A DNA stretch of 61,457 bases, taken from positions 1 to 61,457 of the forward strand of contig JAUNSK010000024.1 of NCBI GenBank assembly GCA_030539275.1, read 5' to 3'. The DNA is from Oscillospiraceae bacterium (GTDB taxonomy: Bacteria > Bacillota > Clostridia > Oscillospirales > Ruminococcaceae). The translations under genes and the position numbers were made by a program. Within the stretch, counting starts at the first letter, position 1; each line of letters opens with the position of its first letter. Under the pieces are notes generated by a model, which saw only the letters and a program-made list of their open reading frames with translations, was not told the origin of the DNA and did no database searches. This document shows positions 1 through 61,457 of the stretch, piece after piece.

Positions 1-363
1 TGTAGATTCACCCGCAGCTCTTTCCACTAAAGAAAATGCAATTAAAGTTTTATTTCTAATAGCCTCTAGTATTAAATCATATAGATGTTCTATCTCTTTA
101 TTATTAAAACTCTCTTGTAATTTTTGTATTACTACTTCTGCATTACTTAACCCATCAACGTCTATTACTTCAGATTCAAAGTCATCAATAATCACATCAC
201 ATGCTTCATTTAATTGCTGGAATACTCCATTATTATATAGCATATTAAATTCACTCTCTTTCAATTTCCACTCAACCATTTCTTCTGATCTTTCTTCTCC
301 TAAATCATAAGCTTCCATTGCTTTTTTATTTTTGGGAACTGAAATATATCTTTGTCTATCCAT
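1..363 (-). CDS. Immunity-like protein of the orphan Rhs cassette (partial, runs off left edge)
   Basis: An open frame begins at an ATG at 363 (MDRQRYISVPKNKK...) and stays open for 121 codons to the window edge, so the C-terminus is missing. The start has a good ribosome binding site, AGAGGAG, that overlaps the stop codon of the upstream toxin frame; the gap between the two genes is 13 bases. The protein is acidic, predicted helical, and has no signal peptide or membrane segment, as expected of a cytoplasmic immunity protein. I do not recognise a family. The immunity role is inferred from position: Rhs/CdiA-type toxin tips are normally followed directly by their own immunity gene, and the intact Rhs gene nearby has the same arrangement with an unrelated small protein. 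Confidence 0.7.
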   Translation of the reverse strand, partial: MDRQRYISVPKNKKAMEAYDLGEERSEEMVEWKLKESEFNMLYNNGVFQQLNEACDVIIDDFESEVIDVDGLSNAEVVIQKLQESFNNKEIEHLYDLILEAIRNKTLIAFSLVERAAGEST

Positions 364-376
364 TTAATTGCTCCTC

Positions 377-1057
377 TTAATCAATATTATTAAAATGTGT
401 AACCCATTCATATTCTGCTTTACTTCTACCAATTTGTTTACCATTTTGAACTTTATTACTCATATCTTTACCATCTAAACCAAGATACCTTCGTTTTCCA
501 ACCTTATTAGTATCCTCTATTCTAAAGTAATTACCTTTAGTATCATGTACAATTTGAATTCCTGTCTTAGAATCTGTATAAATTGTTTTTCCACTTGCAG
601 TTGTTGTAGGTATTGAATTGGGTGCATATTCTTTTATTACATCATTTAAACTTGCATTTCTCCAGTTTTTTGAATACTCTGCAGCTCTTGCTGCTCCATC
701 TCTTACTACTTTAGGGTTACTTACCCCCTTAACAACCCCGCCAATCTCATCTGACTCCCTGAGAACATTCTCCGCCAGTTCACTGCCATACTTTACACTT
801 ACTTCTGCTATGTCATCTGCGTGTTTTGCAGGTGTAGATACTATTCCTGCTGCGTCAAATACATTATGTACCTTTTCTCTTTTTTCTTTTTCTAGCTCTG
901 CTTGTTTCTGGGCTTTGACCTCTGGACTCATTCCGCTCGGATCTGTATATTTTACAGGGTTTCCTTTACAGTAAGTATATCTGTTAAGTGACTGTGTATC
1001 ACTTACATTACCGGTTAATACATCTGCCATGTATTTATTTTCTGGAATATTTATCAT
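377..1057 (-). CDS. Orphan Rhs C-terminal tip with alternative toxin domain
   Basis: This 226-residue frame carries only the end of an Rhs protein. From ADVLTG at about residue 11 to GVSN at about 113 it is almost identical to residues around 2117-2257 of the large Rhs protein at 1768-8883, including the conserved TDPSG motif. It lacks 38 residues of the hydrophobic pretoxin segment. Beyond that the sequence is unrelated: a roughly 110-residue toxin domain with SKTGIQIVHDTKGNYFRIED and ending THFNNID. From memory this resembles C-terminal toxin tips of Gram-positive polymorphic toxins, but I cannot name the activity. There is no signal peptide, shell or YD repeat, so it cannot be delivered by itself. 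The ATG at 1057 overlaps a predicted -10 box; Met10 at 1030 is an alternative start. It is best read as a displaced or reserve toxin cassette, expressed with the immunity gene that follows it. Confidence 0.75.
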   Translation of the reverse strand: MINIPENKYMADVLTGNVSDTQSLNRYTYCKGNPVKYTDPSGMSPEVKAQKQAELEKEKREKVHNVFDAAGIVSTPAKHADDIAEVSVKYGSELAENVLRESDEIGGVVKGVSNPKVVRDGAARAAEYSKNWRNASLNDVIKEYAPNSIPTTTASGKTIYTDSKTGIQIVHDTKGNYFRIEDTNKVGKRRYLGLDGKDMSNKVQNGKQIGRSKAEYEWVTHFNNID

Positions 1058-1084
1058 TATATCATGTACGGAAAAGTTCTACAA
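1056..1084 (-). promoter_or_regulatory. Predicted sigma-A promoter for the orphan toxin/immunity cassette
   Basis: On the minus strand, TTGTAG (1084-1079) and TATAAT (1061-1056) are separated by 17 bases. The predicted start of transcription is about 1049, inside the annotated frame. Translation would then begin at Met10 (1030), or the message may serve mainly the immunity gene. The promoter lies just outside the point where similarity to the large Rhs gene stops (1027/1028). Confidence 0.5.
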
Positions 1085-1366
1085 GAAGAATTAACAGATA
1101 TATAGCCAAAAAACATGTACAATTTCTCTTCATAAAAAAAGAACAGCAGATTTCGTTCCACTTTTGAATACAAAAAAATTATGAAATAAGTTCCTACTTA
1201 ATACTGTGTTGTCCAGATCCGTAATAATATTTCTGGCTTTTTATTGATTTTAAGTTATCATACAGTTTAGTGTATAAGAAAAAAATAATAAGGCAGCGGT
1301 GTTACAAAACTCCTTGTCCAGAACAATTAAAATCAATTACACAGTTAGTTTATCTGAACAAGATCC
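1085..1366. other. AT-rich spacer between the two Rhs cassettes, no gene seen
   Basis: Together with the flanking hairpin this is the gap between the immunity gene of the large Rhs protein and the orphan tip. I see no coding frame with a ribosome binding site and no transposase remnant or recognisable Rhs sequence. The only structured elements are the promoter on its left and the AT-rich hairpin on its right. Confidence 0.5.
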
Positions 1367-1392
1367 CTAAATATTATTAATTTAATATTTAG
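1367..1392 (-). terminator. AT-rich hairpin after the Rhs immunity gene
   Basis: Perfect 10-base arms CTAAATATTA and TAATATTTAG around a 6-base loop lie 16 bases past the immunity gene stop. The stem is weak (all A/T but two pairs) and lacks a clear U tract, so the terminator call is tentative. Confidence 0.35.
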
Positions 1393-1408
1393 TATACTAC
1401 CTTTATAT

Positions 1409-1756
1409 TTAAATACGCTGTAAATATGTCCTTATATCTATAATACTTCCTCTATCATCATCTACTAATAAGTTTGTACAATTTACTAACGCTTTTAGAA
1501 GTATCTTTAATGCATCTATTGTTGAATATTCTATAGATATAAATTTTGGTTCTTTTATCTTAATATTATTCAATTCTTCTTGTTCATAATCTAATGCGAT
1601 ATCATTACTATAATCTAAATATAATCTACCACTTTTTAACTCGATCCCTAAGGAGTTTTCGAATATCTTACTACAATTAATACAACCATCAAGTTCTAAC
1701 TGTTTAATTTTACACAATTCTAAAGAATCATCACCTATAAGAATTATTGATTTCAT
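1409..1756 (-). CDS. Probable immunity protein for the large Rhs toxin
   Basis: This small protein of 115 residues (MKSIILIGDD...) follows the Rhs gene directly. I chose the ATG at 1756 over the in-frame GTG at 1765 because the ribosome binding site AGAGGTG (1769-1763) would otherwise be inside the coding sequence; that site overlaps the Rhs stop codon, giving translational coupling. The protein is acidic, cytoplasmic and of mixed alpha/beta type, with no recognised family. Its role is inferred from the usual toxin-then-immunity order and from the identical layout in the orphan cassette downstream. It shows no similarity to the orphan's immunity-like protein, as expected if each protects against a different toxin domain. 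Confidence 0.65.
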   Translation of the reverse strand: MKSIILIGDDSLELCKIKQLELDGCINCSKIFENSLGIELKSGRLYLDYSNDIALDYEQEELNNIKIKEPKFISIEYSTIDALKILLKALVNCTNLLVDDDRGSIIDIRTYLQRI

Positions 1757-1767
1757 TGATAACACCT

Positions 1768-4700
1768 CTATTTTAAATTCTTCAAATACTCAATTAATTC
1801 TGATTCAGATCTAAATACATTAAAACCTTTTGCGTTTGCTCCTTTTACAATACTTCCTTTAATATCTGGTCCATATCCTATTACAGTTTTATTTGTAATC
1901 TTAGCAGTACGTTCTAATTGAGAAACCATACCCTTTCCACCTCCTTTTTTAACTTGTAATACTGCATTATCTAATTCTATATCCAAATCAGTTTTAATTA
2001 ATCCATCATCACCTATAATAATTTTATTAACACCTACTACTCTTCCTGATAAATTAGCCTCAATATTAGTTGCTAAATCTCCTACTAATGGATCATTTGA
2101 TGTAAATACTTTACGATTACTTACCCCCTCAACAACCCCGCCAATCTCATCTGACTCCCTGAGCACATTCTCTGCCAGTTCACTGCCATACTTTACACTT
2201 ACTTCTGCTATGTCATCTGCGTGTTTTGCAGGTGTTGATATTATTCCTGCTACAGGCAAAAATGCCATTGCAGTCAGTCCTACTCCTTCTCCGTCTCCCT
2301 CTGCCCAGTATATCAGTCCGTTTGTTGCATCAAAGATCCCTCCGATAAACGGAAGCATTCCTGCTGCGTCAAATACATTATGTACCTTTTCTCTTTTTTC
2401 TTTTTCTAGCTCTGCTTGTTTCTGGGCTTTGACCTCTGGACTCATTCCGCTCGGATCTGTATATTTTACAGGGTTTCCTTTACAGTATGTATACCTGTTA
2501 AGAGACTGTGTATCACTCACATTACCGGTTAATACATCTGCACTGATAAATCTCATCAGGTCTGTACTGTAATAGCGGCTTCCCATATATATCAGATCAT
2601 TGCTGTCTGTAATAACTGAGTACTTTCCGTTGTACTTGAACGGTGTTTCACTTTCTCCCTGGTAATGCTCTGTTTTTCCATATACATCATATCTGTATCT
2701 GTCTGTTGTTTTTCCTGTTTCATCTGTCAGTAATGCTGTATTTCCCTGATAGTCGTAATGATAGTACCTGCTGTTTTCTGATGTTGCTTCACTTATCAGT
2801 TCTCTGCCATAAACATATATCGTTGTCTTACCGTCTGTTGTACTCTCAAGTATTCGCGGTACAGCTGATGTTGTATCATACAGATATGTTGTTGTCTTGT
2901 TCTTATCCTGTGTTTTTATTCTGTTTGATTCTATATCATAAGTATACTTCATATCTGCACAGGATGTCAAATTATTGAATGCATCATACTCTAGTACAGC
3001 TGTTTCTCCGTTTAACGGCATGGAGATTATATTGCCGTCATCATCGTACTTTATGAAGTTTGGAAAATAAAACGGCAGTATTCCGAGACTCATCGAATAT
3101 GCGCTGTTATTTGCCGCTGTCTGATTGTTGTCTGTATAATTTGTAAGCTGATTGTTTATTCCATATCTGAATGTCTTTGATACAGCAGTACTTGCTGTCT
3201 GACCATCCACATTGATTACTTTGTTTTCTGCTGTTATATTTCCTTTTGAATCATATCCGAAGTATTCTTTGGTGGTTGTTCCCTGATCATATCTGCACAG
3301 ACGGATTATCATATCTCCTGGCATCAGGTATCCGGTCTCTGTCATTGTTCTGAATAACTTCAGCTTTGTATTAAACAGATACTGAGAATCGGATTCTGTC
3401 AGATCAGTTATTCTTCCCAGCTTATCGTAATTATAGTTATATGTTTTATTATCATTAAATGATTCTACTGTTTTCAGATCAGAATTTTTATCATATGTGT
3501 ATGAATAAGCATTTAGACGATCTCCGTCTGCGTTCAGATCAGTTATCTGCTGTACGTTGCCTGCATTATCGTAGAAATTGTACTGCTCTGATCCATCAGG
3601 ACGTTTGATATTTTTCAGTTCACCGAGTGAATTATACTTATATTCAGTGTTATTTCCTTTCCAGTCTGTCACATCGGTAAGCTGATTCGCTTCGTTATAT
3701 TTGTATTCAACAAATATTTTTTCTGCTCCTTCATCCGGATAATCTATTCTTGATAAATTATTTTCAAGATCGTATGTATATGTGATCATTTTTCCAAATG
3801 TATCAGTATACGTCTTCACTCTGTTAAGCTCATCATATGTTCTGGTTATTTTCCCGGTACTGTTCTCAGCTGTCAGAACATTACCGCAGCTGTCATATGT
3901 ATATGTGCCTGCGTCTTTTTCAGTTGAGTCCTCATTATATTGTACATATCCTGTTACTCTTCCGGCTTTGTCATATGTGTAAGTTGTATTCTGATTTCTT
4001 GCGTTAATCATCTGTGTACATAGATTTAATGAATTATAACCGTAAGTTACATTTTTATTGCTTGTTGTTTGTTTATAAATGATATTTCCAGATTTATCAT
4101 ACTGATAAAGTGGCTGTGAGCTATTGCTGTCAGACAATGATATAATTCTGCCTGATTCATCATATGAAGCATATGAATTATTATTCAGTGCATCTGTTGA
4201 TTTAACAAGATTGCCTGTCTTATCGTAATCGTATAAAGTTTGATTTTCCATAGGATCAGTTATACTGATCAATCTTCCTGACTTATCATAATTAAATGTG
4301 GTACTGGATTTTAACGCATCTGTTGTTGATATCAGGTTATCTGCATTATCGTACTTGTTTTCTGTAACTATAACATTTTCATTATTGACCAGTGACAGAA
4401 TATTATTCCTGATATCATATTCTGATGTACTGGTTCTTCCAAGAGGATCTGTAACACTTATCAGACGTCCCTGATAATCGTAATTAAATCTTGTTGTGTT
4501 TCCATTGCAGGAAGTCTGTGAAATCATTCTGCCATTTGCATCATAATCATATTCAATTGATTTATTTTCTTTGAGCATAAGTGCATTTGCCTGTGTTTTC
4601 AGATTTGAGCACTTATCATATGTATACTCAGTTCTGTTTAAATTTGCATCTGTATAAGCAGTTTTATTGCCGAAACTGTCATATTCAAACTTTTGTGTAT

Positions 4701-7700
4701 TACCCTCCCCGTCAGTTATTGAAATAAGATCACCATAATCATTATAACTGTATGTTTCCTGAGTTTGTTCATCTTTACCCTTTGCATATATTATTTCAAC
4801 CAGCTGATTCTTTTCGTTATACTCATATTCCGTAAGAGTATCATATGAATCTTTCTGCCACAGGATATTTCCATATCCATCGTATTTTGCTTTGGTCTGA
4901 CGAATGATTTCATATTCACCGCTGTCATCGTTTCTTTTCTTAAAAGTAGTAACTTTAGTGTTTTCTTTACTGTCATACTGATATTCTGTAACATTTGACA
5001 GTTCATCAGTTTCCCTGATCACTCTGCCGCCGTCATCATACTCTATCTGCTTTGATCCGCCCTCAGCATCAGTTACACTGATAAGTCTGTCCTCAGCATC
5101 ATACTCATACTTTGTTTCATTTTTATTTCCGTCTGTCGATGAAACAAGCTTTCCATTGCCGTTATATGTATTTTTAAAAATAGTACCTTTGCTGTCAGAT
5201 TCAGATAATTCCATACCTCTGCAGTTATATGAGTGAGAGATCTCATAGCTCTCGTCCTCACTGGTATGCATAACCTCTGAATCAATATTACCGTTATTAT
5301 CGTATGTTATCTCTCTCGTAATATGATCAAGTGAATCGGTTACTGATTCTACCAATCCTGATTGGTTATGTTTTGTTATCACGGTATTATCATAGGGGTC
5401 AGATGATTTTGTCAGTAATCCGTTTTTATATGAGTATGAATAATTTCTTTCTTCATTATCAGGACTTATAATAATTTTTTGAGTCAGCAGTCCATCTGTA
5501 TATATATACTTTGTAACATTTCCTCTCTCATCAGTTTTCTCAGTTATAAGGTTATTGCTGTACACATATTTCTCATGTGAATATTCCTGATTATTTTTAT
5601 CTATAAATATTTTATCAGTTATATTCCCTGAATTGTCATAGGCATACTCAGTAATCAGGTTGTTTTTATCCTGTTTTGATAAAAGATTATGCAGGCTGTC
5701 ATACGTCATCGTTTCAGTATATCCTGCAGCATCAATAATCTTTATCAGATCAAGTGAATCATTATCGTAAATGTATTTTGTTTCATCACCATTCTGATCC
5801 TTGTAAACTACAAGCTGTCTGTTATAATCAAATGTACTTGTTGTTTCTTTTTTATTTCTGTCTGTAACAGTAACTACAAACTGATACTTGTCAGGTTGTC
5901 CGTTATCTGACTCAGGATAATCAAATTTGTAGTCAAATTCTGAAACATTTCCAAGTGCATCGGTCTGAGATTTTATACGTCCGTATTTTGTTTTAACAGC
6001 AATGTTATAAATAACATTTGCATTATGCCTGTCCTCATCACTCATCACTGTGTTAAGACCTAATTCATCACTCAGACCCGCAAAATATTCATCATCGTAA
6101 TATGTATCAGTAAAATATCTCACGTCGTCTGAGTCAGTACCTGTCAGTACCCTGCCTGATGAATCATATGTATAAGTTACGCTTGATCCGTTAAAATCTG
6201 TTATATTTGTCAGGTTATTATCGTGATATTCAAAACTTACAGTTCCCTGTTTATCATCACTGTATACTTTTGTGATTTTTCCGTTTTCCTTAAGTGCTTT
6301 GATCTGCTTTCCCGAATAATCTTCTGTGATTATCAGCTCGCTGTCAGAATCCTGAACACTGACTGTCATTCCTTCTTTATTTTTATGTTCTGTCAGTTTT
6401 CCGTTCTTATTAAAATAATACCATTCTTTATTGTTGCAGTTAAGTTCCCATGTTCCGTCTTTGTTTTCTTTCAGAATGTATCCCTGACATGTATTGCTGT
6501 CTGGAATATAAGTGTCAGAATCCTGTTGTATATATTCTATACAGCAGGAAGGCGTTTCATATAGATTTACTATATTTATATCAGCCATTTCATTCGCTGC
6601 ATCAGAAACGTTCTCATCATTTAATTCATACGGAATAATATCGCTGCGTTTAATTACTTTCTTCTCAATACGCTTTTCATAATTATGATGCCAGCCTCTG
6701 CCGACTTCACTGTCAGAATTATCAGACGATGAATATGATACTGTAAAGTCAATATTCTGAGCACCGCTGAGAGACAATGCTGTATAATCTATTGTATGTG
6801 AACCAGATGACAGATCAACAGGATCACCATAAATGTTGCCAAAAACCAACTGTTCCATCATAGGAGCCAGTTTCTCTGAAACTTCAAATTCCGTTTTAAC
6901 GCTGTTGTTAAGATAACTTACACCGTAGTCCAGACCTGAAACTGCAACTTTGTCAACCAGAAATGTTCCATTTTCTTTTGCTGCATTTTCTTCTTCTGTA
7001 GACGGAACATAAAACTGGTCAAATGCCCACTTTGTCGGCATTACAAACCCCATATTACCGCTCCATCCGGTAGATGCATCCGCTACATAGCAGGATTCTG
7101 CATATCCTGCATCATAAACCTGGCTGCAGACATTCCGGCTTCCATATACACCGACTTTATACAGAAATCCATAACAACTCATCTGCTTTTTTAACTCACC
7201 GAAATAATTAATTATACTTTCTTTTATCTGATCATCAGTCGGATCAAAATCAATTGCAAAATAAAGCACAGAACCTTTCGGAATACCTATATTCATGGCA
7301 GCCTTAATTGAATCTACAGCATCTGTTCTGGCTTTTTCAATATACTTTTCATCTTTAAATCCATCTATATCAATGCAATTAAACCCCTCATATATGGGGA
7401 TAATTTTCATTCCGGCATCTATTATATTCTTAGCTTCTGTTTCTAACAGTCTCTTAACTTCAAATCTTTCGTCTACTACATACCTGCCTATATACTGATA
7501 ACCACTTTCCTTAAGAAACTGAATATCAGACTTTGACAACTGTCTGCTTGTATCACATCCAAAAGAACTTCGGTTCGTATCACCACATGACATAAACAAA
7601 GATTTTATGGTTTCTTTATGTATTATTCCATCGCTGTCATTGGGCAGCTTCATAAATTTTTTAAAAGAATCTGCAGCCTGAGCAGTAAAATTGTTGTATG

Positions 7701-8883
7701 ACTGGTCAATAGATATTTTTTTGCATCCGTAAACATATAACTGGTACTCAATAAGTTTCAGTAATTTCTGTTCTGTTTCCTGCGATCCGTACCCTATACT
7801 TATTTCAGGAGTATATCCGTATGTCGATGGTCCGAAATTTCCGTTGGGTTCTATTCCATCCGGGAGAACAAGTGACTGATAAAAATATAATGCACGATCG
7901 CTGGTTTCTCTTCCATATATTCCGTCACAAGGACCTATTCCCATAGTTTGTCCTGAATAAGTCTTATCAAAAAGTTCCTTGTTGAGCAGGAGCTGAAGTT
8001 CCCTGACTTTTTTGTCTGATTTTTCGTAATTTGCTGAATATGAATCAGTATTAAGAGCTGCCTTGAAAATTACTGAATTTATTGAAACGCGAGAGCCTAT
8101 ACCGGCATCATCCAACATTTCACCTAAGCCTTTTACTTCTCCCTTATCTGATAATTCACCTGTTGCATATGAAAGGTTACCTCCGCCATAATCCAGTGAA
8201 TCGTAACCTTTGCAGGCAAGTCCGTACTGAAGAATTCTTATAACATCAGGATGACTTTTTGCAAGTCCTGACAGACCGCCGCAGTTACTGATCATTGTAT
8301 CCAGAGCTTTGCTTGTTGCAGGACCAAAAGAACCAAAATAATTGCTGCCATCATCGAACATATCATATAGTGACAGATATGCCCCACTGCTCTTTTCATC
8401 CTGACTTACACTATCCGAATAGTTTATAAGTTCAACCTGTAATGCGCACCTAAGTGACCACATAGTATCATATCTTGATTGTCCGTCAACTACACTCAGA
8501 TCATAAGATGGAAAATTGTATGCCCCCAGATCGTAGGAGCGGTAATACTGATTGGAAGCAGTTCTGAGATTAATAAAATGAATAAGATTCGGAATATCTG
8601 TAAGCTGCTCAGGAGCAGCGGTAATACAGTATTTATAGTTAAACCAGTGCTGAGCACTCCATACATAGCCATCATGGCCAGTATCCCCCTGCCTGCCTAA
8701 CTGTTCCATTAAATCTACATAATCTCTGAATTCACCCAGTTCTTCATCGGATGTAAGAGCATAGCATGTGTCAATAACCTGGACACACATCAGTTTCATT
8801 GCCTGGGGCGGCAAAAAGCTTACTGTCGTAATCATCGCCGTAACCATAGCTAGTATCATTTGTATTTTCTTCTTGATATTCAT
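1768..8883 (-). CDS. Giant secreted Rhs/YD-repeat polymorphic toxin with peptidoglycan-binding and DUF1906 domains
   Basis: The product has 2371 residues. Order of parts: signal peptide (about 1-42, ending around TCYA); an N-terminal region with a peptidoglycan-binding-like stretch near 205-280; two more PG_binding_1-like repeats near 288-355 and 365-430; a DUF1906 (Rv2525c-like glycoside hydrolase-like) domain near 440-625 starting GCDTSRQLS; a DUF6531-type Rhs opening near 681-738 (GDPVDLSSGSH...RGWHHNYE); dozens of YD repeats from about 870 to 2060; the conserved core ending YMGSRYYSTDLMRF; TDPSG near 2143; a hydrophobic pretoxin segment near 2165-2215; and a toxin of about 112 residues. 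The toxin reads KTDLDIELDNAVLQVKKGGG, which fits a PD-(D/E)XK-like nuclease variant. The inferred role is a wall-anchored, contact-dependent toxin like Bacillus WapA, with a muralytic-type front end replacing WapA's binding modules. Ribosome binding site GAGAGG precedes the ATG. The immunity gene follows. Confidence 0.88.
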   Translation of the reverse strand: MNIKKKIQMILAMVTAMITTVSFLPPQAMKLMCVQVIDTCYALTSDEELGEFRDYVDLMEQLGRQGDTGHDGYVWSAQHWFNYKYCITAAPEQLTDIPNLIHFINLRTASNQYYRSYDLGAYNFPSYDLSVVDGQSRYDTMWSLRCALQVELINYSDSVSQDEKSSGAYLSLYDMFDDGSNYFGSFGPATSKALDTMISNCGGLSGLAKSHPDVIRILQYGLACKGYDSLDYGGGNLSYATGELSDKGEVKGLGEMLDDAGIGSRVSINSVIFKAALNTDSYSANYEKSDKKVRELQLLLNKELFDKTYSGQTMGIGPCDGIYGRETSDRALYFYQSLVLPDGIEPNGNFGPSTYGYTPEISIGYGSQETEQKLLKLIEYQLYVYGCKKISIDQSYNNFTAQAADSFKKFMKLPNDSDGIIHKETIKSLFMSCGDTNRSSFGCDTSRQLSKSDIQFLKESGYQYIGRYVVDERFEVKRLLETEAKNIIDAGMKIIPIYEGFNCIDIDGFKDEKYIEKARTDAVDSIKAAMNIGIPKGSVLYFAIDFDPTDDQIKESIINYFGELKKQMSCYGFLYKVGVYGSRNVCSQVYDAGYAESCYVADASTGWSGNMGFVMPTKWAFDQFYVPSTEEENAAKENGTFLVDKVAVSGLDYGVSYLNNSVKTEFEVSEKLAPMMEQLVFGNIYGDPVDLSSGSHTIDYTALSLSGAQNIDFTVSYSSSDNSDSEVGRGWHHNYEKRIEKKVIKRSDIIPYELNDENVSDAANEMADINIVNLYETPSCCIEYIQQDSDTYIPDSNTCQGYILKENKDGTWELNCNNKEWYYFNKNGKLTEHKNKEGMTVSVQDSDSELIITEDYSGKQIKALKENGKITKVYSDDKQGTVSFEYHDNNLTNITDFNGSSVTYTYDSSGRVLTGTDSDDVRYFTDTYYDDEYFAGLSDELGLNTVMSDEDRHNANVIYNIAVKTKYGRIKSQTDALGNVSEFDYKFDYPESDNGQPDKYQFVVTVTDRNKKETTSTFDYNRQLVVYKDQNGDETKYIYDNDSLDLIKIIDAAGYTETMTYDSLHNLLSKQDKNNLITEYAYDNSGNITDKIFIDKNNQEYSHEKYVYSNNLITEKTDERGNVTKYIYTDGLLTQKIIISPDNEERNYSYSYKNGLLTKSSDPYDNTVITKHNQSGLVESVTDSLDHITREITYDNNGNIDSEVMHTSEDESYEISHSYNCRGMELSESDSKGTIFKNTYNGNGKLVSSTDGNKNETKYEYDAEDRLISVTDAEGGSKQIEYDDGGRVIRETDELSNVTEYQYDSKENTKVTTFKKRNDDSGEYEIIRQTKAKYDGYGNILWQKDSYDTLTEYEYNEKNQLVEIIYAKGKDEQTQETYSYNDYGDLISITDGEGNTQKFEYDSFGNKTAYTDANLNRTEYTYDKCSNLKTQANALMLKENKSIEYDYDANGRMISQTSCNGNTTRFNYDYQGRLISVTDPLGRTSTSEYDIRNNILSLVNNENVIVTENKYDNADNLISTTDALKSSTTFNYDKSGRLISITDPMENQTLYDYDKTGNLVKSTDALNNNSYASYDESGRIISLSDSNSSQPLYQYDKSGNIIYKQTTSNKNVTYGYNSLNLCTQMINARNQNTTYTYDKAGRVTGYVQYNEDSTEKDAGTYTYDSCGNVLTAENSTGKITRTYDELNRVKTYTDTFGKMITYTYDLENNLSRIDYPDEGAEKIFVEYKYNEANQLTDVTDWKGNNTEYKYNSLGELKNIKRPDGSEQYNFYDNAGNVQQITDLNADGDRLNAYSYTYDKNSDLKTVESFNDNKTYNYNYDKLGRITDLTESDSQYLFNTKLKLFRTMTETGYLMPGDMIIRLCRYDQGTTTKEYFGYDSKGNITAENKVINVDGQTASTAVSKTFRYGINNQLTNYTDNNQTAANNSAYSMSLGILPFYFPNFIKYDDDGNIISMPLNGETAVLEYDAFNNLTSCADMKYTYDIESNRIKTQDKNKTTTYLYDTTSAVPRILESTTDGKTTIYVYGRELISEATSENSRYYHYDYQGNTALLTDETGKTTDRYRYDVYGKTEHYQGESETPFKYNGKYSVITDSNDLIYMGSRYYSTDLMRFISADVLTGNVSDTQSLNRYTYCKGNPVKYTDPSGMSPEVKAQKQAELEKEKREKVHNVFDAAGMLPFIGGIFDATNGLIYWAEGDGEGVGLTAMAFLPVAGIISTPAKHADDIAEVSVKYGSELAENVLRESDEIGGVVEGVSNRKVFTSNDPLVGDLATNIEANLSGRVVGVNKIIIGDDGLIKTDLDIELDNAVLQVKKGGGKGMVSQLERTAKITNKTVIGYGPDIKGSIVKGANAKGFNVFRSESELIEYLKNLK

Positions 8884-8921
8884 TTTTATTTCCTCTCATT
8901 ATCTGTATATAAATTATCTAA

Positions 8922-8950
8922 ATTATAACACTATTATATAAATATTTCAA
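8922..8950 (-). promoter_or_regulatory. Promoter of the large Rhs gene
   Basis: TTGAAA (8950-8945) and TATAAT (8927-8922) have a 17-base spacer and read toward the Rhs start at 8883. It is back to back with the promoter of the divergent dockerin gene; the two -35 boxes are only 17 bases apart. Confidence 0.7.
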
Positions 8951-8967
8951 TCTTTTTACATAATAAC

Positions 8968-8996
8968 TTGACTTTAGAAAGTCATAGATATATAAT
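8968..8996 (+). promoter_or_regulatory. Promoter of the dockerin pseudo-peptidase gene, with overlapping dyad
   Basis: TTGACT (8968-8973) and TATAAT (8991-8996) have a 17-base spacer. A perfect dyad GACTTT-AG-AAAGTC at 8970-8983 covers the -35 box and upstream spacer, where a repressor could act. The gene's ribosome binding site AAGGAG is at 9022-9027. Confidence 0.65.
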
Positions 8997-9032
8997 TATA
9001 AAGCAAAATAACTAGAAATATAAGGAGATAAA

Positions 9033-10799
9033 ATGAAGAGATTTATCAAATGTCTGGCGTGTATAACAGCCGCTAACCTGTCTTTTTTTTGTGTTATTCC
9101 AACAGAGAATTACCTTGAAACACAAATATGTGCATCTTATACAGATGGATATGACATAAATACCGGTTTTGATTTAACAGAGTTTAAAAATGATCTTCAA
9201 CATAATGAAGAAGCACTTCTGGAATCCGGAAATCATGAAAATGCCCTTACATATTCAAATAATATTCTGACAAAGTTAGATGAGCTCGCTACAGATTACA
9301 ACATTCTTCAGTGCAGATATTTTTGTGATAACTCGGATATGGATTTATTCTATACTCTGCAGACCTGCGCATCTGATCTGTATGGAGCTCAGAATGCATT
9401 TACTGACTTTATCAGGGAACTTGGAGAAAAAGAATGTTTTACAGATCTGACTGACTTATATAAAATATCTCAGAATGTAAATATTGATTTTGCACGTAAC
9501 CAGTCTCAGCTGATCTCAGATTACTATAATTGCAGCGATCCGGAAAAAATGTCTGACATTTACTTAAGGCTTACCCGTCTCAGATGCAGCGAGGCAAAAG
9601 ACAACAATTACATAGCTTATCCGGATATGATCTATTCAACTGTTTATCAACGTGATTATTCTCCTCAGAATATAGATCAGATAAACGACTCTGTACAAAA
9701 ACTTATCAGCGTTTTAAAAACATTTAATCTGAAAACATCTGATAACAATTCTATTGATACGCAAATGTCACCAGATGAAACAATGAGTTTTTTTGAATCC
9801 GGACTATCACCTTTTTCTGAAGAAATAAAGTCGGTATACTCTTATGCCACGCAGAATAACCTTTTTTCACTGGTAAGCGGTGAAAATATTTCAAATGGAG
9901 CATTTACTGCATACCTTTATAAATATAATGAACCTCGTTGTGTAATCGGATATAATGGAAACAAAAATGATATCTCAGATCTGACCCGGCAGTTTGGAGT
10001 ATTTCTCAGCAAGTACTATAAGGACTGTAACTGTAAATATTACACGGACAAGTGTGATAATAACGATATAGAACAAACCATCAGCAATTATTTCAGACTG
10101 ATTTATGACCAGAGAAATGAAACAGAGTATAAAAAAACTATTTCACAGATAATTGAAAGTCTTATTAATTCATATGTTATTAATGAGTTCGAAACATACG
10201 CATATTCAGAGCCTGATCTTACTGCTGAAAAACTCAGTCACAAATACTGTGAAATAAGAAAAAATGCAGGCTTTAGCTATGGAGACGAACAGGATTCTGA
10301 TTCTGACTGGGTTTACATCGAAAACCTGTATACTACTCCTTTTCTTATGACAGGCAATATGACAGCCTCTCTTAATGCACTGGAATTGTTTAATGTTCTC
10401 GAAACAGAGGGTCCTGATAAAGCCAGCATTATATTTGATGAATTTGTAACCAGTACCAGGGATAATACAATGACACAGCTGATTAACAGCACCGGTATTC
10501 ATTCATGTCTGGTTTCAGATGATATTAACGAACTCGCTGTAAGGTTAAAATCAGAGCTTTCCGAAATATCAGACCCTGATGACAGCAGTAAGACCGGAGA
10601 TATCAATAATGATTCATATGTAAATGCTGTTGATCTTGTTATCCTGAAAAAAATCATACTATGCTCTATTAGTGACAATACACTATCAGAGTACGGATAT
10701 TCACTTTATAACGCTGATCTGAATCACGACGATTATATAAACATATTTGATCTTCACAGACTGATGAGTCTGATTTTAACAAACAGCACAGATAAATAA
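9033..10799 (+). CDS. Secreted dockerin protein, M3 oligoendopeptidase F-like with destroyed active site
   Basis: This protein of 588 residues has a signal peptide (about 1-34) and a C-terminal type I dockerin (about 522-585: GDINNDSYVNAVDL and ADLNHDDYINIFDL), so it should attach to a cohesin on the cell surface or cellulosome. The middle is helical and follows the layout of M3 family (PepF) peptidases: NG-x-x-x-D before the catalytic helix, and later a FExxAY...LTAEKL...Y block, a DWVYIENLYTTPF block and a LFNVLETEG block like the PepF C-terminal half. Where PepF has HEFGH, this protein has RQFGV at 319-323, so both zinc-binding histidines and the catalytic glutamate are gone; no obvious third zinc ligand follows. 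I infer a non-catalytic binding or scaffold role. The M3 assignment rests on pattern memory and needs a profile search. It is transcribed divergently from the Rhs toxin. Confidence 0.7.
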   Translation: MKRFIKCLACITAANLSFFCVIPTENYLETQICASYTDGYDINTGFDLTEFKNDLQHNEEALLESGNHENALTYSNNILTKLDELATDYNILQCRYFCDNSDMDLFYTLQTCASDLYGAQNAFTDFIRELGEKECFTDLTDLYKISQNVNIDFARNQSQLISDYYNCSDPEKMSDIYLRLTRLRCSEAKDNNYIAYPDMIYSTVYQRDYSPQNIDQINDSVQKLISVLKTFNLKTSDNNSIDTQMSPDETMSFFESGLSPFSEEIKSVYSYATQNNLFSLVSGENISNGAFTAYLYKYNEPRCVIGYNGNKNDISDLTRQFGVFLSKYYKDCNCKYYTDKCDNNDIEQTISNYFRLIYDQRNETEYKKTISQIIESLINSYVINEFETYAYSEPDLTAEKLSHKYCEIRKNAGFSYGDEQDSDSDWVYIENLYTTPFLMTGNMTASLNALELFNVLETEGPDKASIIFDEFVTSTRDNTMTQLINSTGIHSCLVSDDINELAVRLKSELSEISDPDDSSKTGDINNDSYVNAVDLVILKKIILCSISDNTLSEYGYSLYNADLNHDDYINIFDLHRLMSLILTNSTDK

Positions 10800-10835
10800 T
10801 ACTATGTTGATTACAGTTATATTAATAATAAATAC

Positions 10836-10871
10836 AAATGCAGACGTCAGTATATTTTGACGTCTGCATTT
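10836..10871 (+). terminator. Terminator after the dockerin pseudo-peptidase (duplicate copy)
   Basis: A perfect 14-bp stem AAATGCAGACGTCA / TGACGTCTGCATTT with an 8-base loop sits 37 bases after the stop codon and runs into a T-rich tract. The same 14-bp stem occurs at 12587-12622 after polC, so the two are copies of one element. It can work in both directions. Confidence 0.8.
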
Positions 10872-10888
10872 TTCACTTTTTTAAGACT

Positions 10889-10957
10889 GGTTCTGATCTT
10901 TTCATCCTCTATAAGATACTTGTTTGCGTGCGACTTAAACAGATCGACAGGAAGGAA
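10889..10957 (-). pseudogene. Fossil of a polC 3' segment
   Basis: Bases 10891-10957 match 12844-12910, inside polC near its 3' end, at about 87 percent by my count (9 mismatches in 67). Translated in the polC frame, the 23 codons give FLPVDLFKSHANKYLIEDEK plus IRT; 18 of 23 residues equal polC, and most changes are conservative. A TAA stop precedes the segment, and polC similarity ends on both sides. The adjoining hairpin at 10836-10871 equals the terminator that follows polC. I read this as the remains of a second polC 3' end, with the sequence between the segment and the terminator deleted. Confidence 0.7.
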
Positions 10958-11009
10958 TTAATATCAGGACCGCTTGGCGGCTATTATGACTTATATTATG
11001 AAGTCACGA

Positions 11010-12389
11010 TCAGGTTGTTACGTCTGCTTTATTTTTCTCCAGCAGCTCATGCTTCATCAGACAATGATCAAGTATATTTAACTGACCATCATCGTTGAGA
11101 TCAGCAGCTCTCCAGTTCACAAGTCTGTTATCAGGCATGTTCAGCTGCCACCTTGTGAGCAGCGCAACATCAGCTATACTGAATGATCCGTCACCGCTTA
11201 CGTCTCCGGATACTGACTTTCTTAGTTTGATTTTTATATCACTGGAATTGTTATTATAATGTGTTCCTTCAAAATAATCATCAGGAAGATAATATTCACG
11301 GGGCAGATCAATATCGATAACCTCATAGCCCAGGACTCCGAATCCACTTTCAAAACCTGATGTATCGATCACATAAGGATTCTGTACACTATAATCCCAT
11401 TTCGATGCTGGTCCCCAATTCGTTGCCCACGCAAATGAACCATCCTGCATAATATATTCAGTTTCATATTCTGTATGGAAACTGATCAGATATTCACCGG
11501 TATTATCAGATCGGATAAGCTTTCCTGTATCATGATCAACAACCCAGATCCTTTGTGTATTGTTATCAGGCACTTTGGCTTTAATGTATTCCTCAGCACT
11601 TACAGATTCAAGCGTAATAGTCTTTTTTTCATGATCAATTGCCTTAACCCTGATTATATCGTCACCAATATACTTTTCGTAGTACTCAGGCAGAAATACA
11701 GGCAGTACACGATTGTTTATGTGATAATCATAGCAAAGAAGATGTTTATTCCTGTCAACCAGGTCTCCGGCCTCCAGCGTCCTTGCGTCTTCATACGTAA
11801 TACCGTCAAGCTGCGGAGCGATATAAAAAGCGAGTCCGTCTATTCCAACCAGCTCAGCATCAAAAGGCAGAACGTAATCTTTTTCATTAATGAAAACCAG
11901 ATCATATCCGCCCTTTGTATTAACTACATTTGCATAACTTCCTGCACCATTTCCGACATAGTGAACAGTGTCATATTTCTTAAGCTTTGCTCCGAGAGAA
12001 AGTTCAGAAGTATTATACACAACACTTTCTTCTATATCCTTAGAAACTGATATGGCAATATTCATGCCGGTATTCTCCCTGCCGGCAATGACAGCTGTAA
12101 TTACAGCTGTTCCATCACTTATTCCTGTAACCATTCCCGCCGTATCTACATCTGCAACCCTTTTATCACTTGACGTATAAGTTACTTCCTGTTTTGCTCC
12201 GTTTGACCATTCCAGTTCAAGCTGAACCTTTTCGCCAATAGCTATTGCATCCTTTTTTACTGATACACCTCTTATGCTGGCATACTGCGTATATGCATAT
12301 GCCGTATCTGATATGTACGCCCCTATATAGCTGCCTGACAGACATATACAACCTGCAATAATTGATGCCGTAACCACTTTAATATTCAT
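11010..12389 (-). CDS. Secreted protein with Big_2-like domain and type I dockerin
   Basis: The product has 459 residues from the ATG at 12389; a GTG at 12398 is also possible and neither has ideal ribosome binding site spacing. It has a signal peptide (about 1-33), then a bacterial Ig-like (Big_2) domain near 36-120 with typical VTYTSSDKRVADVD and GTAVITA strands. A unique region of about 270 residues follows, rich in Tyr, Asp and Trp, that I do not recognise. A C-terminal dockerin (GDVSGDGSFSIADVALL and ADLNDDGQLNILDHCLM) completes it. The Big_2 fold usually mediates adhesion or acts as a spacer on the surface; the dockerin points to attachment to a scaffoldin or anchoring cohesin. The catalytic or binding function is unknown. 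It lies between the two copies of the polC terminator stem and has its own promoter. Confidence 0.8.
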   Translation of the reverse strand: MNIKVVTASIIAGCICLSGSYIGAYISDTAYAYTQYASIRGVSVKKDAIAIGEKVQLELEWSNGAKQEVTYTSSDKRVADVDTAGMVTGISDGTAVITAVIAGRENTGMNIAISVSKDIEESVVYNTSELSLGAKLKKYDTVHYVGNGAGSYANVVNTKGGYDLVFINEKDYVLPFDAELVGIDGLAFYIAPQLDGITYEDARTLEAGDLVDRNKHLLCYDYHINNRVLPVFLPEYYEKYIGDDIIRVKAIDHEKKTITLESVSAEEYIKAKVPDNNTQRIWVVDHDTGKLIRSDNTGEYLISFHTEYETEYIMQDGSFAWATNWGPASKWDYSVQNPYVIDTSGFESGFGVLGYEVIDIDLPREYYLPDDYFEGTHYNNNSSDIKIKLRKSVSGDVSGDGSFSIADVALLTRWQLNMPDNRLVNWRAADLNDDGQLNILDHCLMKHELLEKNKADVTT

Positions 12390-12427
12390 AACCCCCACTA
12401 ACCTTTCATATATAATCAGTTACATTT

Positions 12428-12456
12428 ATTGTATCATGAATATTGTTTAATTACAA
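12428..12456 (-). promoter_or_regulatory. Promoter of the Big_2/dockerin gene
   Basis: TTGTAA (12456-12451), a 17-base spacer and TACAAT (12433-12428) lie 39 bases ahead of the ATG on the minus strand. Confidence 0.55.
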
Positions 12457-12586
12457 TAATTACTTTTTTAAGTACAAACAACTGAATTTTGTTTTAACAT
12501 GAAATAGTCATATGTATAATCCACAAGTGTAATTTCCTTATATGGTATGTCATACTCTTTTACATGATCTTTATATTTTTAAATCA

Positions 12587-12622
12587 AAATGCAGACGTCA
12601 GTAATTTTTGACGTCTGCATTT
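12587..12622 (-). terminator. Terminator of the pyrH-polC operon
   Basis: A perfect 14-bp stem (AAATGCAGACGTCA / TGACGTCTGCATTT) lies 28 bases past the polC stop. It is identical in both arms to the hairpin at 10836-10871; only the loop differs. Confidence 0.75.
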
Positions 12623-12649
12623 ATTATTTATATTATGAGAAATTTCCTA

Positions 12650-15600
12650 TCAGAATAATGTCATCTGACTCGACTTAGGAAGGCTTCCGAATGTGCCCAT
12701 TTTTTCAAGTGTCTCAATTACAGTTTTTGATGCACCGCTGTTTGCCTGAAATTCTTCTATAGAAATGAAGTTGCCGGCCTGCGCTGCCTCATAAAGGCCG
12801 TTTGCAGCGGCTTCACCTATTCCCGGTACAGCACCGAACGGAATTCTGATCTTTCCGTCCTCTATCAGATACTTGTTTCCGTGTGATTTATACAGATCGA
12901 TAGGAAGAAAAGAATATCCGCGGCACAGCATCTCATTTGTAATATACAGCATATCAAGTGTCGCTGTTTCCTTTGCAGAACGTTCATTTCCCATATCACG
13001 AAGTTCGATACATTTTTCATGTACTGCTTCTTTTCCGAGTATTGCTGTAGCAGCATCAAAATCACTGCCTCTGACAGTAAAGTATGTCGCATAGAATTCA
13101 AGCGGTTTATGCAGCTTGAACCAGCCTAGCTTGATAGCAGCGATAACATATGCTGCGGCATGTGCCTTAGGGAACATGTACTTGATCTTCAGACAGCTGT
13201 CGATATACCACTGCGGTACATTATGATCAAGCAGCATCTGGATCAGCTCCGGCGTAAATGTTTTAGGTGCTTTACCCTTACGGGTATTTTCCATGATCTG
13301 AAATGCCTGCTTAGGCTCTACGCCCTTGTACAGGAGATAAGTCATGATACTGTCACGCGTACCGATAACCTCAGAAATCGTACACGTACCCTGTTCGATA
13401 AGATCTTTTGCATTTCCAAGCCAAACATCCGTACCGTGTGAGAGTCCGGATATCTGAAGGAAGTCACTGAACTTGGTAGGCTTGGAATCCATAAGCATTC
13501 CTATAGTAAATCCTGTACCCATCTCAGGGATGCCAAGACTTCCTGTCGGACAGAATATATCGTCTTTTGTTACTCCAAGAACCTCTGCATCTGTTATCAT
13601 CCTTATTACATCAGGATCAGATGTCGGGACATCCTTGATAAGTATTCCTGTCATGTCTTCAAGATGTTTATAGAGTGTAGGAACGACATGTCCAAGTTCA
13701 TCAAGCTTAAGGATAGTATCATGAAGTGAATGGAAGTCGAAGTGAGTTGTGATAACCTCAGAATCCGCACAGTCAGCCGGATGCTGAACAGGAGTAAAGT
13801 CGTAAACTTCGTAATCATTAGGTACAACAACCATTCCTCCCGGATGCTGACCTGTTGTTTTCTTTACACCGGTACATCCGATAGACAATCTCAGAATCTC
13901 TGCATTGTTGCAGTCTATCCCCTTGTCAGTACAGTAACCCTTGGCATAGCCGAATGCCGTCTTTTCAGCAACCGTACTGATAGTTCCGGCTTTGAAGACG
14001 TTCGAGCGTCCGAAAAGCTGTTCTGTATAACGGTGCGCTGATGACTGATATTCACCTGAAAAGTTAAGATCTATATCAGGAGCTTTATCTCCGTCAAAGC
14101 CAAGGAATGTTTCAAATGGTATGTCATGTCCTTCACGAAGCATGTCCGTACCACAGTGAGGACAGTTCTTCTGCGGAAGGTCAAAACCAGATCCGTAGGT
14201 ACCGCTGGTATCAAACTCACTGTACTTGCACTGCGGACATATATAATGCGGACAAAGCGGATTAACCTCTGAAATTCCCGCCATGGAAGCTACGAAGGAT
14301 GATCCTACTGATCCTCTTGAACCGACCTGATAACCGTGGTCAACGCTGTTCCATACAAGCTTCTGTGCTATGATATAGAGAACGGCAAAGCCGTGTTTGA
14401 TAATAGAGTCAAGCTCTCTCTTAAGTCTCTTTTCAACTATCTCAGGCAGCGGCTCACCGTATATCTCGTGTGCCTTATCATGCGTGATCCTTACAAGGTC
14501 TTCCTCAGCACCGTCAATTGTAGGCGTATATGTTCCTCTTGGTATCGGTCTTACAGGCTCAACCATATCTGCAAACATATTAGGATTTTTAATAACTACC
14601 TCATAAGCCTTTTCTTCTCCGAGATAGTCAAATTCACGAAGCATTTCGTCTGTAGTTCGCAGATACAAAGGCGGCTGGCTTCCTGCATCCTTAAAGCCGT
14701 TTCCTGCCTGAAGAATTTCTCTGAATATGCTGTCCTTTTTATCCATGAAGTGAACATCACAAGTCGCAACAACAGGAATTGAAAGTTCTTCTCCAAGGGC
14801 TACAACTTTTTTATTGAGCTCCTTCAGTTCATCCTCATTTCTGACCATTCCGTTTCTGATCATAAACTCATTATTCATATGAGGCTGGATCTCAAGGTAA
14901 TCATAAAACTTTGCCAGTGATACTATCTCATCATGAGGCTTGTTTTCAATTATAGCTGTAAACAGCTCTCCTGCCTCACAGGCACTTCCGAAAATCAGTC
15001 CTTCCCTGTGTTCTTCAAGAACACTCTTTGGCATAAGCGGCTTTTTGTAGAAGTACTTAAGATGGCTGTAAGATACGAGCTTGTAAAGATTTTTGAGTCC
15101 GAGCTGATTTCTTACAAGAATGATCTGATGGAAAGACTTTAGTTTTTTAACGTCTATTTTGCTGATTTTAGTATTAAGATGTGCGTATGTTGATACATCG
15201 TTGTTCTGAACCAGTCTCTTAACAAGTTCAAGATAGATCTTTGCAAGCATTCTTGCATCATCAGACGCACGGTGGTGATCAAATTTTCCAAGCTTCAGAT
15301 GCTTGGCTACTATATTGAGCTTGTGCTTTGCAAGTTCAGGCAGCATAGCCTGACACATTACGAGTGTATCTATGTACCTGTATCTGAAATCTATATCATG
15401 TCTTGAACAGACAGCATTAATGAATGAGACATCAAATCTTGCGTTATGCGCCGCAAGAATACTGTTTTCACCGCAGTAATCCATAAACATACGGACTGCC
15501 TCTGCCTCATCCGGAGCATTTTCAACCATACCGTTTGTTATGCCTGTTAGCTCAGTTATCTTTGGAGGTATAGGCATACCAGGATTTACGTATGTCTTGA

Positions 15601-16999
15601 ACTCGTCAATTATCTGCATATTGCGTATCTTGACGGCACCGATCTCTGTCAGGCGGTCATTTTTGCTGCTAAGCCCTGTTGTTTCTACATCAAACACTAT
15701 CAGTTCTTCATTGATATCCCTGTCATCAGGTTCATTTATTACTTTTAGTGTGTTTATATCATTAACAACATAAGCCTCACAGCCATACAGTACCTTGAAA
15801 TCCGGGTCCTTCAGCGCATCAAGTGTATTCATAGCCTCAGGGAATGCCTGAACATTTCCATGATCAGTAACAGCAACAGCCGGATGTCCCCACGCATGAG
15901 CACGTTCTATGAGTTTTGCAGCAGGAGTAACCGCATCCATTGCTGACATAGCAGTATGCATATGAAGCTCTACACGCTTTACAGGTGCATCATCAGTCTT
16001 CTTCAGAGTTTTTCCCATCTCAATTGAATCAGCCATAATTGAGATATCCTTTGCAAAGTTATCATAGTCAACACGGCCGTTTATTATCAGCGTCGAACCT
16101 TTTTTAATAAGTCCGAGACCGCCTTCTTTTATTTTATCGTTCTTTTCAAATACTTTAATAAGCAGAGAACCGGTATAATCAGTTATAGTAAAAGTAAATA
16201 CGGTTCTGTCATTTTTGATTTCCTTGCTTTCCATCTCAAAGACATCACCCCATACAGTGACCTTAGTACCCGGATGATTCACAGCTTCACCTATAGGCAT
16301 AGCTTCCTGTCGTATTTCCTTACCCCTGAGAAGTGTAACAAGACCGTCAGCAAACTGTACACCTTTAAGATTAAGTGCACTGACAGTGACCTCACGGAAA
16401 GATGCCTGCTTTGCGGGCGCACCAGCTGATGAACCTGATGAAGCAGGTGACGCTGAAAACTGCTCTGTGTGTTTCGGAAGCTGTGACAGAGTCTCCTCTA
16501 TCATTTTTTCATGATCCTCAGCGGCAACAGTCAGTTCACCGCGCAGCTCAACTCTGACATCTATAGAAAACTCACTCTTGATAAGATCTGACAACTCCCT
16601 GCAGAAGTTTGCCTTCATGAGCAGTTCATAACCACCTGTTTTCAGATCAATGATAATTGTGTCCCCTTCCATGGAAACATCACATTCATCAAGAAATCCG
16701 TTGACAACACTGAGTTTTCTTTTAAGCTTTGATCTGAGTACGGGAAAATAATCAAGAGAGAACAACTCAGAAGGATAAAAGCATAAAATATTGATCTTTT
16801 CCATTTTGAGCCCTGCCATCAGATTTTTCTCGAACGAAAGAAGGCTCTCATAATCAACCAGCTGTGTAAAATGAATATAGAACGACATAGAAGTCAGATT
16901 TACTGTATAAGTAATTTTAAAAACATGGCCCTTTGTTATTACCGGCGGAATATCAAGATTAAATTCTTTCAGAAAATCAAGAACATTTATCTCATTCAT
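12650..16999 (-). CDS. polC: DNA polymerase III PolC-type alpha subunit
   Basis: This is the replicative polymerase of Gram-positive bacteria, 1449 residues, the usual size. Parts in order: N-terminal region; OB fold (about 225-325, ATVWGDVFEM-like strands); PHP domain beginning VELHMHTAMSAMDA near 341, interrupted as usual by the DEDDh proofreading exonuclease near 430-590 (VFDVETTGLSSKNDRLTEIG); the PHP remainder; a zinc finger near 916-948 (CPHYICPQC ... CPHCG); the polymerase palm with KAPDIDLNFSGEYQ near 976; and the fingers and C-terminal region. The embedded exonuclease separates PolC from DnaE. It is the last gene of the pyrH operon, in the same place as in Bacillus and relatives. A degraded copy of codons around 12844-12910 lies downstream at 10889-10957. 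Confidence 0.97.
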   Translation of the reverse strand: MNEINVLDFLKEFNLDIPPVITKGHVFKITYTVNLTSMSFYIHFTQLVDYESLLSFEKNLMAGLKMEKINILCFYPSELFSLDYFPVLRSKLKRKLSVVNGFLDECDVSMEGDTIIIDLKTGGYELLMKANFCRELSDLIKSEFSIDVRVELRGELTVAAEDHEKMIEETLSQLPKHTEQFSASPASSGSSAGAPAKQASFREVTVSALNLKGVQFADGLVTLLRGKEIRQEAMPIGEAVNHPGTKVTVWGDVFEMESKEIKNDRTVFTFTITDYTGSLLIKVFEKNDKIKEGGLGLIKKGSTLIINGRVDYDNFAKDISIMADSIEMGKTLKKTDDAPVKRVELHMHTAMSAMDAVTPAAKLIERAHAWGHPAVAVTDHGNVQAFPEAMNTLDALKDPDFKVLYGCEAYVVNDINTLKVINEPDDRDINEELIVFDVETTGLSSKNDRLTEIGAVKIRNMQIIDEFKTYVNPGMPIPPKITELTGITNGMVENAPDEAEAVRMFMDYCGENSILAAHNARFDVSFINAVCSRHDIDFRYRYIDTLVMCQAMLPELAKHKLNIVAKHLKLGKFDHHRASDDARMLAKIYLELVKRLVQNNDVSTYAHLNTKISKIDVKKLKSFHQIILVRNQLGLKNLYKLVSYSHLKYFYKKPLMPKSVLEEHREGLIFGSACEAGELFTAIIENKPHDEIVSLAKFYDYLEIQPHMNNEFMIRNGMVRNEDELKELNKKVVALGEELSIPVVATCDVHFMDKKDSIFREILQAGNGFKDAGSQPPLYLRTTDEMLREFDYLGEEKAYEVVIKNPNMFADMVEPVRPIPRGTYTPTIDGAEEDLVRITHDKAHEIYGEPLPEIVEKRLKRELDSIIKHGFAVLYIIAQKLVWNSVDHGYQVGSRGSVGSSFVASMAGISEVNPLCPHYICPQCKYSEFDTSGTYGSGFDLPQKNCPHCGTDMLREGHDIPFETFLGFDGDKAPDIDLNFSGEYQSSAHRYTEQLFGRSNVFKAGTISTVAEKTAFGYAKGYCTDKGIDCNNAEILRLSIGCTGVKKTTGQHPGGMVVVPNDYEVYDFTPVQHPADCADSEVITTHFDFHSLHDTILKLDELGHVVPTLYKHLEDMTGILIKDVPTSDPDVIRMITDAEVLGVTKDDIFCPTGSLGIPEMGTGFTIGMLMDSKPTKFSDFLQISGLSHGTDVWLGNAKDLIEQGTCTISEVIGTRDSIMTYLLYKGVEPKQAFQIMENTRKGKAPKTFTPELIQMLLDHNVPQWYIDSCLKIKYMFPKAHAAAYVIAAIKLGWFKLHKPLEFYATYFTVRGSDFDAATAILGKEAVHEKCIELRDMGNERSAKETATLDMLYITNEMLCRGYSFLPIDLYKSHGNKYLIEDGKIRIPFGAVPGIGEAAANGLYEAAQAGNFISIEEFQANSGASKTVIETLEKMGTFGSLPKSSQMTLF

Positions 17000-17020
17000 G
17001 TAAGCTTTTTTCCCCGTTCA

Positions 17021-18058
17021 TTATAAATTATCTATCTCCCTGAGAAGCTCATCGAGTATATCCTCTTCGGCAATCTTTCGGATTATTTCTCCCTTTTTAA
17101 AGAGAACTGCACATCCGTCACCGCCTGCAATACCGATATCAGCTTCTTTTGCCTCTCCTGGTCCGTTTACCACACAGCCCATAACGGCCACTTTAATATC
17201 CTTGTCAACATTCTCAAGTGCTTTTTCAACCTTTTGTGCAAGTCCGATAAGATCTATTCTCGTTCTTCCGCATGTTGGACATGAAACCAGTGAAACGCCG
17301 CCCCTGAGTCCGAGACTTTTAAGTATATCCTTTGCAGCGTATACCTCACGCACAGGATCACCTGTGAGTGAAACTCTTATTGTTTCGCCGATCCCGTCAC
17401 AAAGAAGAGATCCTATTCCAATGGCAGACTTGATGATTCCCATTCTCTCTGTTCCGGCTTCAGTTACGCCAAGATGAAGAGGATATTCACACTCTGATGC
17501 CATTTCCCTGTATGACTCTATCATGGCAGGAACATTTGATGATTTTATAGAAATAACTATGTCATCGAAATCAAATCTGTTGAGCATCCCTACATGGTTG
17601 AGCGCACTCTCTACCATTGCCAGCGGGGTCGGACCGCCGTACTTGGCAAGCAGATCCTTTTCAACACTTCCTGAATTAACTCCGATACGAATAGGGATAT
17701 TTTTTGCACTGCATGCCTGTGCAACCGCCTTTACCCTGTCCATGTCACCTATATTTCCCGGGTTTATGCGTATCTTGTCTATTCCCGCATCACATGCCAT
17801 CAACGCAAGCTTATAATCAAAATGAATATCGGCAACAAGCGGAACACTGACCTTTTCCTTTATTGCAGGAATCAGTGCGATCGCTTCCTTATCAGGAATA
17901 GCTGCACGAATTATTTCGCAGCCTGCCTTTTCAAGTTCAACAGCCTGTCTGACACTGCCTTCTATATCATCACTTCTGGTATTGAGCATTGACTGAATAT
18001 ATATATGTCTGCCGTCAAGTGTGAGATCTTTGATCTTAACAGGTTTTACGTTTCTCAA
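17021..18058 (-). CDS. ispG: 4-hydroxy-3-methylbut-2-enyl diphosphate synthase
   Basis: IspG (GcpE) carries out the penultimate step of the non-mevalonate isoprenoid pathway, reducing MEcPP to HMBPP with a [4Fe-4S] cluster. The protein has 345 residues, the compact bacterial form. It begins with the typical KPVKIKDLTLDG-x-x-x-YIQSM segment. The cluster ligands are visible as CPTC near residue 260 and the single Cys of MGCVVNGPGEAKEADIG near 294. It sits between rseP and polC, in the position often taken by proS in Bacillus. With dxr two genes upstream, the operon carries two steps of the same pathway. Confidence 0.96.
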   Translation of the reverse strand: MRNVKPVKIKDLTLDGRHIYIQSMLNTRSDDIEGSVRQAVELEKAGCEIIRAAIPDKEAIALIPAIKEKVSVPLVADIHFDYKLALMACDAGIDKIRINPGNIGDMDRVKAVAQACSAKNIPIRIGVNSGSVEKDLLAKYGGPTPLAMVESALNHVGMLNRFDFDDIVISIKSSNVPAMIESYREMASECEYPLHLGVTEAGTERMGIIKSAIGIGSLLCDGIGETIRVSLTGDPVREVYAAKDILKSLGLRGGVSLVSCPTCGRTRIDLIGLAQKVEKALENVDKDIKVAVMGCVVNGPGEAKEADIGIAGGDGCAVLFKKGEIIRKIAEEDILDELLREIDNL

Positions 18059-18108
18059 TATTTAACACCTCATTATAAAAGGCGAACATGGTCCGCCTTT
18101 ATTATTTG

Positions 18109-19215
18109 TTATATCAGTTTCTTTATATCGCTGATCGTTATGACAACCATGAGCAGCATAAGGAGTGCCATTCCAACAAAGTGAACCATTCCTTCTTTAT
18201 CCGGAGGAACAGGTTTTCTTCTTATTGCTTCTATGATTAAAAACACAAGTCTTCCGCCGTCAAGTGCCGGGAGCGGCAGAAGATTGAAAATACCAAGGTT
18301 TATTGAAATGAGTGCTACAAGCTGAAGCAGGCTTTCGAGTCCGTATGATCTTACCTCTCCTATTGCAGATACAATTCCTACAGGACCCGAGAGGTCATTG
18401 AGACCATACTGACCAGTTACAAGGTCAATAAGAGATTTCCATATCAGTCTTGCAAGGGTAACAGTATATTTAGCAGAGTAGCTAAGAACATTTGCAGCAT
18501 TTTTTGATTTTATCGATGTTACATAAAAATCAAATCTGTCCTCTGCTACCTGCAGCTCTTCATCACCGGTATATTCCTCAGGAGTTTCAAATGTTACATA
18601 TTTGTTGTTTTCCTTATCAACATAATAGTAATACTGATCATAGAATGTTATTTGTCCGAGGTCAGTCTTCTTGCCGTCTCTCCTGACAACAACATCAAAA
18701 ATACCATCCTTTGTCTGGTTGAGCTCATACATAATATCCTGGCTTGTAAAGATCGTTGTGCCGTTCATTTTAAGGATCTCATCCCCTGCCTGAAGACCGC
18801 ACTGTTCACTCATCGCACCTTCATCAAACTTTGCAACAGTTGTAGTCGGGATCTTTTCCATCATACAGGTGATAATGACAGCTATAATGAATCCAAGAAT
18901 AATATTCATAATAGCTCCGGCTGCAACTACCGCTATCCGGCTTCCTACAGGCTTTTTAAGGAAAGCTCTCTCATCATCACTTTCAGAATCCTCACCTTCC
19001 ATTGAGCAGAAACCGCCTATCGGAAGAAGTCTGAGTGAATACTCCGTTTCACCCTTTGTAAACTTGATTATCCTAGGTCCCATACCGATAGCAAACTTGT
19101 TTACTCTGATTCCGCTGAGTTTTGCAACAGTAAAGTGACCTAATTCATGGATCGCCACAAGCAGGCCAAAAACAACAAGTGCGATTAAAATATTGATCAG
19201 ACTGTTTATTTGCAT
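18109..19215 (-). CDS. rseP: RseP/RasP-type site-2 zinc metalloprotease
   Basis: This is an integral membrane protease of the M50B family with 368 residues. The zinc motif HELGH is at 23-27 within the first membrane helix. A PDZ domain lies near 115-200 (AGDEILKMNGTTI), and a second conserved membrane motif NLLPLPALDGG holds the third metal ligand. In Firmicutes this enzyme cleaves membrane-embedded anti-sigma factors and signal peptide remnants. The ATG overlaps the end of dxr by 10 bases, with GAGG seven bases upstream, so the two are translationally coupled. The middle segment (about 190-240), rich in Tyr, Glu and Asp, is longer than in many homologues. Confidence 0.95.
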   Translation of the reverse strand: MQINSLINILIALVVFGLLVAIHELGHFTVAKLSGIRVNKFAIGMGPRIIKFTKGETEYSLRLLPIGGFCSMEGEDSESDDERAFLKKPVGSRIAVVAAGAIMNIILGFIIAVIITCMMEKIPTTTVAKFDEGAMSEQCGLQAGDEILKMNGTTIFTSQDIMYELNQTKDGIFDVVVRRDGKKTDLGQITFYDQYYYYVDKENNKYVTFETPEEYTGDEELQVAEDRFDFYVTSIKSKNAANVLSYSAKYTVTLARLIWKSLIDLVTGQYGLNDLSGPVGIVSAIGEVRSYGLESLLQLVALISINLGIFNLLPLPALDGGRLVFLIIEAIRRKPVPPDKEGMVHFVGMALLMLLMVVITISDIKKLI

Positions 19216-20375
19216 ACAGCTGCCTCATCTCCTTTTGTTACGTTCGAAATTACGTATTCTCTTGCCTTTTTATCAATGTCAATAACATCTTCATAGCATG
19301 TAAGCTCTGTGTAATCAAAGTGGCTTACTGCCTGGGTTACAAGCTCACCGATGCGGAGGAAACTTATCTTCCTGTCAAGGAACATTCTGACTGCTTCTTC
19401 ATTTGCAGCATTTGCTATGCACGGATATGCTCCGCCTGCTTTTACCGCACCTATACATGCACTCAGACAATCAAACGTTTCATAGTCCGGTTTTTCAAAT
19501 GTAAGCTTTGCAAAATCCGTAAGTGAAAGTCTCTTTGTCGGACATGCCGTGCGCTCAGGATACATCAGAGCATACTGTATAGGTATTCTCATATCGGGAA
19601 ATCCCATCTGCCCGATTACTGAAAAGTCCTCAAACTCAACCGCAGAATGCAGAACACTCTGTCTGTGAACAATTATTTCTATCTGGTCCGGCTCAAGATC
19701 AAACAGCCATTTTGCTTCGATAAATTCCAGACCCTTGTTCATAAGAGTTGCACTGTCTATTGTAATTTTGTTTCCCATGCTCCAGTTCGGATGATTAAGT
19801 GCCTGTTCTACTGTTACATCACTGAGTTCTTCTTTTTTCTTAGAGAAGAAAGGACCGCCTGACGCTGTGAGAATAATTTTATTTATACGGTTCATGCTGT
19901 TTCCCTGAAGGCACTGGAAAATTGCTGAATGCTCACTGTCTACAGGATAAATATTGACATTTTTTGTTTTCGCTGCATTCATAACAAGATTTCCGCCCGC
20001 TACAAGGGTTTCTTTATTTGCAAGTGCAACATCGTTTCCGGCATTTATTGCAGTAAGTGTAGGCAGAAGTCCTACCATTCCAACAACAGAATTAAGTACA
20101 ATGTCAGTATCACTGTCTGCAGCTATCTCACAAAGTCCGTCCATACCGGTAAGAATTGTAATATCAGTATCAGCAAGTCTGAGCCTGAGATCATTATAGT
20201 ATTCCTTATTAAAAATACAAACCTTTGCCGGGTTGAATTCTCTTGCCTGTTTTTCAAGAACTGCGGTACTGCTGTTTGCAGCAAGTGCCCTGATATCAAA
20301 CTTATGCATTCTTGCAACATCTAATGACTGAACACCTATAGAACCGGTGGAACCAAGAATAGAAATTTTCTTCAT
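19206..20375 (-). CDS. dxr: 1-deoxy-D-xylulose 5-phosphate reductoisomerase
   Basis: Dxr converts DXP to MEP with NADPH, the first committed step of the non-mevalonate pathway. The protein has 389 residues from the ATG at 20375; a TTG four codons further upstream would place the GGAGG ribosome binding site inside the gene. The NADPH-binding loop is ILGSTGSIGVQSLDV, and the metal and substrate site is DSEHSAIFQCL followed by TASGGPF. The NHPNWSMGNKITIDSATLMN stretch is characteristic of the family. It lies between cdsA and rseP, the standard Firmicute order. Confidence 0.96.
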   Translation of the reverse strand: MKKISILGSTGSIGVQSLDVARMHKFDIRALAANSSTAVLEKQAREFNPAKVCIFNKEYYNDLRLRLADTDITILTGMDGLCEIAADSDTDIVLNSVVGMVGLLPTLTAINAGNDVALANKETLVAGGNLVMNAAKTKNVNIYPVDSEHSAIFQCLQGNSMNRINKIILTASGGPFFSKKKEELSDVTVEQALNHPNWSMGNKITIDSATLMNKGLEFIEAKWLFDLEPDQIEIIVHRQSVLHSAVEFEDFSVIGQMGFPDMRIPIQYALMYPERTACPTKRLSLTDFAKLTFEKPDYETFDCLSACIGAVKAGGAYPCIANAANEEAVRMFLDRKISFLRIGELVTQAVSHFDYTELTCYEDVIDIDKKAREYVISNVTKGDEAAVCK

Positions 20376-20429
20376 TTGATCCTCCAAAACATTAAGGCTA
20401 ACAAATAATTATATCTGTTAGCCATATAT

Positions 20430-21254
20430 TTACGCAAATATATCAAAAAATGATAAGTACATTTTCATAAACGGAGCTACAAACAATACACTGTCGAAGC
20501 GGTCCATAAATCCTCCGTGTCCGGGCATTATTTTTCCGAAATCCTTGATATTGCACTGTCTTTTGATAAGTGATGCAGAAAGATCACCTATTGTTCCGAT
20601 AGCAGCACAGATCATGCCGAGGAAAAATGATGGGATAAAGTTTACAGAAGCAGTCTTTGCAAATATTTTTACATATACCACATTGAAAGCTATAAAGAAC
20701 AAACCTGTGAAAATCAGTCCGCCTGCAAATCCTTCTATTGTTTTCTTAGGACTTATATCAGGACAAAGCTTATGTTTTCCGAAAAAAGTACCTGTGAAAT
20801 ATGCAGATGTATCAGCAATCCATGCTCCGCACAGCGCAAGCAGTATAAATACCACGCCGTGACCTGCATCTGACATTTCATGCATCTCATATAAAGAATT
20901 AAGAGAATAACTCAGAAATACAGGTATAAGTATTGTATAGAACAGCTTTTCAACGTTCATTTTTTTATGAACAAAGAAATATCCTGCAAACATTATAATA
21001 ACAAATGCAACTGTAACGGTCTGAATGATAAGCGGATCTTTGCACATGTGAACAAACGGCATCGCTATGCTGTAAATAAATGATATGACTGTTATAAATC
21101 TGTACTGAAGACACTTGTTTGCACGAAGCAGCTCGAACAAACCCAATGCCGAAAGCGCACTCAGTACAATGTTGAGAACTATTGAATCAGAAAAATATAA
21201 AACGCCGGCACCAAAAACCATTGCTACCAGTGCAGAAATAACTCGTGTAGCCAA
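20430..21254 (-). CDS. cdsA: Phosphatidate cytidylyltransferase
   Basis: CdsA makes CDP-diacylglycerol from phosphatidic acid and CTP, the entry point for phospholipid synthesis. The 274-residue protein has about eight hydrophobic membrane segments and the C-terminal family signature: SPKKTIEGFAGG in one loop, then GDLSASLIKRQ-x-x-x-KDFGKIMPGHGG with the catalytic Asp residues. It is separated from uppS by 3 bases, with no room for independent initiation, so it belongs to the pyrH operon. Confidence 0.95.
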   Translation of the reverse strand: MATRVISALVAMVFGAGVLYFSDSIVLNIVLSALSALGLFELLRANKCLQYRFITVISFIYSIAMPFVHMCKDPLIIQTVTVAFVIIMFAGYFFVHKKMNVEKLFYTILIPVFLSYSLNSLYEMHEMSDAGHGVVFILLALCGAWIADTSAYFTGTFFGKHKLCPDISPKKTIEGFAGGLIFTGLFFIAFNVVYVKIFAKTASVNFIPSFFLGMICAAIGTIGDLSASLIKRQCNIKDFGKIMPGHGGFMDRFDSVLFVAPFMKMYLSFFDIFA

Positions 21255-21257
21255 GTC

Positions 21258-21986
21258 TTAAACACCTCCGAAGCGTCTGGAGCGGCCGGCATATTCAACC
21301 AGCGCTTTTTTCAGCTCATCAGGTGTAAAGTCCGGCCAGAGAACATCTGAGAAATAAAATTCCGAATATGCACACTGCCATATCAGATAGTTGGACAGAC
21401 GCATTTCACCGCTTGGCCTGATAAGAAGATCAACATCAGGATAATCAGCTGTATAAAGGTACCTGGAAAAGAGATCCTCTGTAATATCGTCAGCACTTAT
21501 CTCACCGCTTTTTACCTTCAGAGCGGCAGTTTTAGCAGCATGAACGATCTCATCGCGTCCGCCGTAGTTAATTGCAAGCAGAAGCGTCATCTCATGATAA
21601 TCCTTTGTATCATTTTCAATATCAATCATTTTCTGACGAAGATCATCGGCAAGAACAGATTTGTCTCCCAGAAAAACGATTCTGGTCTCTTCAAGAAAAT
21701 ACTGTCTGCACTCATCAATATATTGTCTGAAAAGGTTCATAATCGCATGGACCTCATCATCAGGCCTTTTCCAGTTCTCCGTAGAAAATGCATAAAAAGA
21801 AATACATCTGATACCGATATCCCTGCAGTATCTTACGATCTTCTTAAATGTCTTAGCACCCTCTACGTGTCCGAATTTTCTAGGCATCATGCGTTTTTTT
21901 GCCCATCTTCCGTTTCCGTCCATAATAAATCCGATATGTTCAGGAAGATTTTCCGGCAGATCCGTTATTGTTGTATTTTTTCCCAT
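21258..21986 (-). CDS. uppS: Isoprenyl (undecaprenyl) diphosphate synthase
   Basis: UppS extends FPP with IPP to the C55 lipid carrier used for peptidoglycan synthesis. The 242-residue protein shows the cis-prenyltransferase signatures: HIGFIMDGNGRWAKKRMMPR with the catalytic Asp near residue 24, the SFYAFSTENWKRP motif, and the C-terminal RPSGEMRLSNYLIWQ ... SEFYF ... LWPDF block. A cytoplasmic, membrane-associated enzyme of normal length. It uses products of the pathway served by dxr and ispG in the same operon. Confidence 0.96.
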   Translation of the reverse strand: MGKNTTITDLPENLPEHIGFIMDGNGRWAKKRMMPRKFGHVEGAKTFKKIVRYCRDIGIRCISFYAFSTENWKRPDDEVHAIMNLFRQYIDECRQYFLEETRIVFLGDKSVLADDLRQKMIDIENDTKDYHEMTLLLAINYGGRDEIVHAAKTAALKVKSGEISADDITEDLFSRYLYTADYPDVDLLIRPSGEMRLSNYLIWQCAYSEFYFSDVLWPDFTPDELKKALVEYAGRSRRFGGV

Positions 21987-22018
21987 AATTCTCCTAATGA
22001 ATAATATAAAATGTTATA

Positions 22019-22573
22019 TCAGATTGATAATATTTCTTTTTCTTTTGCTGCTACCATTTTGTCTGTATCTTCACAGAACTTGTCAACTATTTTCTGAAGA
22101 TCCTTTTCGCCCTGCTTCATTTCGTCTTCAGTCAGTTCAGAGTTTTTCTTCATAGTTTTAAATTTGTCCATAACGTCACGTCTGATCGAACGGATAGCAA
22201 CCTTAGCTTCTTCTCCGTATTTCTTACATGACTTGCAGAGTTCTTTTCTGCGTTCCTCAGTCAGCTGAGGGAATGTGAGTCTGATAGCCTTTCCGTCGTT
22301 ATTCGGATTGATGCCGATATCAGAGTTCATAATAGCCTTTTCAATTGCTTTTAATGCAGTAGCATCATAAGGCTGTACAAGAAGAGTTCTTGCATCAGGA
22401 ACTGAAACAGAAGCCATCTGGGTAACAGGAGTCATAGCACCCCAGTATTCAGCCTGTACCTTATTGAGAATGTCAGGGTTTGCACGTCCTGCACGTACGG
22501 CAGCAAATTCCCTTGAGAGACTGTCGAGAGTTTTCTGCATTTTTTCTTTTGCCTGGTTTAATTGCTGTTTCAT
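22019..22573 (-). CDS. frr: Ribosome recycling factor
   Basis: RRF splits post-termination ribosomes together with EF-G. The protein has 184 residues, the standard length, and shows the conserved VRAGRANPDILNKVQAEYWG segment, followed by LLVQPYD and GINPNNDGKAIRLTFPQLTEERRKEL. The long helical domain lies at both ends of the chain. It follows pyrH at a short distance, the near-universal bacterial pairing. Confidence 0.97.
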   Translation of the reverse strand: MKQQLNQAKEKMQKTLDSLSREFAAVRAGRANPDILNKVQAEYWGAMTPVTQMASVSVPDARTLLVQPYDATALKAIEKAIMNSDIGINPNNDGKAIRLTFPQLTEERRKELCKSCKKYGEEAKVAIRSIRRDVMDKFKTMKKNSELTEDEMKQGEKDLQKIVDKFCEDTDKMVAAKEKEILSI

Positions 22574-22606
22574 ACTTAATTCCTCTTTTCTTATATTATT
22601 TTTTTA

Positions 22607-23314
22607 TTATGCGTTTACAACTGTTCCAACGTTTTTGCCGAGTACTGCATCTACAATGTTGTCAGGGCTGTTCAGGTCAAATACAAGAACAGATATACCG
22701 TTTTCTCTGCACATAGAAGCAGCAGAAGCATCCATAACACCGAGCTGCTTTGCAAGAACTTCATCAAATGTAAGTGTGTCATACTTGACTGCATCGTCAA
22801 ACTTATGAGGATCCTTATTATATACTCCGTCTACCATTGTTGCCTTGAACAGTACGTCTGCATCTATTTCTGCAGCTCTGAGTGCTGCAGCAGTATCTGT
22901 TGAGAAAAACGGACTTCCTGTGCCGCAGCCGAATATTACGACTCTGCCCTTCTCCATATGTCTTACTGCCTTATTTCTGATAAATGGTTCTGCGACCTCA
23001 ATCATGGAAATTGCAGTCTGAACTCTTACATCAACACCAAGTGACTTCAATGTGTCGCTTACTGCAAGTGCATTCATTGCTGTAGCAAGCATGCCTATAT
23101 GATCAGCTGTTGTTCTGTCCATATTTCCGCTTGAACGGCCTCTCCAGAAGTTTCCTCCGCCAACTACTATAGCAACCTGTACTCCGAGATCTACGGCCTT
23201 CTTAATGCTTTTGCAGATGTTGCCGATAACATCAAAATCAAGACCGGTGGATTTACCGCCGGCAAGTGCCTCACCGCTTAATTTTATTAGTATACGATTA
23301 TACTTTCTGTCCAT
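22607..23314 (-). CDS. pyrH: Uridylate kinase
   Basis: PyrH phosphorylates UMP to UDP as a hexamer and is a pyrimidine control point. I use the ATG at 23314 ([20 protein letters not shown]), which has GAGG six bases upstream. The ATG at 23338 would be only a few bases past the predicted transcription start. The product has 235 residues. Visible motifs are KLSGEAL near the start, GGGNFWRGR for nucleotide binding, and [19 protein letters not shown]. It is the first gene of the operon running to polC. Confidence 0.96.
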
Positions 23315-23347
23315 ACTGCACCTCACAAAAAATTTCATACTTATAAT

Positions 23348-23376
23348 ATTTTACACTATATCTCTCAAGTTGTAAA
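23348..23376 (-). promoter_or_regulatory. Promoter of the pyrH-frr-uppS-cdsA-dxr-rseP-ispG-polC operon
   Basis: TTTACA (23376-23371), a 17-base spacer and TAAAAT (23353-23348) lie on the minus strand. Transcription should start near 23341, leaving a leader of about 27 bases to the chosen pyrH ATG. Confidence 0.6.
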
Positions 23377-23434
23377 GAGAAAAAAACAAATTTTCAGACA
23401 ATAAAACTTGGTATGGTAATTATTTAATACATTA

Positions 23435-26206
23435 TTAATATTTAACAGTCACTTTACTGCCGTTTGATCTGTTCTTTGTTATTACAAGCTGTCTGTCTAT
23501 CCTCTGCTTGAGTTCTGCCACATGTGAAATTATACCGACAAGCCTGTCTGAATCTGAAAGAGATGCAAGTGTTGTTATTGCCTGGCTCAGAGACTCCTCG
23601 TCGAGTGAGCCGAATCCTTCATCGATAAACAGCGTATCCAGGCTCACACCCCCTGCAGATGACTGTATCTCATCTGAAAGGCCGAGTGCCAGTGACAGAG
23701 ATGCCTTGAAGGATTCTCCGCCTGAGAGTGAAGCTGCTTTTCTATGTGACCCGTTATAATGATCAACTACCATAAGTTCAAGACCGCTCTGAGCCTTTTT
23801 ATTGTCAGCCTGTGTGCTTCGTTCAAGCTCATACTGACCTGAGGTCATCATCATAAGCCTTGTATTTGCACGTGCAATTATCTTATCAAAATAATTCATC
23901 TGAATAAAAGTTTCAAGCTTAATCCTTTCCTTTGAGGAAAGTGATGCATTTGCTGTATCTGAAAGCAGGCTTACTGACTGCCATTTACTCTGAGCCGGCT
24001 CCATTTTTCGCAAGCAGTCTTTTATCTGTACTACAAGTTTTTTGTCTGTATCGATACGCATTCTGATACGTGTTATCTCATGTGTCTGATCGTCAAGTTT
24101 TTCAACAGTTGATTTTCTCTGTGCTGTCAGCCCTTCAAGCTCCGGTTTTTCGCAACCGCTTATCTGTTTTTTCAGTACATCTGTCCGGGCCTTACTGTCA
24201 TTTACGAGCTTAAGACAGTTTTCATATGCCTGAGACGCTTTTTCAATATCTGTTTCTATTTCTTTTTTATCTCTCTGCATGTCAAGAATACTTTTCTGCG
24301 CTTCCCTCTTATCAGCATATTTAAGAGATGAGGCAAGTTTTGATCTGTTCTTTTCATCTGATTCTAGCTGAGCACAGGCTGCAGCAAATTCACCTGTGAT
24401 ACTCAGCAGTCTTGCAGATTTTTCGGCAGACTCCTTTTCAAGAATTACTATTCTCTTTTCAGCCTCCTGCTTAAGTCCGATCTCTCTGGTCAGGCTATCT
24501 GCTTTCTGCTGAATCTCGGTCATAATATTTTTCTTAGCTTTTCCGGCTTCAACTATTCTGTCTGTCAGTCCGCTCAGATCAGCTGATCCGAATATCTTTT
24601 CGGTCTGCTGGACTACTGTCTCCTTAAGCTGCTGTCTCTGTCCGTCAAGTTTTCCTGCTGCCGCACTTTTATCAGAAGCCTCCTGCCTTGCTGCTTCGAG
24701 CCTGGCTTTTGCTCTTTTCAGCTCTTCTTCACCGGGCGCATGCTGTGTACATTTCTTCGGTGACGGATGATGAGTTGAACCGCATACAGGACATGGCTCA
24801 TTTTCTCTGAGTGAAAGAGCCAGGATACCGGCCTGTTCATCATAAAATGCTTTTTCGAGCTGCATATACGCTGCTGATAGTTTTTCTGCTTTTTCATAAG
24901 ACAGCTTGTACTCACATGCCGCCGATTTATAGGCTGCTGCAGTCTGTGCATATTTGTGCACCTGAGAATGAAAGCTTCTAAGTTCATCAAGCTCTCTTTT
25001 TATCTCCGTCATGCTGTTGTTTAGTTTCTCAAGCTGTGCATCAGAATTTTTAAGAGATTCTGTTTTATCCTGACATTTCCTTGTTTCCTGCTTATTTGAT
25101 TCAAGTTCCTTCTCAAGCTGTTTTTTCTCAGAAGAAAGCCTGATGATTGATTGTTTCGACTTACAGATATTTTCAAGAAGTTTTAACAATTCATCATAGT
25201 CAGGAAGTCTGTCTGTCAGGGCTTTTATATTTTCTATCAGTTCCTCTCTGTGCTTTGATCGTGAATTGCATTTTTCAAGTCTGTCCTTTAGTATTTCAAG
25301 CTCAGGCTGTCTTAAATCAAGAACTTTTGTAACACTCTCAAGCTCATTGAAAACCTTTATCTCTGATTCTGCCTTCCCTATGGCTTTATCAGTTTTTTCC
25401 AGCAGCTGCTGTGTCTGGGAAAGTGCCTTCCGCAGAGGCAGCAGAGACTCCTCATCCCGGCATATAACAGCGTTTATGACGTCAATTATCTCATCCGGTA
25501 CAGCAGTACTCTGCCTTGCCTTGATATCTTCAAGCAGCTGTGCATCCGGGTCATCACTGCGGTATACAGTCTGACTTATATACTGAAAAGTGCTTCTGCC
25601 GATCTCGTCGTAACTTTTCCTCAGCTCGGATGCCTGTTCTTTCAGCCTGTCCTGAAAGATCTGGTATGGCCTTGTATTGAAAATATCACGGAAGATCTTG
25701 CTTCGCTCCTCTGTTTTTGCAAGCAGCAGCTTCATAAAATCTCCCTGTGCTATCATTGCCACCTGTCTGAACTGACTGCAGTTAATATGAAGTATTTCTT
25801 CTGTTTTTACTGTTACGGCCCTGACTCCGCTTACCGTGCTGCCGTCAGGCAGATAAAGTACTGCGTCTTCCTTCTGTTCACAAAGCTTGTCTCCTCTTTT
25901 TGACTTTCTCATATATCTCGGATTGCGCTCGACCCTGTATGATTTTCCCCTGTAGAGAAAATCCAGTTTTACAAATGTCGGAGTATCATCCTGCGCATAC
26001 TTGCTTCTGAACATATCGGTTTCCCTGCTGCTGCCGCTCGCCTCTCCGTACAGCGCAAATGTAATTGCGTCAAATACAGTAGTTTTTCCGGCTCCCGTAT
26101 CACCTGTTATCAGGAAAAGACCACCGCCCTGAAATACTGAAAAATCAATGCTTATCTCTCCGGCATATGGTCCGAATGCTGAAATTGTAAGCTTGACCGG
26201 CTTCAT
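23435..26206 (-). CDS. sbcC: Nuclease subunit SbcC (Rad50-like ATPase)
   Basis: SbcC is the SMC-like ATPase of the SbcCD complex, which opens hairpins and trims protein-blocked DNA ends. The protein has 923 residues from the ATG at 26206, which overlaps the sbcD stop as ATGA; a further upstream ATG at 26221 would lie within the sbcD coding end. Walker A is GDTGAGKTT near residue 38, long coiled coils flank a zinc hook CPVC near 475, and the C-terminus has the ABC signature LSGGESFKASLSLALGLSD and a Walker B LFIDEGFGSLD. The translational coupling with sbcD fits a stoichiometric complex. Confidence 0.95.
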   Translation of the reverse strand: MKPVKLTISAFGPYAGEISIDFSVFQGGGLFLITGDTGAGKTTVFDAITFALYGEASGSSRETDMFRSKYAQDDTPTFVKLDFLYRGKSYRVERNPRYMRKSKRGDKLCEQKEDAVLYLPDGSTVSGVRAVTVKTEEILHINCSQFRQVAMIAQGDFMKLLLAKTEERSKIFRDIFNTRPYQIFQDRLKEQASELRKSYDEIGRSTFQYISQTVYRSDDPDAQLLEDIKARQSTAVPDEIIDVINAVICRDEESLLPLRKALSQTQQLLEKTDKAIGKAESEIKVFNELESVTKVLDLRQPELEILKDRLEKCNSRSKHREELIENIKALTDRLPDYDELLKLLENICKSKQSIIRLSSEKKQLEKELESNKQETRKCQDKTESLKNSDAQLEKLNNSMTEIKRELDELRSFHSQVHKYAQTAAAYKSAACEYKLSYEKAEKLSAAYMQLEKAFYDEQAGILALSLRENEPCPVCGSTHHPSPKKCTQHAPGEEELKRAKARLEAARQEASDKSAAAGKLDGQRQQLKETVVQQTEKIFGSADLSGLTDRIVEAGKAKKNIMTEIQQKADSLTREIGLKQEAEKRIVILEKESAEKSARLLSITGEFAAACAQLESDEKNRSKLASSLKYADKREAQKSILDMQRDKKEIETDIEKASQAYENCLKLVNDSKARTDVLKKQISGCEKPELEGLTAQRKSTVEKLDDQTHEITRIRMRIDTDKKLVVQIKDCLRKMEPAQSKWQSVSLLSDTANASLSSKERIKLETFIQMNYFDKIIARANTRLMMMTSGQYELERSTQADNKKAQSGLELMVVDHYNGSHRKAASLSGGESFKASLSLALGLSDEIQSSAGGVSLDTLFIDEGFGSLDEESLSQAITTLASLSDSDRLVGIISHVAELKQRIDRQLVITKNRSNGSKVTVKY

Positions 26207-27336
26207 ACATTCTCCTCCCATATCTCACTCATAAGTCCTGTACAGAATTCTCTCTGGCTTTCTGTCATACCCTGATTATTCTGAAGTTCATAAAATTCCT
26301 CAAACAGTGACAAAGGAGAGCGTCTCTCACACTCTGCCTGACCTGAAATTACCCTGTTTTCTCTGGTTCTTGCATTGTCATAATCAAGCTTCATTATATT
26401 GGGATAAATGCTTCTGAGCCTGCCGGCTGCATCTATTATATCAGTCTCATCTGTAAGTGTAATGTGCATGTAGTCTTCCTGATCACTTCCGGCATAGCTG
26501 CTTCTTTTTGTTATTTCACTGTATGATCCGCGTATCTCACGCATTTCGTGAAGCGGCTTGAGAGGCAGCTCTGAAATTTTAAGTGAACCTTTTTCATTAA
26601 GCTGAGCAACTGTAAGTGTTTTCTGATGATTTGCTTCGGAGAATGAGTACTTGAGGGGTGTACCACAGTATCGTGCCTTTTCTCCGATATTCTGTGATCC
26701 ATGTATATGCCCCAGAGCTGTATAGTCAAATTTTTCAAAAGCCTGTACATCTACATTGTCAAGTCCTCCGACACTTATCTCTTCAGAATCACAAGTCTTT
26801 GCACCTGTTACAAACTGATGCGCGATAAGTACATTTCTGACTGAGGTGTCAATACTGGCTGAGTTAATAACAGTCCTCACCGCATCATCATATGTATTTA
26901 TCTGAGCATCAGGAAACAGCTGTCTTACAGCAGGCGGCTTGATAAATCCGAGCATATAGAAATTAACCGGCCCGTATTTGTCCGTCAGAGTCACACAGCT
27001 CATCGTACCGTCAAAAACAGGTGACAGATAAATATTTTCATTTCTCATGATCTTTGAAGCAAAAGCAATACGCTCTGCACTGTCATGATTTCCGCTGATA
27101 ATAAAAACCGGCAGGCGCAGCAGAGCAAGTTCTGATAAAAAGTCATCAAATAAACTGACAGCTTCTGCTGAAGGCATCGGCTTGTCATATACATCACCTG
27201 CTATAATAACTGCATCCGGTTTGATCTCCTTTATCAGTGCGGTTATCTGTAAAAAAATATATTTCTGATCCTCGATCATAGAAAACTCGTTTACACGCTT
27301 TCCTATATGAAGATCAGACATATGGATCATTTTCAT
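26203..27336 (-). CDS. sbcD: Nuclease subunit SbcD (Mre11-like)
   Basis: SbcD is the metallophosphoesterase nuclease of SbcCD. The 377-residue protein shows the Mre11 motifs: MIHMSDLHIGK at the start, IIAGDVYDKP, ISGNHDS, a later AHQFVTG and ALGHIHGSQ. The C-terminal capping region is divergent, as usual. It starts 1 base after the coaX stop and overlaps sbcC by 4 bases, so the three are co-transcribed. Confidence 0.95.
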   Translation of the reverse strand: MKMIHMSDLHIGKRVNEFSMIEDQKYIFLQITALIKEIKPDAVIIAGDVYDKPMPSAEAVSLFDDFLSELALLRLPVFIISGNHDSAERIAFASKIMRNENIYLSPVFDGTMSCVTLTDKYGPVNFYMLGFIKPPAVRQLFPDAQINTYDDAVRTVINSASIDTSVRNVLIAHQFVTGAKTCDSEEISVGGLDNVDVQAFEKFDYTALGHIHGSQNIGEKARYCGTPLKYSFSEANHQKTLTVAQLNEKGSLKISELPLKPLHEMREIRGSYSEITKRSSYAGSDQEDYMHITLTDETDIIDAAGRLRSIYPNIMKLDYDNARTRENRVISGQAECERRSPLSLFEEFYELQNNQGMTESQREFCTGLMSEIWEENV

Positions 27337-27337
27337 C

Positions 27338-28114
27338 CTATAACCTCGTTTCCCTGTTCTTCATATATATTATCATCAGGCCCTTCAGAATAAGATCTTT
27401 ATCATACACCATTTTATGTCTGCACTGTTCAACCACACCGCAAGCCGCATCTCCCGTAATAACGGAAGTACAGGCTGTACCTGTCTCCTCCTCAATCCTG
27501 TCGATCATCCCGTCTATGCAGGCAGCTGACCCGTAAACTATTCCGCTCTTCATACATTCTATTGTATTTTTACCTATCGTCCTGACCGGTTTTTCTACCG
27601 GAATTCGCGGAAGCTGTGAAGTTGAGTCCACAAGTGCATTGAGAGAGACATTTATTCCCGGGATAATTATTCCGCCTATATAGGTGCGTTTTGTATCTAT
27701 AACAGAAAAGGTTGTTGCTGTTCCCATGTTTATAACTATAGCCGGCGCACCGTACAGATTAATGGCAGCAACTGCACTTACTACAAGATCTGAGCCTACC
27801 TGACTCGGATTGTCAGTCATAATATTCAGTCCTGTTTTTACTCCCGGTCCGACAACAGCCGGGCGTACTCCGAGCAGCTTTTCAACTGCCTGTGATATAA
27901 CTGAAGTCATCGGCGGAACAACTGACGAAATAATTGAACCCTCAAGCTTTTCACTGTTATATCTGTGCAGTTCAAATATCATTTTTATCTTAACGGCATA
28001 TTCAAAAGATGTCTTTGACAGATCCGTAGAAATTCTTTCTTTAAAAAAAATTTTCTCGCTGTCAAGACATCCCACAGTAATAACTGAATTTCCGATATCT
28101 ACAGCTAAAACCAT
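27338..28114 (-). CDS. coaX: Type III pantothenate kinase
   Basis: CoaX catalyses the first step of coenzyme A synthesis, phosphorylating pantothenate; the type III enzyme needs a monovalent cation and is not inhibited by CoA. The 258-residue protein opens with the phosphate-binding VDIGNSVITVGCLD and has the family's GSDLVVSAVAA, INMGTATTFSVID and GGIIIPGINVS motifs. An AGGAGG site precedes the ATG. The upstream neighbour is a probable pantothenate transporter S component, so uptake and activation of the vitamin are encoded side by side. Confidence 0.95.
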   Translation of the reverse strand: MVLAVDIGNSVITVGCLDSEKIFFKERISTDLSKTSFEYAVKIKMIFELHRYNSEKLEGSIISSVVPPMTSVISQAVEKLLGVRPAVVGPGVKTGLNIMTDNPSQVGSDLVVSAVAAINLYGAPAIVINMGTATTFSVIDTKRTYIGGIIIPGINVSLNALVDSTSQLPRIPVEKPVRTIGKNTIECMKSGIVYGSAACIDGMIDRIEEETGTACTSVITGDAACGVVEQCRHKMVYDKDLILKGLMIIYMKNRETRL

Positions 28115-28134
28115 TTTAAGTCCTCCTAAAAGTA

Positions 28135-28162
28135 ACAGTCTGAATAAATTTATTCAGACTGT
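28135..28162. repeat. 28-bp perfect palindrome between the ECF gene and coaX
   Basis: The sequence is fully self-complementary; each half is ACAGTCTGAATAAA or its complement, with no spare loop bases. It lies in the 76-base gap ahead of the coaX ribosome binding site and has no following U tract in the direction of transcription. It could be a protein operator, an RNA hairpin that sets relative expression, or a weak terminator. Confidence 0.6.
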
Positions 28163-28190
28163 GATTACTGATGTTTGCAATTTGTTTATT

Positions 28191-28847
28191 TTATTTTTTG
28201 TTTACCGGATATAACTTAAGCAGTACAGTGCCTATTACTGAAACCAGCAGAGCGGCTACTATTGCCTCTGGAATACCGTTTATTAATATAACTGAAAGTA
28301 TTACTTTATAAAGCGCATCGGCTGCAACGCCCTTGGCATCAGAATATGATGAACCAAACAGGAAATAGATCCCGTTCATTACAAGAAGGGTATTTGTAAG
28401 TGAACCTGCAATACCTGCAGCAGCAAGTGCTACCGGACTTCTTGAATCTTCTTTCTTTGATATTCTGTTTACCAGTCTGTTCACAAGCCTGTATACCAGA
28501 TAAGCGGCAAGACCTATGAGGATACGCGGAACAAAACAGATAATAATACTTTTTATTCCACCGTTGCCGAACTCATTGCCATAAAACGGTGAAAAGACAA
28601 ATGAAGTAATGTTTGGTCTGAATGAATTGTTAATCATACTTGTAAGGCCAAACATAAATCCCAGCAAAGCTCCTTCTTTCGGACCTAATAAAAGTGCCCC
28701 AAGAATTACCGGAACGTGGATGATAGTTGCGTTCATAAATCCGAGCGGTATGTAGCCGATAAACGGAACTACCGACATAACAATGATAAGCGCAACAAAC
28801 AATGCAAGCAACACTGTTTTTCTTGTACGTAAATATGAATTATTCAA
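28191..28847 (-). CDS. panT: ECF transporter S component, probably pantothenate-specific
   Basis: This is a 218-residue membrane protein with about six hydrophobic helices and the ECF S-component pattern: RKTVLLALFVALI near the start, then FMNATIIHVPVILGALLLGP and the following EGALLGFMFGLTSM. S components bind a vitamin and pair with a shared energising module (EcfA, EcfA', EcfT) encoded elsewhere. Pantothenate is inferred from the next gene in the operon, a pantothenate kinase; the fold alone does not settle the substrate. RBS AGGAGG precedes the ATG. Confidence 0.75.
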   Translation of the reverse strand: MNNSYLRTRKTVLLALFVALIIVMSVVPFIGYIPLGFMNATIIHVPVILGALLLGPKEGALLGFMFGLTSMINNSFRPNITSFVFSPFYGNEFGNGGIKSIIICFVPRILIGLAAYLVYRLVNRLVNRISKKEDSRSPVALAAAGIAGSLTNTLLVMNGIYFLFGSSYSDAKGVAADALYKVILSVILINGIPEAIVAALLVSVIGTVLLKLYPVNKK

Positions 28848-28902
28848 ATTGCTTCCTCCTGTTATTATTCTTCAAAAGAAGATACAATACATCAGCAATT
28901 TA

Positions 28903-28931
28903 ATAATATCACAATGCCTTTGCAATGTCAA
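28903..28931 (-). promoter_or_regulatory. Promoter of the panT-coaX-sbcD-sbcC operon
   Basis: TTGACA (28931-28926) and TATTAT (28908-28903) have a 17-base spacer. The rest of the 314-base gap (28848-29161) to the divergent response regulator holds only that gene's promoter; I see no riboswitch fold. Confidence 0.65.
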
Positions 28932-29098
28932 CTGAGAATGATGGCTGATTTTCATTTTTACACCTCATAAATTCTGTATATTACAGATACAGCTGAATTT
29001 ATTGTTTCCGTATTGCCGGACGTAATTCATCTGTTCTTAAAATACGTCATGTTTTCTGCTTCACCAGTTAATGTTGAACCATTCTTTTATTATAACAT

Positions 29099-29127
29099 TT
29101 GACACAAAAAATCTCATATCGTATAAT
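29099..29127 (+). promoter_or_regulatory. Consensus promoter of the two-component/ABC locus
   Basis: TTGACA (29099-29104), 17 bases and TATAAT (29122-29127): both boxes match the consensus exactly. It is followed by AAGGAG at 29149-29154 before the TTG start of the response regulator. Confidence 0.8.
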
Positions 29128-29161
29128 ATTTATATATTTTTGAAAATAAAGGAGACTTGTC

Positions 29162-29767
29162 TTGAAAACAATACTTATTATCGAAGACGATGAGACACTG
29201 AATAAAAATACAGCATTTGCACTGAGAGCTGAGGGCTATAATGTTATTTGTGCCTATACGGTCGAGCAGGCTCAGGATATGTACACAGGTGCTGATATTC
29301 TGCTGCTTGATATAATGCTGCCTGACGGAAGCGGATTAGATTTCTGCAGACAGATAAGAAAAAATTCCAGACAGCCTGTGATTTTTCTGACTTCATGTGA
29401 TGATGAAAATGAGATAATAAAAGGCCTTGACAGCGGAGGCGACGACTACATAACAAAGCCGTTCAGGCTCAGGGAACTCTTGTCTCGGATCAATGCCGTC
29501 ATAAGAAGATGCTGCACCGATATGCCTGTCCCTGATCTGACAGCACTTGAACAGAAGCTTTTTGAATATCTTTACTTAAACAAAGAAAACTACGTTACAC
29601 GGGAACAGATACTCGCATATCTCTGGGATTCCAAAGGATTGTTTGTAAACGACAATACTCTTTCAGTAAATATCAGCAGACTCAGAGACAAGCTTCAGGA
29701 CAGCAGCAGCGGAAAAATAGTAACAAAGAGAGGACTGGGATACAAATGGACACAGCAGACAAACTGA
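29162..29767 (+). CDS. OmpR-family response regulator
   Basis: This 201-residue DNA-binding regulator has a receiver domain (about 1-112) with acidic pocket EDDE at 8-11, phospho-acceptor Asp50 in LLLDIMLPDGSG and the conserved Lys in ITKPF. A winged-helix domain (about 125-198: TALEQKLFEYL ... NTLSVNISRLRDKL ... VTKRGLGYKW) follows. The start is TTG, chosen from the AAGGAG spacing. It overlaps the kinase gene by 22 bases. It probably controls the ABC exporter genes that follow; tandem TGTAAC/CGTAAT-type sites precede them. Confidence 0.92.
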   Translation: MKTILIIEDDETLNKNTAFALRAEGYNVICAYTVEQAQDMYTGADILLLDIMLPDGSGLDFCRQIRKNSRQPVIFLTSCDDENEIIKGLDSGGDDYITKPFRLRELLSRINAVIRRCCTDMPVPDLTALEQKLFEYLYLNKENYVTREQILAYLWDSKGLFVNDNTLSVNISRLRDKLQDSSSGKIVTKRGLGYKWTQQTN

Positions 29768-30963
29768 TCAACAATCTGGCACCCAAAAGGCTGATAATCC
29801 TGTTTTCAGCTATATTCGTTTTCAGCATAATCACATGCTGGCTTGTCTGCTCAGAATGTGCCGGGATGATAACATCAATGCAGATAAGATCTGTTTTATC
29901 CGCTTTATCAGGCAGCACTGACCTGACCGGACTGCCGTCAAATGAAAACATACAGGCAGGAGAACTTCTGTGTTCTCAGTCAGGTTTCACTGCAGACATG
30001 GATCCTGAGCTTATGGAAAGCTTCTCACAAACACGCCTGATTTTATTTTCTGTGTCATCGGTCAGCTGTTTTGTCCTTTGCACAGCAGGACTTATCATCT
30101 CACTTGTCACAATCTTCAGAAGCTATAACCAGATTGAATCAGTAAGACTTGATTGTATCAGATTAACAGAAGATACCTCATTCAGACCGACGGTTCATGG
30201 TGAAGATTTCAGCTGTATAAGACGGCTGTCAGACAGTGTAACACGTATGGGAGAGCAGATGGATTATCTGACAGGGAGACTGACAAAGGAAAAAAACTTT
30301 CTTAAGGAGTTTCTGTCGGATTTTTCACATCAGCTTCGCACATCTATTGCTGTAGTCAGACTTAACACAGACATTTGCAACTGCATTGATGATCTGGACA
30401 CTGAAAAGAAAACACAGCTGTCAGACGAGATCCAGCAGAATCTCGATGATATGGAAGAAATGGTAATGTCATCTCTTAAACTTTCAAAGCTTAATGCTGA
30501 TTCGGTAGTATACAATAAAAAGAAAAATGATCTGACTCCTATGTGCAAAGAAGCTGTAAAAAAGATCTCACCTGCCGCACGAAATGCACATGTTGATATC
30601 GAAATAATTCAGACTCATCCTGTTTATGCAGTTTTTGATAAGCTGTGGCTTCGTGAAGCTATAGAAAATATTATTAAGAATTCTATAGATCACTCTGGAT
30701 GTTCACAAATAAAACTTGATATTAAAGACTCAGCAACTGCTGTAACAATAATCATCTGCGACAATGGCAGCGGCATACCTCAGGATCAGATATCAGGACT
30801 CTTTGAGCGGTTCGGAAAAATGAGCAAAAAATCAGGAATGACGAGCATCGGAATAGGAATGTCAATTGCTGATAAAATAGTACGTGCACACAATGGCCAG
30901 ATACTTGTGTACTCCTCAGAGTCAGACGGCACAAAATTTGAGATAGTCCTTCTGAAACTGTAA
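29746..30963 (+). CDS. Membrane sensor histidine kinase
   Basis: This 405-residue kinase has two membrane segments (about 14-38 and 98-122) with a short extracytoplasmic loop, then a linker, a dimerisation helix with His195 in SDFSHQLRTSIAVV, and an ATPase domain (ENIIKNSIDHS, DNGSGIPQDQ, SIGIGMSIADK). The usual Pro after the H-box Thr is Ser. The small sensing loop resembles intramembrane-sensing kinases paired with BceAB-like exporters that detect cell-envelope antibiotics, although its loop of about 60 residues is longer than in that group. Partner of the preceding regulator. Confidence 0.9.
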   Translation: MDTADKLINNLAPKRLIILFSAIFVFSIITCWLVCSECAGMITSMQIRSVLSALSGSTDLTGLPSNENIQAGELLCSQSGFTADMDPELMESFSQTRLILFSVSSVSCFVLCTAGLIISLVTIFRSYNQIESVRLDCIRLTEDTSFRPTVHGEDFSCIRRLSDSVTRMGEQMDYLTGRLTKEKNFLKEFLSDFSHQLRTSIAVVRLNTDICNCIDDLDTEKKTQLSDEIQQNLDDMEEMVMSSLKLSKLNADSVVYNKKKNDLTPMCKEAVKKISPAARNAHVDIEIIQTHPVYAVFDKLWLREAIENIIKNSIDHSGCSQIKLDIKDSATAVTIIICDNGSGIPQDQISGLFERFGKMSKKSGMTSIGIGMSIADKIVRAHNGQILVYSSESDGTKFEIVLLKL

Positions 30964-30966
30964 TAT

Positions 30967-30999
30967 TGTAACTTTAGCGTAATGTTGTTAAGTTATAAT
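30967..30999 (+). promoter_or_regulatory. Regulated promoter region of the ABC exporter genes
   Basis: The 65-base gap between kinase and ATPase genes has TATAAT at 30994-30999 without a good -35 box. Instead it has TGTAAC (30967) and CGTAAT (30978), 11 bases apart, and a further TGTTAA at 30986. Tandem half-sites in helical phase in place of a -35 are typical of activation by OmpR-family regulators. Confidence 0.45.
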
Positions 31000-31028
31000 C
31001 AGATCATAAACAGACAGGAGGGATAGAA

Positions 31029-31709
31029 ATGAACGAAAAAATCATTTTAAGCGCCAGGCATCTTTATAAGCAATACGGAAAAGGCGTAACTGCTGTTTCC
31101 GCTCTTAATGATGTAAGTCTTGATATTCATACCGGAGAATTTGTCTGCGTAACAGGTGAAAGCGGAAGTGGAAAAACTACTCTGCTTAATTCTCTTGGCT
31201 CACTTGATACTCCGGACTCAGGTGAGATATTTTTCGACAATCAGGATATTACAAAAAAAAAGGACAATGAGCTTGCATCATACAGACGTAAAAGCATAGG
31301 CTTCATTTTTCAGAACTATAATCTGATACCTGTACTTACGGTTGCAGAAAACATTGTTCTGCCGCTCAATCTGGACAATACTCCCCCGGATACAGCTTAT
31401 CTGGACGAATTACTTAATCTTACTGGTCTTACGCAAAAGCGAAACTGTTTTCCTCATCAGCTGTCAGGCGGCCAGCAGCAGCGAACGGCATTTATCAGAG
31501 CACTTATTCACAAGCCCAAATTAATACTTGCCGATGAGCCGACAGGAAATCTTGATTCAAAAAACAGCCGTGAGATCATAGCAATACTTAAAACTTCTGT
31601 TGCAAAGTATAATCAGGCGCTTGTACTGATTTCACATGATCCTGCTATAGCAGCACAGTCGGACAAAATATTTATTATGAAAGACGGCTGCATGACGGAA
31701 GGCAGGTGA
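31029..31709 (+). CDS. ABC transporter ATPase (MacB/BceA type)
   Basis: This 226-residue ATPase has Walker A GESGSGKTT near residue 41, a Q-loop QNYN, the signature LSGGQQQRTAFIRAL, Walker B LILADEPTGNLDS and the H-loop ISHD. The short form and the GNLDS ending of Walker B place it in the MacB/LolD/BceA group, which powers FtsX-type permeases. It is 7 bases from the permease gene. AGGAGG precedes the ATG. Confidence 0.93.
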   Translation: MNEKIILSARHLYKQYGKGVTAVSALNDVSLDIHTGEFVCVTGESGSGKTTLLNSLGSLDTPDSGEIFFDNQDITKKKDNELASYRRKSIGFIFQNYNLIPVLTVAENIVLPLNLDNTPPDTAYLDELLNLTGLTQKRNCFPHQLSGGQQQRTAFIRALIHKPKLILADEPTGNLDSKNSREIIAILKTSVAKYNQALVLISHDPAIAAQSDKIFIMKDGCMTEGR

Positions 31710-31716
31710 TGAACTG

Positions 31717-34440
31717 ATGAAATACCTTATTTCACTTTCGCTTAAATATTTAAGACGTCAGAAACTCAGAAGTACACTTACTTTTTTTAGTATCGTCCTT
31801 TCAGTTTTCATTCTTAATACATGCAGCGTCTATTTCTCAAGTATTATCACATCTTCAAGAAACACTATAATACAGACGGAAGGATCATGGGAGCTCGAAT
31901 GCAGCAATATTATTGAGCAGAGTAAAGACATAAAAAAAATTCAGTATCACACATCAGTAAGCAATTTTTTCTACAGATCTCAGGAATCTCTTCAGATGTT
32001 TACTATTACATCTAACCCTGTTCCTGATGACCCTATTGAGTACTTTAATATTTCTTTTGATGATAAAACAAGCGTCAGATGTCAGAATCTCTATCAGTAC
32101 AGTCAGACAGGAGATCCTCAGCTCATTAATCACGAAAATATATCAGACATCCAGCTTTCGGAAAACGAACCTGAACCCGGCAGTGCATACATGCCTGAGT
32201 TTCTTAAAAAATACGGATATAAGGCCGGTGATAATATCTCGATCACCTTTACTCCGGTAAAAGCAGATATAGACAAAAATTCTGATGTTGCCGGTCAGAT
32301 CATCTCAGATTATCGTAAAGATAATACCTCCGGCAAGCCTTTAACTAATCAGAGTCTATGGCTGAGTCTTCTCAGAAAACATGATATAAATGATATACAG
32401 CTAACTGAAAAAAGTGAGGGTATTCCCTTCAGCTGTGCATATCATATTGCAGGATTTATTAAATCTGATACAGCATATTTAAATACGTCTTTCTGCTTTC
32501 AGACAACTGTCGGCTCTGATAATATCGTCTCCGGGATAGCCCGTTTAAATCCTGATATTTCTGATAAATATGTTCCTTATTCTATGTCATATGCAAGAAT
32601 CAAGGACAGCATAAACTTCAACACAGGCGCAGAAAAGCTGATCTCAGACCTTGGATACCCGGAAAACTCCATTTTTGAGCTGTTTCCTGATGAATGTGTT
32701 CATTCAGATCTTCTTGCTGCAGAACTGAAGCCTGCGTATGCCCTTGCTCAATATGCTATAGATATAGTTTTCTTTCTTTTCTTTCTTGCAATTGCCTGGG
32801 TCATATCAAGATTTGTGATTGATAATGCTTTCGAAATATCTGTATGTGAAAGAAGTGCCCAGTTCGGGCTTCTCAGAACACTCGGTGCTTCGAAAAGTCA
32901 GATAAAAGCTCTTGTATTTACAGAAGCCATTGTATACTGTCTGACAGCTGTTCCTCTGGGAGTCGCCTGTGCTGTATTGTCATGCAGATCTGTATTCAGT
33001 TCGCTGAGAAAATCAGGAATCACAACATGTGAATTTAACATAAACCCTGTTTTTACTCTGATCGGAATATTACTGTCAGTGACAGCTATTTTCTTTTCCG
33101 CATACTCATCTGCAATATGGGCATCACGAAAGCTTTCACCGTCTGAAGCTCTTAGTTTTGGAAAACCGGATAGAAAAACCGGTAAACGTAAAATTAAAGA
33201 AAACAAAGGCAAATCACGTATCAACAAAAAATCAGGAGTTTTTATTTTTTCATACACCCTGAAAAATATTTTGAGGACAAAAAGAAGATTTCTTATCTCA
33301 TTTATTGCACTTGCTTCATCTGTGCTTCTGTTTACTTCACTTGCTCTCACTGGATTGAATTTATACCTTTCTGATAATTTAATATCTGAACTGTCTCTTA
33401 CCGGCGATTTTCAGATATATTCAAATAGTTTATCACTTGCAGATGATGCCGAAGAGCAATTTGAGAATAATGAATTATTTTCTGATTTTTCATCAGTTAT
33501 AAGTTATTGCACATCAATCTCAGATAATGATTCTCAAGTAGTAAAGAGTTTTTTTCCAAACGACATAAGCAATGGACATAATATATATATAAGGACAATA
33601 GACAAAAGAAATTATGATAAATATATACTTCCTCTTACATCAGTAACTTATAAAGAATTTACTGATACAAAAAGTGCGTTGTTTTACAGCGGACACAGCG
33701 TAAGCCAGGATTATAAAAAATGTATCTTAAAACCTTCAGCGGATTTCGGGTATAATACTGATCCTTCAATTTATATTGGCGAAAATAATTCTGTGTCAGT
33801 TTCAGGATTGGTTACGAACGATAACAATCAGAATTTGTGCATAGAATACCTGTTGATTTCAAGAGATAACTTTGATCCGCAAATGGTTACGAATGCTCAG
33901 AGTATTTCAGATATCAGTATCACAGTAAATGCAAGTTCCTTTGTAAACTATGATAAAGCTTCGGACTACCTGAATCAGTTTCTGAAAAAAGAAATCTATT
34001 ATTATTATACAGATACATTTTACCTGCATACAGGCCTTGAATATTTTATCAGAGCAGTAGTAAAAATTGCTCTTGTGTTTATATTGTCTCTCTGGCTGAC
34101 AGGTATTATATCCATGGCAAATTCTATAAATACAAGTGTACTTAACCGACAAAAAGAACTGATTATGATGCGAAGTATCGGCATGAGCAAACGTCAGCTG
34201 TACTCAACTGTCATTTTTGAAAGCATACTGTACTCGTCTCTTTCTACTGTCATCGGCACTGCCGCAGGCATAGCTGTTTTATTGCTTGAAATCAAATGTT
34301 ACAATACTCAGATCAAATCAGTTTTTATTACTTCTGCGGTTGTATTTATAATAATATCCATAGTTTTCAATATACTGGTATCAGTTTTGTCAGTATTTCC
34401 GGCAGTTCACAGCATAAGTCAGAAACTCAAAACAGAATAA
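31717..34440 (+). CDS. FtsX-family ABC permease with large extracellular domains
   Basis: This 907-residue membrane protein has an N-terminal helix (about 18-40), a large extracytoplasmic domain, three helices with the FtsX motif near 345-470 (RSAQFGLLRTLGASKSQIKAL), then a second copy of the same layout (helix near 525, extracytoplasmic domain, helices near 775-905 with KELIMMRSIGMSKRQLYS). Two FtsX domains in one chain and the neighbouring two-component system suggest an exporter or mechanotransmitting complex handling envelope-active peptides or lipoproteins. The substrate is unknown. A basic, Lys-rich cytoplasmic linker joins the halves near 490-510. Confidence 0.88.
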   Translation: MKYLISLSLKYLRRQKLRSTLTFFSIVLSVFILNTCSVYFSSIITSSRNTIIQTEGSWELECSNIIEQSKDIKKIQYHTSVSNFFYRSQESLQMFTITSNPVPDDPIEYFNISFDDKTSVRCQNLYQYSQTGDPQLINHENISDIQLSENEPEPGSAYMPEFLKKYGYKAGDNISITFTPVKADIDKNSDVAGQIISDYRKDNTSGKPLTNQSLWLSLLRKHDINDIQLTEKSEGIPFSCAYHIAGFIKSDTAYLNTSFCFQTTVGSDNIVSGIARLNPDISDKYVPYSMSYARIKDSINFNTGAEKLISDLGYPENSIFELFPDECVHSDLLAAELKPAYALAQYAIDIVFFLFFLAIAWVISRFVIDNAFEISVCERSAQFGLLRTLGASKSQIKALVFTEAIVYCLTAVPLGVACAVLSCRSVFSSLRKSGITTCEFNINPVFTLIGILLSVTAIFFSAYSSAIWASRKLSPSEALSFGKPDRKTGKRKIKENKGKSRINKKSGVFIFSYTLKNILRTKRRFLISFIALASSVLLFTSLALTGLNLYLSDNLISELSLTGDFQIYSNSLSLADDAEEQFENNELFSDFSSVISYCTSISDNDSQVVKSFFPNDISNGHNIYIRTIDKRNYDKYILPLTSVTYKEFTDTKSALFYSGHSVSQDYKKCILKPSADFGYNTDPSIYIGENNSVSVSGLVTNDNNQNLCIEYLLISRDNFDPQMVTNAQSISDISITVNASSFVNYDKASDYLNQFLKKEIYYYYTDTFYLHTGLEYFIRAVVKIALVFILSLWLTGIISMANSINTSVLNRQKELIMMRSIGMSKRQLYSTVIFESILYSSLSTVIGTAAGIAVLLLEIKCYNTQIKSVFITSAVVFIIISIVFNILVSVLSVFPAVHSISQKLKTE

Positions 34441-34449
34441 ATTTATATA

Positions 34450-34478
34450 GAACACATCAGTTTGGTGTGTTCTTTTTT
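34450..34478 (+). terminator. Terminator of the two-component/ABC operon
   Basis: Stem GAACACA / TGTGTTC, extendable by two more pairs, is followed by TTTTTT. It lies 10 bases after the permease stop. Confidence 0.8.
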
Positions 34479-34611
34479 ATTCCAGAAAAATATTGCAATA
34501 AATAAATAAAAGTGCTATATTATAAAGTGAATATCTATTTTTATTAAACAATATAGGTTTTGTAAAATTAACAAATACATAAAGACATAATTTCCTGGAG
34601 ACATAAAGAAT

Positions 34612-37600
34612 ATGAAAAATATGATGCCTGATTTAAAGATGTGCTTTGATAACAGTCCCGTCGGTTTCTGTGTGTTTGAAGCTGCAAAAGATAAAGATAA
34701 CACTATTACGGATTTTAAAATAATATATCTGAACCGCTCTGCAGAAGATCTGTGCGTAACCGGAAGAGAAAGTGTATTGAACCGGAGTATTATTAATGTC
34801 TTCGGCAAATACAGCGATAAGATATTTGAATACTTCTGTACAATATATTCGACTGAATCACCGGAAGCGTTTACTGAGTACAACATTTATAATCATAAAT
34901 ATATCTATATCCAGACATATAAGCTTTCTGACGAACTGATAGCCAGCGTATACACTGATGTCACTGAGCTCAAGAACAAAGAAAATGCGCTTAAAATAAC
35001 AAGAAACAAGCTTACTGCTGCAATGGAACATGCAAATATGTATTTCTGGGAATATGACATAAAAAACAATACGATCTGCAATGGCAGCAAATCAGTTTCA
35101 GACTTTGGTCTGCCGGATACAATGCACGGTTTCCCCCAGTCTTTCATTGACGCCGGATATGTCAATCACTGCAGCATAAATGACTATCTGCAGCTGCATG
35201 AAGAGATCCGCAACGGTGCTGCAAATGCTGAACGTCAGATAAAATACTCCAGTGCTTTCGGAGATACATGGTACTTAGTAAAGTACACAAACTTTTACGA
35301 CTCGAAGGGCAATCCTGTTTCAGCATTTGCCACAGCACAGAGCGTTGATGACTTCAAGGGAATGGAGGAACGTCTTGCCATATCTGCTGAACAGGAAGGT
35401 CTGTACAGCTGGGTAGTTGATTTTGAGAAAAATAAGATCATACAGTCAGAGAGCACGGCACGTATTTATGGAGACATGCCGAGAACTGACAACGTATCAA
35501 AGTTTTATACGCTCCTTGTAAATCAGTCTGACGTTCATCCGGACGATGTTGAAGTAATTAAAGAAGCATACAAACGTATCAGAGACGGCGACGTAAAGGT
35601 TTCGATCAGAAAAAGGCGCAAAAATCTTATAACCGGTGCCTGGGACTGGTTCCATATGACATACACGACAATCTATGATATATTCGGTCATCCAATGCGT
35701 ACTATAGTCAGTGCACTTAATGTCAATGCACAGGTTGAGGCTGAAAACAAATATAAAGCATTCAAAAAATCTCAGGAATATGCAAACGACAAAACTATAG
35801 CTTCCTTTATGATAAATCTGACAGCGAACCGCTGTACAGATGCACAGTCAAAAAATCACGATTTTCTTGATCTGATAACATCTGTTACTGCCGATGAATT
35901 CTTTGAAAGGCTCTACAAAATACTGTCAAGTCAGCTTGAGCTTGCACAGTACAAGAATATCTTTTCACGTACTGAGCTTCTTTCATCATATAACAACGGT
36001 AAATCATCTGTAAACTTTGAACACCGCTGTCTTATTAATAAAAGCTCCCTGTGGATATGCTCAAAGGCTGATCTTATGGAGAACCCTGTAACGCATGATA
36101 TAGAAGCAATGATCTATATGTATGATATCGATAAGGAAAAGACAACACAGATGATCATAGAACACCTTGTCGGCAAGGATTATGACTTTGTTGAGCTTAT
36201 AGATGCAAACGCAAAAACTTACAGGACCTACATAACCAGCAAGAATATTAATCCTGATATGTCACCTAAACCTTTCGGTGATTACAATACCGAACATGCA
36301 AGATACTGTGAAAAGTTTGTAATCGACTCTGAAAAAGAGCAGTTTTTCACTGATATGAAAATTGAAAATGTAATAGCACACCTTAATAAAACAAGTGATT
36401 ACAGTTTTATATTTTCTGTACATGAAGGTTTTCCTTCAGTCAGGATCAAGATGATGAGATTTGCTTACATAAACAAAAATACATCAGAACTTATCATGGC
36501 AAGCTCTGATGTAACTGCAAGTTTTATGGAAGAACAGAAGCAGAAAAGAATGCTTCTTGAGGCGCTCAACGCTGCAAAACAGGCCAATAAAGCAAAAACG
36601 GGATTTTTGTCTCATATAAGTCATGAGATAAGGACACCGATGAACGTTATTATCGGAATGTCTACGCTTGTTTCCGAGCACTGCGAAAACCCTGAACTGG
36701 TCAATGAGTATATTTCAAAACTCAACATTTCTGCTCATTTTCTGCTTTCTCTTATCAATGATATTCTGGACATGAGCAGAATTGAGAGCGGCAAAATAGT
36801 AATAAAGAATTCCAGAATCAATTTCAATGATTTTATAAGCTCAATAATCACTATCTGCCTTGAACAGGCCGATCAGAAAAATGTTGCATTTGAATGTCTG
36901 ACAGTCAGCAGCACTCATCCGAATTATATCGGTGACGTGATGAGAATGCAGCAGATACTTATAAATCTTATCTCAAACGCAATAAAGTTTACACCTGCCA
37001 ACGGAAAGGTGCAGCTGCTTATATGCGAGGAGAAATGTGAAAATAATACTGCATACATGCGGTTTACTGTAACTGATACAGGAATCGGCATCCCTGAGGA
37101 ATTTCTCAGCCGAATATTTGAACCTTTTGAGCAGGCTAATAACTTCCCGTTCAATACAACCACTGGAACAGGTCTGGGCTTATCGATCTGCAAAAATCTC
37201 GCAGTACTGATGGGCGGAGATATAACTGTAAACAGCATTGAGGGTATCGGTTCAGAATTTGTATTCAGTGTTTCACTTGAAATCTTCAACAGCACAGATT
37301 CAGAACCATCCTGTATACTCGCTCCAAGAAAAATCAAAAAACATAATTATGATTTTTCCGGCAGAAATATTCTGCTTGCAGAAGATCATATGATAAATAT
37401 CGAAATAGCAAAACATCTTATAGAATCAAAAAATGCAAAGGTATTCGTAGCACATAACGGACTGGAGGCCGAATCACTCTTCAATAATTATCCTGACAGA
37501 TTTTTCGATGCAATTCTGATGGATATATGTATGCCTGTCATAGACGGACTTGAAGCCGCAAGGCGAATACGAATTTCCGAAAAAAAGTATTCCTCAACTG

Positions 37601-37740
37601 TTCCCATCATTGCAATGAGTGCAAATGCGTTTGAAGAAGATTATGAAAAATCAAAGCTTGCGGGTATGGATGACCACATTGCAAAACCTATTGAACCTGA
37701 CACCCTTTATGAAATACTTGATAAATACATGTGCAGCTAA
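34612..37740 (+). CDS. Hybrid sensor kinase with PAS-type domains and C-terminal receiver
   Basis: This soluble 1042-residue kinase has no membrane segment. The first 620 residues carry several PAS-like modules (near 10-120, 130-245 and 255-380, with typical WDWFHMTYTTIYD strands) and a further alpha/beta region. A kinase core follows: His671 in LSHISHEIRTPMN, NLISNAIKFTP, DTGIGIPEEF, TGLGLSICKNL. A receiver domain occupies about 915-1042, with EDH pocket, Asp971 in ILMDICMPV and AKPIEP. It has its own ribosome binding site and follows a terminator. The kinase and receiver parts are closely related to those of the sensorless kinase at 53373-54611. No output partner is encoded nearby, so the signal and target are unknown. 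Confidence 0.9.
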   Translation: MKNMMPDLKMCFDNSPVGFCVFEAAKDKDNTITDFKIIYLNRSAEDLCVTGRESVLNRSIINVFGKYSDKIFEYFCTIYSTESPEAFTEYNIYNHKYIYIQTYKLSDELIASVYTDVTELKNKENALKITRNKLTAAMEHANMYFWEYDIKNNTICNGSKSVSDFGLPDTMHGFPQSFIDAGYVNHCSINDYLQLHEEIRNGAANAERQIKYSSAFGDTWYLVKYTNFYDSKGNPVSAFATAQSVDDFKGMEERLAISAEQEGLYSWVVDFEKNKIIQSESTARIYGDMPRTDNVSKFYTLLVNQSDVHPDDVEVIKEAYKRIRDGDVKVSIRKRRKNLITGAWDWFHMTYTTIYDIFGHPMRTIVSALNVNAQVEAENKYKAFKKSQEYANDKTIASFMINLTANRCTDAQSKNHDFLDLITSVTADEFFERLYKILSSQLELAQYKNIFSRTELLSSYNNGKSSVNFEHRCLINKSSLWICSKADLMENPVTHDIEAMIYMYDIDKEKTTQMIIEHLVGKDYDFVELIDANAKTYRTYITSKNINPDMSPKPFGDYNTEHARYCEKFVIDSEKEQFFTDMKIENVIAHLNKTSDYSFIFSVHEGFPSVRIKMMRFAYINKNTSELIMASSDVTASFMEEQKQKRMLLEALNAAKQANKAKTGFLSHISHEIRTPMNVIIGMSTLVSEHCENPELVNEYISKLNISAHFLLSLINDILDMSRIESGKIVIKNSRINFNDFISSIITICLEQADQKNVAFECLTVSSTHPNYIGDVMRMQQILINLISNAIKFTPANGKVQLLICEEKCENNTAYMRFTVTDTGIGIPEEFLSRIFEPFEQANNFPFNTTTGTGLGLSICKNLAVLMGGDITVNSIEGIGSEFVFSVSLEIFNSTDSEPSCILAPRKIKKHNYDFSGRNILLAEDHMINIEIAKHLIESKNAKVFVAHNGLEAESLFNNYPDRFFDAILMDICMPVIDGLEAARRIRISEKKYSSTVPIIAMSANAFEEDYEKSKLAGMDDHIAKPIEPDTLYEILDKYMCS

Positions 37741-37758
37741 ACCGAAGCTGCACTTTTC
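37731..37758 (+). terminator. Terminator embedded in overlapping convergent genes
   Basis: An 8-bp stem GTGCAGCT / AGCTGCAC with a 7-base loop is followed by TTTTCTTTT. It contains the last codons and stop of the hybrid kinase gene and, on the other strand, the stop and last codons of the MATE gene. Confidence 0.75.
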
Positions 37759-39125
37759 TTTTCGATCACGTCCGAATTTGTCAGATTTTTAAGCCAGAGA
37801 TGTTTCTGATAATGAATATAAACAGCAGGAAGCTTTACGATCTCGTCTATATTTATCATAACATATACAATAACAGGAGAAAGCCTGAATACAAATGCTG
37901 CCAGAAGGCCTATAGGCACTGTCACACACCACATGGTTATGCTGTCACATTTAAGGCCGAATTTTGAGTCACCGCCTGAAGGGAAAATTCCTGAAATAAC
38001 TGTCATATTCATTGCTTTTCCTACTACATAATATGAACTTACTACAAGCATTACTTTAAGATAACTCTGTGCTGTTTCGGAAATACTGCCGAAAAGCGGA
38101 ACAAAAGGAATAATGCATAAAATCAGACCGCCTGAAATAAATCCTCCAATAAGAGAGATCCTGCAGAGTCTGGAACCGTATTCCTTTGCTTTTTCGAGTG
38201 CTCCCCTTCCAAGCTCTGCACCTACCATAACGCTGCTTGCAGTTGCAATTCCCTGACATACACATATAGCAAGGTTCTTTATAATATTTGCAATAGAATT
38301 TGCTGCAGTTGCGTCACTTCCCAGATGTCCCAGAATTACTGAGTACATTGTAAATCCGATACCCCAGACAAGATTGTTTCCGAGTACAGGCCATGCATAC
38401 TTCCAGTAATCTTTTCTGAGCAGCTTGTCTGCGTGAAGAACATACTTAAGTCTTACCTTTATATGATCTTTTTTGAACATTACTATTGCTACCCAGATGA
38501 GTTCAACTGCTTTGGATACGCTTGTTGCAACACCCGCACCTGCAATGCCCATCTTAGGAAATCCTGCAAATCCGAAGATCAGCAGTGCGTTGAGTATTAT
38601 GTTAAGAATGACTGAAACTGAACTTATAACAGAGCTTTTTGCAGCCATAGAACAGTTTTTCATAATGCACAGATAGCTCTGTGACAACGCCAGGAAAAAG
38701 TACGATACTGCAACAGCACGCAGATACTGAGCACCGTTTGAGATAAGGATCTCATCAGATGCAAAAGATTTCATGATCAGCTGCGGACATGCAAATGCAG
38801 CTATAGAAAATACCAGAGAGACAAGCACCATTGCCCTGAGCCCTATACCAAGTATTTTCTCAACAGATTTTTTGTCCTTTATCCCCCAGTATTGTGCCGC
38901 AAGAATTGACATGCCACTGGATATTGCGAATACAAACAGTGAAAATACGAACTGGACCTGTCCGGCAAGTGATACTGCTGACAGTGCATCCTGATTTAGA
39001 AATCCGAGCATAACGGCATCGGTAACACTGACAAGTGCCATCATCATCTGCTGCAGCGATATCGGAATAACCAGCTTGAGCAGCTGGCTTCTGAATTCAT
39101 TTTGTGTCTTCATTTTCTTTTTCAT
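37737..39125 (-). CDS. MATE family efflux transporter
   Basis: This 462-residue membrane protein has twelve hydrophobic segments and the MATE pattern: LVIPISLQQMMMALVSVTDAVMLG at the start, with conserved polar residues in helix 1, AAQYWG near residue 75, and the pseudo-repeat beginning YWKYAWPVLGNNLVWGIGF. Such proteins export cationic drugs or metabolites with Na+ or H+ influx; the substrate is not predictable. The gene is convergent with the hybrid kinase and their stop codons overlap by 4 bases. Confidence 0.92.
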   Translation of the reverse strand: MKKKMKTQNEFRSQLLKLVIPISLQQMMMALVSVTDAVMLGFLNQDALSAVSLAGQVQFVFSLFVFAISSGMSILAAQYWGIKDKKSVEKILGIGLRAMVLVSLVFSIAAFACPQLIMKSFASDEILISNGAQYLRAVAVSYFFLALSQSYLCIMKNCSMAAKSSVISSVSVILNIILNALLIFGFAGFPKMGIAGAGVATSVSKAVELIWVAIVMFKKDHIKVRLKYVLHADKLLRKDYWKYAWPVLGNNLVWGIGFTMYSVILGHLGSDATAANSIANIIKNLAICVCQGIATASSVMVGAELGRGALEKAKEYGSRLCRISLIGGFISGGLILCIIPFVPLFGSISETAQSYLKVMLVVSSYYVVGKAMNMTVISGIFPSGGDSKFGLKCDSITMWCVTVPIGLLAAFVFRLSPVIVYVMINIDEIVKLPAVYIHYQKHLWLKNLTNSDVIEKKSAASV

Positions 39126-39362
39126 TTTTGATTGATACCTCTTTGCTCCAGAAATAATTAAAGCATCAGCTTTTATTGTATTATCATTATAATATGAATT
39201 ATTAGTCTTTTATATAATTATAGTACGTGTTTTTATAACAATAGTTTAAAAGCTGATCAAATACTGCTTCAGAGCATCTGTCAGGAAATATACGACAAAA
39301 CCATAGTAATAATGTGCAAAATAAATGACCCGTAAGCTAAATGCATTACAAGTCATTTAATT

Positions 39363-39644
39363 TTATCTTATAAATAATAGATATACTGTAACTGCCTCAA
39401 TAACAAATATCAAAGGCAGAGAAATCCGAAACTTCATCTTTCTTGTTTTATGATGAAAACAAAACATTCCGCAAAATGCTCCAATTATTCCAAACGCAGC
39501 TGATATAATCAGCGCAGCCTCAGAAATTCTCCATTTTTTGTGCACAGCTTTGTACTTATCTATTCCATACATTGAAAAAGAAATAATATTGATTATTAAA
39601 TAAATAAAAATCAGGCACCAGTTTTCGGTCAACCATTGTGTCAT
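39363..39644 (-). CDS. DUF1294 small membrane protein
   Basis: A 93-residue protein with three to four hydrophobic helices and the DUF1294 pattern: MYGIDKYKAVHKKWRISEAA, then GAFCGMFCFHHKTRKMKFR. The function of the family is unknown. GGAGG lies 13 bases ahead of the ATG, a little far. It stands alone, with non-coding gaps of 237 bases on its right and 234 on its left, neither showing further genes. Confidence 0.85.
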   Translation of the reverse strand: MTQWLTENWCLIFIYLIINIISFSMYGIDKYKAVHKKWRISEAALIISAAFGIIGAFCGMFCFHHKTRKMKFRISLPLIFVIEAVTVYLLFIR

Positions 39645-39821
39645 AACTATGTAATTCCTCCGGTTTCAGTTTTATTTACATTAAGTATAACATTTACTGC
39701 AATTTCAGTCAATGCACAATCCGGTATTACACAGTCATGTCATTGTGCTCAGATGAATAATAATCACTGTTTTGCCAGCCTTCTGTATTAAGCGGCGTCT
39801 TAACGCCGAATGTCTCACTGC

Positions 39822-39856
39822 AAAAAAAATTCTCCCTGAAATCAGGAGAATTTTTT
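39822..39856 (-). terminator. Terminator after the SseB-like gene
   Basis: Arms AAATTCTCCCTG and CAGGAGAATTT pair with one bulged base and are flanked by runs of A and T, so the hairpin could act on both strands. A second small GC hairpin (CGGCGT-CTTA-ACGCCG) lies at 39792-39807. Confidence 0.75.
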
Positions 39857-39878
39857 ATTTTGTACGCTCTGATATTTT

Positions 39879-40910
39879 TCAGTTTTCAAAACTATCCGGT
39901 ATATGACTGAAATCTGTTTCGCCGACTATATCCTCCAGATATGAACTGATTCTGCTCCTTGTAAGCTTATCAAGTCTGACAGGAACGCCGTTTGGATTAA
40001 TTACGGCACCACCGGTGCAGTGATCACACATTATCTCAAGTCTTTTATAACCTGTGACCAGACCGCCCCATTCGTCAGTATTGTACATTTTTCGAAACTC
40101 GTTCCAGTCAGTAAATACAGGGATCCAGCTTGTATTATCCTCCTGATTTACTATATTTGCAATTGCGATATTTGTCGGATCCGTCACCTCCCGTACTTCA
40201 CCCGGCGCCGGCATGGCAGCTGACTTATCGTTATTTTTATATGGGATAAGGAAATTTGCTTTTGTAATACACCCCATCATATTATTTTCAAGCATCGGCA
40301 TAAGCTTGTCATCTTTTTTCATAATTCCTGCTCTGTATCCGTTTTCAAAATACTGAAGAATACTGCAGAAAAGTTCCGGGTTTGTAAGATCAGATCTGAT
40401 TTCTGTGCTGCTTTTTTCTTTTTCAGCAGCTGACGATGACAGAGCTTTTGTATTTACAGTTACATTGAAAACACCGTTATCTATAAGAAGCTTATCTATT
40501 CCGTAAATATTACGCATCAGACCTATAGTCTGTCCGATCCTGTTTTGTTCAACTTCTACCGGGTATACTGCAATCAGCATATTCATATAGTACTCTGCTG
40601 CCTTGTCAGCGAGTTCTTTCTGAGAAAACAGCCATGCGCATCCTCTGTCATCAACATGAGGATATTTCGTTGCCTTATTGTAAGCAACATAAATCTTTTC
40701 GCATGAATACAGCTTTGAAATTATCATTCTGAATACAAATGTCTGTGCTTTTTTGTACTCCGGCTTGTCAGGCTTACCCTTTATTTCATCACCCAGGAGA
40801 TAATAAATATATATTGTCTCCTGTACATTCATTCCTTCAAAACCTTTTTCCTGAGCCTCACAGTTTTCCAGGAGGCCCTTTACCAGTTCTTTATTTTTGT
40901 TCTCGTCCAT
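39879..40910 (-). CDS. SseB-domain protein of unknown role
   Basis: This 343-residue cytoplasmic protein has a helical N-terminal half (about 1-150). The C-terminal half matches the SseB N-terminal fold seen in many Firmicutes and enterobacteria: FLIPYKNND, SWIPVFTDWNEFRKMY and GGAVINPNGVPVRLD. The SseB family is poorly understood outside enterobacterial secretion, and no secretion genes are nearby. It lies 17 bases after hflX on the same strand, suggesting co-transcription. GGGAG precedes the ATG. Confidence 0.7.
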   Translation of the reverse strand: MDENKNKELVKGLLENCEAQEKGFEGMNVQETIYIYYLLGDEIKGKPDKPEYKKAQTFVFRMIISKLYSCEKIYVAYNKATKYPHVDDRGCAWLFSQKELADKAAEYYMNMLIAVYPVEVEQNRIGQTIGLMRNIYGIDKLLIDNGVFNVTVNTKALSSSAAEKEKSSTEIRSDLTNPELFCSILQYFENGYRAGIMKKDDKLMPMLENNMMGCITKANFLIPYKNNDKSAAMPAPGEVREVTDPTNIAIANIVNQEDNTSWIPVFTDWNEFRKMYNTDEWGGLVTGYKRLEIMCDHCTGGAVINPNGVPVRLDKLTRSRISSYLEDIVGETDFSHIPDSFEN

Positions 40911-40927
40911 CTGTCACATCTCCCTAA

Positions 40928-42172
40928 CTAATCATTAATGATATACTGACTGCACAGTTTCTGAAGCTTTATGTCTACAAGTGCCTGAGTTTTAATTCCC
41001 TCCAGCGTATATTCCTCACTGAGTATCTTTCCGTTTTCTCTTATTTTGTTTATTATATTTGCATCCGAATATGGAATACAGAGATTCATATTTTTTGATG
41101 TCTGAGGCAGGTTTTCTGTTATACATCTGATAAGCTCATCGAAACCTGTTTTATTAAGAGCCGAAATTCTGACGCATGGCAGATCCTTTGGAAGTGATAT
41201 TGCATTACACTGCTTGTCACATTTGTTAAAAACATATATATGTGGTGTATCACTGCATTTAAGCTCTTCAAGAAGATCCTGTGTGACCATTATCTGTTCA
41301 TTTGCTTCATCACTGGATGAATCAATGACTTCAATAATAATATCAGCATCAGCTGCTTCCTCAAGAGTTGACTTAAATGCCTCAACAAGATTATGCGGAA
41401 GACGTCTTATCAGCCCAACAGTATCTATGAGCATAACTGAACGTCCGTCCGGAAGTTCTATTGAACGTGATGTGGTATCAAGAGTTGCGAAAAGCTTGTT
41501 TTCAGCAAGTACGCCCGCCTGTGTCAGAGCATTAAGGAGCGTTGACTTTCCGACATTTGTATAGCCTACTATTGCTGCTGTCAGGATATTGTCCTTTTTT
41601 CTTCTTGCCCTTTGTCTTTCACGTCTTTCCTTAAGCTCTGAAAGCTCCTCTTCGAGCACTGCTATCCTGCGTCTGATATGTCTTTTATCTGTTTCAAGCT
41701 TTGTTTCACCAGGACCCTTGGCACCGATTCCGCCTCCCATACGGGACATCTCTATGCCCATACCTGTAAGTCTCGGGAGTCTGTACTTCTGCAGTGCTAG
41801 TTCTACCTGAAGCTTACCCTCGCTGCTTCTTGCCCTGCCGGCAAATATATCAAGAATAAGCATTGTTCTGTCTATAGTTCTGATATTAGTTATCTCTTCG
41901 ATATTTCTTATCTGTGTTGCTGAAAGCTCATGATCAAACACGATAAGCTGTGCATCCAGATTTACGCAGGCTTCTGCAAGTTCCTCAAGACGTCCTGTGC
42001 CTATGCACGTTCCCGCATCAAATGCCGGTCTTTTCTGAACGATAGTTCCTACCACGCATCCGCCTGCAGTCTGAGTCAGTTCCTCAAGTTCCCTTAATGA
42101 ACTATCCATATCATATTCGCCTGTATCCGCTGCTGCAAGTATTACATTGGTTATTTTCTCTTCGTTGTTCAT
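40928..42172 (-). CDS. hflX: GTPase HflX
   Basis: HflX is a ribosome-associated GTPase that splits stalled or hibernating ribosomes under stress. The 414-residue protein has the N-terminal HflX domain with GTIVQKRPAFDAGTCIGTGRLEEL, the Gly-rich GMGIEMSRMGGGIGAKGPGE followed by TKLETDKR, a coiled coil, and the GTPase motifs GYTNVGKST, DTVGLIRRLP and NKCDK. The second ATG at 42172 is preferred because AAAGGG stands seven bases ahead; the ATG at 42178 is almost on top of that site. Confidence 0.94.
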   Translation of the reverse strand: MNNEEKITNVILAAADTGEYDMDSSLRELEELTQTAGGCVVGTIVQKRPAFDAGTCIGTGRLEELAEACVNLDAQLIVFDHELSATQIRNIEEITNIRTIDRTMLILDIFAGRARSSEGKLQVELALQKYRLPRLTGMGIEMSRMGGGIGAKGPGETKLETDKRHIRRRIAVLEEELSELKERRERQRARRKKDNILTAAIVGYTNVGKSTLLNALTQAGVLAENKLFATLDTTSRSIELPDGRSVMLIDTVGLIRRLPHNLVEAFKSTLEEAADADIIIEVIDSSSDEANEQIMVTQDLLEELKCSDTPHIYVFNKCDKQCNAISLPKDLPCVRISALNKTGFDELIRCITENLPQTSKNMNLCIPYSDANIINKIRENGKILSEEYTLEGIKTQALVDIKLQKLCSQYIIND

Positions 42173-42197
42173 CAACATACCCTTTCATAAACAAATG

Positions 42198-42228
42198 CAG
42201 CAGCTATCGCCGGCGGCGACAACTGCTG
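42198..42228. terminator. GC-rich hairpin between the acyl-CoA synthetase and hflX
   Basis: Nested arms CAGCAG/CTGCTG and TCGCC/GGCGA form a stable hairpin 8 bases past the synthetase stop. On the transcribed strand only ATTTG follows, so termination is likely partial. Confidence 0.45.
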
Positions 42229-42235
42229 GAATTTT

Positions 42236-43906
42236 TTACTGAGCCTTTTCGTCAGCTTTTCTTATCTGCGCTCTCTTGATCTTACCGCCTACTGTCTTCG
42301 GGAGTTCATCAACATATTCAATTACACGCGGATATTTATAAGGTGCTGTAACCTTCTTAACGTAATTCTGAAGTTCCTTTGTGAGTTCAGGAGTTCCCTC
42401 AAAACCCTTTGCAAGAACTACTGTTGCCTTAACTATCTGTCCTCTGATCGGATCAGGAACAGCAGTAATAGCACATTCAACTACAGATGGATGCTCAAGA
42501 AGCGCACTTTCAACTTCAAAAGGTCCGATTCTGTAACCGGAACACTTGATAACGTCATCATTTCTTCCTACAAACCAGAAGTGTCCGTTGCTGTCTCGCC
42601 ATGCAACATCACCTGTATCATAGTTTTCGCCGCCAAGAACGTTTTTAGTCATTTCTTCATTCTGATAATATCCTACAAATAATCCGGTAGGAAGTCCCTT
42701 ATCGATTCCTGATACAACTATTGTTCCTTCTTCACCGTCTTCACAGAGTTTGCCTTCATTATTGATGAGCTGTATGTTATAAAGAGGAGACGGCTTGCCG
42801 GTTGAACCCGGTTTTGGTTCAAACCACTGGAAGTTTGCAATAAGTACAGTACTCTCTGTCTGACCAAATCCCTCATACATCTTCTTGCCGGTAAGCTGAT
42901 ACCACTTGTTGAATACCTCAGGGTTAAGCGGTTCACCAGCTATGCAGTAATGCTCGATACTGCTCAGATCATATTTAGATACATCTTCCTGAAGCATAAA
43001 TCTGTACATTGTTGGAGGTGCACAGAATGTTGTGAGCTTGTACTGTGACATCTTTTCGAGCAGATGCGCTGGTACAAACTTCTCCATATCATATGCAAAT
43101 ATAACTGCACCGCAGATCCACTGACCATAGATCTTTCCCCAGCCGAACTTTGCCCAGCCTGAATCGGAAACGCTCATATGCAGTTTGTTTTCCTGAACCT
43201 GCTGCCAGTACTTTGCAGTTACTATATGACCAAGCGGATGTGCATAATTATGACAAACCATTTTAGGCATGCCTGTAGTTCCTGATGTAAAATAAACCTG
43301 CATGATATCAGTGCTTTTTGTAGCATCTTCGCCTGTAGGTCTTTCAAGTGTATCAGGGAAATCTTCAATAGCTTTATTGAAGTTGATCCAGCCATCTTTA
43401 TCCAGATTGTCAACAATGAGCTTTGTTTTAAGTGTTTTTGTTTCCTCAACTGCAGCCTCAACCTGACTGATAACAAATTTGTCATCAACACATACTATAG
43501 TTGATACATTTGCAGCATCTGCTCTGTAAACTATATCCTTCTTTGTAAGAAGAAGAGTGCCCGGAATAAATATTACACCAAGCTTCTGAAGAGCCACTGC
43601 ACATATCCAGTATTCCCAGCGTCTGCGCAGAATAAGCATAACAACATCGCCCTTTTTCAGTCCGAGTGATTTGAAATAATTGGCAGCCTTATTTGAAAGA
43701 CGTGATATCTCATCAAATGTAAAAGTTTTTTCATGTCCGAAATCATCACACCATACAAGAGCCTTTTTATTCTTATCCTGTTTAGCCCATTCATCCACTA
43801 TATCAAAACCAAAATTAAAGTATTCAGGTACATTAACTTTATAATTCTCTTTAAAGTCTTCATAACTTTCAAATTCTATTCTTGGTAAATATTTATCCAG
43901 TAACAT
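42236..43906 (-). CDS. AMP-dependent acyl-CoA synthetase/ligase
   Basis: This 556-residue enzyme of the ANL superfamily activates a carboxylic acid as acyl-AMP and then acyl-CoA. Motifs: YFTSGTTGMPKM (P-loop), YEGFGQTES, YDTGDVAW, the hinge KCSGYRIGPFEVE and the catalytic Lys in GGKIKR. The sequence resembles acetyl-/medium-chain acyl-CoA synthetases rather than long-chain types; the substrate is uncertain. I use the ATG at 43906 (MLLDKYLPRIEF); a TTG four codons earlier lies against the AGAAGG site. It lies just downstream of an HTH-cupin regulator, a pair often seen together in gut Firmicutes. Confidence 0.88.
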   Translation of the reverse strand: MLLDKYLPRIEFESYEDFKENYKVNVPEYFNFGFDIVDEWAKQDKNKKALVWCDDFGHEKTFTFDEISRLSNKAANYFKSLGLKKGDVVMLILRRRWEYWICAVALQKLGVIFIPGTLLLTKKDIVYRADAANVSTIVCVDDKFVISQVEAAVEETKTLKTKLIVDNLDKDGWINFNKAIEDFPDTLERPTGEDATKSTDIMQVYFTSGTTGMPKMVCHNYAHPLGHIVTAKYWQQVQENKLHMSVSDSGWAKFGWGKIYGQWICGAVIFAYDMEKFVPAHLLEKMSQYKLTTFCAPPTMYRFMLQEDVSKYDLSSIEHYCIAGEPLNPEVFNKWYQLTGKKMYEGFGQTESTVLIANFQWFEPKPGSTGKPSPLYNIQLINNEGKLCEDGEEGTIVVSGIDKGLPTGLFVGYYQNEEMTKNVLGGENYDTGDVAWRDSNGHFWFVGRNDDVIKCSGYRIGPFEVESALLEHPSVVECAITAVPDPIRGQIVKATVVLAKGFEGTPELTKELQNYVKKVTAPYKYPRVIEYVDELPKTVGGKIKRAQIRKADEKAQ

Positions 43907-43930
43907 CGCTTTACACAACCTTCTCTTTTA

Positions 43931-44482
43931 TTATTCACTGATTACAGTTAAAAATCTTGCTTTTTCATCGCCTGAACATGCCTGCTTATGATTGAGTCTT
44001 GCATTGAAGTAGACTGAATCACCAGGTTTTAGAATATACACCTTTCCTTCAATTTCAAATACAATTTCGCCTTCAAGTACAAGGTTGAACTCCTGTCCGG
44101 GATGTGAAACAGGCTTTGCTGACTCGTCATGAGGATCCAGAGTGATCAGCAGAGGCTGCATGATCTTGTTTGAATACTTATATGCAAGGTCTTCAAATCT
44201 GTAACCCGGGTATCTGTCAATTTCCTTACCCTGACCTCTTCTGACAATATGATAGGTGTCAAGTCTGGAAGGAGTGCCCGTAATAATCTCATTGAAATCA
44301 ACTTTAAATTTCTTTGAAATATCATAAATAACACTAATCGGAATATCCTCGCCAGTCTCCTCATACGCCCTGTATTTGACGGGATCGACGTTTAGTGCCT
44401 CAGCCATCTGATCGACTGAATAATCACATGACTCTCTTAGTTCTCTTATTCTGTCTGCAATTTCATTAATTTCATTTTTCAT
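43931..44482 (-). CDS. HTH-cupin transcriptional regulator
   Basis: This 183-residue protein has an N-terminal XRE-type helix-turn-helix (about 5-62: IRELRESCDYSVDQMAEALNV) and a C-terminal cupin_2 domain (about 110-180: HPGQEFNLVLEGEIVFEIEG and ILKPGDSVYFNARLNHKQ). Such proteins sense a small ligand through the cupin barrel. It ends 12 bases before the downstream TTG of the acyl-CoA synthetase region, so the likely target or functional partner is that gene. Confidence 0.9.
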   Translation of the reverse strand: MKNEINEIADRIRELRESCDYSVDQMAEALNVDPVKYRAYEETGEDIPISVIYDISKKFKVDFNEIITGTPSRLDTYHIVRRGQGKEIDRYPGYRFEDLAYKYSNKIMQPLLITLDPHDESAKPVSHPGQEFNLVLEGEIVFEIEGKVYILKPGDSVYFNARLNHKQACSGDEKARFLTVISE

Positions 44483-44507
44483 AAGCTTACCCTCCAGTTA
44501 TAAAATT

Positions 44508-45143
44508 TTATTTATTTGAATCATCAAAGATACTGCTGTCTTCATAAACCCTTGCAACATCTCCATGACAATCAACTTCAATCTTCTGACGGTTATACAG
44601 CATAAGTATCAGCAGATAAAACAGAATATACGAAAATGCATTCACCAGAACACTGGCATATACCCTGACTTTGTAAACAATTGAAAAGCTTCCCAAAAGC
44701 ATAATTACCGCAGATACTGCACAACAGACCTGCAGACATGTTTTTTTTGTTTCAAGTTCCATATACAGCATTACTATTACTGCTGATACGATGCAATGAC
44801 CAATAATTAATACCTTTGATGCCGGTTTATAAAAATCCTCAGCATCAATAATATTAAAGTCACATATCATAATTGCAAATTCCATGACAAAATAAATGCA
44901 AATTCCGATCTTTAAAAGCAACCTGTCACGAAGTCTGGCTATGTACCCCATAACAGAGGCAAGCATCAGGATAAATCCGCTTACCTCTATTGTGTATGCT
45001 GCAGTTTCAACCGGCTTTATTATGTTGTTGGATTTTACATAGTACGAGTAGTAGATCATTGTTATTATGATAAACAACACAAATGAGATATTTGCCAGTA
45101 GTCCTAAAATTGTGTATCCCTTAAATGTATTAATCTTGTTCAT
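44508..45143 (-). CDS. Multi-spanning membrane protein of unknown function
   Basis: The 211-residue protein has six or seven hydrophobic helices separated by very short loops, with a charged cytoplasmic tail (IEVDCHGDVARVYEDSSIFD). I do not recognise a family; the layout is reminiscent of small 7TM sensor or signalling membrane domains without an output domain. It lies between purD and the HTH-cupin gene, 25-27 bases from each, on the same strand. Confidence 0.7.
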   Translation of the reverse strand: MNKINTFKGYTILGLLANISFVLFIIITMIYYSYYVKSNNIIKPVETAAYTIEVSGFILMLASVMGYIARLRDRLLLKIGICIYFVMEFAIMICDFNIIDAEDFYKPASKVLIIGHCIVSAVIVMLYMELETKKTCLQVCCAVSAVIMLLGSFSIVYKVRVYASVLVNAFSYILFYLLILMLYNRQKIEVDCHGDVARVYEDSSIFDDSNK

Positions 45144-45170
45144 GCAGCACCACCAATGACAAATGCAGCA

Positions 45171-46457
45171 TTATGAATTGTCAGCCATTAGGGCGCGTTT
45201 TCCGATATCCCTGCGGTAATGACACTTGTCAAAGCTGATCTTTTCTACTGCACTGTAAGCTGTGTCAAGAGCAGCTTTAAGATTTTCGCCTGTTGCTGTC
45301 ACATTAAGAACTCTGCCGCCTGCAGTATAGAAGCAGCCATCATCATACCTGGTACCGGCATGATATACAAACACATTTTCTGCCTGTCCCATGGCATCAA
45401 GTCCGTCTATCTTAAGACCTGTTTCATATTTTTTAGGATATCCTCCGCTTGCTATAACAACACATGCAGCAGCTTCGTTTTTCCACCTGATATCTATATC
45501 ACTTAAGTTTTCATTATATATAGCCATCATTATATCGATAATATCTGTCTCAAGCAGAGGAAGTACTACCTGCGTTTCAGGATCACCGAATCTGCAGTTG
45601 TACTCAATGACCTTTGGTCCGTCAGATGTAAGCATAAGTCCGAAATAGAGACATCCCTTAAACCTTCTGTTTTCAGAGTTCATAGCGTTGATAGTCGGAA
45701 GGAATATTTTTTCCATGCATTCATCTGCTATCTTGTCTGTATAATAAGGATTCGGTGCTATTGTACCCATTCCGCCTGTGTTGAGACCGAGATCTCCGTC
45801 GAGAGCTCTCTTGTGATCCATAGATGAGACCATCGGTTTGACAGCTATACCGTCTGTAAAGCAGAGTACCGATACTTCAGGACCTGTAAGAAATTCTTCA
45901 ACAACGACCTGAGAACCGCTTTCACCGAATACTTTATCTTCCATGATTGACTTGACAGCATCCTGTGCTTCTTCAAGATTCTGAGCTATAACTACACCTT
46001 TGCCCAGAGCCAGACCGTCAGCTTTGATTACAACAGGATATTTATCTGTATCTGTAATATACTTCAGAACATCTGCAGGATCATTGAAAACTTCATATCC
46101 GGCAGTCGGGATATTGTATTTTTTCATAAGATCCTTGGAAAACACTTTGCTTCCCTCAATTATAGCTGCAGCCTTGTCAGGACCAAATGTAACAAAACCA
46201 GCTTCGTTCAAGGCATCAACCATTCCGAGAACGAGGGGATCATCAGGTGCCACGACGACAAGATCCGGTCTGAGCTTTTTTGCTAGTGAAACGACTCCAT
46301 CAATATCAGTAGCTTTTACGCCAAAACCTGTTTGCGCATACTGTGATATTCCCCCGTTTCCGGGTGTACAGAATATCTTGTCAACCTTTTTGCTCTGTGA
46401 AATTTTCATTACAAGAGCGTGTTCACGGCCGCCGCCGCCAATTACCAGAACATTCAT
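45171..46457 (-). CDS. purD: Phosphoribosylamine-glycine ligase
   Basis: PurD (GARS) joins glycine to phosphoribosylamine with ATP, step two of purine synthesis. The 428-residue protein begins MNVLVIGGGGREHALVMKI and has the ATP-grasp pattern (PVVIKADGLALGKGVVIA, VVEEFLTGPEVSVLCF) and LYFGLMLTSDGPKVIEYN followed by RFGDPETQVVLP. It is the monofunctional form. It is the last clear purine gene of the operon; a stable intercistronic hairpin separates it from purH. Confidence 0.96.
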   Translation of the reverse strand: MNVLVIGGGGREHALVMKISQSKKVDKIFCTPGNGGISQYAQTGFGVKATDIDGVVSLAKKLRPDLVVVAPDDPLVLGMVDALNEAGFVTFGPDKAAAIIEGSKVFSKDLMKKYNIPTAGYEVFNDPADVLKYITDTDKYPVVIKADGLALGKGVVIAQNLEEAQDAVKSIMEDKVFGESGSQVVVEEFLTGPEVSVLCFTDGIAVKPMVSSMDHKRALDGDLGLNTGGMGTIAPNPYYTDKIADECMEKIFLPTINAMNSENRRFKGCLYFGLMLTSDGPKVIEYNCRFGDPETQVVLPLLETDIIDIMMAIYNENLSDIDIRWKNEAAACVVIASGGYPKKYETGLKIDGLDAMGQAENVFVYHAGTRYDDGCFYTAGGRVLNVTATGENLKAALDTAYSAVEKISFDKCHYRRDIGKRALMADNS

Positions 46458-46495
46458 TTTGATACCCTCCGAAAAAAAAGTGTAAATATGCTAAT

Positions 46496-46542
46496 ATCGC
46501 AAATGTACTTAAAGATCATTATCTTACTACTACATTTGCGAT
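46496..46542 (-). promoter_or_regulatory. Intercistronic hairpin between purH and purD
   Basis: Perfect 12-base arms ATCGCAAATGTA and TACATTTGCGAT enclose a 23-base loop in the 114-base gap. No U tract follows on the transcribed strand. Possible roles are RNA stability or partial attenuation inside the operon. Confidence 0.45.
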
Positions 46543-46571
46543 ACAACAAAAACAAATATTAATTTATTATA

Positions 46572-47753
46572 TTAATGGTGGAAAAGTCTGATGCCCGTAA
46601 ATGCCATTGCAATGTTGTATTTGTTGCATGTTTCAATAACATTGTCATCTCTGATTGATCCGCCTGGCTGTGCAATATATGCAACACCGCTCTTCTTTGC
46701 TCTTTCGATATTATCACCGAACGGGAAAAATGCATCTGAACCAAGACATACGTCCTTATTCTGTGCAAGCCAATCTTTTTGCTGCTGCTTAGTAAATACC
46801 TCTGGCTTAACCTTGAAAATATTCTGCCACGTACCTTCTGCAAGTACATCCATATACTCATCCGAAATGTACACATCTATGGCATTGTCTCTGTCAGCAC
46901 GTCTGATTCCGTCAACAAACTGAAGTGAAAGTACCTGGGGTGCCTGTCTGAGCCACCAGATATCTGCTTTGTTTCCGGCTAGTCTTGTGCAGTGGATACG
47001 TGACTGCTGTCCGGCACCTATACCGATTGCCTGACCGTTCTTGACGTAACATACAGAGTTTGACTGAGTGTATTTTAGTGTTATGAGTGAAATAACAAGA
47101 TCTCTCTTCTTATCCTCAGGAATAACTGTATTGTTTGTGACGACTTTTGCAAGCATATCATTGTCGATCTTAAGATTGTTTCTGCCCTGTTCAAATACAA
47201 TGCCGAATACCTGTTTGCGTTCGATTTCTGCAGGAACGTATGAAGGATCGATCTTAATGATATTATAAGTTCCCTTTCTCTTTGACTTGAGTATTTCAAG
47301 AGCTTCAGGAGTATAGTCAGGAGCTATAATACCGTCTGATACTTCACGCTGTATCATCTTTGCAGTTACTTCATCACAAGTATCGGAAAGTGCTATAAAA
47401 TCACCGTATGATGACATTCTGTCAGCACCTCTTGCTCTTGCATATGCACATGCCATAGGTGACAGTTCACCAAGATCATCAACAAAATATATTTTTTTCA
47501 GAGTATCTGAAAGCGGCTCGCCCACGGCAGCACCAGCCGGTGAAACATGCTTGAATGAAGTTGCAGCACACATACCTGTTGAAGCTTTAAGTTCCTTTAC
47601 AAGCTGCCATCCGTTAAATGCATCAAGAAGATTTATATATCCCGGCTTGCCGTTAAGAATATCTATCGGCAGTTCGGAACCATCTTCAGTAAAAATTCTT
47701 GAAGGCTTCTGATTAGGATTGCATCCATACTTTAGCGCCAGTTCATTTGACAT
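46572..47753 (-). CDS. purH: Stand-alone AICAR transformylase (PurH C-terminal type)
   Basis: This 393-residue protein corresponds to the AICAR formyltransferase half of PurH. It lacks the MGS-like IMP cyclohydrolase domain that normally forms the first 200 residues. It formylates AICAR with 10-formyl-THF. Visible motifs: LKYGCNPNQKPSRIF, TSFKHVSPAGAAVG (with the catalytic Lys-His), KYTQSNSVCYVKNGQAIGIG, HCTRLAGNKADIWWLR and SDAFFPFGDNIERA. The missing cyclisation step is supplied by the PurO-like gene directly upstream. Confidence 0.93.
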   Translation of the reverse strand: MSNELALKYGCNPNQKPSRIFTEDGSELPIDILNGKPGYINLLDAFNGWQLVKELKASTGMCAATSFKHVSPAGAAVGEPLSDTLKKIYFVDDLGELSPMACAYARARGADRMSSYGDFIALSDTCDEVTAKMIQREVSDGIIAPDYTPEALEILKSKRKGTYNIIKIDPSYVPAEIERKQVFGIVFEQGRNNLKIDNDMLAKVVTNNTVIPEDKKRDLVISLITLKYTQSNSVCYVKNGQAIGIGAGQQSRIHCTRLAGNKADIWWLRQAPQVLSLQFVDGIRRADRDNAIDVYISDEYMDVLAEGTWQNIFKVKPEVFTKQQQKDWLAQNKDVCLGSDAFFPFGDNIERAKKSGVAYIAQPGGSIRDDNVIETCNKYNIAMAFTGIRLFHH

Positions 47754-47771
47754 AAAATTCGTCCTTTCCGG

Positions 47772-48488
47772 TTATTTGTTTTTGTTTTCAATAAGAGTTT
47801 CTGCTTTTCCGGTTTCAGTGTTTATATATCTTACGAACAGTGAAACTTTATTATCCTGGTTAAGACTGTTCCATAATGTATTTTTAAATTCGTTTATATC
47901 ATCAGGAATTGAGATGAGCTTTGGTTCTCCCTCAAAGCTGGGAAGCGGATTGCCGTCTCCCATATAGGTATGAATAAAATGACCTTCGCCCTTGACAGGG
48001 TTCTTATATGAGAAAGTATATCTCTGGCATGAATCAGCATTGCCGTTGGCACTTTTAAGTATACTAAGCGCATAATTAAAAGTTTTGTCCTCTTCTACTT
48101 TAATAATTCCGCTGATTCTTGGTGTGTAGTTAGGTGCATCAGGCTCAAATTCCCTGAGTCTGAGTGCCTGTTCAAAGGTCTGCTGATTATTCATCTGCTC
48201 ATATATTGTGTCTGTCTGGTCACCGTTTGTAACTATAGTTTTATTTCCGAGAACACGTACCGGAGCATAGATGATAAGACTTGGATCAGTAAGCTTTGAC
48301 GGATCAAAAGCCTCAGTTCTTATTCCATCGCCGTCAGTAACAAATACTCTGTTGCGGCTGTTTTCACTTCTGCCCATGATAAAGTATGCAGTAACAGCAT
48401 TTTTACCGTCAGCAGATCTGCCTATAATAATACCTCTTCCAGGGTATGAATTTTCTTTTAATTCTTTTTCAATTGAAAGCATTTTCAT
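47772..48488 (-). CDS. purO: IMP cyclohydrolase, PurO (archaeal) type
   Basis: This 238-residue protein matches the IMP_cyclohyd (PurO) family first described in methanogens: NSYPGRGIIIGRSADGKN, AYFIMGRSENSRNR, ALRLREFEPDAPNYTPRISG and FIHTYMGDGNPLPSFEGEP. It closes FAICAR to IMP, the last step of the pathway. It is cytoplasmic and unrelated to the MGS-like domain used by PurH. It sits 18 bases ahead of the stand-alone AICAR transformylase, so the pair replaces bifunctional PurH. Confidence 0.88.
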   Translation of the reverse strand: MKMLSIEKELKENSYPGRGIIIGRSADGKNAVTAYFIMGRSENSRNRVFVTDGDGIRTEAFDPSKLTDPSLIIYAPVRVLGNKTIVTNGDQTDTIYEQMNNQQTFEQALRLREFEPDAPNYTPRISGIIKVEEDKTFNYALSILKSANGNADSCQRYTFSYKNPVKGEGHFIHTYMGDGNPLPSFEGEPKLISIPDDINEFKNTLWNSLNQDNKVSLFVRYINTETGKAETLIENKNK

Positions 48489-48502
48489 ATGTTCAAACCA
48501 CC

Positions 48503-49129
48503 TTAATCTATTATATGTGCAACATTATCTGTAACCTGGATCCTGTCCTCACAAAGCAGAGATACAGCCATGGGGAGTATCTTCCACTCTGCCTGTTCCA
48601 TTACTCTTTTCTGAAGGATTTCAGGTGTATCATCATTTCTGACCTCAACTGCCTTCTGCAGGATGATCGGACCTCCGTCACATTCTGACGTTACAAAATG
48701 AACAGTAGCACCTGTGACCTTTACACCGCGTCTGAGAACTTCTTCATGAACATGAAGACCATAATATCCTTTTCCGCAGAACGAAGGAATAAGCGCAGGA
48801 TGAACGTTCACCATTTTATTTTCATATGCACTGCAGACACTGTCATCAAGTATAGTCATAAATCCTGCATAAACAACTATATCAGCTTTTTCTTCATTCA
48901 GTGCATCAAGAACGGCCCTGCTGTAATCTGCAACACTTTTGTAAAGCTTTCTTTCAAGAACAAGAGTTTTAATATCGTTTTTTCTAGCTCTCTCAAGTGC
49001 ATATGCATCAGGCTTTGAAGAAATAACGCATGTTATCTTTCCACCGGTTATTTCACCGTTTTTCTGTGAATCAATAAGTGCCTGAAGATTAGTACCGCCT
49101 CCGGAAACAAGTACAACTATATTTTTCAT
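48503..49129 (-). CDS. purN: Phosphoribosylglycinamide formyltransferase
   Basis: PurN transfers a formyl group from 10-formyl-THF to GAR. The 208-residue protein has VLVSGGGTNLQALID at the start, the Asn-His-Asp catalytic set within MVNVHPALIPSFCG (loop and active-site residues), and TGATVHFVTSECDGGPII near 140. Normal family length. It is 15 bases after purM and 14 before purO. Confidence 0.96.
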   Translation of the reverse strand: MKNIVVLVSGGGTNLQALIDSQKNGEITGGKITCVISSKPDAYALERARKNDIKTLVLERKLYKSVADYSRAVLDALNEEKADIVVYAGFMTILDDSVCSAYENKMVNVHPALIPSFCGKGYYGLHVHEEVLRRGVKVTGATVHFVTSECDGGPIILQKAVEVRNDDTPEILQKRVMEQAEWKILPMAVSLLCEDRIQVTDNVAHIID

Positions 49130-49144
49130 TATATCCTCCGAAAA

Positions 49145-50179
49145 CTACTTGATGATAACGCCTTCATCACCTGATACCAGTTCACCGAGAATATATGCAG
49201 TCTCGCCTGCTGCATTAAGAACTGATACAGCCTTGTCAGCATCGTTTTTATCAACTACAACTGCCATACCAACACCCATATTGAATGTGTTGAACATGTC
49301 TCTCTCAGGAATTTTTCCTGTTCTTGCAACAAGGTCAAAAATAGGTAGAACCTGAACACTTGCTCTTTCTATACTTGCAGATATACCGGCCGGAAGTGAA
49401 CGAGGAATGTTTTCATAGAAACCGCCTCCGGTAATATGAGAAATAGACTTGACCTTTACGCTGTCAAGAAGACTGAGAATTGATTTAACATATATTTTTG
49501 TCGGAGTAAGAAGAGTTTCTCCGAGAGTTGCTCCAAGATCATCAAAATGACGTGAAAGATTTTCATTATTGACTGTAAATACTTTTCGTATAAGTGAAAA
49601 GCCGTTTGAATGCACACCACTTGACTTAAGTGCTATCATTACATCGCCAGGCTTCTGTTCTTCAGTTTTAATGATCTTGTCCTTGTCAACAACACCAACT
49701 GAAAAACCTGCAAGATCGTATTCATCAACAGGATAAAATCCAGGCATTTCAGCTGTTTCACCGCCGACAAGTGCGCATCCTGACTGTACACATCCCTCTG
49801 CAACACCTGAAACGATCTGTGCAACTTTTTCCGGATAGTTCTTTCCCACTGCTATATAGTCAAGGAAAAACTGAGGCTTTGCACCGCAGCAAATGATGTC
49901 ATTTACACACATTGCAACACAGTCTATACCAACAGTATCATGCTTGTCCATTAAAAAAGCGATCTTAAGCTTTGTTCCGACACCGTCTGTTCCTGATACA
50001 AGTACAGGCTTGTTTATACCTGTCATATCAAGTTCATACAAACCGCCGAATCCGCCTAAACCGGAAATAACACTGCTTGTCATAGTTCTTGCAACATGCG
50101 ATTTCATAAGTTCAACTGCCTTGTAACCAGCTGTTACGTCAACGCCTGCCTCTTTATAGCTCTCTGAAAAACTCTTCAT
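49145..50179 (-). CDS. purM: Phosphoribosylformylglycinamidine cyclo-ligase
   Basis: PurM (AIR synthetase) closes FGAM to AIR with ATP. The 344-residue protein begins [20 protein letters not shown] and shows [55 protein letters not shown] and [16 protein letters not shown], all family signatures. Cytoplasmic homodimer, standard length. Between purF and purN in the operon. Confidence 0.97.
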
Positions 50180-50212
50180 TAATTAAATCCTCCGTTGTTT
50201 ATTTAAAGCCTC

Positions 50213-51640
50213 TCAGCTTTCTTCGCCGATTTTAAATTCAAATTTATCCTTTGGCATTTCAGACGGTACCGGTATAGGATATTTACCGTCGAAGCATGCT
50301 GTACAGAAACCACATGACGGGTTCTGAGCAATCTTCTTTACGTTTTCTACACTCAGATATCCAAGACTGTCTGCACCGATATGCTTTGCTATTTCAGGTA
50401 CTGACATATTGCAGGCTATAAGATTTTCCCTGCTGTCTATATCTGTACCAAAGTAACATGGATTAGTAAAAGGCGGGCTGGATATACGCATGTGCACTTC
50501 TTTTGCACCTGCTTCGCGGATAAGATCAACTATATGCCTGCACGTTGTTCCTCTTACGATACTGTCATCTATAAGAATTACTCTTTTTCCTCTGACAACT
50601 TCTTTTACAACATTAAGTTTTATACGAACAGAGTTTGTTCTCTGTGACTGTGACGGCTGTATGAACGTTCTGCCTACATATCTGTTTTTGATAAAGCCTA
50701 CTCCATAAGGAATTCCCGATGCATTTGCAAGTCCGAGTGCAGCGTCAAGACCACTGTCCGGTACGCCGATAACAACATCAGCATCAACAGGATGTTCTTT
50801 CCACAAAAGTTCTCCGGCACGCATTCTTGCGTTATGAACTCCTGCCCCCTCAATTACTGAGTCAGGACGGGCAAAATATACGTATTCAAACACACAGAAT
50901 GTACTTGGACCGCCGCAGTGAGTCTGAATGGAGCGAACGCCGTTTTCATCAACTACAACCATTTCACCCGGAAGAATGTCTCTTTCGAATACAGCCCCGA
51001 TACTGTCCAGTGCACAGGATTCAGAAGCTACTACTACAGCGCCTTCCTTTGTCCTTCCCATACACAGAGGCCTGAAACCGTTAGGGTCTCTTAATGCGAT
51101 CAGTTTTTTAGGAGACATTATTACAAGTGAATATGCACCCTTAAGCTTTTCGACTGCCTTTTCAACTGCATCCTCTATGGAAGGCTGAATAAGTCTCTGT
51201 TCTGTTATCGCATAAGAAATTACTTCTGTATCATTAGTGCTGTGAAAAATAGCACCTTTTAATTCATATTCTTCTCTGAGTTCACGTGTATTGACCAGAT
51301 TTCCGTTATGTGCTATTGATAAAGGTCCCTTTACATGTCTTACGACCAGCGGCTGTGCATTTGATCTGTTGGAATTACCTGTTGTCGAGTATCTGACATG
51401 TCCGATAGCAATATTACCATTGCCAAGCTTTGCAAGCCTTTCTTTGTCAAAAACCTCATGAACAAGTCCAAGATCTTTATAATATGAAAACACACCTTTG
51501 TCATTGACAACTATCCCGCAGCTTTCCTGTCCTCTGTGCTGCAGTGCATAAAGTGCAACATATGCATCAGCTGCGACATTTGTGGTCTTATTGCTGTAAA
51601 TGCCGAAAACTCCGCATTCTTCATTTATAGTATTGAACAT
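50213..51640 (-). CDS. purF: Amidophosphoribosyltransferase
   Basis: PurF makes phosphoribosylamine from PRPP and glutamine, the committed step. The 475-residue protein begins MFNTINEECGVFGIYSNK: a short propeptide of eight residues before the catalytic Cys9, as in the Bacillus-type enzyme. The glutaminase region has VRYSTTGNSN and AHNGNLVNT. The PRPP loop is VILIDDSIVRGTT. The C-terminal CGFCTAC, with another Cys in IACNMS, indicates the [4Fe-4S] form sensitive to oxygen, fitting an anaerobe. Confidence 0.97.
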   Translation of the reverse strand: MFNTINEECGVFGIYSNKTTNVAADAYVALYALQHRGQESCGIVVNDKGVFSYYKDLGLVHEVFDKERLAKLGNGNIAIGHVRYSTTGNSNRSNAQPLVVRHVKGPLSIAHNGNLVNTRELREEYELKGAIFHSTNDTEVISYAITEQRLIQPSIEDAVEKAVEKLKGAYSLVIMSPKKLIALRDPNGFRPLCMGRTKEGAVVVASESCALDSIGAVFERDILPGEMVVVDENGVRSIQTHCGGPSTFCVFEYVYFARPDSVIEGAGVHNARMRAGELLWKEHPVDADVVIGVPDSGLDAALGLANASGIPYGVGFIKNRYVGRTFIQPSQSQRTNSVRIKLNVVKEVVRGKRVILIDDSIVRGTTCRHIVDLIREAGAKEVHMRISSPPFTNPCYFGTDIDSRENLIACNMSVPEIAKHIGADSLGYLSVENVKKIAQNPSCGFCTACFDGKYPIPVPSEMPKDKFEFKIGEES

Positions 51641-51682
51641 TTTACAACCTCAATTCTCATCAAAGTAAGTTTGCATTTTACA

Positions 51683-51705
51683 GCTTTCCGGATTTTCCGG
51701 AAAGC
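51683..51705 (-). promoter_or_regulatory. Intercistronic hairpin between purC and purF
   Basis: Perfect 10-base arms GCTTTCCGGA and TCCGGAAAGC with a 3-base loop lie in the 80-base gap. There is no U tract after it, so an RNA-processing or stability role is more likely than termination. Confidence 0.5.
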
Positions 51706-51720
51706 ATATTAACAAGTTGA

Positions 51721-52440
51721 TTACTCGCCGAGAAGTCTCTTCATGATTTCTTTATATGCGTCTTCTTCTCCGCCAAGATTTCTTCTGAAACGATCCTTGT
51801 CCAGTTTCTCTTTTGTTACGCTGTCCCAGAATCTGCATGTATCAGGTGAGATCTCGTCAGCGAGAACGATCTTGCCGTCAGTTGTTCTTCCGAATTCAAG
51901 CTTGAAGTCAATAAGTTCAATGTTGAGGTCTATAAGGTATTCAGAAAGGATGGTATTGATCTTGAGTGAATACTCAGCGATGAGATCAAGTTCTTCCTTT
52001 GTGCACCACTGCATAGCCATGATATGATATTCATTTACCATAGGATCGCCGAGTGCGTCGTCCTTATAGCAGTATTCAAGAACAGTCTTTGAAAGCTTTG
52101 TTCCTTCTTCAAGGCCGAGTCTCTTTGCAAGTGAACCTGCTGCAATATTACGTACGATTACTTCAAGAGGAACGATCTTTACTCTCTTTACAATTGTTTC
52201 TCTGTCTGAGATTTCTTCAACGAGATGTGTAGGAATGCCCTTGCTTTCAAGCATCTTCATGAGATGATTAGTTACTCTGTTGTTGATGATTCCCTTGTTG
52301 TGGATAGTACCCTTTTTCTCGCCGTTAAAAGCTGTAGCATCATCTTTATAATCAACTATTACGTATTCGCTGTTATTTGTAGCGTATACTTTCTTAGCTT
52401 TACCTTCATATAACTGCTCTGTTTTCTGCAAATTTTCCAT
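51721..52440 (-). CDS. purC: SAICAR synthetase
   Basis: PurC joins aspartate to CAIR with ATP. The 239-residue protein shows [11 protein letters not shown] at the start, [33 protein letters not shown]-type core with the [11 protein letters not shown] loop, and [14 protein letters not shown] near the end. Standard length for the bacterial monofunctional enzyme. Second gene of the operon. Confidence 0.97.
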
Positions 52441-52517
52441 GATAATACTCCCATTCCCCGCTTTTTGCGGAATAAACTAAAATATTTTTATCATCCTGTT
52501 AAAAAACAGATTAATGA

Positions 52518-53024
52518 TCAGACAATAAGCTCATCTATTGATTTCTGAAGTTTCGCGTCCTTATCAAGGACTTTTTTACACATCTGTGCTTTCATTTCTG
52601 TAAGCTGAGCTGCGATTTTTTCGTCGGAAAGAGCCAGCATCTGCAATGCAAGAAGAGCTGCATTGGCAGCACCGTTTATAGCTACTGTCGCAACCGGAAT
52701 TCCCTTCGGCATCTGGACTGTTGCAAGAAGAGCATCCATGCCGTCAAGTCTTGATGATTCCATAGGAATACCTATTACAGGAATAATTGTATGTGCTGCA
52801 AGAACACCTGCAAGATGAGCTGCCATTCCTGCTGCTGCTATAATAACACTGAAACCATTTTTAACTGCATTTTTTGAAAATTCAGCAGCCTGATCAGGAG
52901 TACGGTGAGCAGACATTACGTGTATTTCATACTCAACTCCGAATTTCTTGAGTTCTTTTGCTGCGTCAATGACTACAGGCAGATCACTGTCGCTGCCCAT
53001 AATAATCGCTACTTTTTTAGACAT
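52518..53024 (-). CDS. purE: N5-carboxyaminoimidazole ribonucleotide mutase
   Basis: PurE rearranges N5-CAIR to CAIR. The 168-residue protein has the class I signature: [67 protein letters not shown]-type loop (split here as IGIPMESS and [19 protein letters not shown]). No purK is present in this window. First gene of the purine operon; GGAGG precedes the ATG, and a terminator with a leader ORF lies immediately upstream. Confidence 0.97.
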
Positions 53025-53056
53025 TGTAATGTGAACCTCCAGATTTTTTTTAGAAA

Positions 53057-53084
53057 AATAAAAAACTGCGACATAGTCACAGTT
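53057..53084 (-). terminator. Leader terminator (attenuator) ahead of purE
   Basis: Arms AACTGTGAC and GTCGCAGTT pair over 9 bp (one G-U) with a 3-base loop, followed by TTTTTTATTTTT on the transcribed strand. It lies inside the leader of the pur operon, after the promoter and before the purE ribosome binding site, so it can only serve to attenuate the operon. Confidence 0.8.
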
Positions 53085-53208
53085 GTATTAATATAATATT
53101 TCTATATTTTAACATTTCTGAGTGATGAGAGGCACATGAGATTGCAGTGTCCCCGCTGAAATAACAATATGTATTTTTATTGTCTGAACACGCGTGATTG
53201 TATCTCAT
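53077..53208 (-). CDS. Leader ORF of the purine operon (43 codons)
   Basis: A short frame starts at an ATG at 53208 (MRYNHACSDNK...) with GAGGTG five bases upstream, and ends at a TGA (53079-53077) inside the 5' arm of the leader terminator. The 43-residue product is hydrophilic, with four Cys, four His and many Ser, and has no signal peptide; I recognise no family. A ribosome reaching the stop would cover the terminator arm and favour read-through. The same RNA can also fold: 53208-53202 pairs with 53142-53136, 53191-53186 with 53152-53147, and 53182-53178 with 53169-53165, with the start codon inside the outer helix. So it may be a true leader peptide, a structured ligand-binding RNA, or both. 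It is not a purine, ZTP, PRPP or THF riboswitch by the consensus I know. Confidence 0.5.
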   Translation of the reverse strand: MRYNHACSDNKNTYCYFSGDTAISCASHHSEMLKYRNIILIQL

Positions 53209-53246
53209 ACCTACACCTCATTCCCATTTCAACATTATCTTATAAT

Positions 53247-53275
53247 ATTATACAGTATTTATTTTTTTTTTTCAA
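53247..53275 (-). promoter_or_regulatory. Promoter of the purine operon
   Basis: TTGAAA (53275-53270), a 17-base A-rich spacer and TATAAT (53252-53247) lie on the minus strand. Transcription should begin near 53240, giving a leader of about 215 bases to purE. I see no Bacillus-type PurBox next to it. Confidence 0.7.
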
Positions 53276-53372
53276 CTCTTTTTTTAAAAAAATGAAGATT
53301 TGAATACCTTGACAGAAAAAAACTGAAATGGTGTATGAAACATGTATTAACTAAATAGACCTCAAGATTTTG

Positions 53373-54611
53373 TCATAGCTGTGAAGTCTTTATATCAGCA
53401 GAAAGTATCATCTTTGAGATCAGCTTGTCACGATTATCCATATGTCTCTGAAGAGATGTGAAAAGTACTATAGGATCAATTGGTTTTGCAAGATGCGCAT
53501 TCATTCCCGATTCTTTTGATTTTTCTATGTCTTCTTCAAAAGCATTTGCAGTCATTGCAATTACAGGAACTGATTTGCTGTCGGCTCTTCCTGATTCTCT
53601 TATTTTTTTAGCAGCACACAGACCATCCATAACAGGCATGCGTATGTCCATAAGTACAGCGTCATAATAAAATTCTTCTGAGACCAGATACTGCCCTACA
53701 GCTTCTTCACCATTAAAAGCGCAGTCAACTATAGCGCCTGTACTTGAAAGAAGATTTTTTGCAATATCTATGTTTATCTTATGATCATCTGCGATCAGGA
53801 CTCTTCTTCCGCTGAAATCATAATTCTGTTTTATCTGTCCTGCACGTACACGTGAGCGCTTATCAGCTTTAGTACTGACACCGAGCTTTACTTCAACAAT
53901 AAAAACAGAACCAACGCCCTTGCGGCTCACTACATCAATTTTTCCGTCCATAAGTTCAACTAAACTCTTACATATGGCAAGTCCGAGTCCTGTACCTCCG
54001 TACTGGGCAGTAAGTCCCCCGTTTTCCTGGGAAAAAGCATCAAATAAGTACTGCATATAATTTTTGTCAATACCAATACCAGTATCACTTATCTTGAATC
54101 TTATCACCGCATATTCGGTGTTTTTGCTTTCCATCTGGATAACAAACCTGACACGTCCGCCGGCTGATGTAAACTTGACTGCATTTGATATTATATTAAC
54201 CAGTACCTGTTTGAGTTTTTTTGCATCTCCTACATATACATCATCGATCGGTCCGTTAATAACAGAATTATAATCCACGTCTGCATCCATAGCCTGCGAA
54301 CGCATGATCACATTTATTTCTTCAATGAACTCCCTGAAATAAATATCATCATTTCTGAGAATCATCTTACCGCTCTGGATATTTGACATATCAAGAACAT
54401 CATTTATAAGTGCAAGCAGAAATTTTGCAGATGAATCAATCTTGGAAAGACTCGCTGAAACTGCCTGGGCATCATTTATATTCTGTTGTGCAATAGCTGT
54501 TAATCCAAGTATTGCATTTATAGGAGTACGCATTTCATGACTCATTCGTGATAGAAATTCCTTACGTGTTATCTCCGCACATATTTCATCATTTGATGAA
54601 CTCTGATTCAT
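53373..54611 (-). CDS. Sensorless hybrid histidine kinase with receiver domain
   Basis: The product has 412 residues from the ATG at 54611, where AGAAGG stands six bases upstream (an ATG at 54650 lacks such a site). The phospho-accepting His is residue 25 (LSRMSHEMRTPINAI), so there is no room for a sensor domain. The ATPase domain (NIISNAVKFTS, DTGIGIDKNY, TGLGLAICKSL) is followed by a receiver domain (about 280-400) with ADD pocket and acceptor Asp in VLMDIRMPVMDG. The kinase and receiver are paralogous to those of the large kinase at 34612-37740; the shared NYDFSGR linker and NAFEEDIEKSK segment make recent common origin likely. Either it relies on a partner for sensing or it acts in a phosphorelay. 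Confidence 0.88.
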   Translation of the reverse strand: MNQSSSNDEICAEITRKEFLSRMSHEMRTPINAILGLTAIAQQNINDAQAVSASLSKIDSSAKFLLALINDVLDMSNIQSGKMILRNDDIYFREFIEEINVIMRSQAMDADVDYNSVINGPIDDVYVGDAKKLKQVLVNIISNAVKFTSAGGRVRFVIQMESKNTEYAVIRFKISDTGIGIDKNYMQYLFDAFSQENGGLTAQYGGTGLGLAICKSLVELMDGKIDVVSRKGVGSVFIVEVKLGVSTKADKRSRVRAGQIKQNYDFSGRRVLIADDHKINIDIAKNLLSSTGAIVDCAFNGEEAVGQYLVSEEFYYDAVLMDIRMPVMDGLCAAKKIRESGRADSKSVPVIAMTANAFEEDIEKSKESGMNAHLAKPIDPIVLFTSLQRHMDNRDKLISKMILSADIKTSQL

Positions 54612-54650
54612 ATTGATCCTTCTCTTTCTTATAAATATTTCCGGATTCAT

Positions 54651-54980
54651 TTATTCAATCTATCTGTGATTTATTTTACAACACTTTACAGTAACTAGCA
54701 ATGCATTTGGGAATGATATATCTGCTATTCATTTTCATGAATATTGTTATTATATGTTTTAAATTGCATGAAATAACAGTAAATAAAGGCTTTTGCAGAT
54801 CAATACATTTTCACATGAAGCACATTTCAGATTAACAGTTCTTTATGCACATTCATTCAAGCTGCGAATATTGAAAATAAACTCATTAATAAATATATAA
54901 GATCCTTACCGGACTGATATTTTTATATTACTGGCCGCCCTTTGCGCTGCTCATTTTATACTGGTTATATCTCGTACATA
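54651..54980. other. Intergenic region ahead of the cellulase gene
   Basis: An AT-rich stretch of 330 bases between the divergent kinase and cellulase genes. I see no coding frame, riboswitch or repeat in it; the only clear element is the cellulase promoter at its right end. Confidence 0.5.
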
Positions 54981-55009
54981 TTGACTTTTATCACAGAATA
55001 TTGTACTAT
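54981..55009 (+). promoter_or_regulatory. Promoter of the GH5 cellulase gene
   Basis: TTGACT (54981-54986), a 17-base spacer and TACTAT (55004-55009). The ATG is 61 bases downstream, preceded by GGAGG. Confidence 0.6.
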
Positions 55010-55069
55010 TATATTAATAGTATATACCTTTTAATTCAAGTTATTTATACATAATATGGAGGTTTAGTA

Positions 55070-56827
55070 ATGAAATCTACAAAACGTATTATTGCTATGG
55101 CAGCTTCAGTTGCAATGCTGTCTGCAGTATGTGCAGGTACCTCTTGTGACTTTGGCGTCGGGGATGTACAGTCTGTTGCAGCTGCAGATGACTGTCATGA
55201 CGACTGGCTGCACGCAGAGGGCAACCAGCTGTATGATATGGACGGAAACGCAGTCTGGCTTACCGGATGCAATTGGTTTGGTTTCAATGTAGGAAGTCAG
55301 GTCTTTGACGGTGTGTGGTCGATCAATATGCATGATGCAATCAAAGGCATAGCAGATCACGGTTTTAATTTTCTTCGTGTTCCTGTATCTACGCAGATAC
55401 TTCTTCAGTGGATGAACGATGAACCCGATCCGGCAGAGCCGAAAGTAAATATCTACTCAAATCCTGAACTCACCGGCTTCAACAGCAAGCAGCTGTTCAA
55501 TCAGGCTGTTGAATGGTGCAAGGAATCAGGCATAAAGATCATGATCGATATTCACAGTGCCGAAACACATGCTGCCGGTCATAACTTTGCACTCTGGTAC
55601 AATGACAAGTATTCTACAGAAGATCTTTATACTGCTCTCGAATGGTTCGCTGATTATTACAAGGATGACGACACTGTTCTTGCTATCGACGTTAAAAATG
55701 AACCTCACGGAACGGCAAATACACCGAATGACATGGCTATATGGAACGATGACTATTCTGATCCGAGAAACTGGAAGGCAGTTGCCGAAACAGCTGCTTC
55801 ACGTATTCTTGCAAAGAACCCTAATCTTCTTATCATGATAGAAGGAATTGAGGTTTATCCTAAGGAAGACAGCACGTGGGAATCACTGCATGTTGATTAT
55901 ACAACTATGTACTACTATTACTACGGTACATGGTGGGGCGGAAATTTCAGAGGTGCAAAGGATTATCCTATAGATCTTGGAAAATATCAGAGTCAGCTTG
56001 TATATTCACCTCATGATTACGGTCCACTCGTTTATGATCAGACATGGTTCCATGATGGTGAATTTACCTTTGATTCTCTTATGGACGAATGCTGGCGTGA
56101 TAACTGGTTCTTTATTTACGAAAATAATATGGCACCGCTGCTTATCGGTGAATGGGGCGGATTTATGGATGACGGCCCGAACCAGCACTGGATGGAATGT
56201 ATACGTGACCTTATAAAACAAAATCATCTGAATCATACATTCTGGTGCTATAATGAAAATTCAGGTGATACAGGCGGACTGGTTTATGATAACTTCGGTA
56301 AATGGGATCTTGACAAATATGCTCTTGTAAAACCATCCTTATGGCAGACTGATGACGGAGTTTTCGTAAGTCTTGATCATCAGAAAGGGCTCGGAGAAAA
56401 CGGTATCTCTGTTTCTAAGTATTACGCAGACGGAAATAACCTGATCGGCTCCTCTGGTGCGACAACCACTCCAGCAACAACGACTACAACCCCTGTAACA
56501 ACAACTACTACTACCCCGGTAACTACAACTCCTGCACCAGTTACAACCACAACTGCCAAAGTAACTACAACTGCACCGGTTTCTCAGACAACTTCTGCAA
56601 CTGTTATCTCTCCTGCTAAATTATACGGAGATCTTGATGGAAACGGAGTTGTTGAAATGACGGATCTTACTCTTCTGTCACAGTACCTGATCCATGACAT
56701 AACCCTTACAGAAGATCAGCTGCTTTATGCTGATGTAACTGGTGACTCAGATGTTGATATATCTGATATGTCTCATCTGAAACAGTATATTATGCTTGAA
56801 AAAATAATTCTTGGACCACAGAAATAA
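55070..56827 (+). CDS. Secreted GH5 endoglucanase with dockerin
   Basis: This 585-residue enzyme has a signal peptide (about 1-39, ending VAAAD), a glycoside hydrolase family 5 catalytic domain (about 45-450), a Thr/Pro-rich linker (about 463-510) and a C-terminal type I dockerin (about 522-582: GDLDGNGVVEMTDLTLLSQY and ADVTGDSDVDISDMSHL). The acid/base is Glu211 in DVKNEPHG and the nucleophile is Glu361 in LLIGEWGG; LRVPVS and the HSAE stretch are also typical. It should hydrolyse beta-1,4-glucan (cellulose or related beta-glucans) while docked on a cell-surface or cellulosomal cohesin. No separate carbohydrate-binding module is visible. Confidence 0.92.
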   Translation: MKSTKRIIAMAASVAMLSAVCAGTSCDFGVGDVQSVAAADDCHDDWLHAEGNQLYDMDGNAVWLTGCNWFGFNVGSQVFDGVWSINMHDAIKGIADHGFNFLRVPVSTQILLQWMNDEPDPAEPKVNIYSNPELTGFNSKQLFNQAVEWCKESGIKIMIDIHSAETHAAGHNFALWYNDKYSTEDLYTALEWFADYYKDDDTVLAIDVKNEPHGTANTPNDMAIWNDDYSDPRNWKAVAETAASRILAKNPNLLIMIEGIEVYPKEDSTWESLHVDYTTMYYYYYGTWWGGNFRGAKDYPIDLGKYQSQLVYSPHDYGPLVYDQTWFHDGEFTFDSLMDECWRDNWFFIYENNMAPLLIGEWGGFMDDGPNQHWMECIRDLIKQNHLNHTFWCYNENSGDTGGLVYDNFGKWDLDKYALVKPSLWQTDDGVFVSLDHQKGLGENGISVSKYYADGNNLIGSSGATTTPATTTTTPVTTTTTTPVTTTPAPVTTTTAKVTTTAPVSQTTSATVISPAKLYGDLDGNGVVEMTDLTLLSQYLIHDITLTEDQLLYADVTGDSDVDISDMSHLKQYIMLEKIILGPQK

Positions 56828-56853
56828 TTAAATATATTTACAACAGTAACCTG

Positions 56854-56888
56854 AAGCTGCACAGACTCTTTTCTGTGCAGCTTTTTTA
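56854..56888 (+). terminator. Terminator of the cellulase gene
   Basis: An 11-bp perfect stem AAGCTGCACAG / CTGTGCAGCTT with an 8-base loop is followed by TTTT. Confidence 0.85.
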
Positions 56889-57054
56889 TATCCTCATATA
56901 CTTATTTCATACTATTGTATGATTTGACAGTCTTCATCACATCACTGAAAAAATATCCTGAAAATATTGAATTTTAACTGTGCTATTCCATTTGATCCTT
57001 TGCATATTAATTAATGTCAGTTAAAACTGAAATAAAACTTTAAGGAGATATGAA

Positions 57055-58506
57055 ATGAGTAATTCAATACTTAAGCCGGAAAAAGTAAACGAGCTTATTA
57101 ACGACGCTCTTGAACCACAGGTATGGAAGGATCATCTTACAAATGATCTTATGAAATTCTGGGACAAGCCATGTGCTTATACACTTGAGGATAAGCTGTT
57201 CCCTACATATCGTACAAACAAAGGAGAAAAACTGTCAGACGATAAAGAAAAATGGCCGGAAGAATTTCTTGCAGCTGCAGCAGATATGGACACCAGCGGA
57301 CTTATTGAAACAGATTATAACTTTGTGCGTGCCCACTCCCGTCAGACATATGCATATGGAATTGCTTTTCACATGACAGGGAACCAGAAATATCTGAAAC
57401 TGTGCCGTGATGGTGCACTTGCTCTTGAAGAAGCTATTGACGGAAATTATGGAATGCATGTAACTTATAAAAAAGCTGAGAAAGAATGGGATGCAGACCG
57501 TCAGCTGCGTACTAGTCAGGATCTTGCTTACGGACTTACAGGTCTCGGTATGTATTACTTTCTTACCCATGATACTTCAGTTTTACATCGTATAATTCAG
57601 ATAAAAGACTATATCTTCAATAACTATATGGATGATCCCAAGGGCTATCTTACATGGTATCCGAAATATGTAAATGATCCTCAGATACAGATCGTCGCCC
57701 AGCTTGACCAGCTGTATGCATATATGCTGATGCTGACGCCTTCCCTTCCCGAACCGTACCAAAGCATCTGGAAAAAGGATATGAAAAAAATCGCTGATAT
57801 CCTCATAACGCAGTTTTACAGCGAACACTACCAGTTTTTCTGGGGAACAGAAGACACCTCTGATAAAATGAGTCTTGGTACAGATCATACTGACTTCGGA
57901 CATTCTGTTAAAACTTTCTGGGTCATACTGAAGATCGGTGAACTTCTCGGAGATCCGTTCTACATAGATTTTGCCCGTCCTAAAATAGACAAAATAATTC
58001 ATGAAGCTTATATCCCCTCAACCGGCTCATGGGCAAGGCGTTATAATGCTGACGACACACTTGATACTGATAAGGAATGGTGGATCCTTGCAGAACTTGA
58101 TCAGGCCTGTGAAATATTATCTATCCATGATCCATATTACTATTCTTTCCTCAATAAAACACAGAGATACTGGCTTGATGTTATGGTTGATCACGATTAC
58201 GGTGAAATATGGCATATGGTAAGTTCAAAAGACAACAAACCATATATACAATATCCGAAAATACATAACTGGAAAACATCTCTTCACAGCTTTGAACATG
58301 CGCTTTTCAGCTACATGACAGCATCAAGGATCAAGAACAGGGATATTGAACTGTATTATGCTTTTCCTGAATGGGAAACCAATTTAAACAATACTTCACC
58401 ATATATGTTTTTCGGCAGCATCACATCTGTTGCCGATGAAGGTTCACTGTCATTTATGCCAGACGGCAACAACAAGCTTAAAATAAAGTTCAACGGACTG
58501 CACTAA
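57055..58506 (+). CDS. AGE-family sugar epimerase/isomerase-like protein
   Basis: This 483-residue cytoplasmic protein has the (alpha/alpha)6-barrel pattern of the N-acylglucosamine 2-epimerase/cellobiose 2-epimerase superfamily: RAHSRQTYAYGIAF near 91, TDFGHSVKTFW near 279-289, DKEWWILAELDQ near 340 and KTSLHSFEHALFSYM near 409. It is about 90 residues longer than the Ruminococcus cellobiose 2-epimerase. In that enzyme the motif is GHxxExxW; here Lys286 stands where the Glu is expected, so the reaction may differ. Next to a cellulase, a role with oligosaccharides or mannose-type sugars taken up from plant fibre is plausible but not shown. AAGGAG lies before the ATG. No signal peptide. Confidence 0.75.
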   Translation: MSNSILKPEKVNELINDALEPQVWKDHLTNDLMKFWDKPCAYTLEDKLFPTYRTNKGEKLSDDKEKWPEEFLAAAADMDTSGLIETDYNFVRAHSRQTYAYGIAFHMTGNQKYLKLCRDGALALEEAIDGNYGMHVTYKKAEKEWDADRQLRTSQDLAYGLTGLGMYYFLTHDTSVLHRIIQIKDYIFNNYMDDPKGYLTWYPKYVNDPQIQIVAQLDQLYAYMLMLTPSLPEPYQSIWKKDMKKIADILITQFYSEHYQFFWGTEDTSDKMSLGTDHTDFGHSVKTFWVILKIGELLGDPFYIDFARPKIDKIIHEAYIPSTGSWARRYNADDTLDTDKEWWILAELDQACEILSIHDPYYYSFLNKTQRYWLDVMVDHDYGEIWHMVSSKDNKPYIQYPKIHNWKTSLHSFEHALFSYMTASRIKNRDIELYYAFPEWETNLNNTSPYMFFGSITSVADEGSLSFMPDGNNKLKIKFNGLH

Positions 58507-58512
58507 AACAGA

Positions 58513-58562
58513 CTAATCCCCTTAATATGCCAACTTCAGAAATTGACATGTTAAGGGGATTA
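58513..58562. terminator. Long hairpin after the AGE-family gene
   Basis: Perfect 12-base arms TAATCCCCTTAA and TTAAGGGGATTA surround 26 bases that can pair partly. No T tract follows on either strand, so it may be an RNA-stability or weak termination element between two convergent genes. Confidence 0.5.
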
Positions 58563-58657
58563 CATCGTTTGCAGTATATAACTACATGTATGAAATTAAT
58601 TTTGAAACAGCATAGAATTATACTTCTTCAGTCTGGAGCTTTTTGATTAATATCAAA

Positions 58658-59161
58658 TCAAATAAATATTGCGCCTACATTAGTAAGTTTTTTATTGATC
58701 TTAAATACCTTTTCTTCGTACATTGTTGCAACGGCATTTGTATTTACGCAGATCTTGAACCCCTGTTTGAGACCTCCGAAAGCTGTCTGTGCTACACATC
58801 CGCTGCCGTCAACACCAACAAGCTCAATATTTGTGATCTTCTGGTCATGAAGTACCTGTACCAGATTAGAATTTGAAAATGCATCAGGTTTATATTTTTT
58901 ATAAACATTTTTTGATACTAGATTCATCTCACTGACCAGCTGTGCAGCCTTTGATCCGTCATATGCTTTTACAGGTGCAAACATATTTAATAAATTATGT
59001 TTCATAACGTTTTTTATGTAGTAAACATACTCCGGCTCATATTCACTTATCCTCTTATTGACCTTTTCAATCAGTTCCTTATTATTATAAGTGAAGTGCT
59101 TATCATGTTTTTGTCCCACGCAGATATTCTGCATGTCTATTACTAATAATGCTTTTTTCAT
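58658..59161 (-). CDS. Isochorismatase-like cysteine hydrolase
   Basis: This 167-residue protein of the isochorismatase/nicotinamidase fold has the catalytic triad pattern: Asp in ALLVIDMQN near residue 9, Lys in KKYKPDAFSNSNL near 90, and Cys in VDGSGCVAQTAFGG near 123. It includes the usual cis-peptide region before the cysteine. The family members hydrolyse amides or related bonds of small molecules (nicotinamide, ureidoacrylate, isochorismate); the substrate is not predictable. I use the ATG at 59161, seven bases after GGGGG, rather than the ATG two codons upstream. The gene is monocistronic. Confidence 0.85.
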   Translation of the reverse strand: MKKALLVIDMQNICVGQKHDKHFTYNNKELIEKVNKRISEYEPEYVYYIKNVMKHNLLNMFAPVKAYDGSKAAQLVSEMNLVSKNVYKKYKPDAFSNSNLVQVLHDQKITNIELVGVDGSGCVAQTAFGGLKQGFKICVNTNAVATMYEEKVFKINKKLTNVGAIFI

Positions 59162-59247
59162 AATCATTCCCCCATCAATACTATATAGAAATCACCATCT
59201 TGTTGATTTTATACATTTTACATAAATCGTATCATTTCTTTAATTAC

Positions 59248-59276
59248 ATTTTATCACAATGGCAGAATAAATGCAA
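59248..59276 (-). promoter_or_regulatory. Promoter of the isochorismatase-like gene
   Basis: TTGCAT (59276-59271), a 17-base spacer and TAAAAT (59253-59248) read toward the gene, leaving a leader of about 80 bases. The rest of the gap up to 59473 is AT-rich with nothing I can name. Confidence 0.5.
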
Positions 59277-59473
59277 TAATATTTACATGAAAATTATGTG
59301 ATATTTTATTTTTATTATTTCTCATATAAAAACCTATATCAGTTTATATATAAAGCACAATAAAAATATATTTAAATTGATAAATTATTTCATTTGAGCC
59401 TGATAAATGTTATATTCCTTATAACGTCAGATCTGGATACAAAACTACAAATATTCATATTTTACTTTTTTTC

Positions 59474-59502
59474 TTGACAAATTACTCTGTATATATTATA
59501 AT
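59474..59502 (+). promoter_or_regulatory. Consensus promoter of thiC
   Basis: TTGACA (59474-59479), 17 bases and TATAAT (59497-59502), both exact consensus. Transcription starts right at the beginning of the TPP riboswitch. Confidence 0.8.
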
Positions 59503-59506
59503 ATTC

Positions 59507-59602
59507 ATACATAGACAGGGGAGTCGTAATGACTGAGAGGAAGCTTAAGCTTCGACCCTAGAACCTGATTCGGATAATACCGACGTAGGGAGTTTGATGT
59601 AT
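59507..59602 (+). promoter_or_regulatory. TPP riboswitch (THI element)
   Basis: All conserved TPP aptamer segments are present in order: ACAGGGGAGTC, the CTGAGAGG box, GACCCTAGAACCTGAT, the TAATACCG box and CGTAGGGA, closed by P1 arms ATACAT (59507-59512) and ATGTAT (59597-59602). The variable stem GAAGCTTAAGCTTC is perfect. It precedes a terminator and thiC, so thiamine pyrophosphate should switch off thiC by transcription termination. Confidence 0.95.
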
Positions 59603-59618
59603 AATTGCTTATGTAATA

Positions 59619-59658
59619 ATACGGAACAAATCCACTGCGGGTTTGTTCCGTTATTTTT
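59619..59658 (+). terminator. Expression-platform terminator of the TPP riboswitch
   Basis: Arms ACGGAACAAATCC and GGGTTTGTTCCGT (one G-T pair) with a short loop are followed by TATTTTTTT. It lies 17 bases past the aptamer and 18 bases before thiC. Confidence 0.88.
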
Positions 59659-59675
59659 TTGAAAGGATGTTTTAG

Positions 59676-60986
59676 ATGAATTATAAAACTCAGATGGAAG
59701 CTGCAAAAAAAGGCATAGTAACCGAACAGATGAAAGTTGTAGCAAAAAAAGAATATATGGATGAGGATAAACTTCGTAAGCTTATAGCCGAAGGCAGGGT
59801 TGCCATTCCAGCAAATATTAATCACACCTCACTTTCACCGGAAGGAATAGGCTCAGGTCTGCGCACAAAAATAAATGTTAATCTCGGTATTTCAGGTGAT
59901 GCAAAGAACTATGACGTTGAGTTTGAAAAAGTCAGACTTAGTCTGGAGTTTGGCGCTGAAGCGATTATGGATCTGAGCAACTACGGAAAAACAAATACTT
60001 TCAGAACGAAGCTTATAGAAATGTCCCCTGCCATGATAGGAACTGTTCCGATGTATGATGCAATAGGATATCTTGAAAAAGATCTGCTTGAAATAACTGC
60101 AAAAGATTTTCTGAAGGTTGTAGAAGCTCATGCAAAAGAGGGCGTTGACTTTATGACTATACACGCCGGCATAAATAAAAGATGCATCGAGGCTTTCAAG
60201 CGTGATAAAAGAAAAATGAATATAGTATCCAGAGGCGGATCACTTCTCTTTGCATGGATGGAGATGACAGGCAATGAAAATCCATTTTATGAATATTACG
60301 ATGAAGTACTGGATATACTGCGCGAATATGACGTAACAATAAGTCTCGGTGATGCTCTTCGTCCGGGATGTATAGATGACAGTACAGATGCAGGACAGAT
60401 CTCAGAACTTATCGAACTCGGTGCACTGACACAGAGAGCGTGGGATAAGGATGTACAGGTAATGATCGAAGGGCCTGGTCATATGGCAATGAATGAAATC
60501 GCTGCAAACATGCAGATACAGAAACGCATTTGTCATAATGCACCTTTTTATGTCCTCGGTCCTCTTGTAACAGATATCTTTCCGGGATATGATCATATCA
60601 CATCGGCAATAGGCGGTGCGATTGCTGCAGCTAACGGTGCGGATTTTCTGTGCTATGTCACTCCTGCTGAACATCTCAGACTGCCTGATGCCGATGATGT
60701 AAAGGAAGGAATAATGGCAAGCAAAATTGCTGCCCATGCAGCAGATATTGCAAAAGGCCTTCCCCATGCCCGTGATCTCGATAATAAGATGGCTGATGCA
60801 AGACATCGCCTGGACTGGGATGAAATGTTCAGCATTGCTGCAGATCCTTCAAAAGCGAGAAGATTCTTTGAGCAGACTCCGCCGGCTGACAGGCATTCAT
60901 GTTCAATGTGCGGAAAAATGTGTGCGGTAAGAACAACCAATATGATTCTTGACGGAAAGAAAGTTGAATTCTGCACTGAAAAATAA
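59676..60986 (+). CDS. thiC: Phosphomethylpyrimidine synthase ThiC
   Basis: ThiC converts AIR to HMP phosphate by a radical SAM mechanism, making the pyrimidine half of thiamine. The 436-residue protein is the shorter bacterial form. It shows [13 protein letters not shown]-like substrate residues near the start ([13 protein letters not shown]), [50 protein letters not shown] and the C-terminal cluster motif [11 protein letters not shown] is also an intermediate of purine synthesis, made here by the purM product. Expression is under the TPP riboswitch. Confidence 0.97.
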
Positions 60987-61022
60987 TTATTCTGATCAGT
61001 AATTACTATTTTGTATATGCAA

Positions 61023-61053
61023 AAAAGAGCACAGCAGCCGGCTGTGCTCTTTT
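61023..61053 (+). terminator. Terminator of thiC
   Basis: A 13-bp perfect stem AAAAGAGCACAGC / GCTGTGCTCTTTT with a 5-base loop. The A and T flanks allow action in both directions. Confidence 0.85.
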
Positions 61054-61065
61054 ATTAATATAAAA

Positions 61066-61103
61066 ACAGCCTGCCGAACGTGTAATCACATTCAGCAGAC
61101 TGT
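61066..61103 (-). terminator. Terminator of the right-edge dockerin gene
   Basis: On the minus strand, 17 consecutive pairs (three of them G-U) close around the loop ATTA and are followed by TTTTTA. It lies about 58 bases past the stop codon of the dockerin gene. Confidence 0.8.
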
Positions 61104-61160
61104 AAAATATCATAAGGTTTTGGCTGTAACAGCAGTAATGACTACAGCTTTCGTCTTATA

Positions 61161-61457
61161 TTATTTCTGTGGTCCGAGTACTATATTATCCTCGTGCATT
61201 ATATACTGTTTAAGATGTGAGAGGTCAGCCAGTCCGACTTCATTGTCACCTGTAACATCAGCAAGTATCATCTGTTCATCAGTAAGCTTAATATCATGGA
61301 TAAGGTACTGTGACAGAGTTGTCAGATCAGTCATTTCAACAACGCCATTTCCATCAATGTCACCATATAAACGATCCTGTATAGCTATACTTGTTGTTGT
61401 AGTAGGATCTGTAACTGGTTCTGTAGTAGTTGTTGTTGTTGGCTGAGTAACTGGTTC
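61161..61457 (-). CDS. C-terminal dockerin of a second secreted enzyme (partial)
   Basis: The frame is open from the right edge to a TAA at 61163-61161, giving the last 98 residues of a larger protein. It contains a Thr-rich linker (EPVTQPTTTTTT, then EPVTDPTTTT) and a type I dockerin with GDIDGNGVVEMTDLTTLSQY and ADVTGDNEVGLADLSHL, ending VLGPQK. Both the linker and dockerin are very close to those of the GH5 enzyme at 55070-56827, so this is most likely another plant-cell-wall hydrolase; its catalytic domain lies outside the window. Confidence 0.9.
   Translation of the reverse strand, partial: EPVTQPTTTTTTEPVTDPTTTTSIAIQDRLYGDIDGNGVVEMTDLTTLSQYLIHDIKLTDEQMILADVTGDNEVGLADLSHLKQYIMHEDNIVLGPQK

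Follow-up and report, generated by a model that had tools for sequence, protein, structure and literature searches.

Organization of the purE leader

How can the transcription of purine biosynthesis genes be set by a leader in which a small reading frame ends inside a transcription terminator? This question is raised by a locus on the minus strand of a stretch of 61,457 nucleotides (contig JAUNSK010000024.1 of an Oscillospiraceae bacterium), the whole of which is referred to below as the window. The sigma-70-type promoter of this locus (TTGAAA-17-TATAAT, 53247..53275) shows 11 of 12 consensus matches, and the promoter sequence TGTATAATA is identical across eight aligned leaders of the genus; scanning the region for promoter-like sites gave four of them where 3.4 are expected by chance. 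It is followed by the Shine-Dalgarno (SD) sequence GAGGTG (53214..53219) and by the small reading frame (uORF) of 43 codons (53077..53208), which has counterparts in relatives. The uORF starts at ATG 53208 and stops with TGA at 53079-53077, within the 5' arm of an intrinsic terminator made up of the stem-loop AACTGTGAC-TAT-GTCGCAGTT (53064..53084) and a T-rich tail (53063-53054). A pause-like site inside the uORF, GGGGACACTGCA (53143..53154), has the letters G-11 G-10 ... T-3 G-2 Y-1 A+1 and would place the 3' end of the RNA at C53144, with A53143 as the next base. The SD is predicted to be sequestered in a hairpin, of which the 5' arm (53202..53219) comprises the SD and the start codon, and the 3' arm (53127..53142) begins directly after the +1 base of the pause-like site. 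The initial annotation had already listed a promoter, an SD, a frame of 43 codons and a stop in the 5' arm of a terminator before purE, and it had placed all of these correctly.

The first gene after the leader is purE (52518..53024, ATG at 53024, Pfam PF00731), and more pur genes lie on the same strand (45171..52440), encoding PurC, PurF, PurM, PurN, a PurO-type IMP cyclohydrolase, an AICAR transformylase and PurD. Together they are taken as one operon and are presumably co-transcribed. The functions of PurH are divided over two proteins (46572-48488, minus strand), namely the PurO-type cyclohydrolase (PF07826) and a protein of the AICARFT/IMPCHase family (PF01808), of which the profile match starts at position 76. 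Elsewhere in the window, the plus strand carries a TPP riboswitch (RF00059, 73 bits, 59507-59608) and a gene for a GH5 cellulase with a type I dockerin (55070-56827), as is usual in cellulosome-forming Ruminococcus.

Distribution among relatives

From 179 upstream regions of purE, 172 were kept, taken from genomes of the family and from contigs of which some bear the names of other orders or phyla; the copies L062 and L063 and regions that were short or redundant were dropped. A terminator is present within 170 nt of purE in 126 of the 172 regions, and in 100 of these 126 an SD-preceded uORF ends near it, against 27.3 expected. Five of the 126 rows (L088, L118, L091, L098 and L077) were subsequently left out because their terminator is apparently that of a gene located upstream, which in L088 and L118 looks like the one for ribosomal protein L17. 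Removal of five more near-copies gave a strict set of 167 non-redundant regions (window included), 117 of which were counted as terminator-bearing. When the uORF is required to be preceded by an SD, to have at least 20 codons and to stop between -20 and +15 nt from the stem, 71 of these 117 leaders still have one, as compared to 2.8 on dinucleotide shuffles. The uORFs of the 91 non-redundant uORF leaders have length quartiles of 28 and 42 codons; the counts retain at least two doubtful uORFs (L121 and L134), both of which occur with ZTP riboswitches.

Among 23 regions from other families of the same order, 11 of the 15 terminator-bearing leaders have a uORF-like frame under a loose rule applied without shuffles, five of these 11 carry the motif described below, and three more leaders have no recognised start. 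At the level of the class (25 regions examined) such a frame is found in three of 13 terminator-bearing leaders, one of which belongs to the same order, and four more leaders lack a usable start.

The arrangement does not show in guaB leaders, as judged by terminator, uORF and motif, nor in those of purA and ATC/OTC genes, as judged by terminator and motif. Of 30 guaB leaders examined, nine have a terminator and three of these nine a uORF-like frame, and the A-form of the motif (GG-N6-TGYA) occurs at 0.80 per kb, which is near background. Near-background numbers of GG-N6-TGYR sites were also found in 29 upstream regions of purA (up to 330 nt; three with a terminator, 12 sites) and in 25 upstream regions of ATC/OTC genes (up to 330 nt; none with a terminator, eight sites).

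A different device is found before purE in part of the relatives. The ZTP riboswitch (RF01750) was detected in 14 of 20 loci that had been chosen mostly for a purE terminator without a convincing uORF, such as L300, L301, L308, L298, L133, L139 and others. Both devices occupy the same place before purE, near a transcription terminator, whereas the uORF leader contains a small reading frame and is not matched by a covariance model. When 38 uORF leaders of relatives, being 18 of one set of 20 loci and all 20 of a second, were searched against Rfam, no match was obtained. Since the ZTP riboswitch occurs in uORF-poor loci and the uORF leaders give no Rfam match, it seems that one group has exchanged the ZTP riboswitch for the uORF leader, or the reverse.

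Position of the stop codon relative to the terminator

In 95 uORF leaders the distance from the stop codon to the terminator stem has a median of 6 nt (quartiles 1-11), against a median of 19 nt for 93 ends of long genes in the same family (KS p 1e-14); part of this contrast is built in, since stops farther than 45 nt from the stem are not returned by the uORF finder and the limit for gene ends is 80 nt. According to the sections of PMC4824070 that deal with E. coli, ribosomes suppress nearly all activity of a terminator located a few bp past a stop codon, full strength being attained at distances over about 27 nt, and amino-acid attenuators have more than 20 bp between leader stop and terminator. 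With the short spacing found here, the geometry is thus one in which translation would prevent termination. A ribosome at the stop codon may block terminator folding, with which the spacing is compatible, and antitermination would be the result.

The sequence of the terminator stem is conserved across genera as well, CTGYR/CTACG being present in 72 of 91 leaders against 19.7 on shuffled stems (e.g. L035, L041 and L101). An extra pause at the conserved CTGYR is not indicated, as G at -10 is not enriched there in 60 leaders. This conservation goes beyond what a terminator needs and is unexplained by the model proposed below.

A pause-like motif in the uORF

When 99 uORF regions were searched for motifs in an unsupervised way, AcGGgATaaGTGCA was obtained, with a log-likelihood gain of 229 as compared to 49 on shuffled letters, for which half as many restarts were used. 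The spacing between GG and TGY peaks at six, and a single G peaks at -10/-11. The base that follows GG-N6-TGY in 91 leaders is mostly a purine: A in 60 cases (6.3 expected) and G in 22 (7.0). C at this position is about twice as frequent as expected (10 versus 5.0) and T is below chance (4 versus 8.0). Expressed per kb, the motif occurs in the leaders at 5.82 with A at +1, 2.0 with G, 0.91 with C and 0.36 with T, whereas the four classes lie between 0.70 and 1.07 in a control of 158,406 nt from purE and downstream, where GG-N6-TGYA itself reaches 0.70. The motif is bound to the sense strand (86 sites versus 13.5 expected; antisense 10 versus 6.2) and to the uORF, its frequency upstream of the uORF being near chance (8 sites versus 7.2). 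Upstream regions that have no terminator contain 12 sites against 5.8 expected, and those that have a terminator and no uORF contain 5 against 3.1.

The motif is not universal. Of 95 leaders, 54 contain its strict form, GG-N6-TGYR, where 12.2 are expected; a relaxed form is found in 84 against a chance expectation of 53.0, and the other 11 lack even that. Some leaders have several copies, at variable spacing. Each of the three frames contains sites (50, 25 and 25 of 100), and their distance from the terminator stem ranges from 2 to 153 nt; in 52 leaders the first strict site follows the ATG at a median of 59 nt. Sites of the NusG-type pause motif TTNTTT are at chance level in these leaders (43 versus 45.2 on shuffles).

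The E. coli elemental pause element, as given in the relevant passages of PMC4457086 and of a review (PMC12288461), reads G-10...TGC-1G+1, with the G at -9, -10 or -11. The leaders share with it the G at -10/-11 (also -9), the T-3 G-2 Y-1 and the fixed spacing, but their +1 base is more often A than G (60 and 22 sites), and is A at the site in the window, whereas the E. coli element described there has G. Because of this A instead of G at +1, GG-N6-TGYA is best regarded as a putative pause site for RNA polymerase.

Translation of the uORF and its peptide

Within the genus, 11 genomes gave nine purE leaders, of which seven are distinct (G001 is nearly identical to G005, and G003 to G006); one genome was left out because its contig starts within purE (G008) and another because it has no purE match (G010). 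All nine leaders have kept GAGGTGT, the ATG and the terminator, and a DNA similarity search in the genus recovered mainly the terminator and its tail. In six of the seven distinct leaders the frame is open to the terminator, and the distances from ATG to terminator leave the same remainder on division by three (83, 86, 86, 86, 92 and 125 nt). Counted from the first base of ACTGTG, the stop in these six is at -5, -2 or +4 nt. The remaining leader, G009 (L002/L061), has a distance of 84 nt and is the sole one with an out-of-register uORF, stopping 21 nt before the terminator, which is either a real variant or an assembly error. The G-11 form of the motif is found in only three of the seven (G000, G004 and G002).

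The encoded peptide appears to be under little constraint. For six pairs among four genus leaders, compared over the first 22 codons, pN is 0.22-0.40 and pS 0.28-0.49, so that the codon-like conservation which the initial annotation had proposed as support for a leader peptide is weak. This weak conservation makes it seem that translation of the uORF itself, rather than its peptide, is what counts. On visual comparison, without alignment, no relation is apparent between the peptides of different genera, and runs of three identical residues occur in seven of 91 peptides and are of six kinds. The purine content of the uORFs is slightly below that of purE (0.49 versus 0.53), and glycine and serine are moderately enriched in the uORF frame as compared to the other two frames (0.084/0.052 and 0.111/0.072). 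A tail resembling VNF/YRDIV is shared in the genus and was considered as an arrest peptide. This reading was set aside because the tail lies at different distances from the stop and because pN is not much lower than pS; conserved residues at a fixed distance from the stop were not found.

Folding of the leader RNA

The leader of the window folds modestly better than shuffled sequences (z -1.66), 10 of 200 shuffles folding equally well. Of the three nested helices in the initial annotation, the outer one (53208-53202/53142-53136) has a predicted counterpart in all seven distinct genus leaders, in each of which single folds pair the region of the SD and start codon with a stretch further along the uORF. 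Some changes between SD and ATG are compensated in the partner strand: G-C to A-U in G004 and G006, and U-A to G-C in G006. The search for paired changes thus favours the SD/start-codon hairpin, within the genus. Relatives lend no support to the inner parts, since the eight other rows of the alignment have gaps in the 42 columns that contain the innermost helix and one arm, the 5' arm, of the middle helix. A consensus fold of the MAFFT alignment of the genus returned the terminator only; the hairpin was therefore taken from single folds, as sequence alignment fails to bring its 3' arms together.

Over all leaders, the SD is paired with later RNA to a larger extent than on shuffles (0.66 versus 0.53, p 4e-6, n=93 of 95). 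Taken leader by leader the effect is weak for several, and in the window it is reached by 99 of 200 codon shuffles and, in the across-leader test, by 0.60 of the shuffles. At the first putative pause site the SD is less paired than in the full leader (0.63 versus 0.73, p 0.0006, n=52), and it is not freer there than at random positions (0.63 versus 0.60 paired, p 0.21, n=52 of 95). As a general rule, an SD that is open at the first putative pause and closed off later thus failed, although the geometry of the window itself fits it.

A model for regulation of the purine operon, and its alternatives

Taken together, the leader is probably a transcription attenuator of the purine operon, in which ribosome and RNA polymerase run a race of the pyrBI kind that is set for purines. 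The uORF, the terminator, the tight spacing between them, the motif with its A/G preference and the hairpin at the level of the genus are computed parts of this model; pausing at the motif, ribosome-driven antitermination and a purine NTP as the signal are inferred from the sequence and from work on other bacteria. The polymerase would expose the SD of the uORF and then meet at least one pause signal within the uORF, the next base being usually a purine and mostly A. The first pause, with its median distance of 59 nt past the ATG, is assumed to leave room enough for loading of a ribosome. When ATP and GTP are scarce, the polymerase would wait, as escape requires the next nucleotide, usually ATP, and the delay would allow a ribosome to load on the uORF and to close the gap. 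A ribosome that has arrived at the stop, located next to the terminator's 5' arm or overlapping with it, would keep the terminator from folding, and purE and the downstream genes would be transcribed. With plentiful purine nucleotides the pauses would be cleared, the later RNA would fold the SD away, and in the absence of a close ribosome the terminator would end transcription.

The more specific version of the model, to which we give somewhat less than even credence, is that RNA polymerase itself is the purine sensor: pause escape that depends on ATP (or GTP) would create a delay that is read by the uORF-bound ribosome. The terminator would then decide, and the device would be a widespread purine attenuator that needs no ligand, used by one family and possibly by some of its neighbours, at the place where other relatives carry the ZTP riboswitch. 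Coupling of this kind cannot be taken for granted, since the parts of PMC13323073 on B. subtilis describe a polymerase that outruns the ribosomes.

The same anatomy could gauge translation capacity instead, through the rate of initiation or elongation, with (p)ppGpp or formyl-Met-tRNA as possible mediators; the pauses would then do no more than synchronise polymerase and ribosome, and active ribosomes would switch purine synthesis on. This reading accounts equally well for layout, spacing and SD pairing, and the sections consulted of PMC9226507 describe a combined action of a uORF, pausing and (p)ppGpp in B. subtilis vmlR. What it leaves unexplained is the preference for A and G after the motif, as well as the occurrence of the device before purE when guaB and purA do not show it, and we consider it rather unlikely. 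Still less probable is that GG-N6-TGYA is a site for a protein, either an RNA-binding regulator or an antiterminator bound to the polymerase, which decides on termination while translation of the uORF is secondary. Such a protein would suit a strand-specific motif with variable spacing and sometimes several copies, and a terminator stem that is conserved in sequence too. The letters and spacing of the motif, however, coincide except at +1 with the pause element in the published description (PMC4457086, relevant passages), and neither the uORF nor its stop position is explained by a protein site alone.

Control by a nascent peptide that stalls the ribosome or by amino-acid control codons is very unlikely. 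It could draw on the sequence VNF[YC]R-I near the C-terminus, which is common to four of the seven distinct genus leaders (G002 has VNFCK), and on the higher frequency of glycine, a purine precursor, and serine in the uORF frame. It is contradicted by the apparently unrelated peptides of different genera, by a pN that is not far below pS, by the scarcity and diversity of residue runs, and by a stop-to-stem distance that is short compared with that of the amino-acid attenuators covered in PMC4824070. The possibility to which we attach least credence is an unrecognised riboswitch with an aptamer that contains the uORF. The nested pairing in the window and the compensating changes in the genus hairpin speak for it. 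A covariance-model search of the window leader against Rfam, however, gave no match, ZTP RF01750 included, which agrees with the initial annotation that the leader does not resemble purine, ZTP, PRPP or THF riboswitches; even at E values up to 10 only three miRNA or sRNA matches appeared, far under their gathering scores and at chance level. The uORF leaders of relatives also lack Rfam matches, the consensus structure of the genus is the terminator alone, and the variable distance from motif to terminator means that there is no fixed aptamer geometry.

The initial annotation had left open whether the leader is a leader-peptide attenuator or a riboswitch, and had argued that translation to the stop would block the terminator, so that either ribosome progress or a ligand could set pur expression. 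The half of this that invokes an attenuator and ribosome progress is supported, with an SD-preceded frame that runs to the terminator far above chance and is open in most of the genus, and with a spacing that fits blocking by ribosomes. The ligand half is not supported, as there is no Rfam match and different genera share a short pause-like motif at variable distance.

If the preferred reading of a race set for purines is true, a large group of Ruminococcus-like bacteria controls purine synthesis at the purE step without a riboswitch, by the timing of polymerase and ribosome. Elemental pause sites would then become metabolite gauges, in a purine mirror image of pyrBI, and the system would bear on transcription-translation coupling in relatives of bacteria that are thought to run uncoupled.

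Comparison with known attenuators

The pyrBI operon of E. coli, and also pyrE, is regulated by coupled transcription and translation, with U-rich pauses that are sensitive to UTP and a leader reading frame that runs past the terminator. The purE leader resembles pyrBI in that a leader frame reaches an intrinsic terminator in front of a nucleotide-synthesis operon. Candidate pause sites in the leader, and translation near the terminator that would prevent its folding, would be further likenesses, as far as the sections of PMC4824070 on such leaders go. The differences are that a purine operon is concerned here, that the frame mostly ends at the 5' side of the terminator whereas that of pyrBI runs past it, that the motifs are consensus-like with A or G at +1 where pyrBI has U-rich pauses, and that an SD-sequestering hairpin is present in this genus. 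The UTP-sensing pauses of the pyrBI type are absent from the shared motif, in which T at +1 is below chance. Attenuators of the trp and his type differ as well: of their control-codon runs the uORF peptides have few, glycine and serine being moderately enriched, and the median of 6 nt between stop and terminator contrasts with the more than 20 bp of that type.

In B. subtilis vmlR and tlrB, a uORF, pausing of RNA polymerase and transcription attenuation are likewise combined in one leader, as described in the relevant parts of PMC9226507 and PMC12288461. These leaders respond, in the same descriptions, to an antibiotic-stalled ribosome and use NusG-dependent pauses at TTNTTT, which is at chance in the purE leaders, and vmlR is depicted there with an antiterminator and an anti-antiterminator structure. 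No description of a purE leader of the present kind appeared among the matches listed in a weak search of the open-licence PMC literature, in which purE is indistinguishable from the word "pure".
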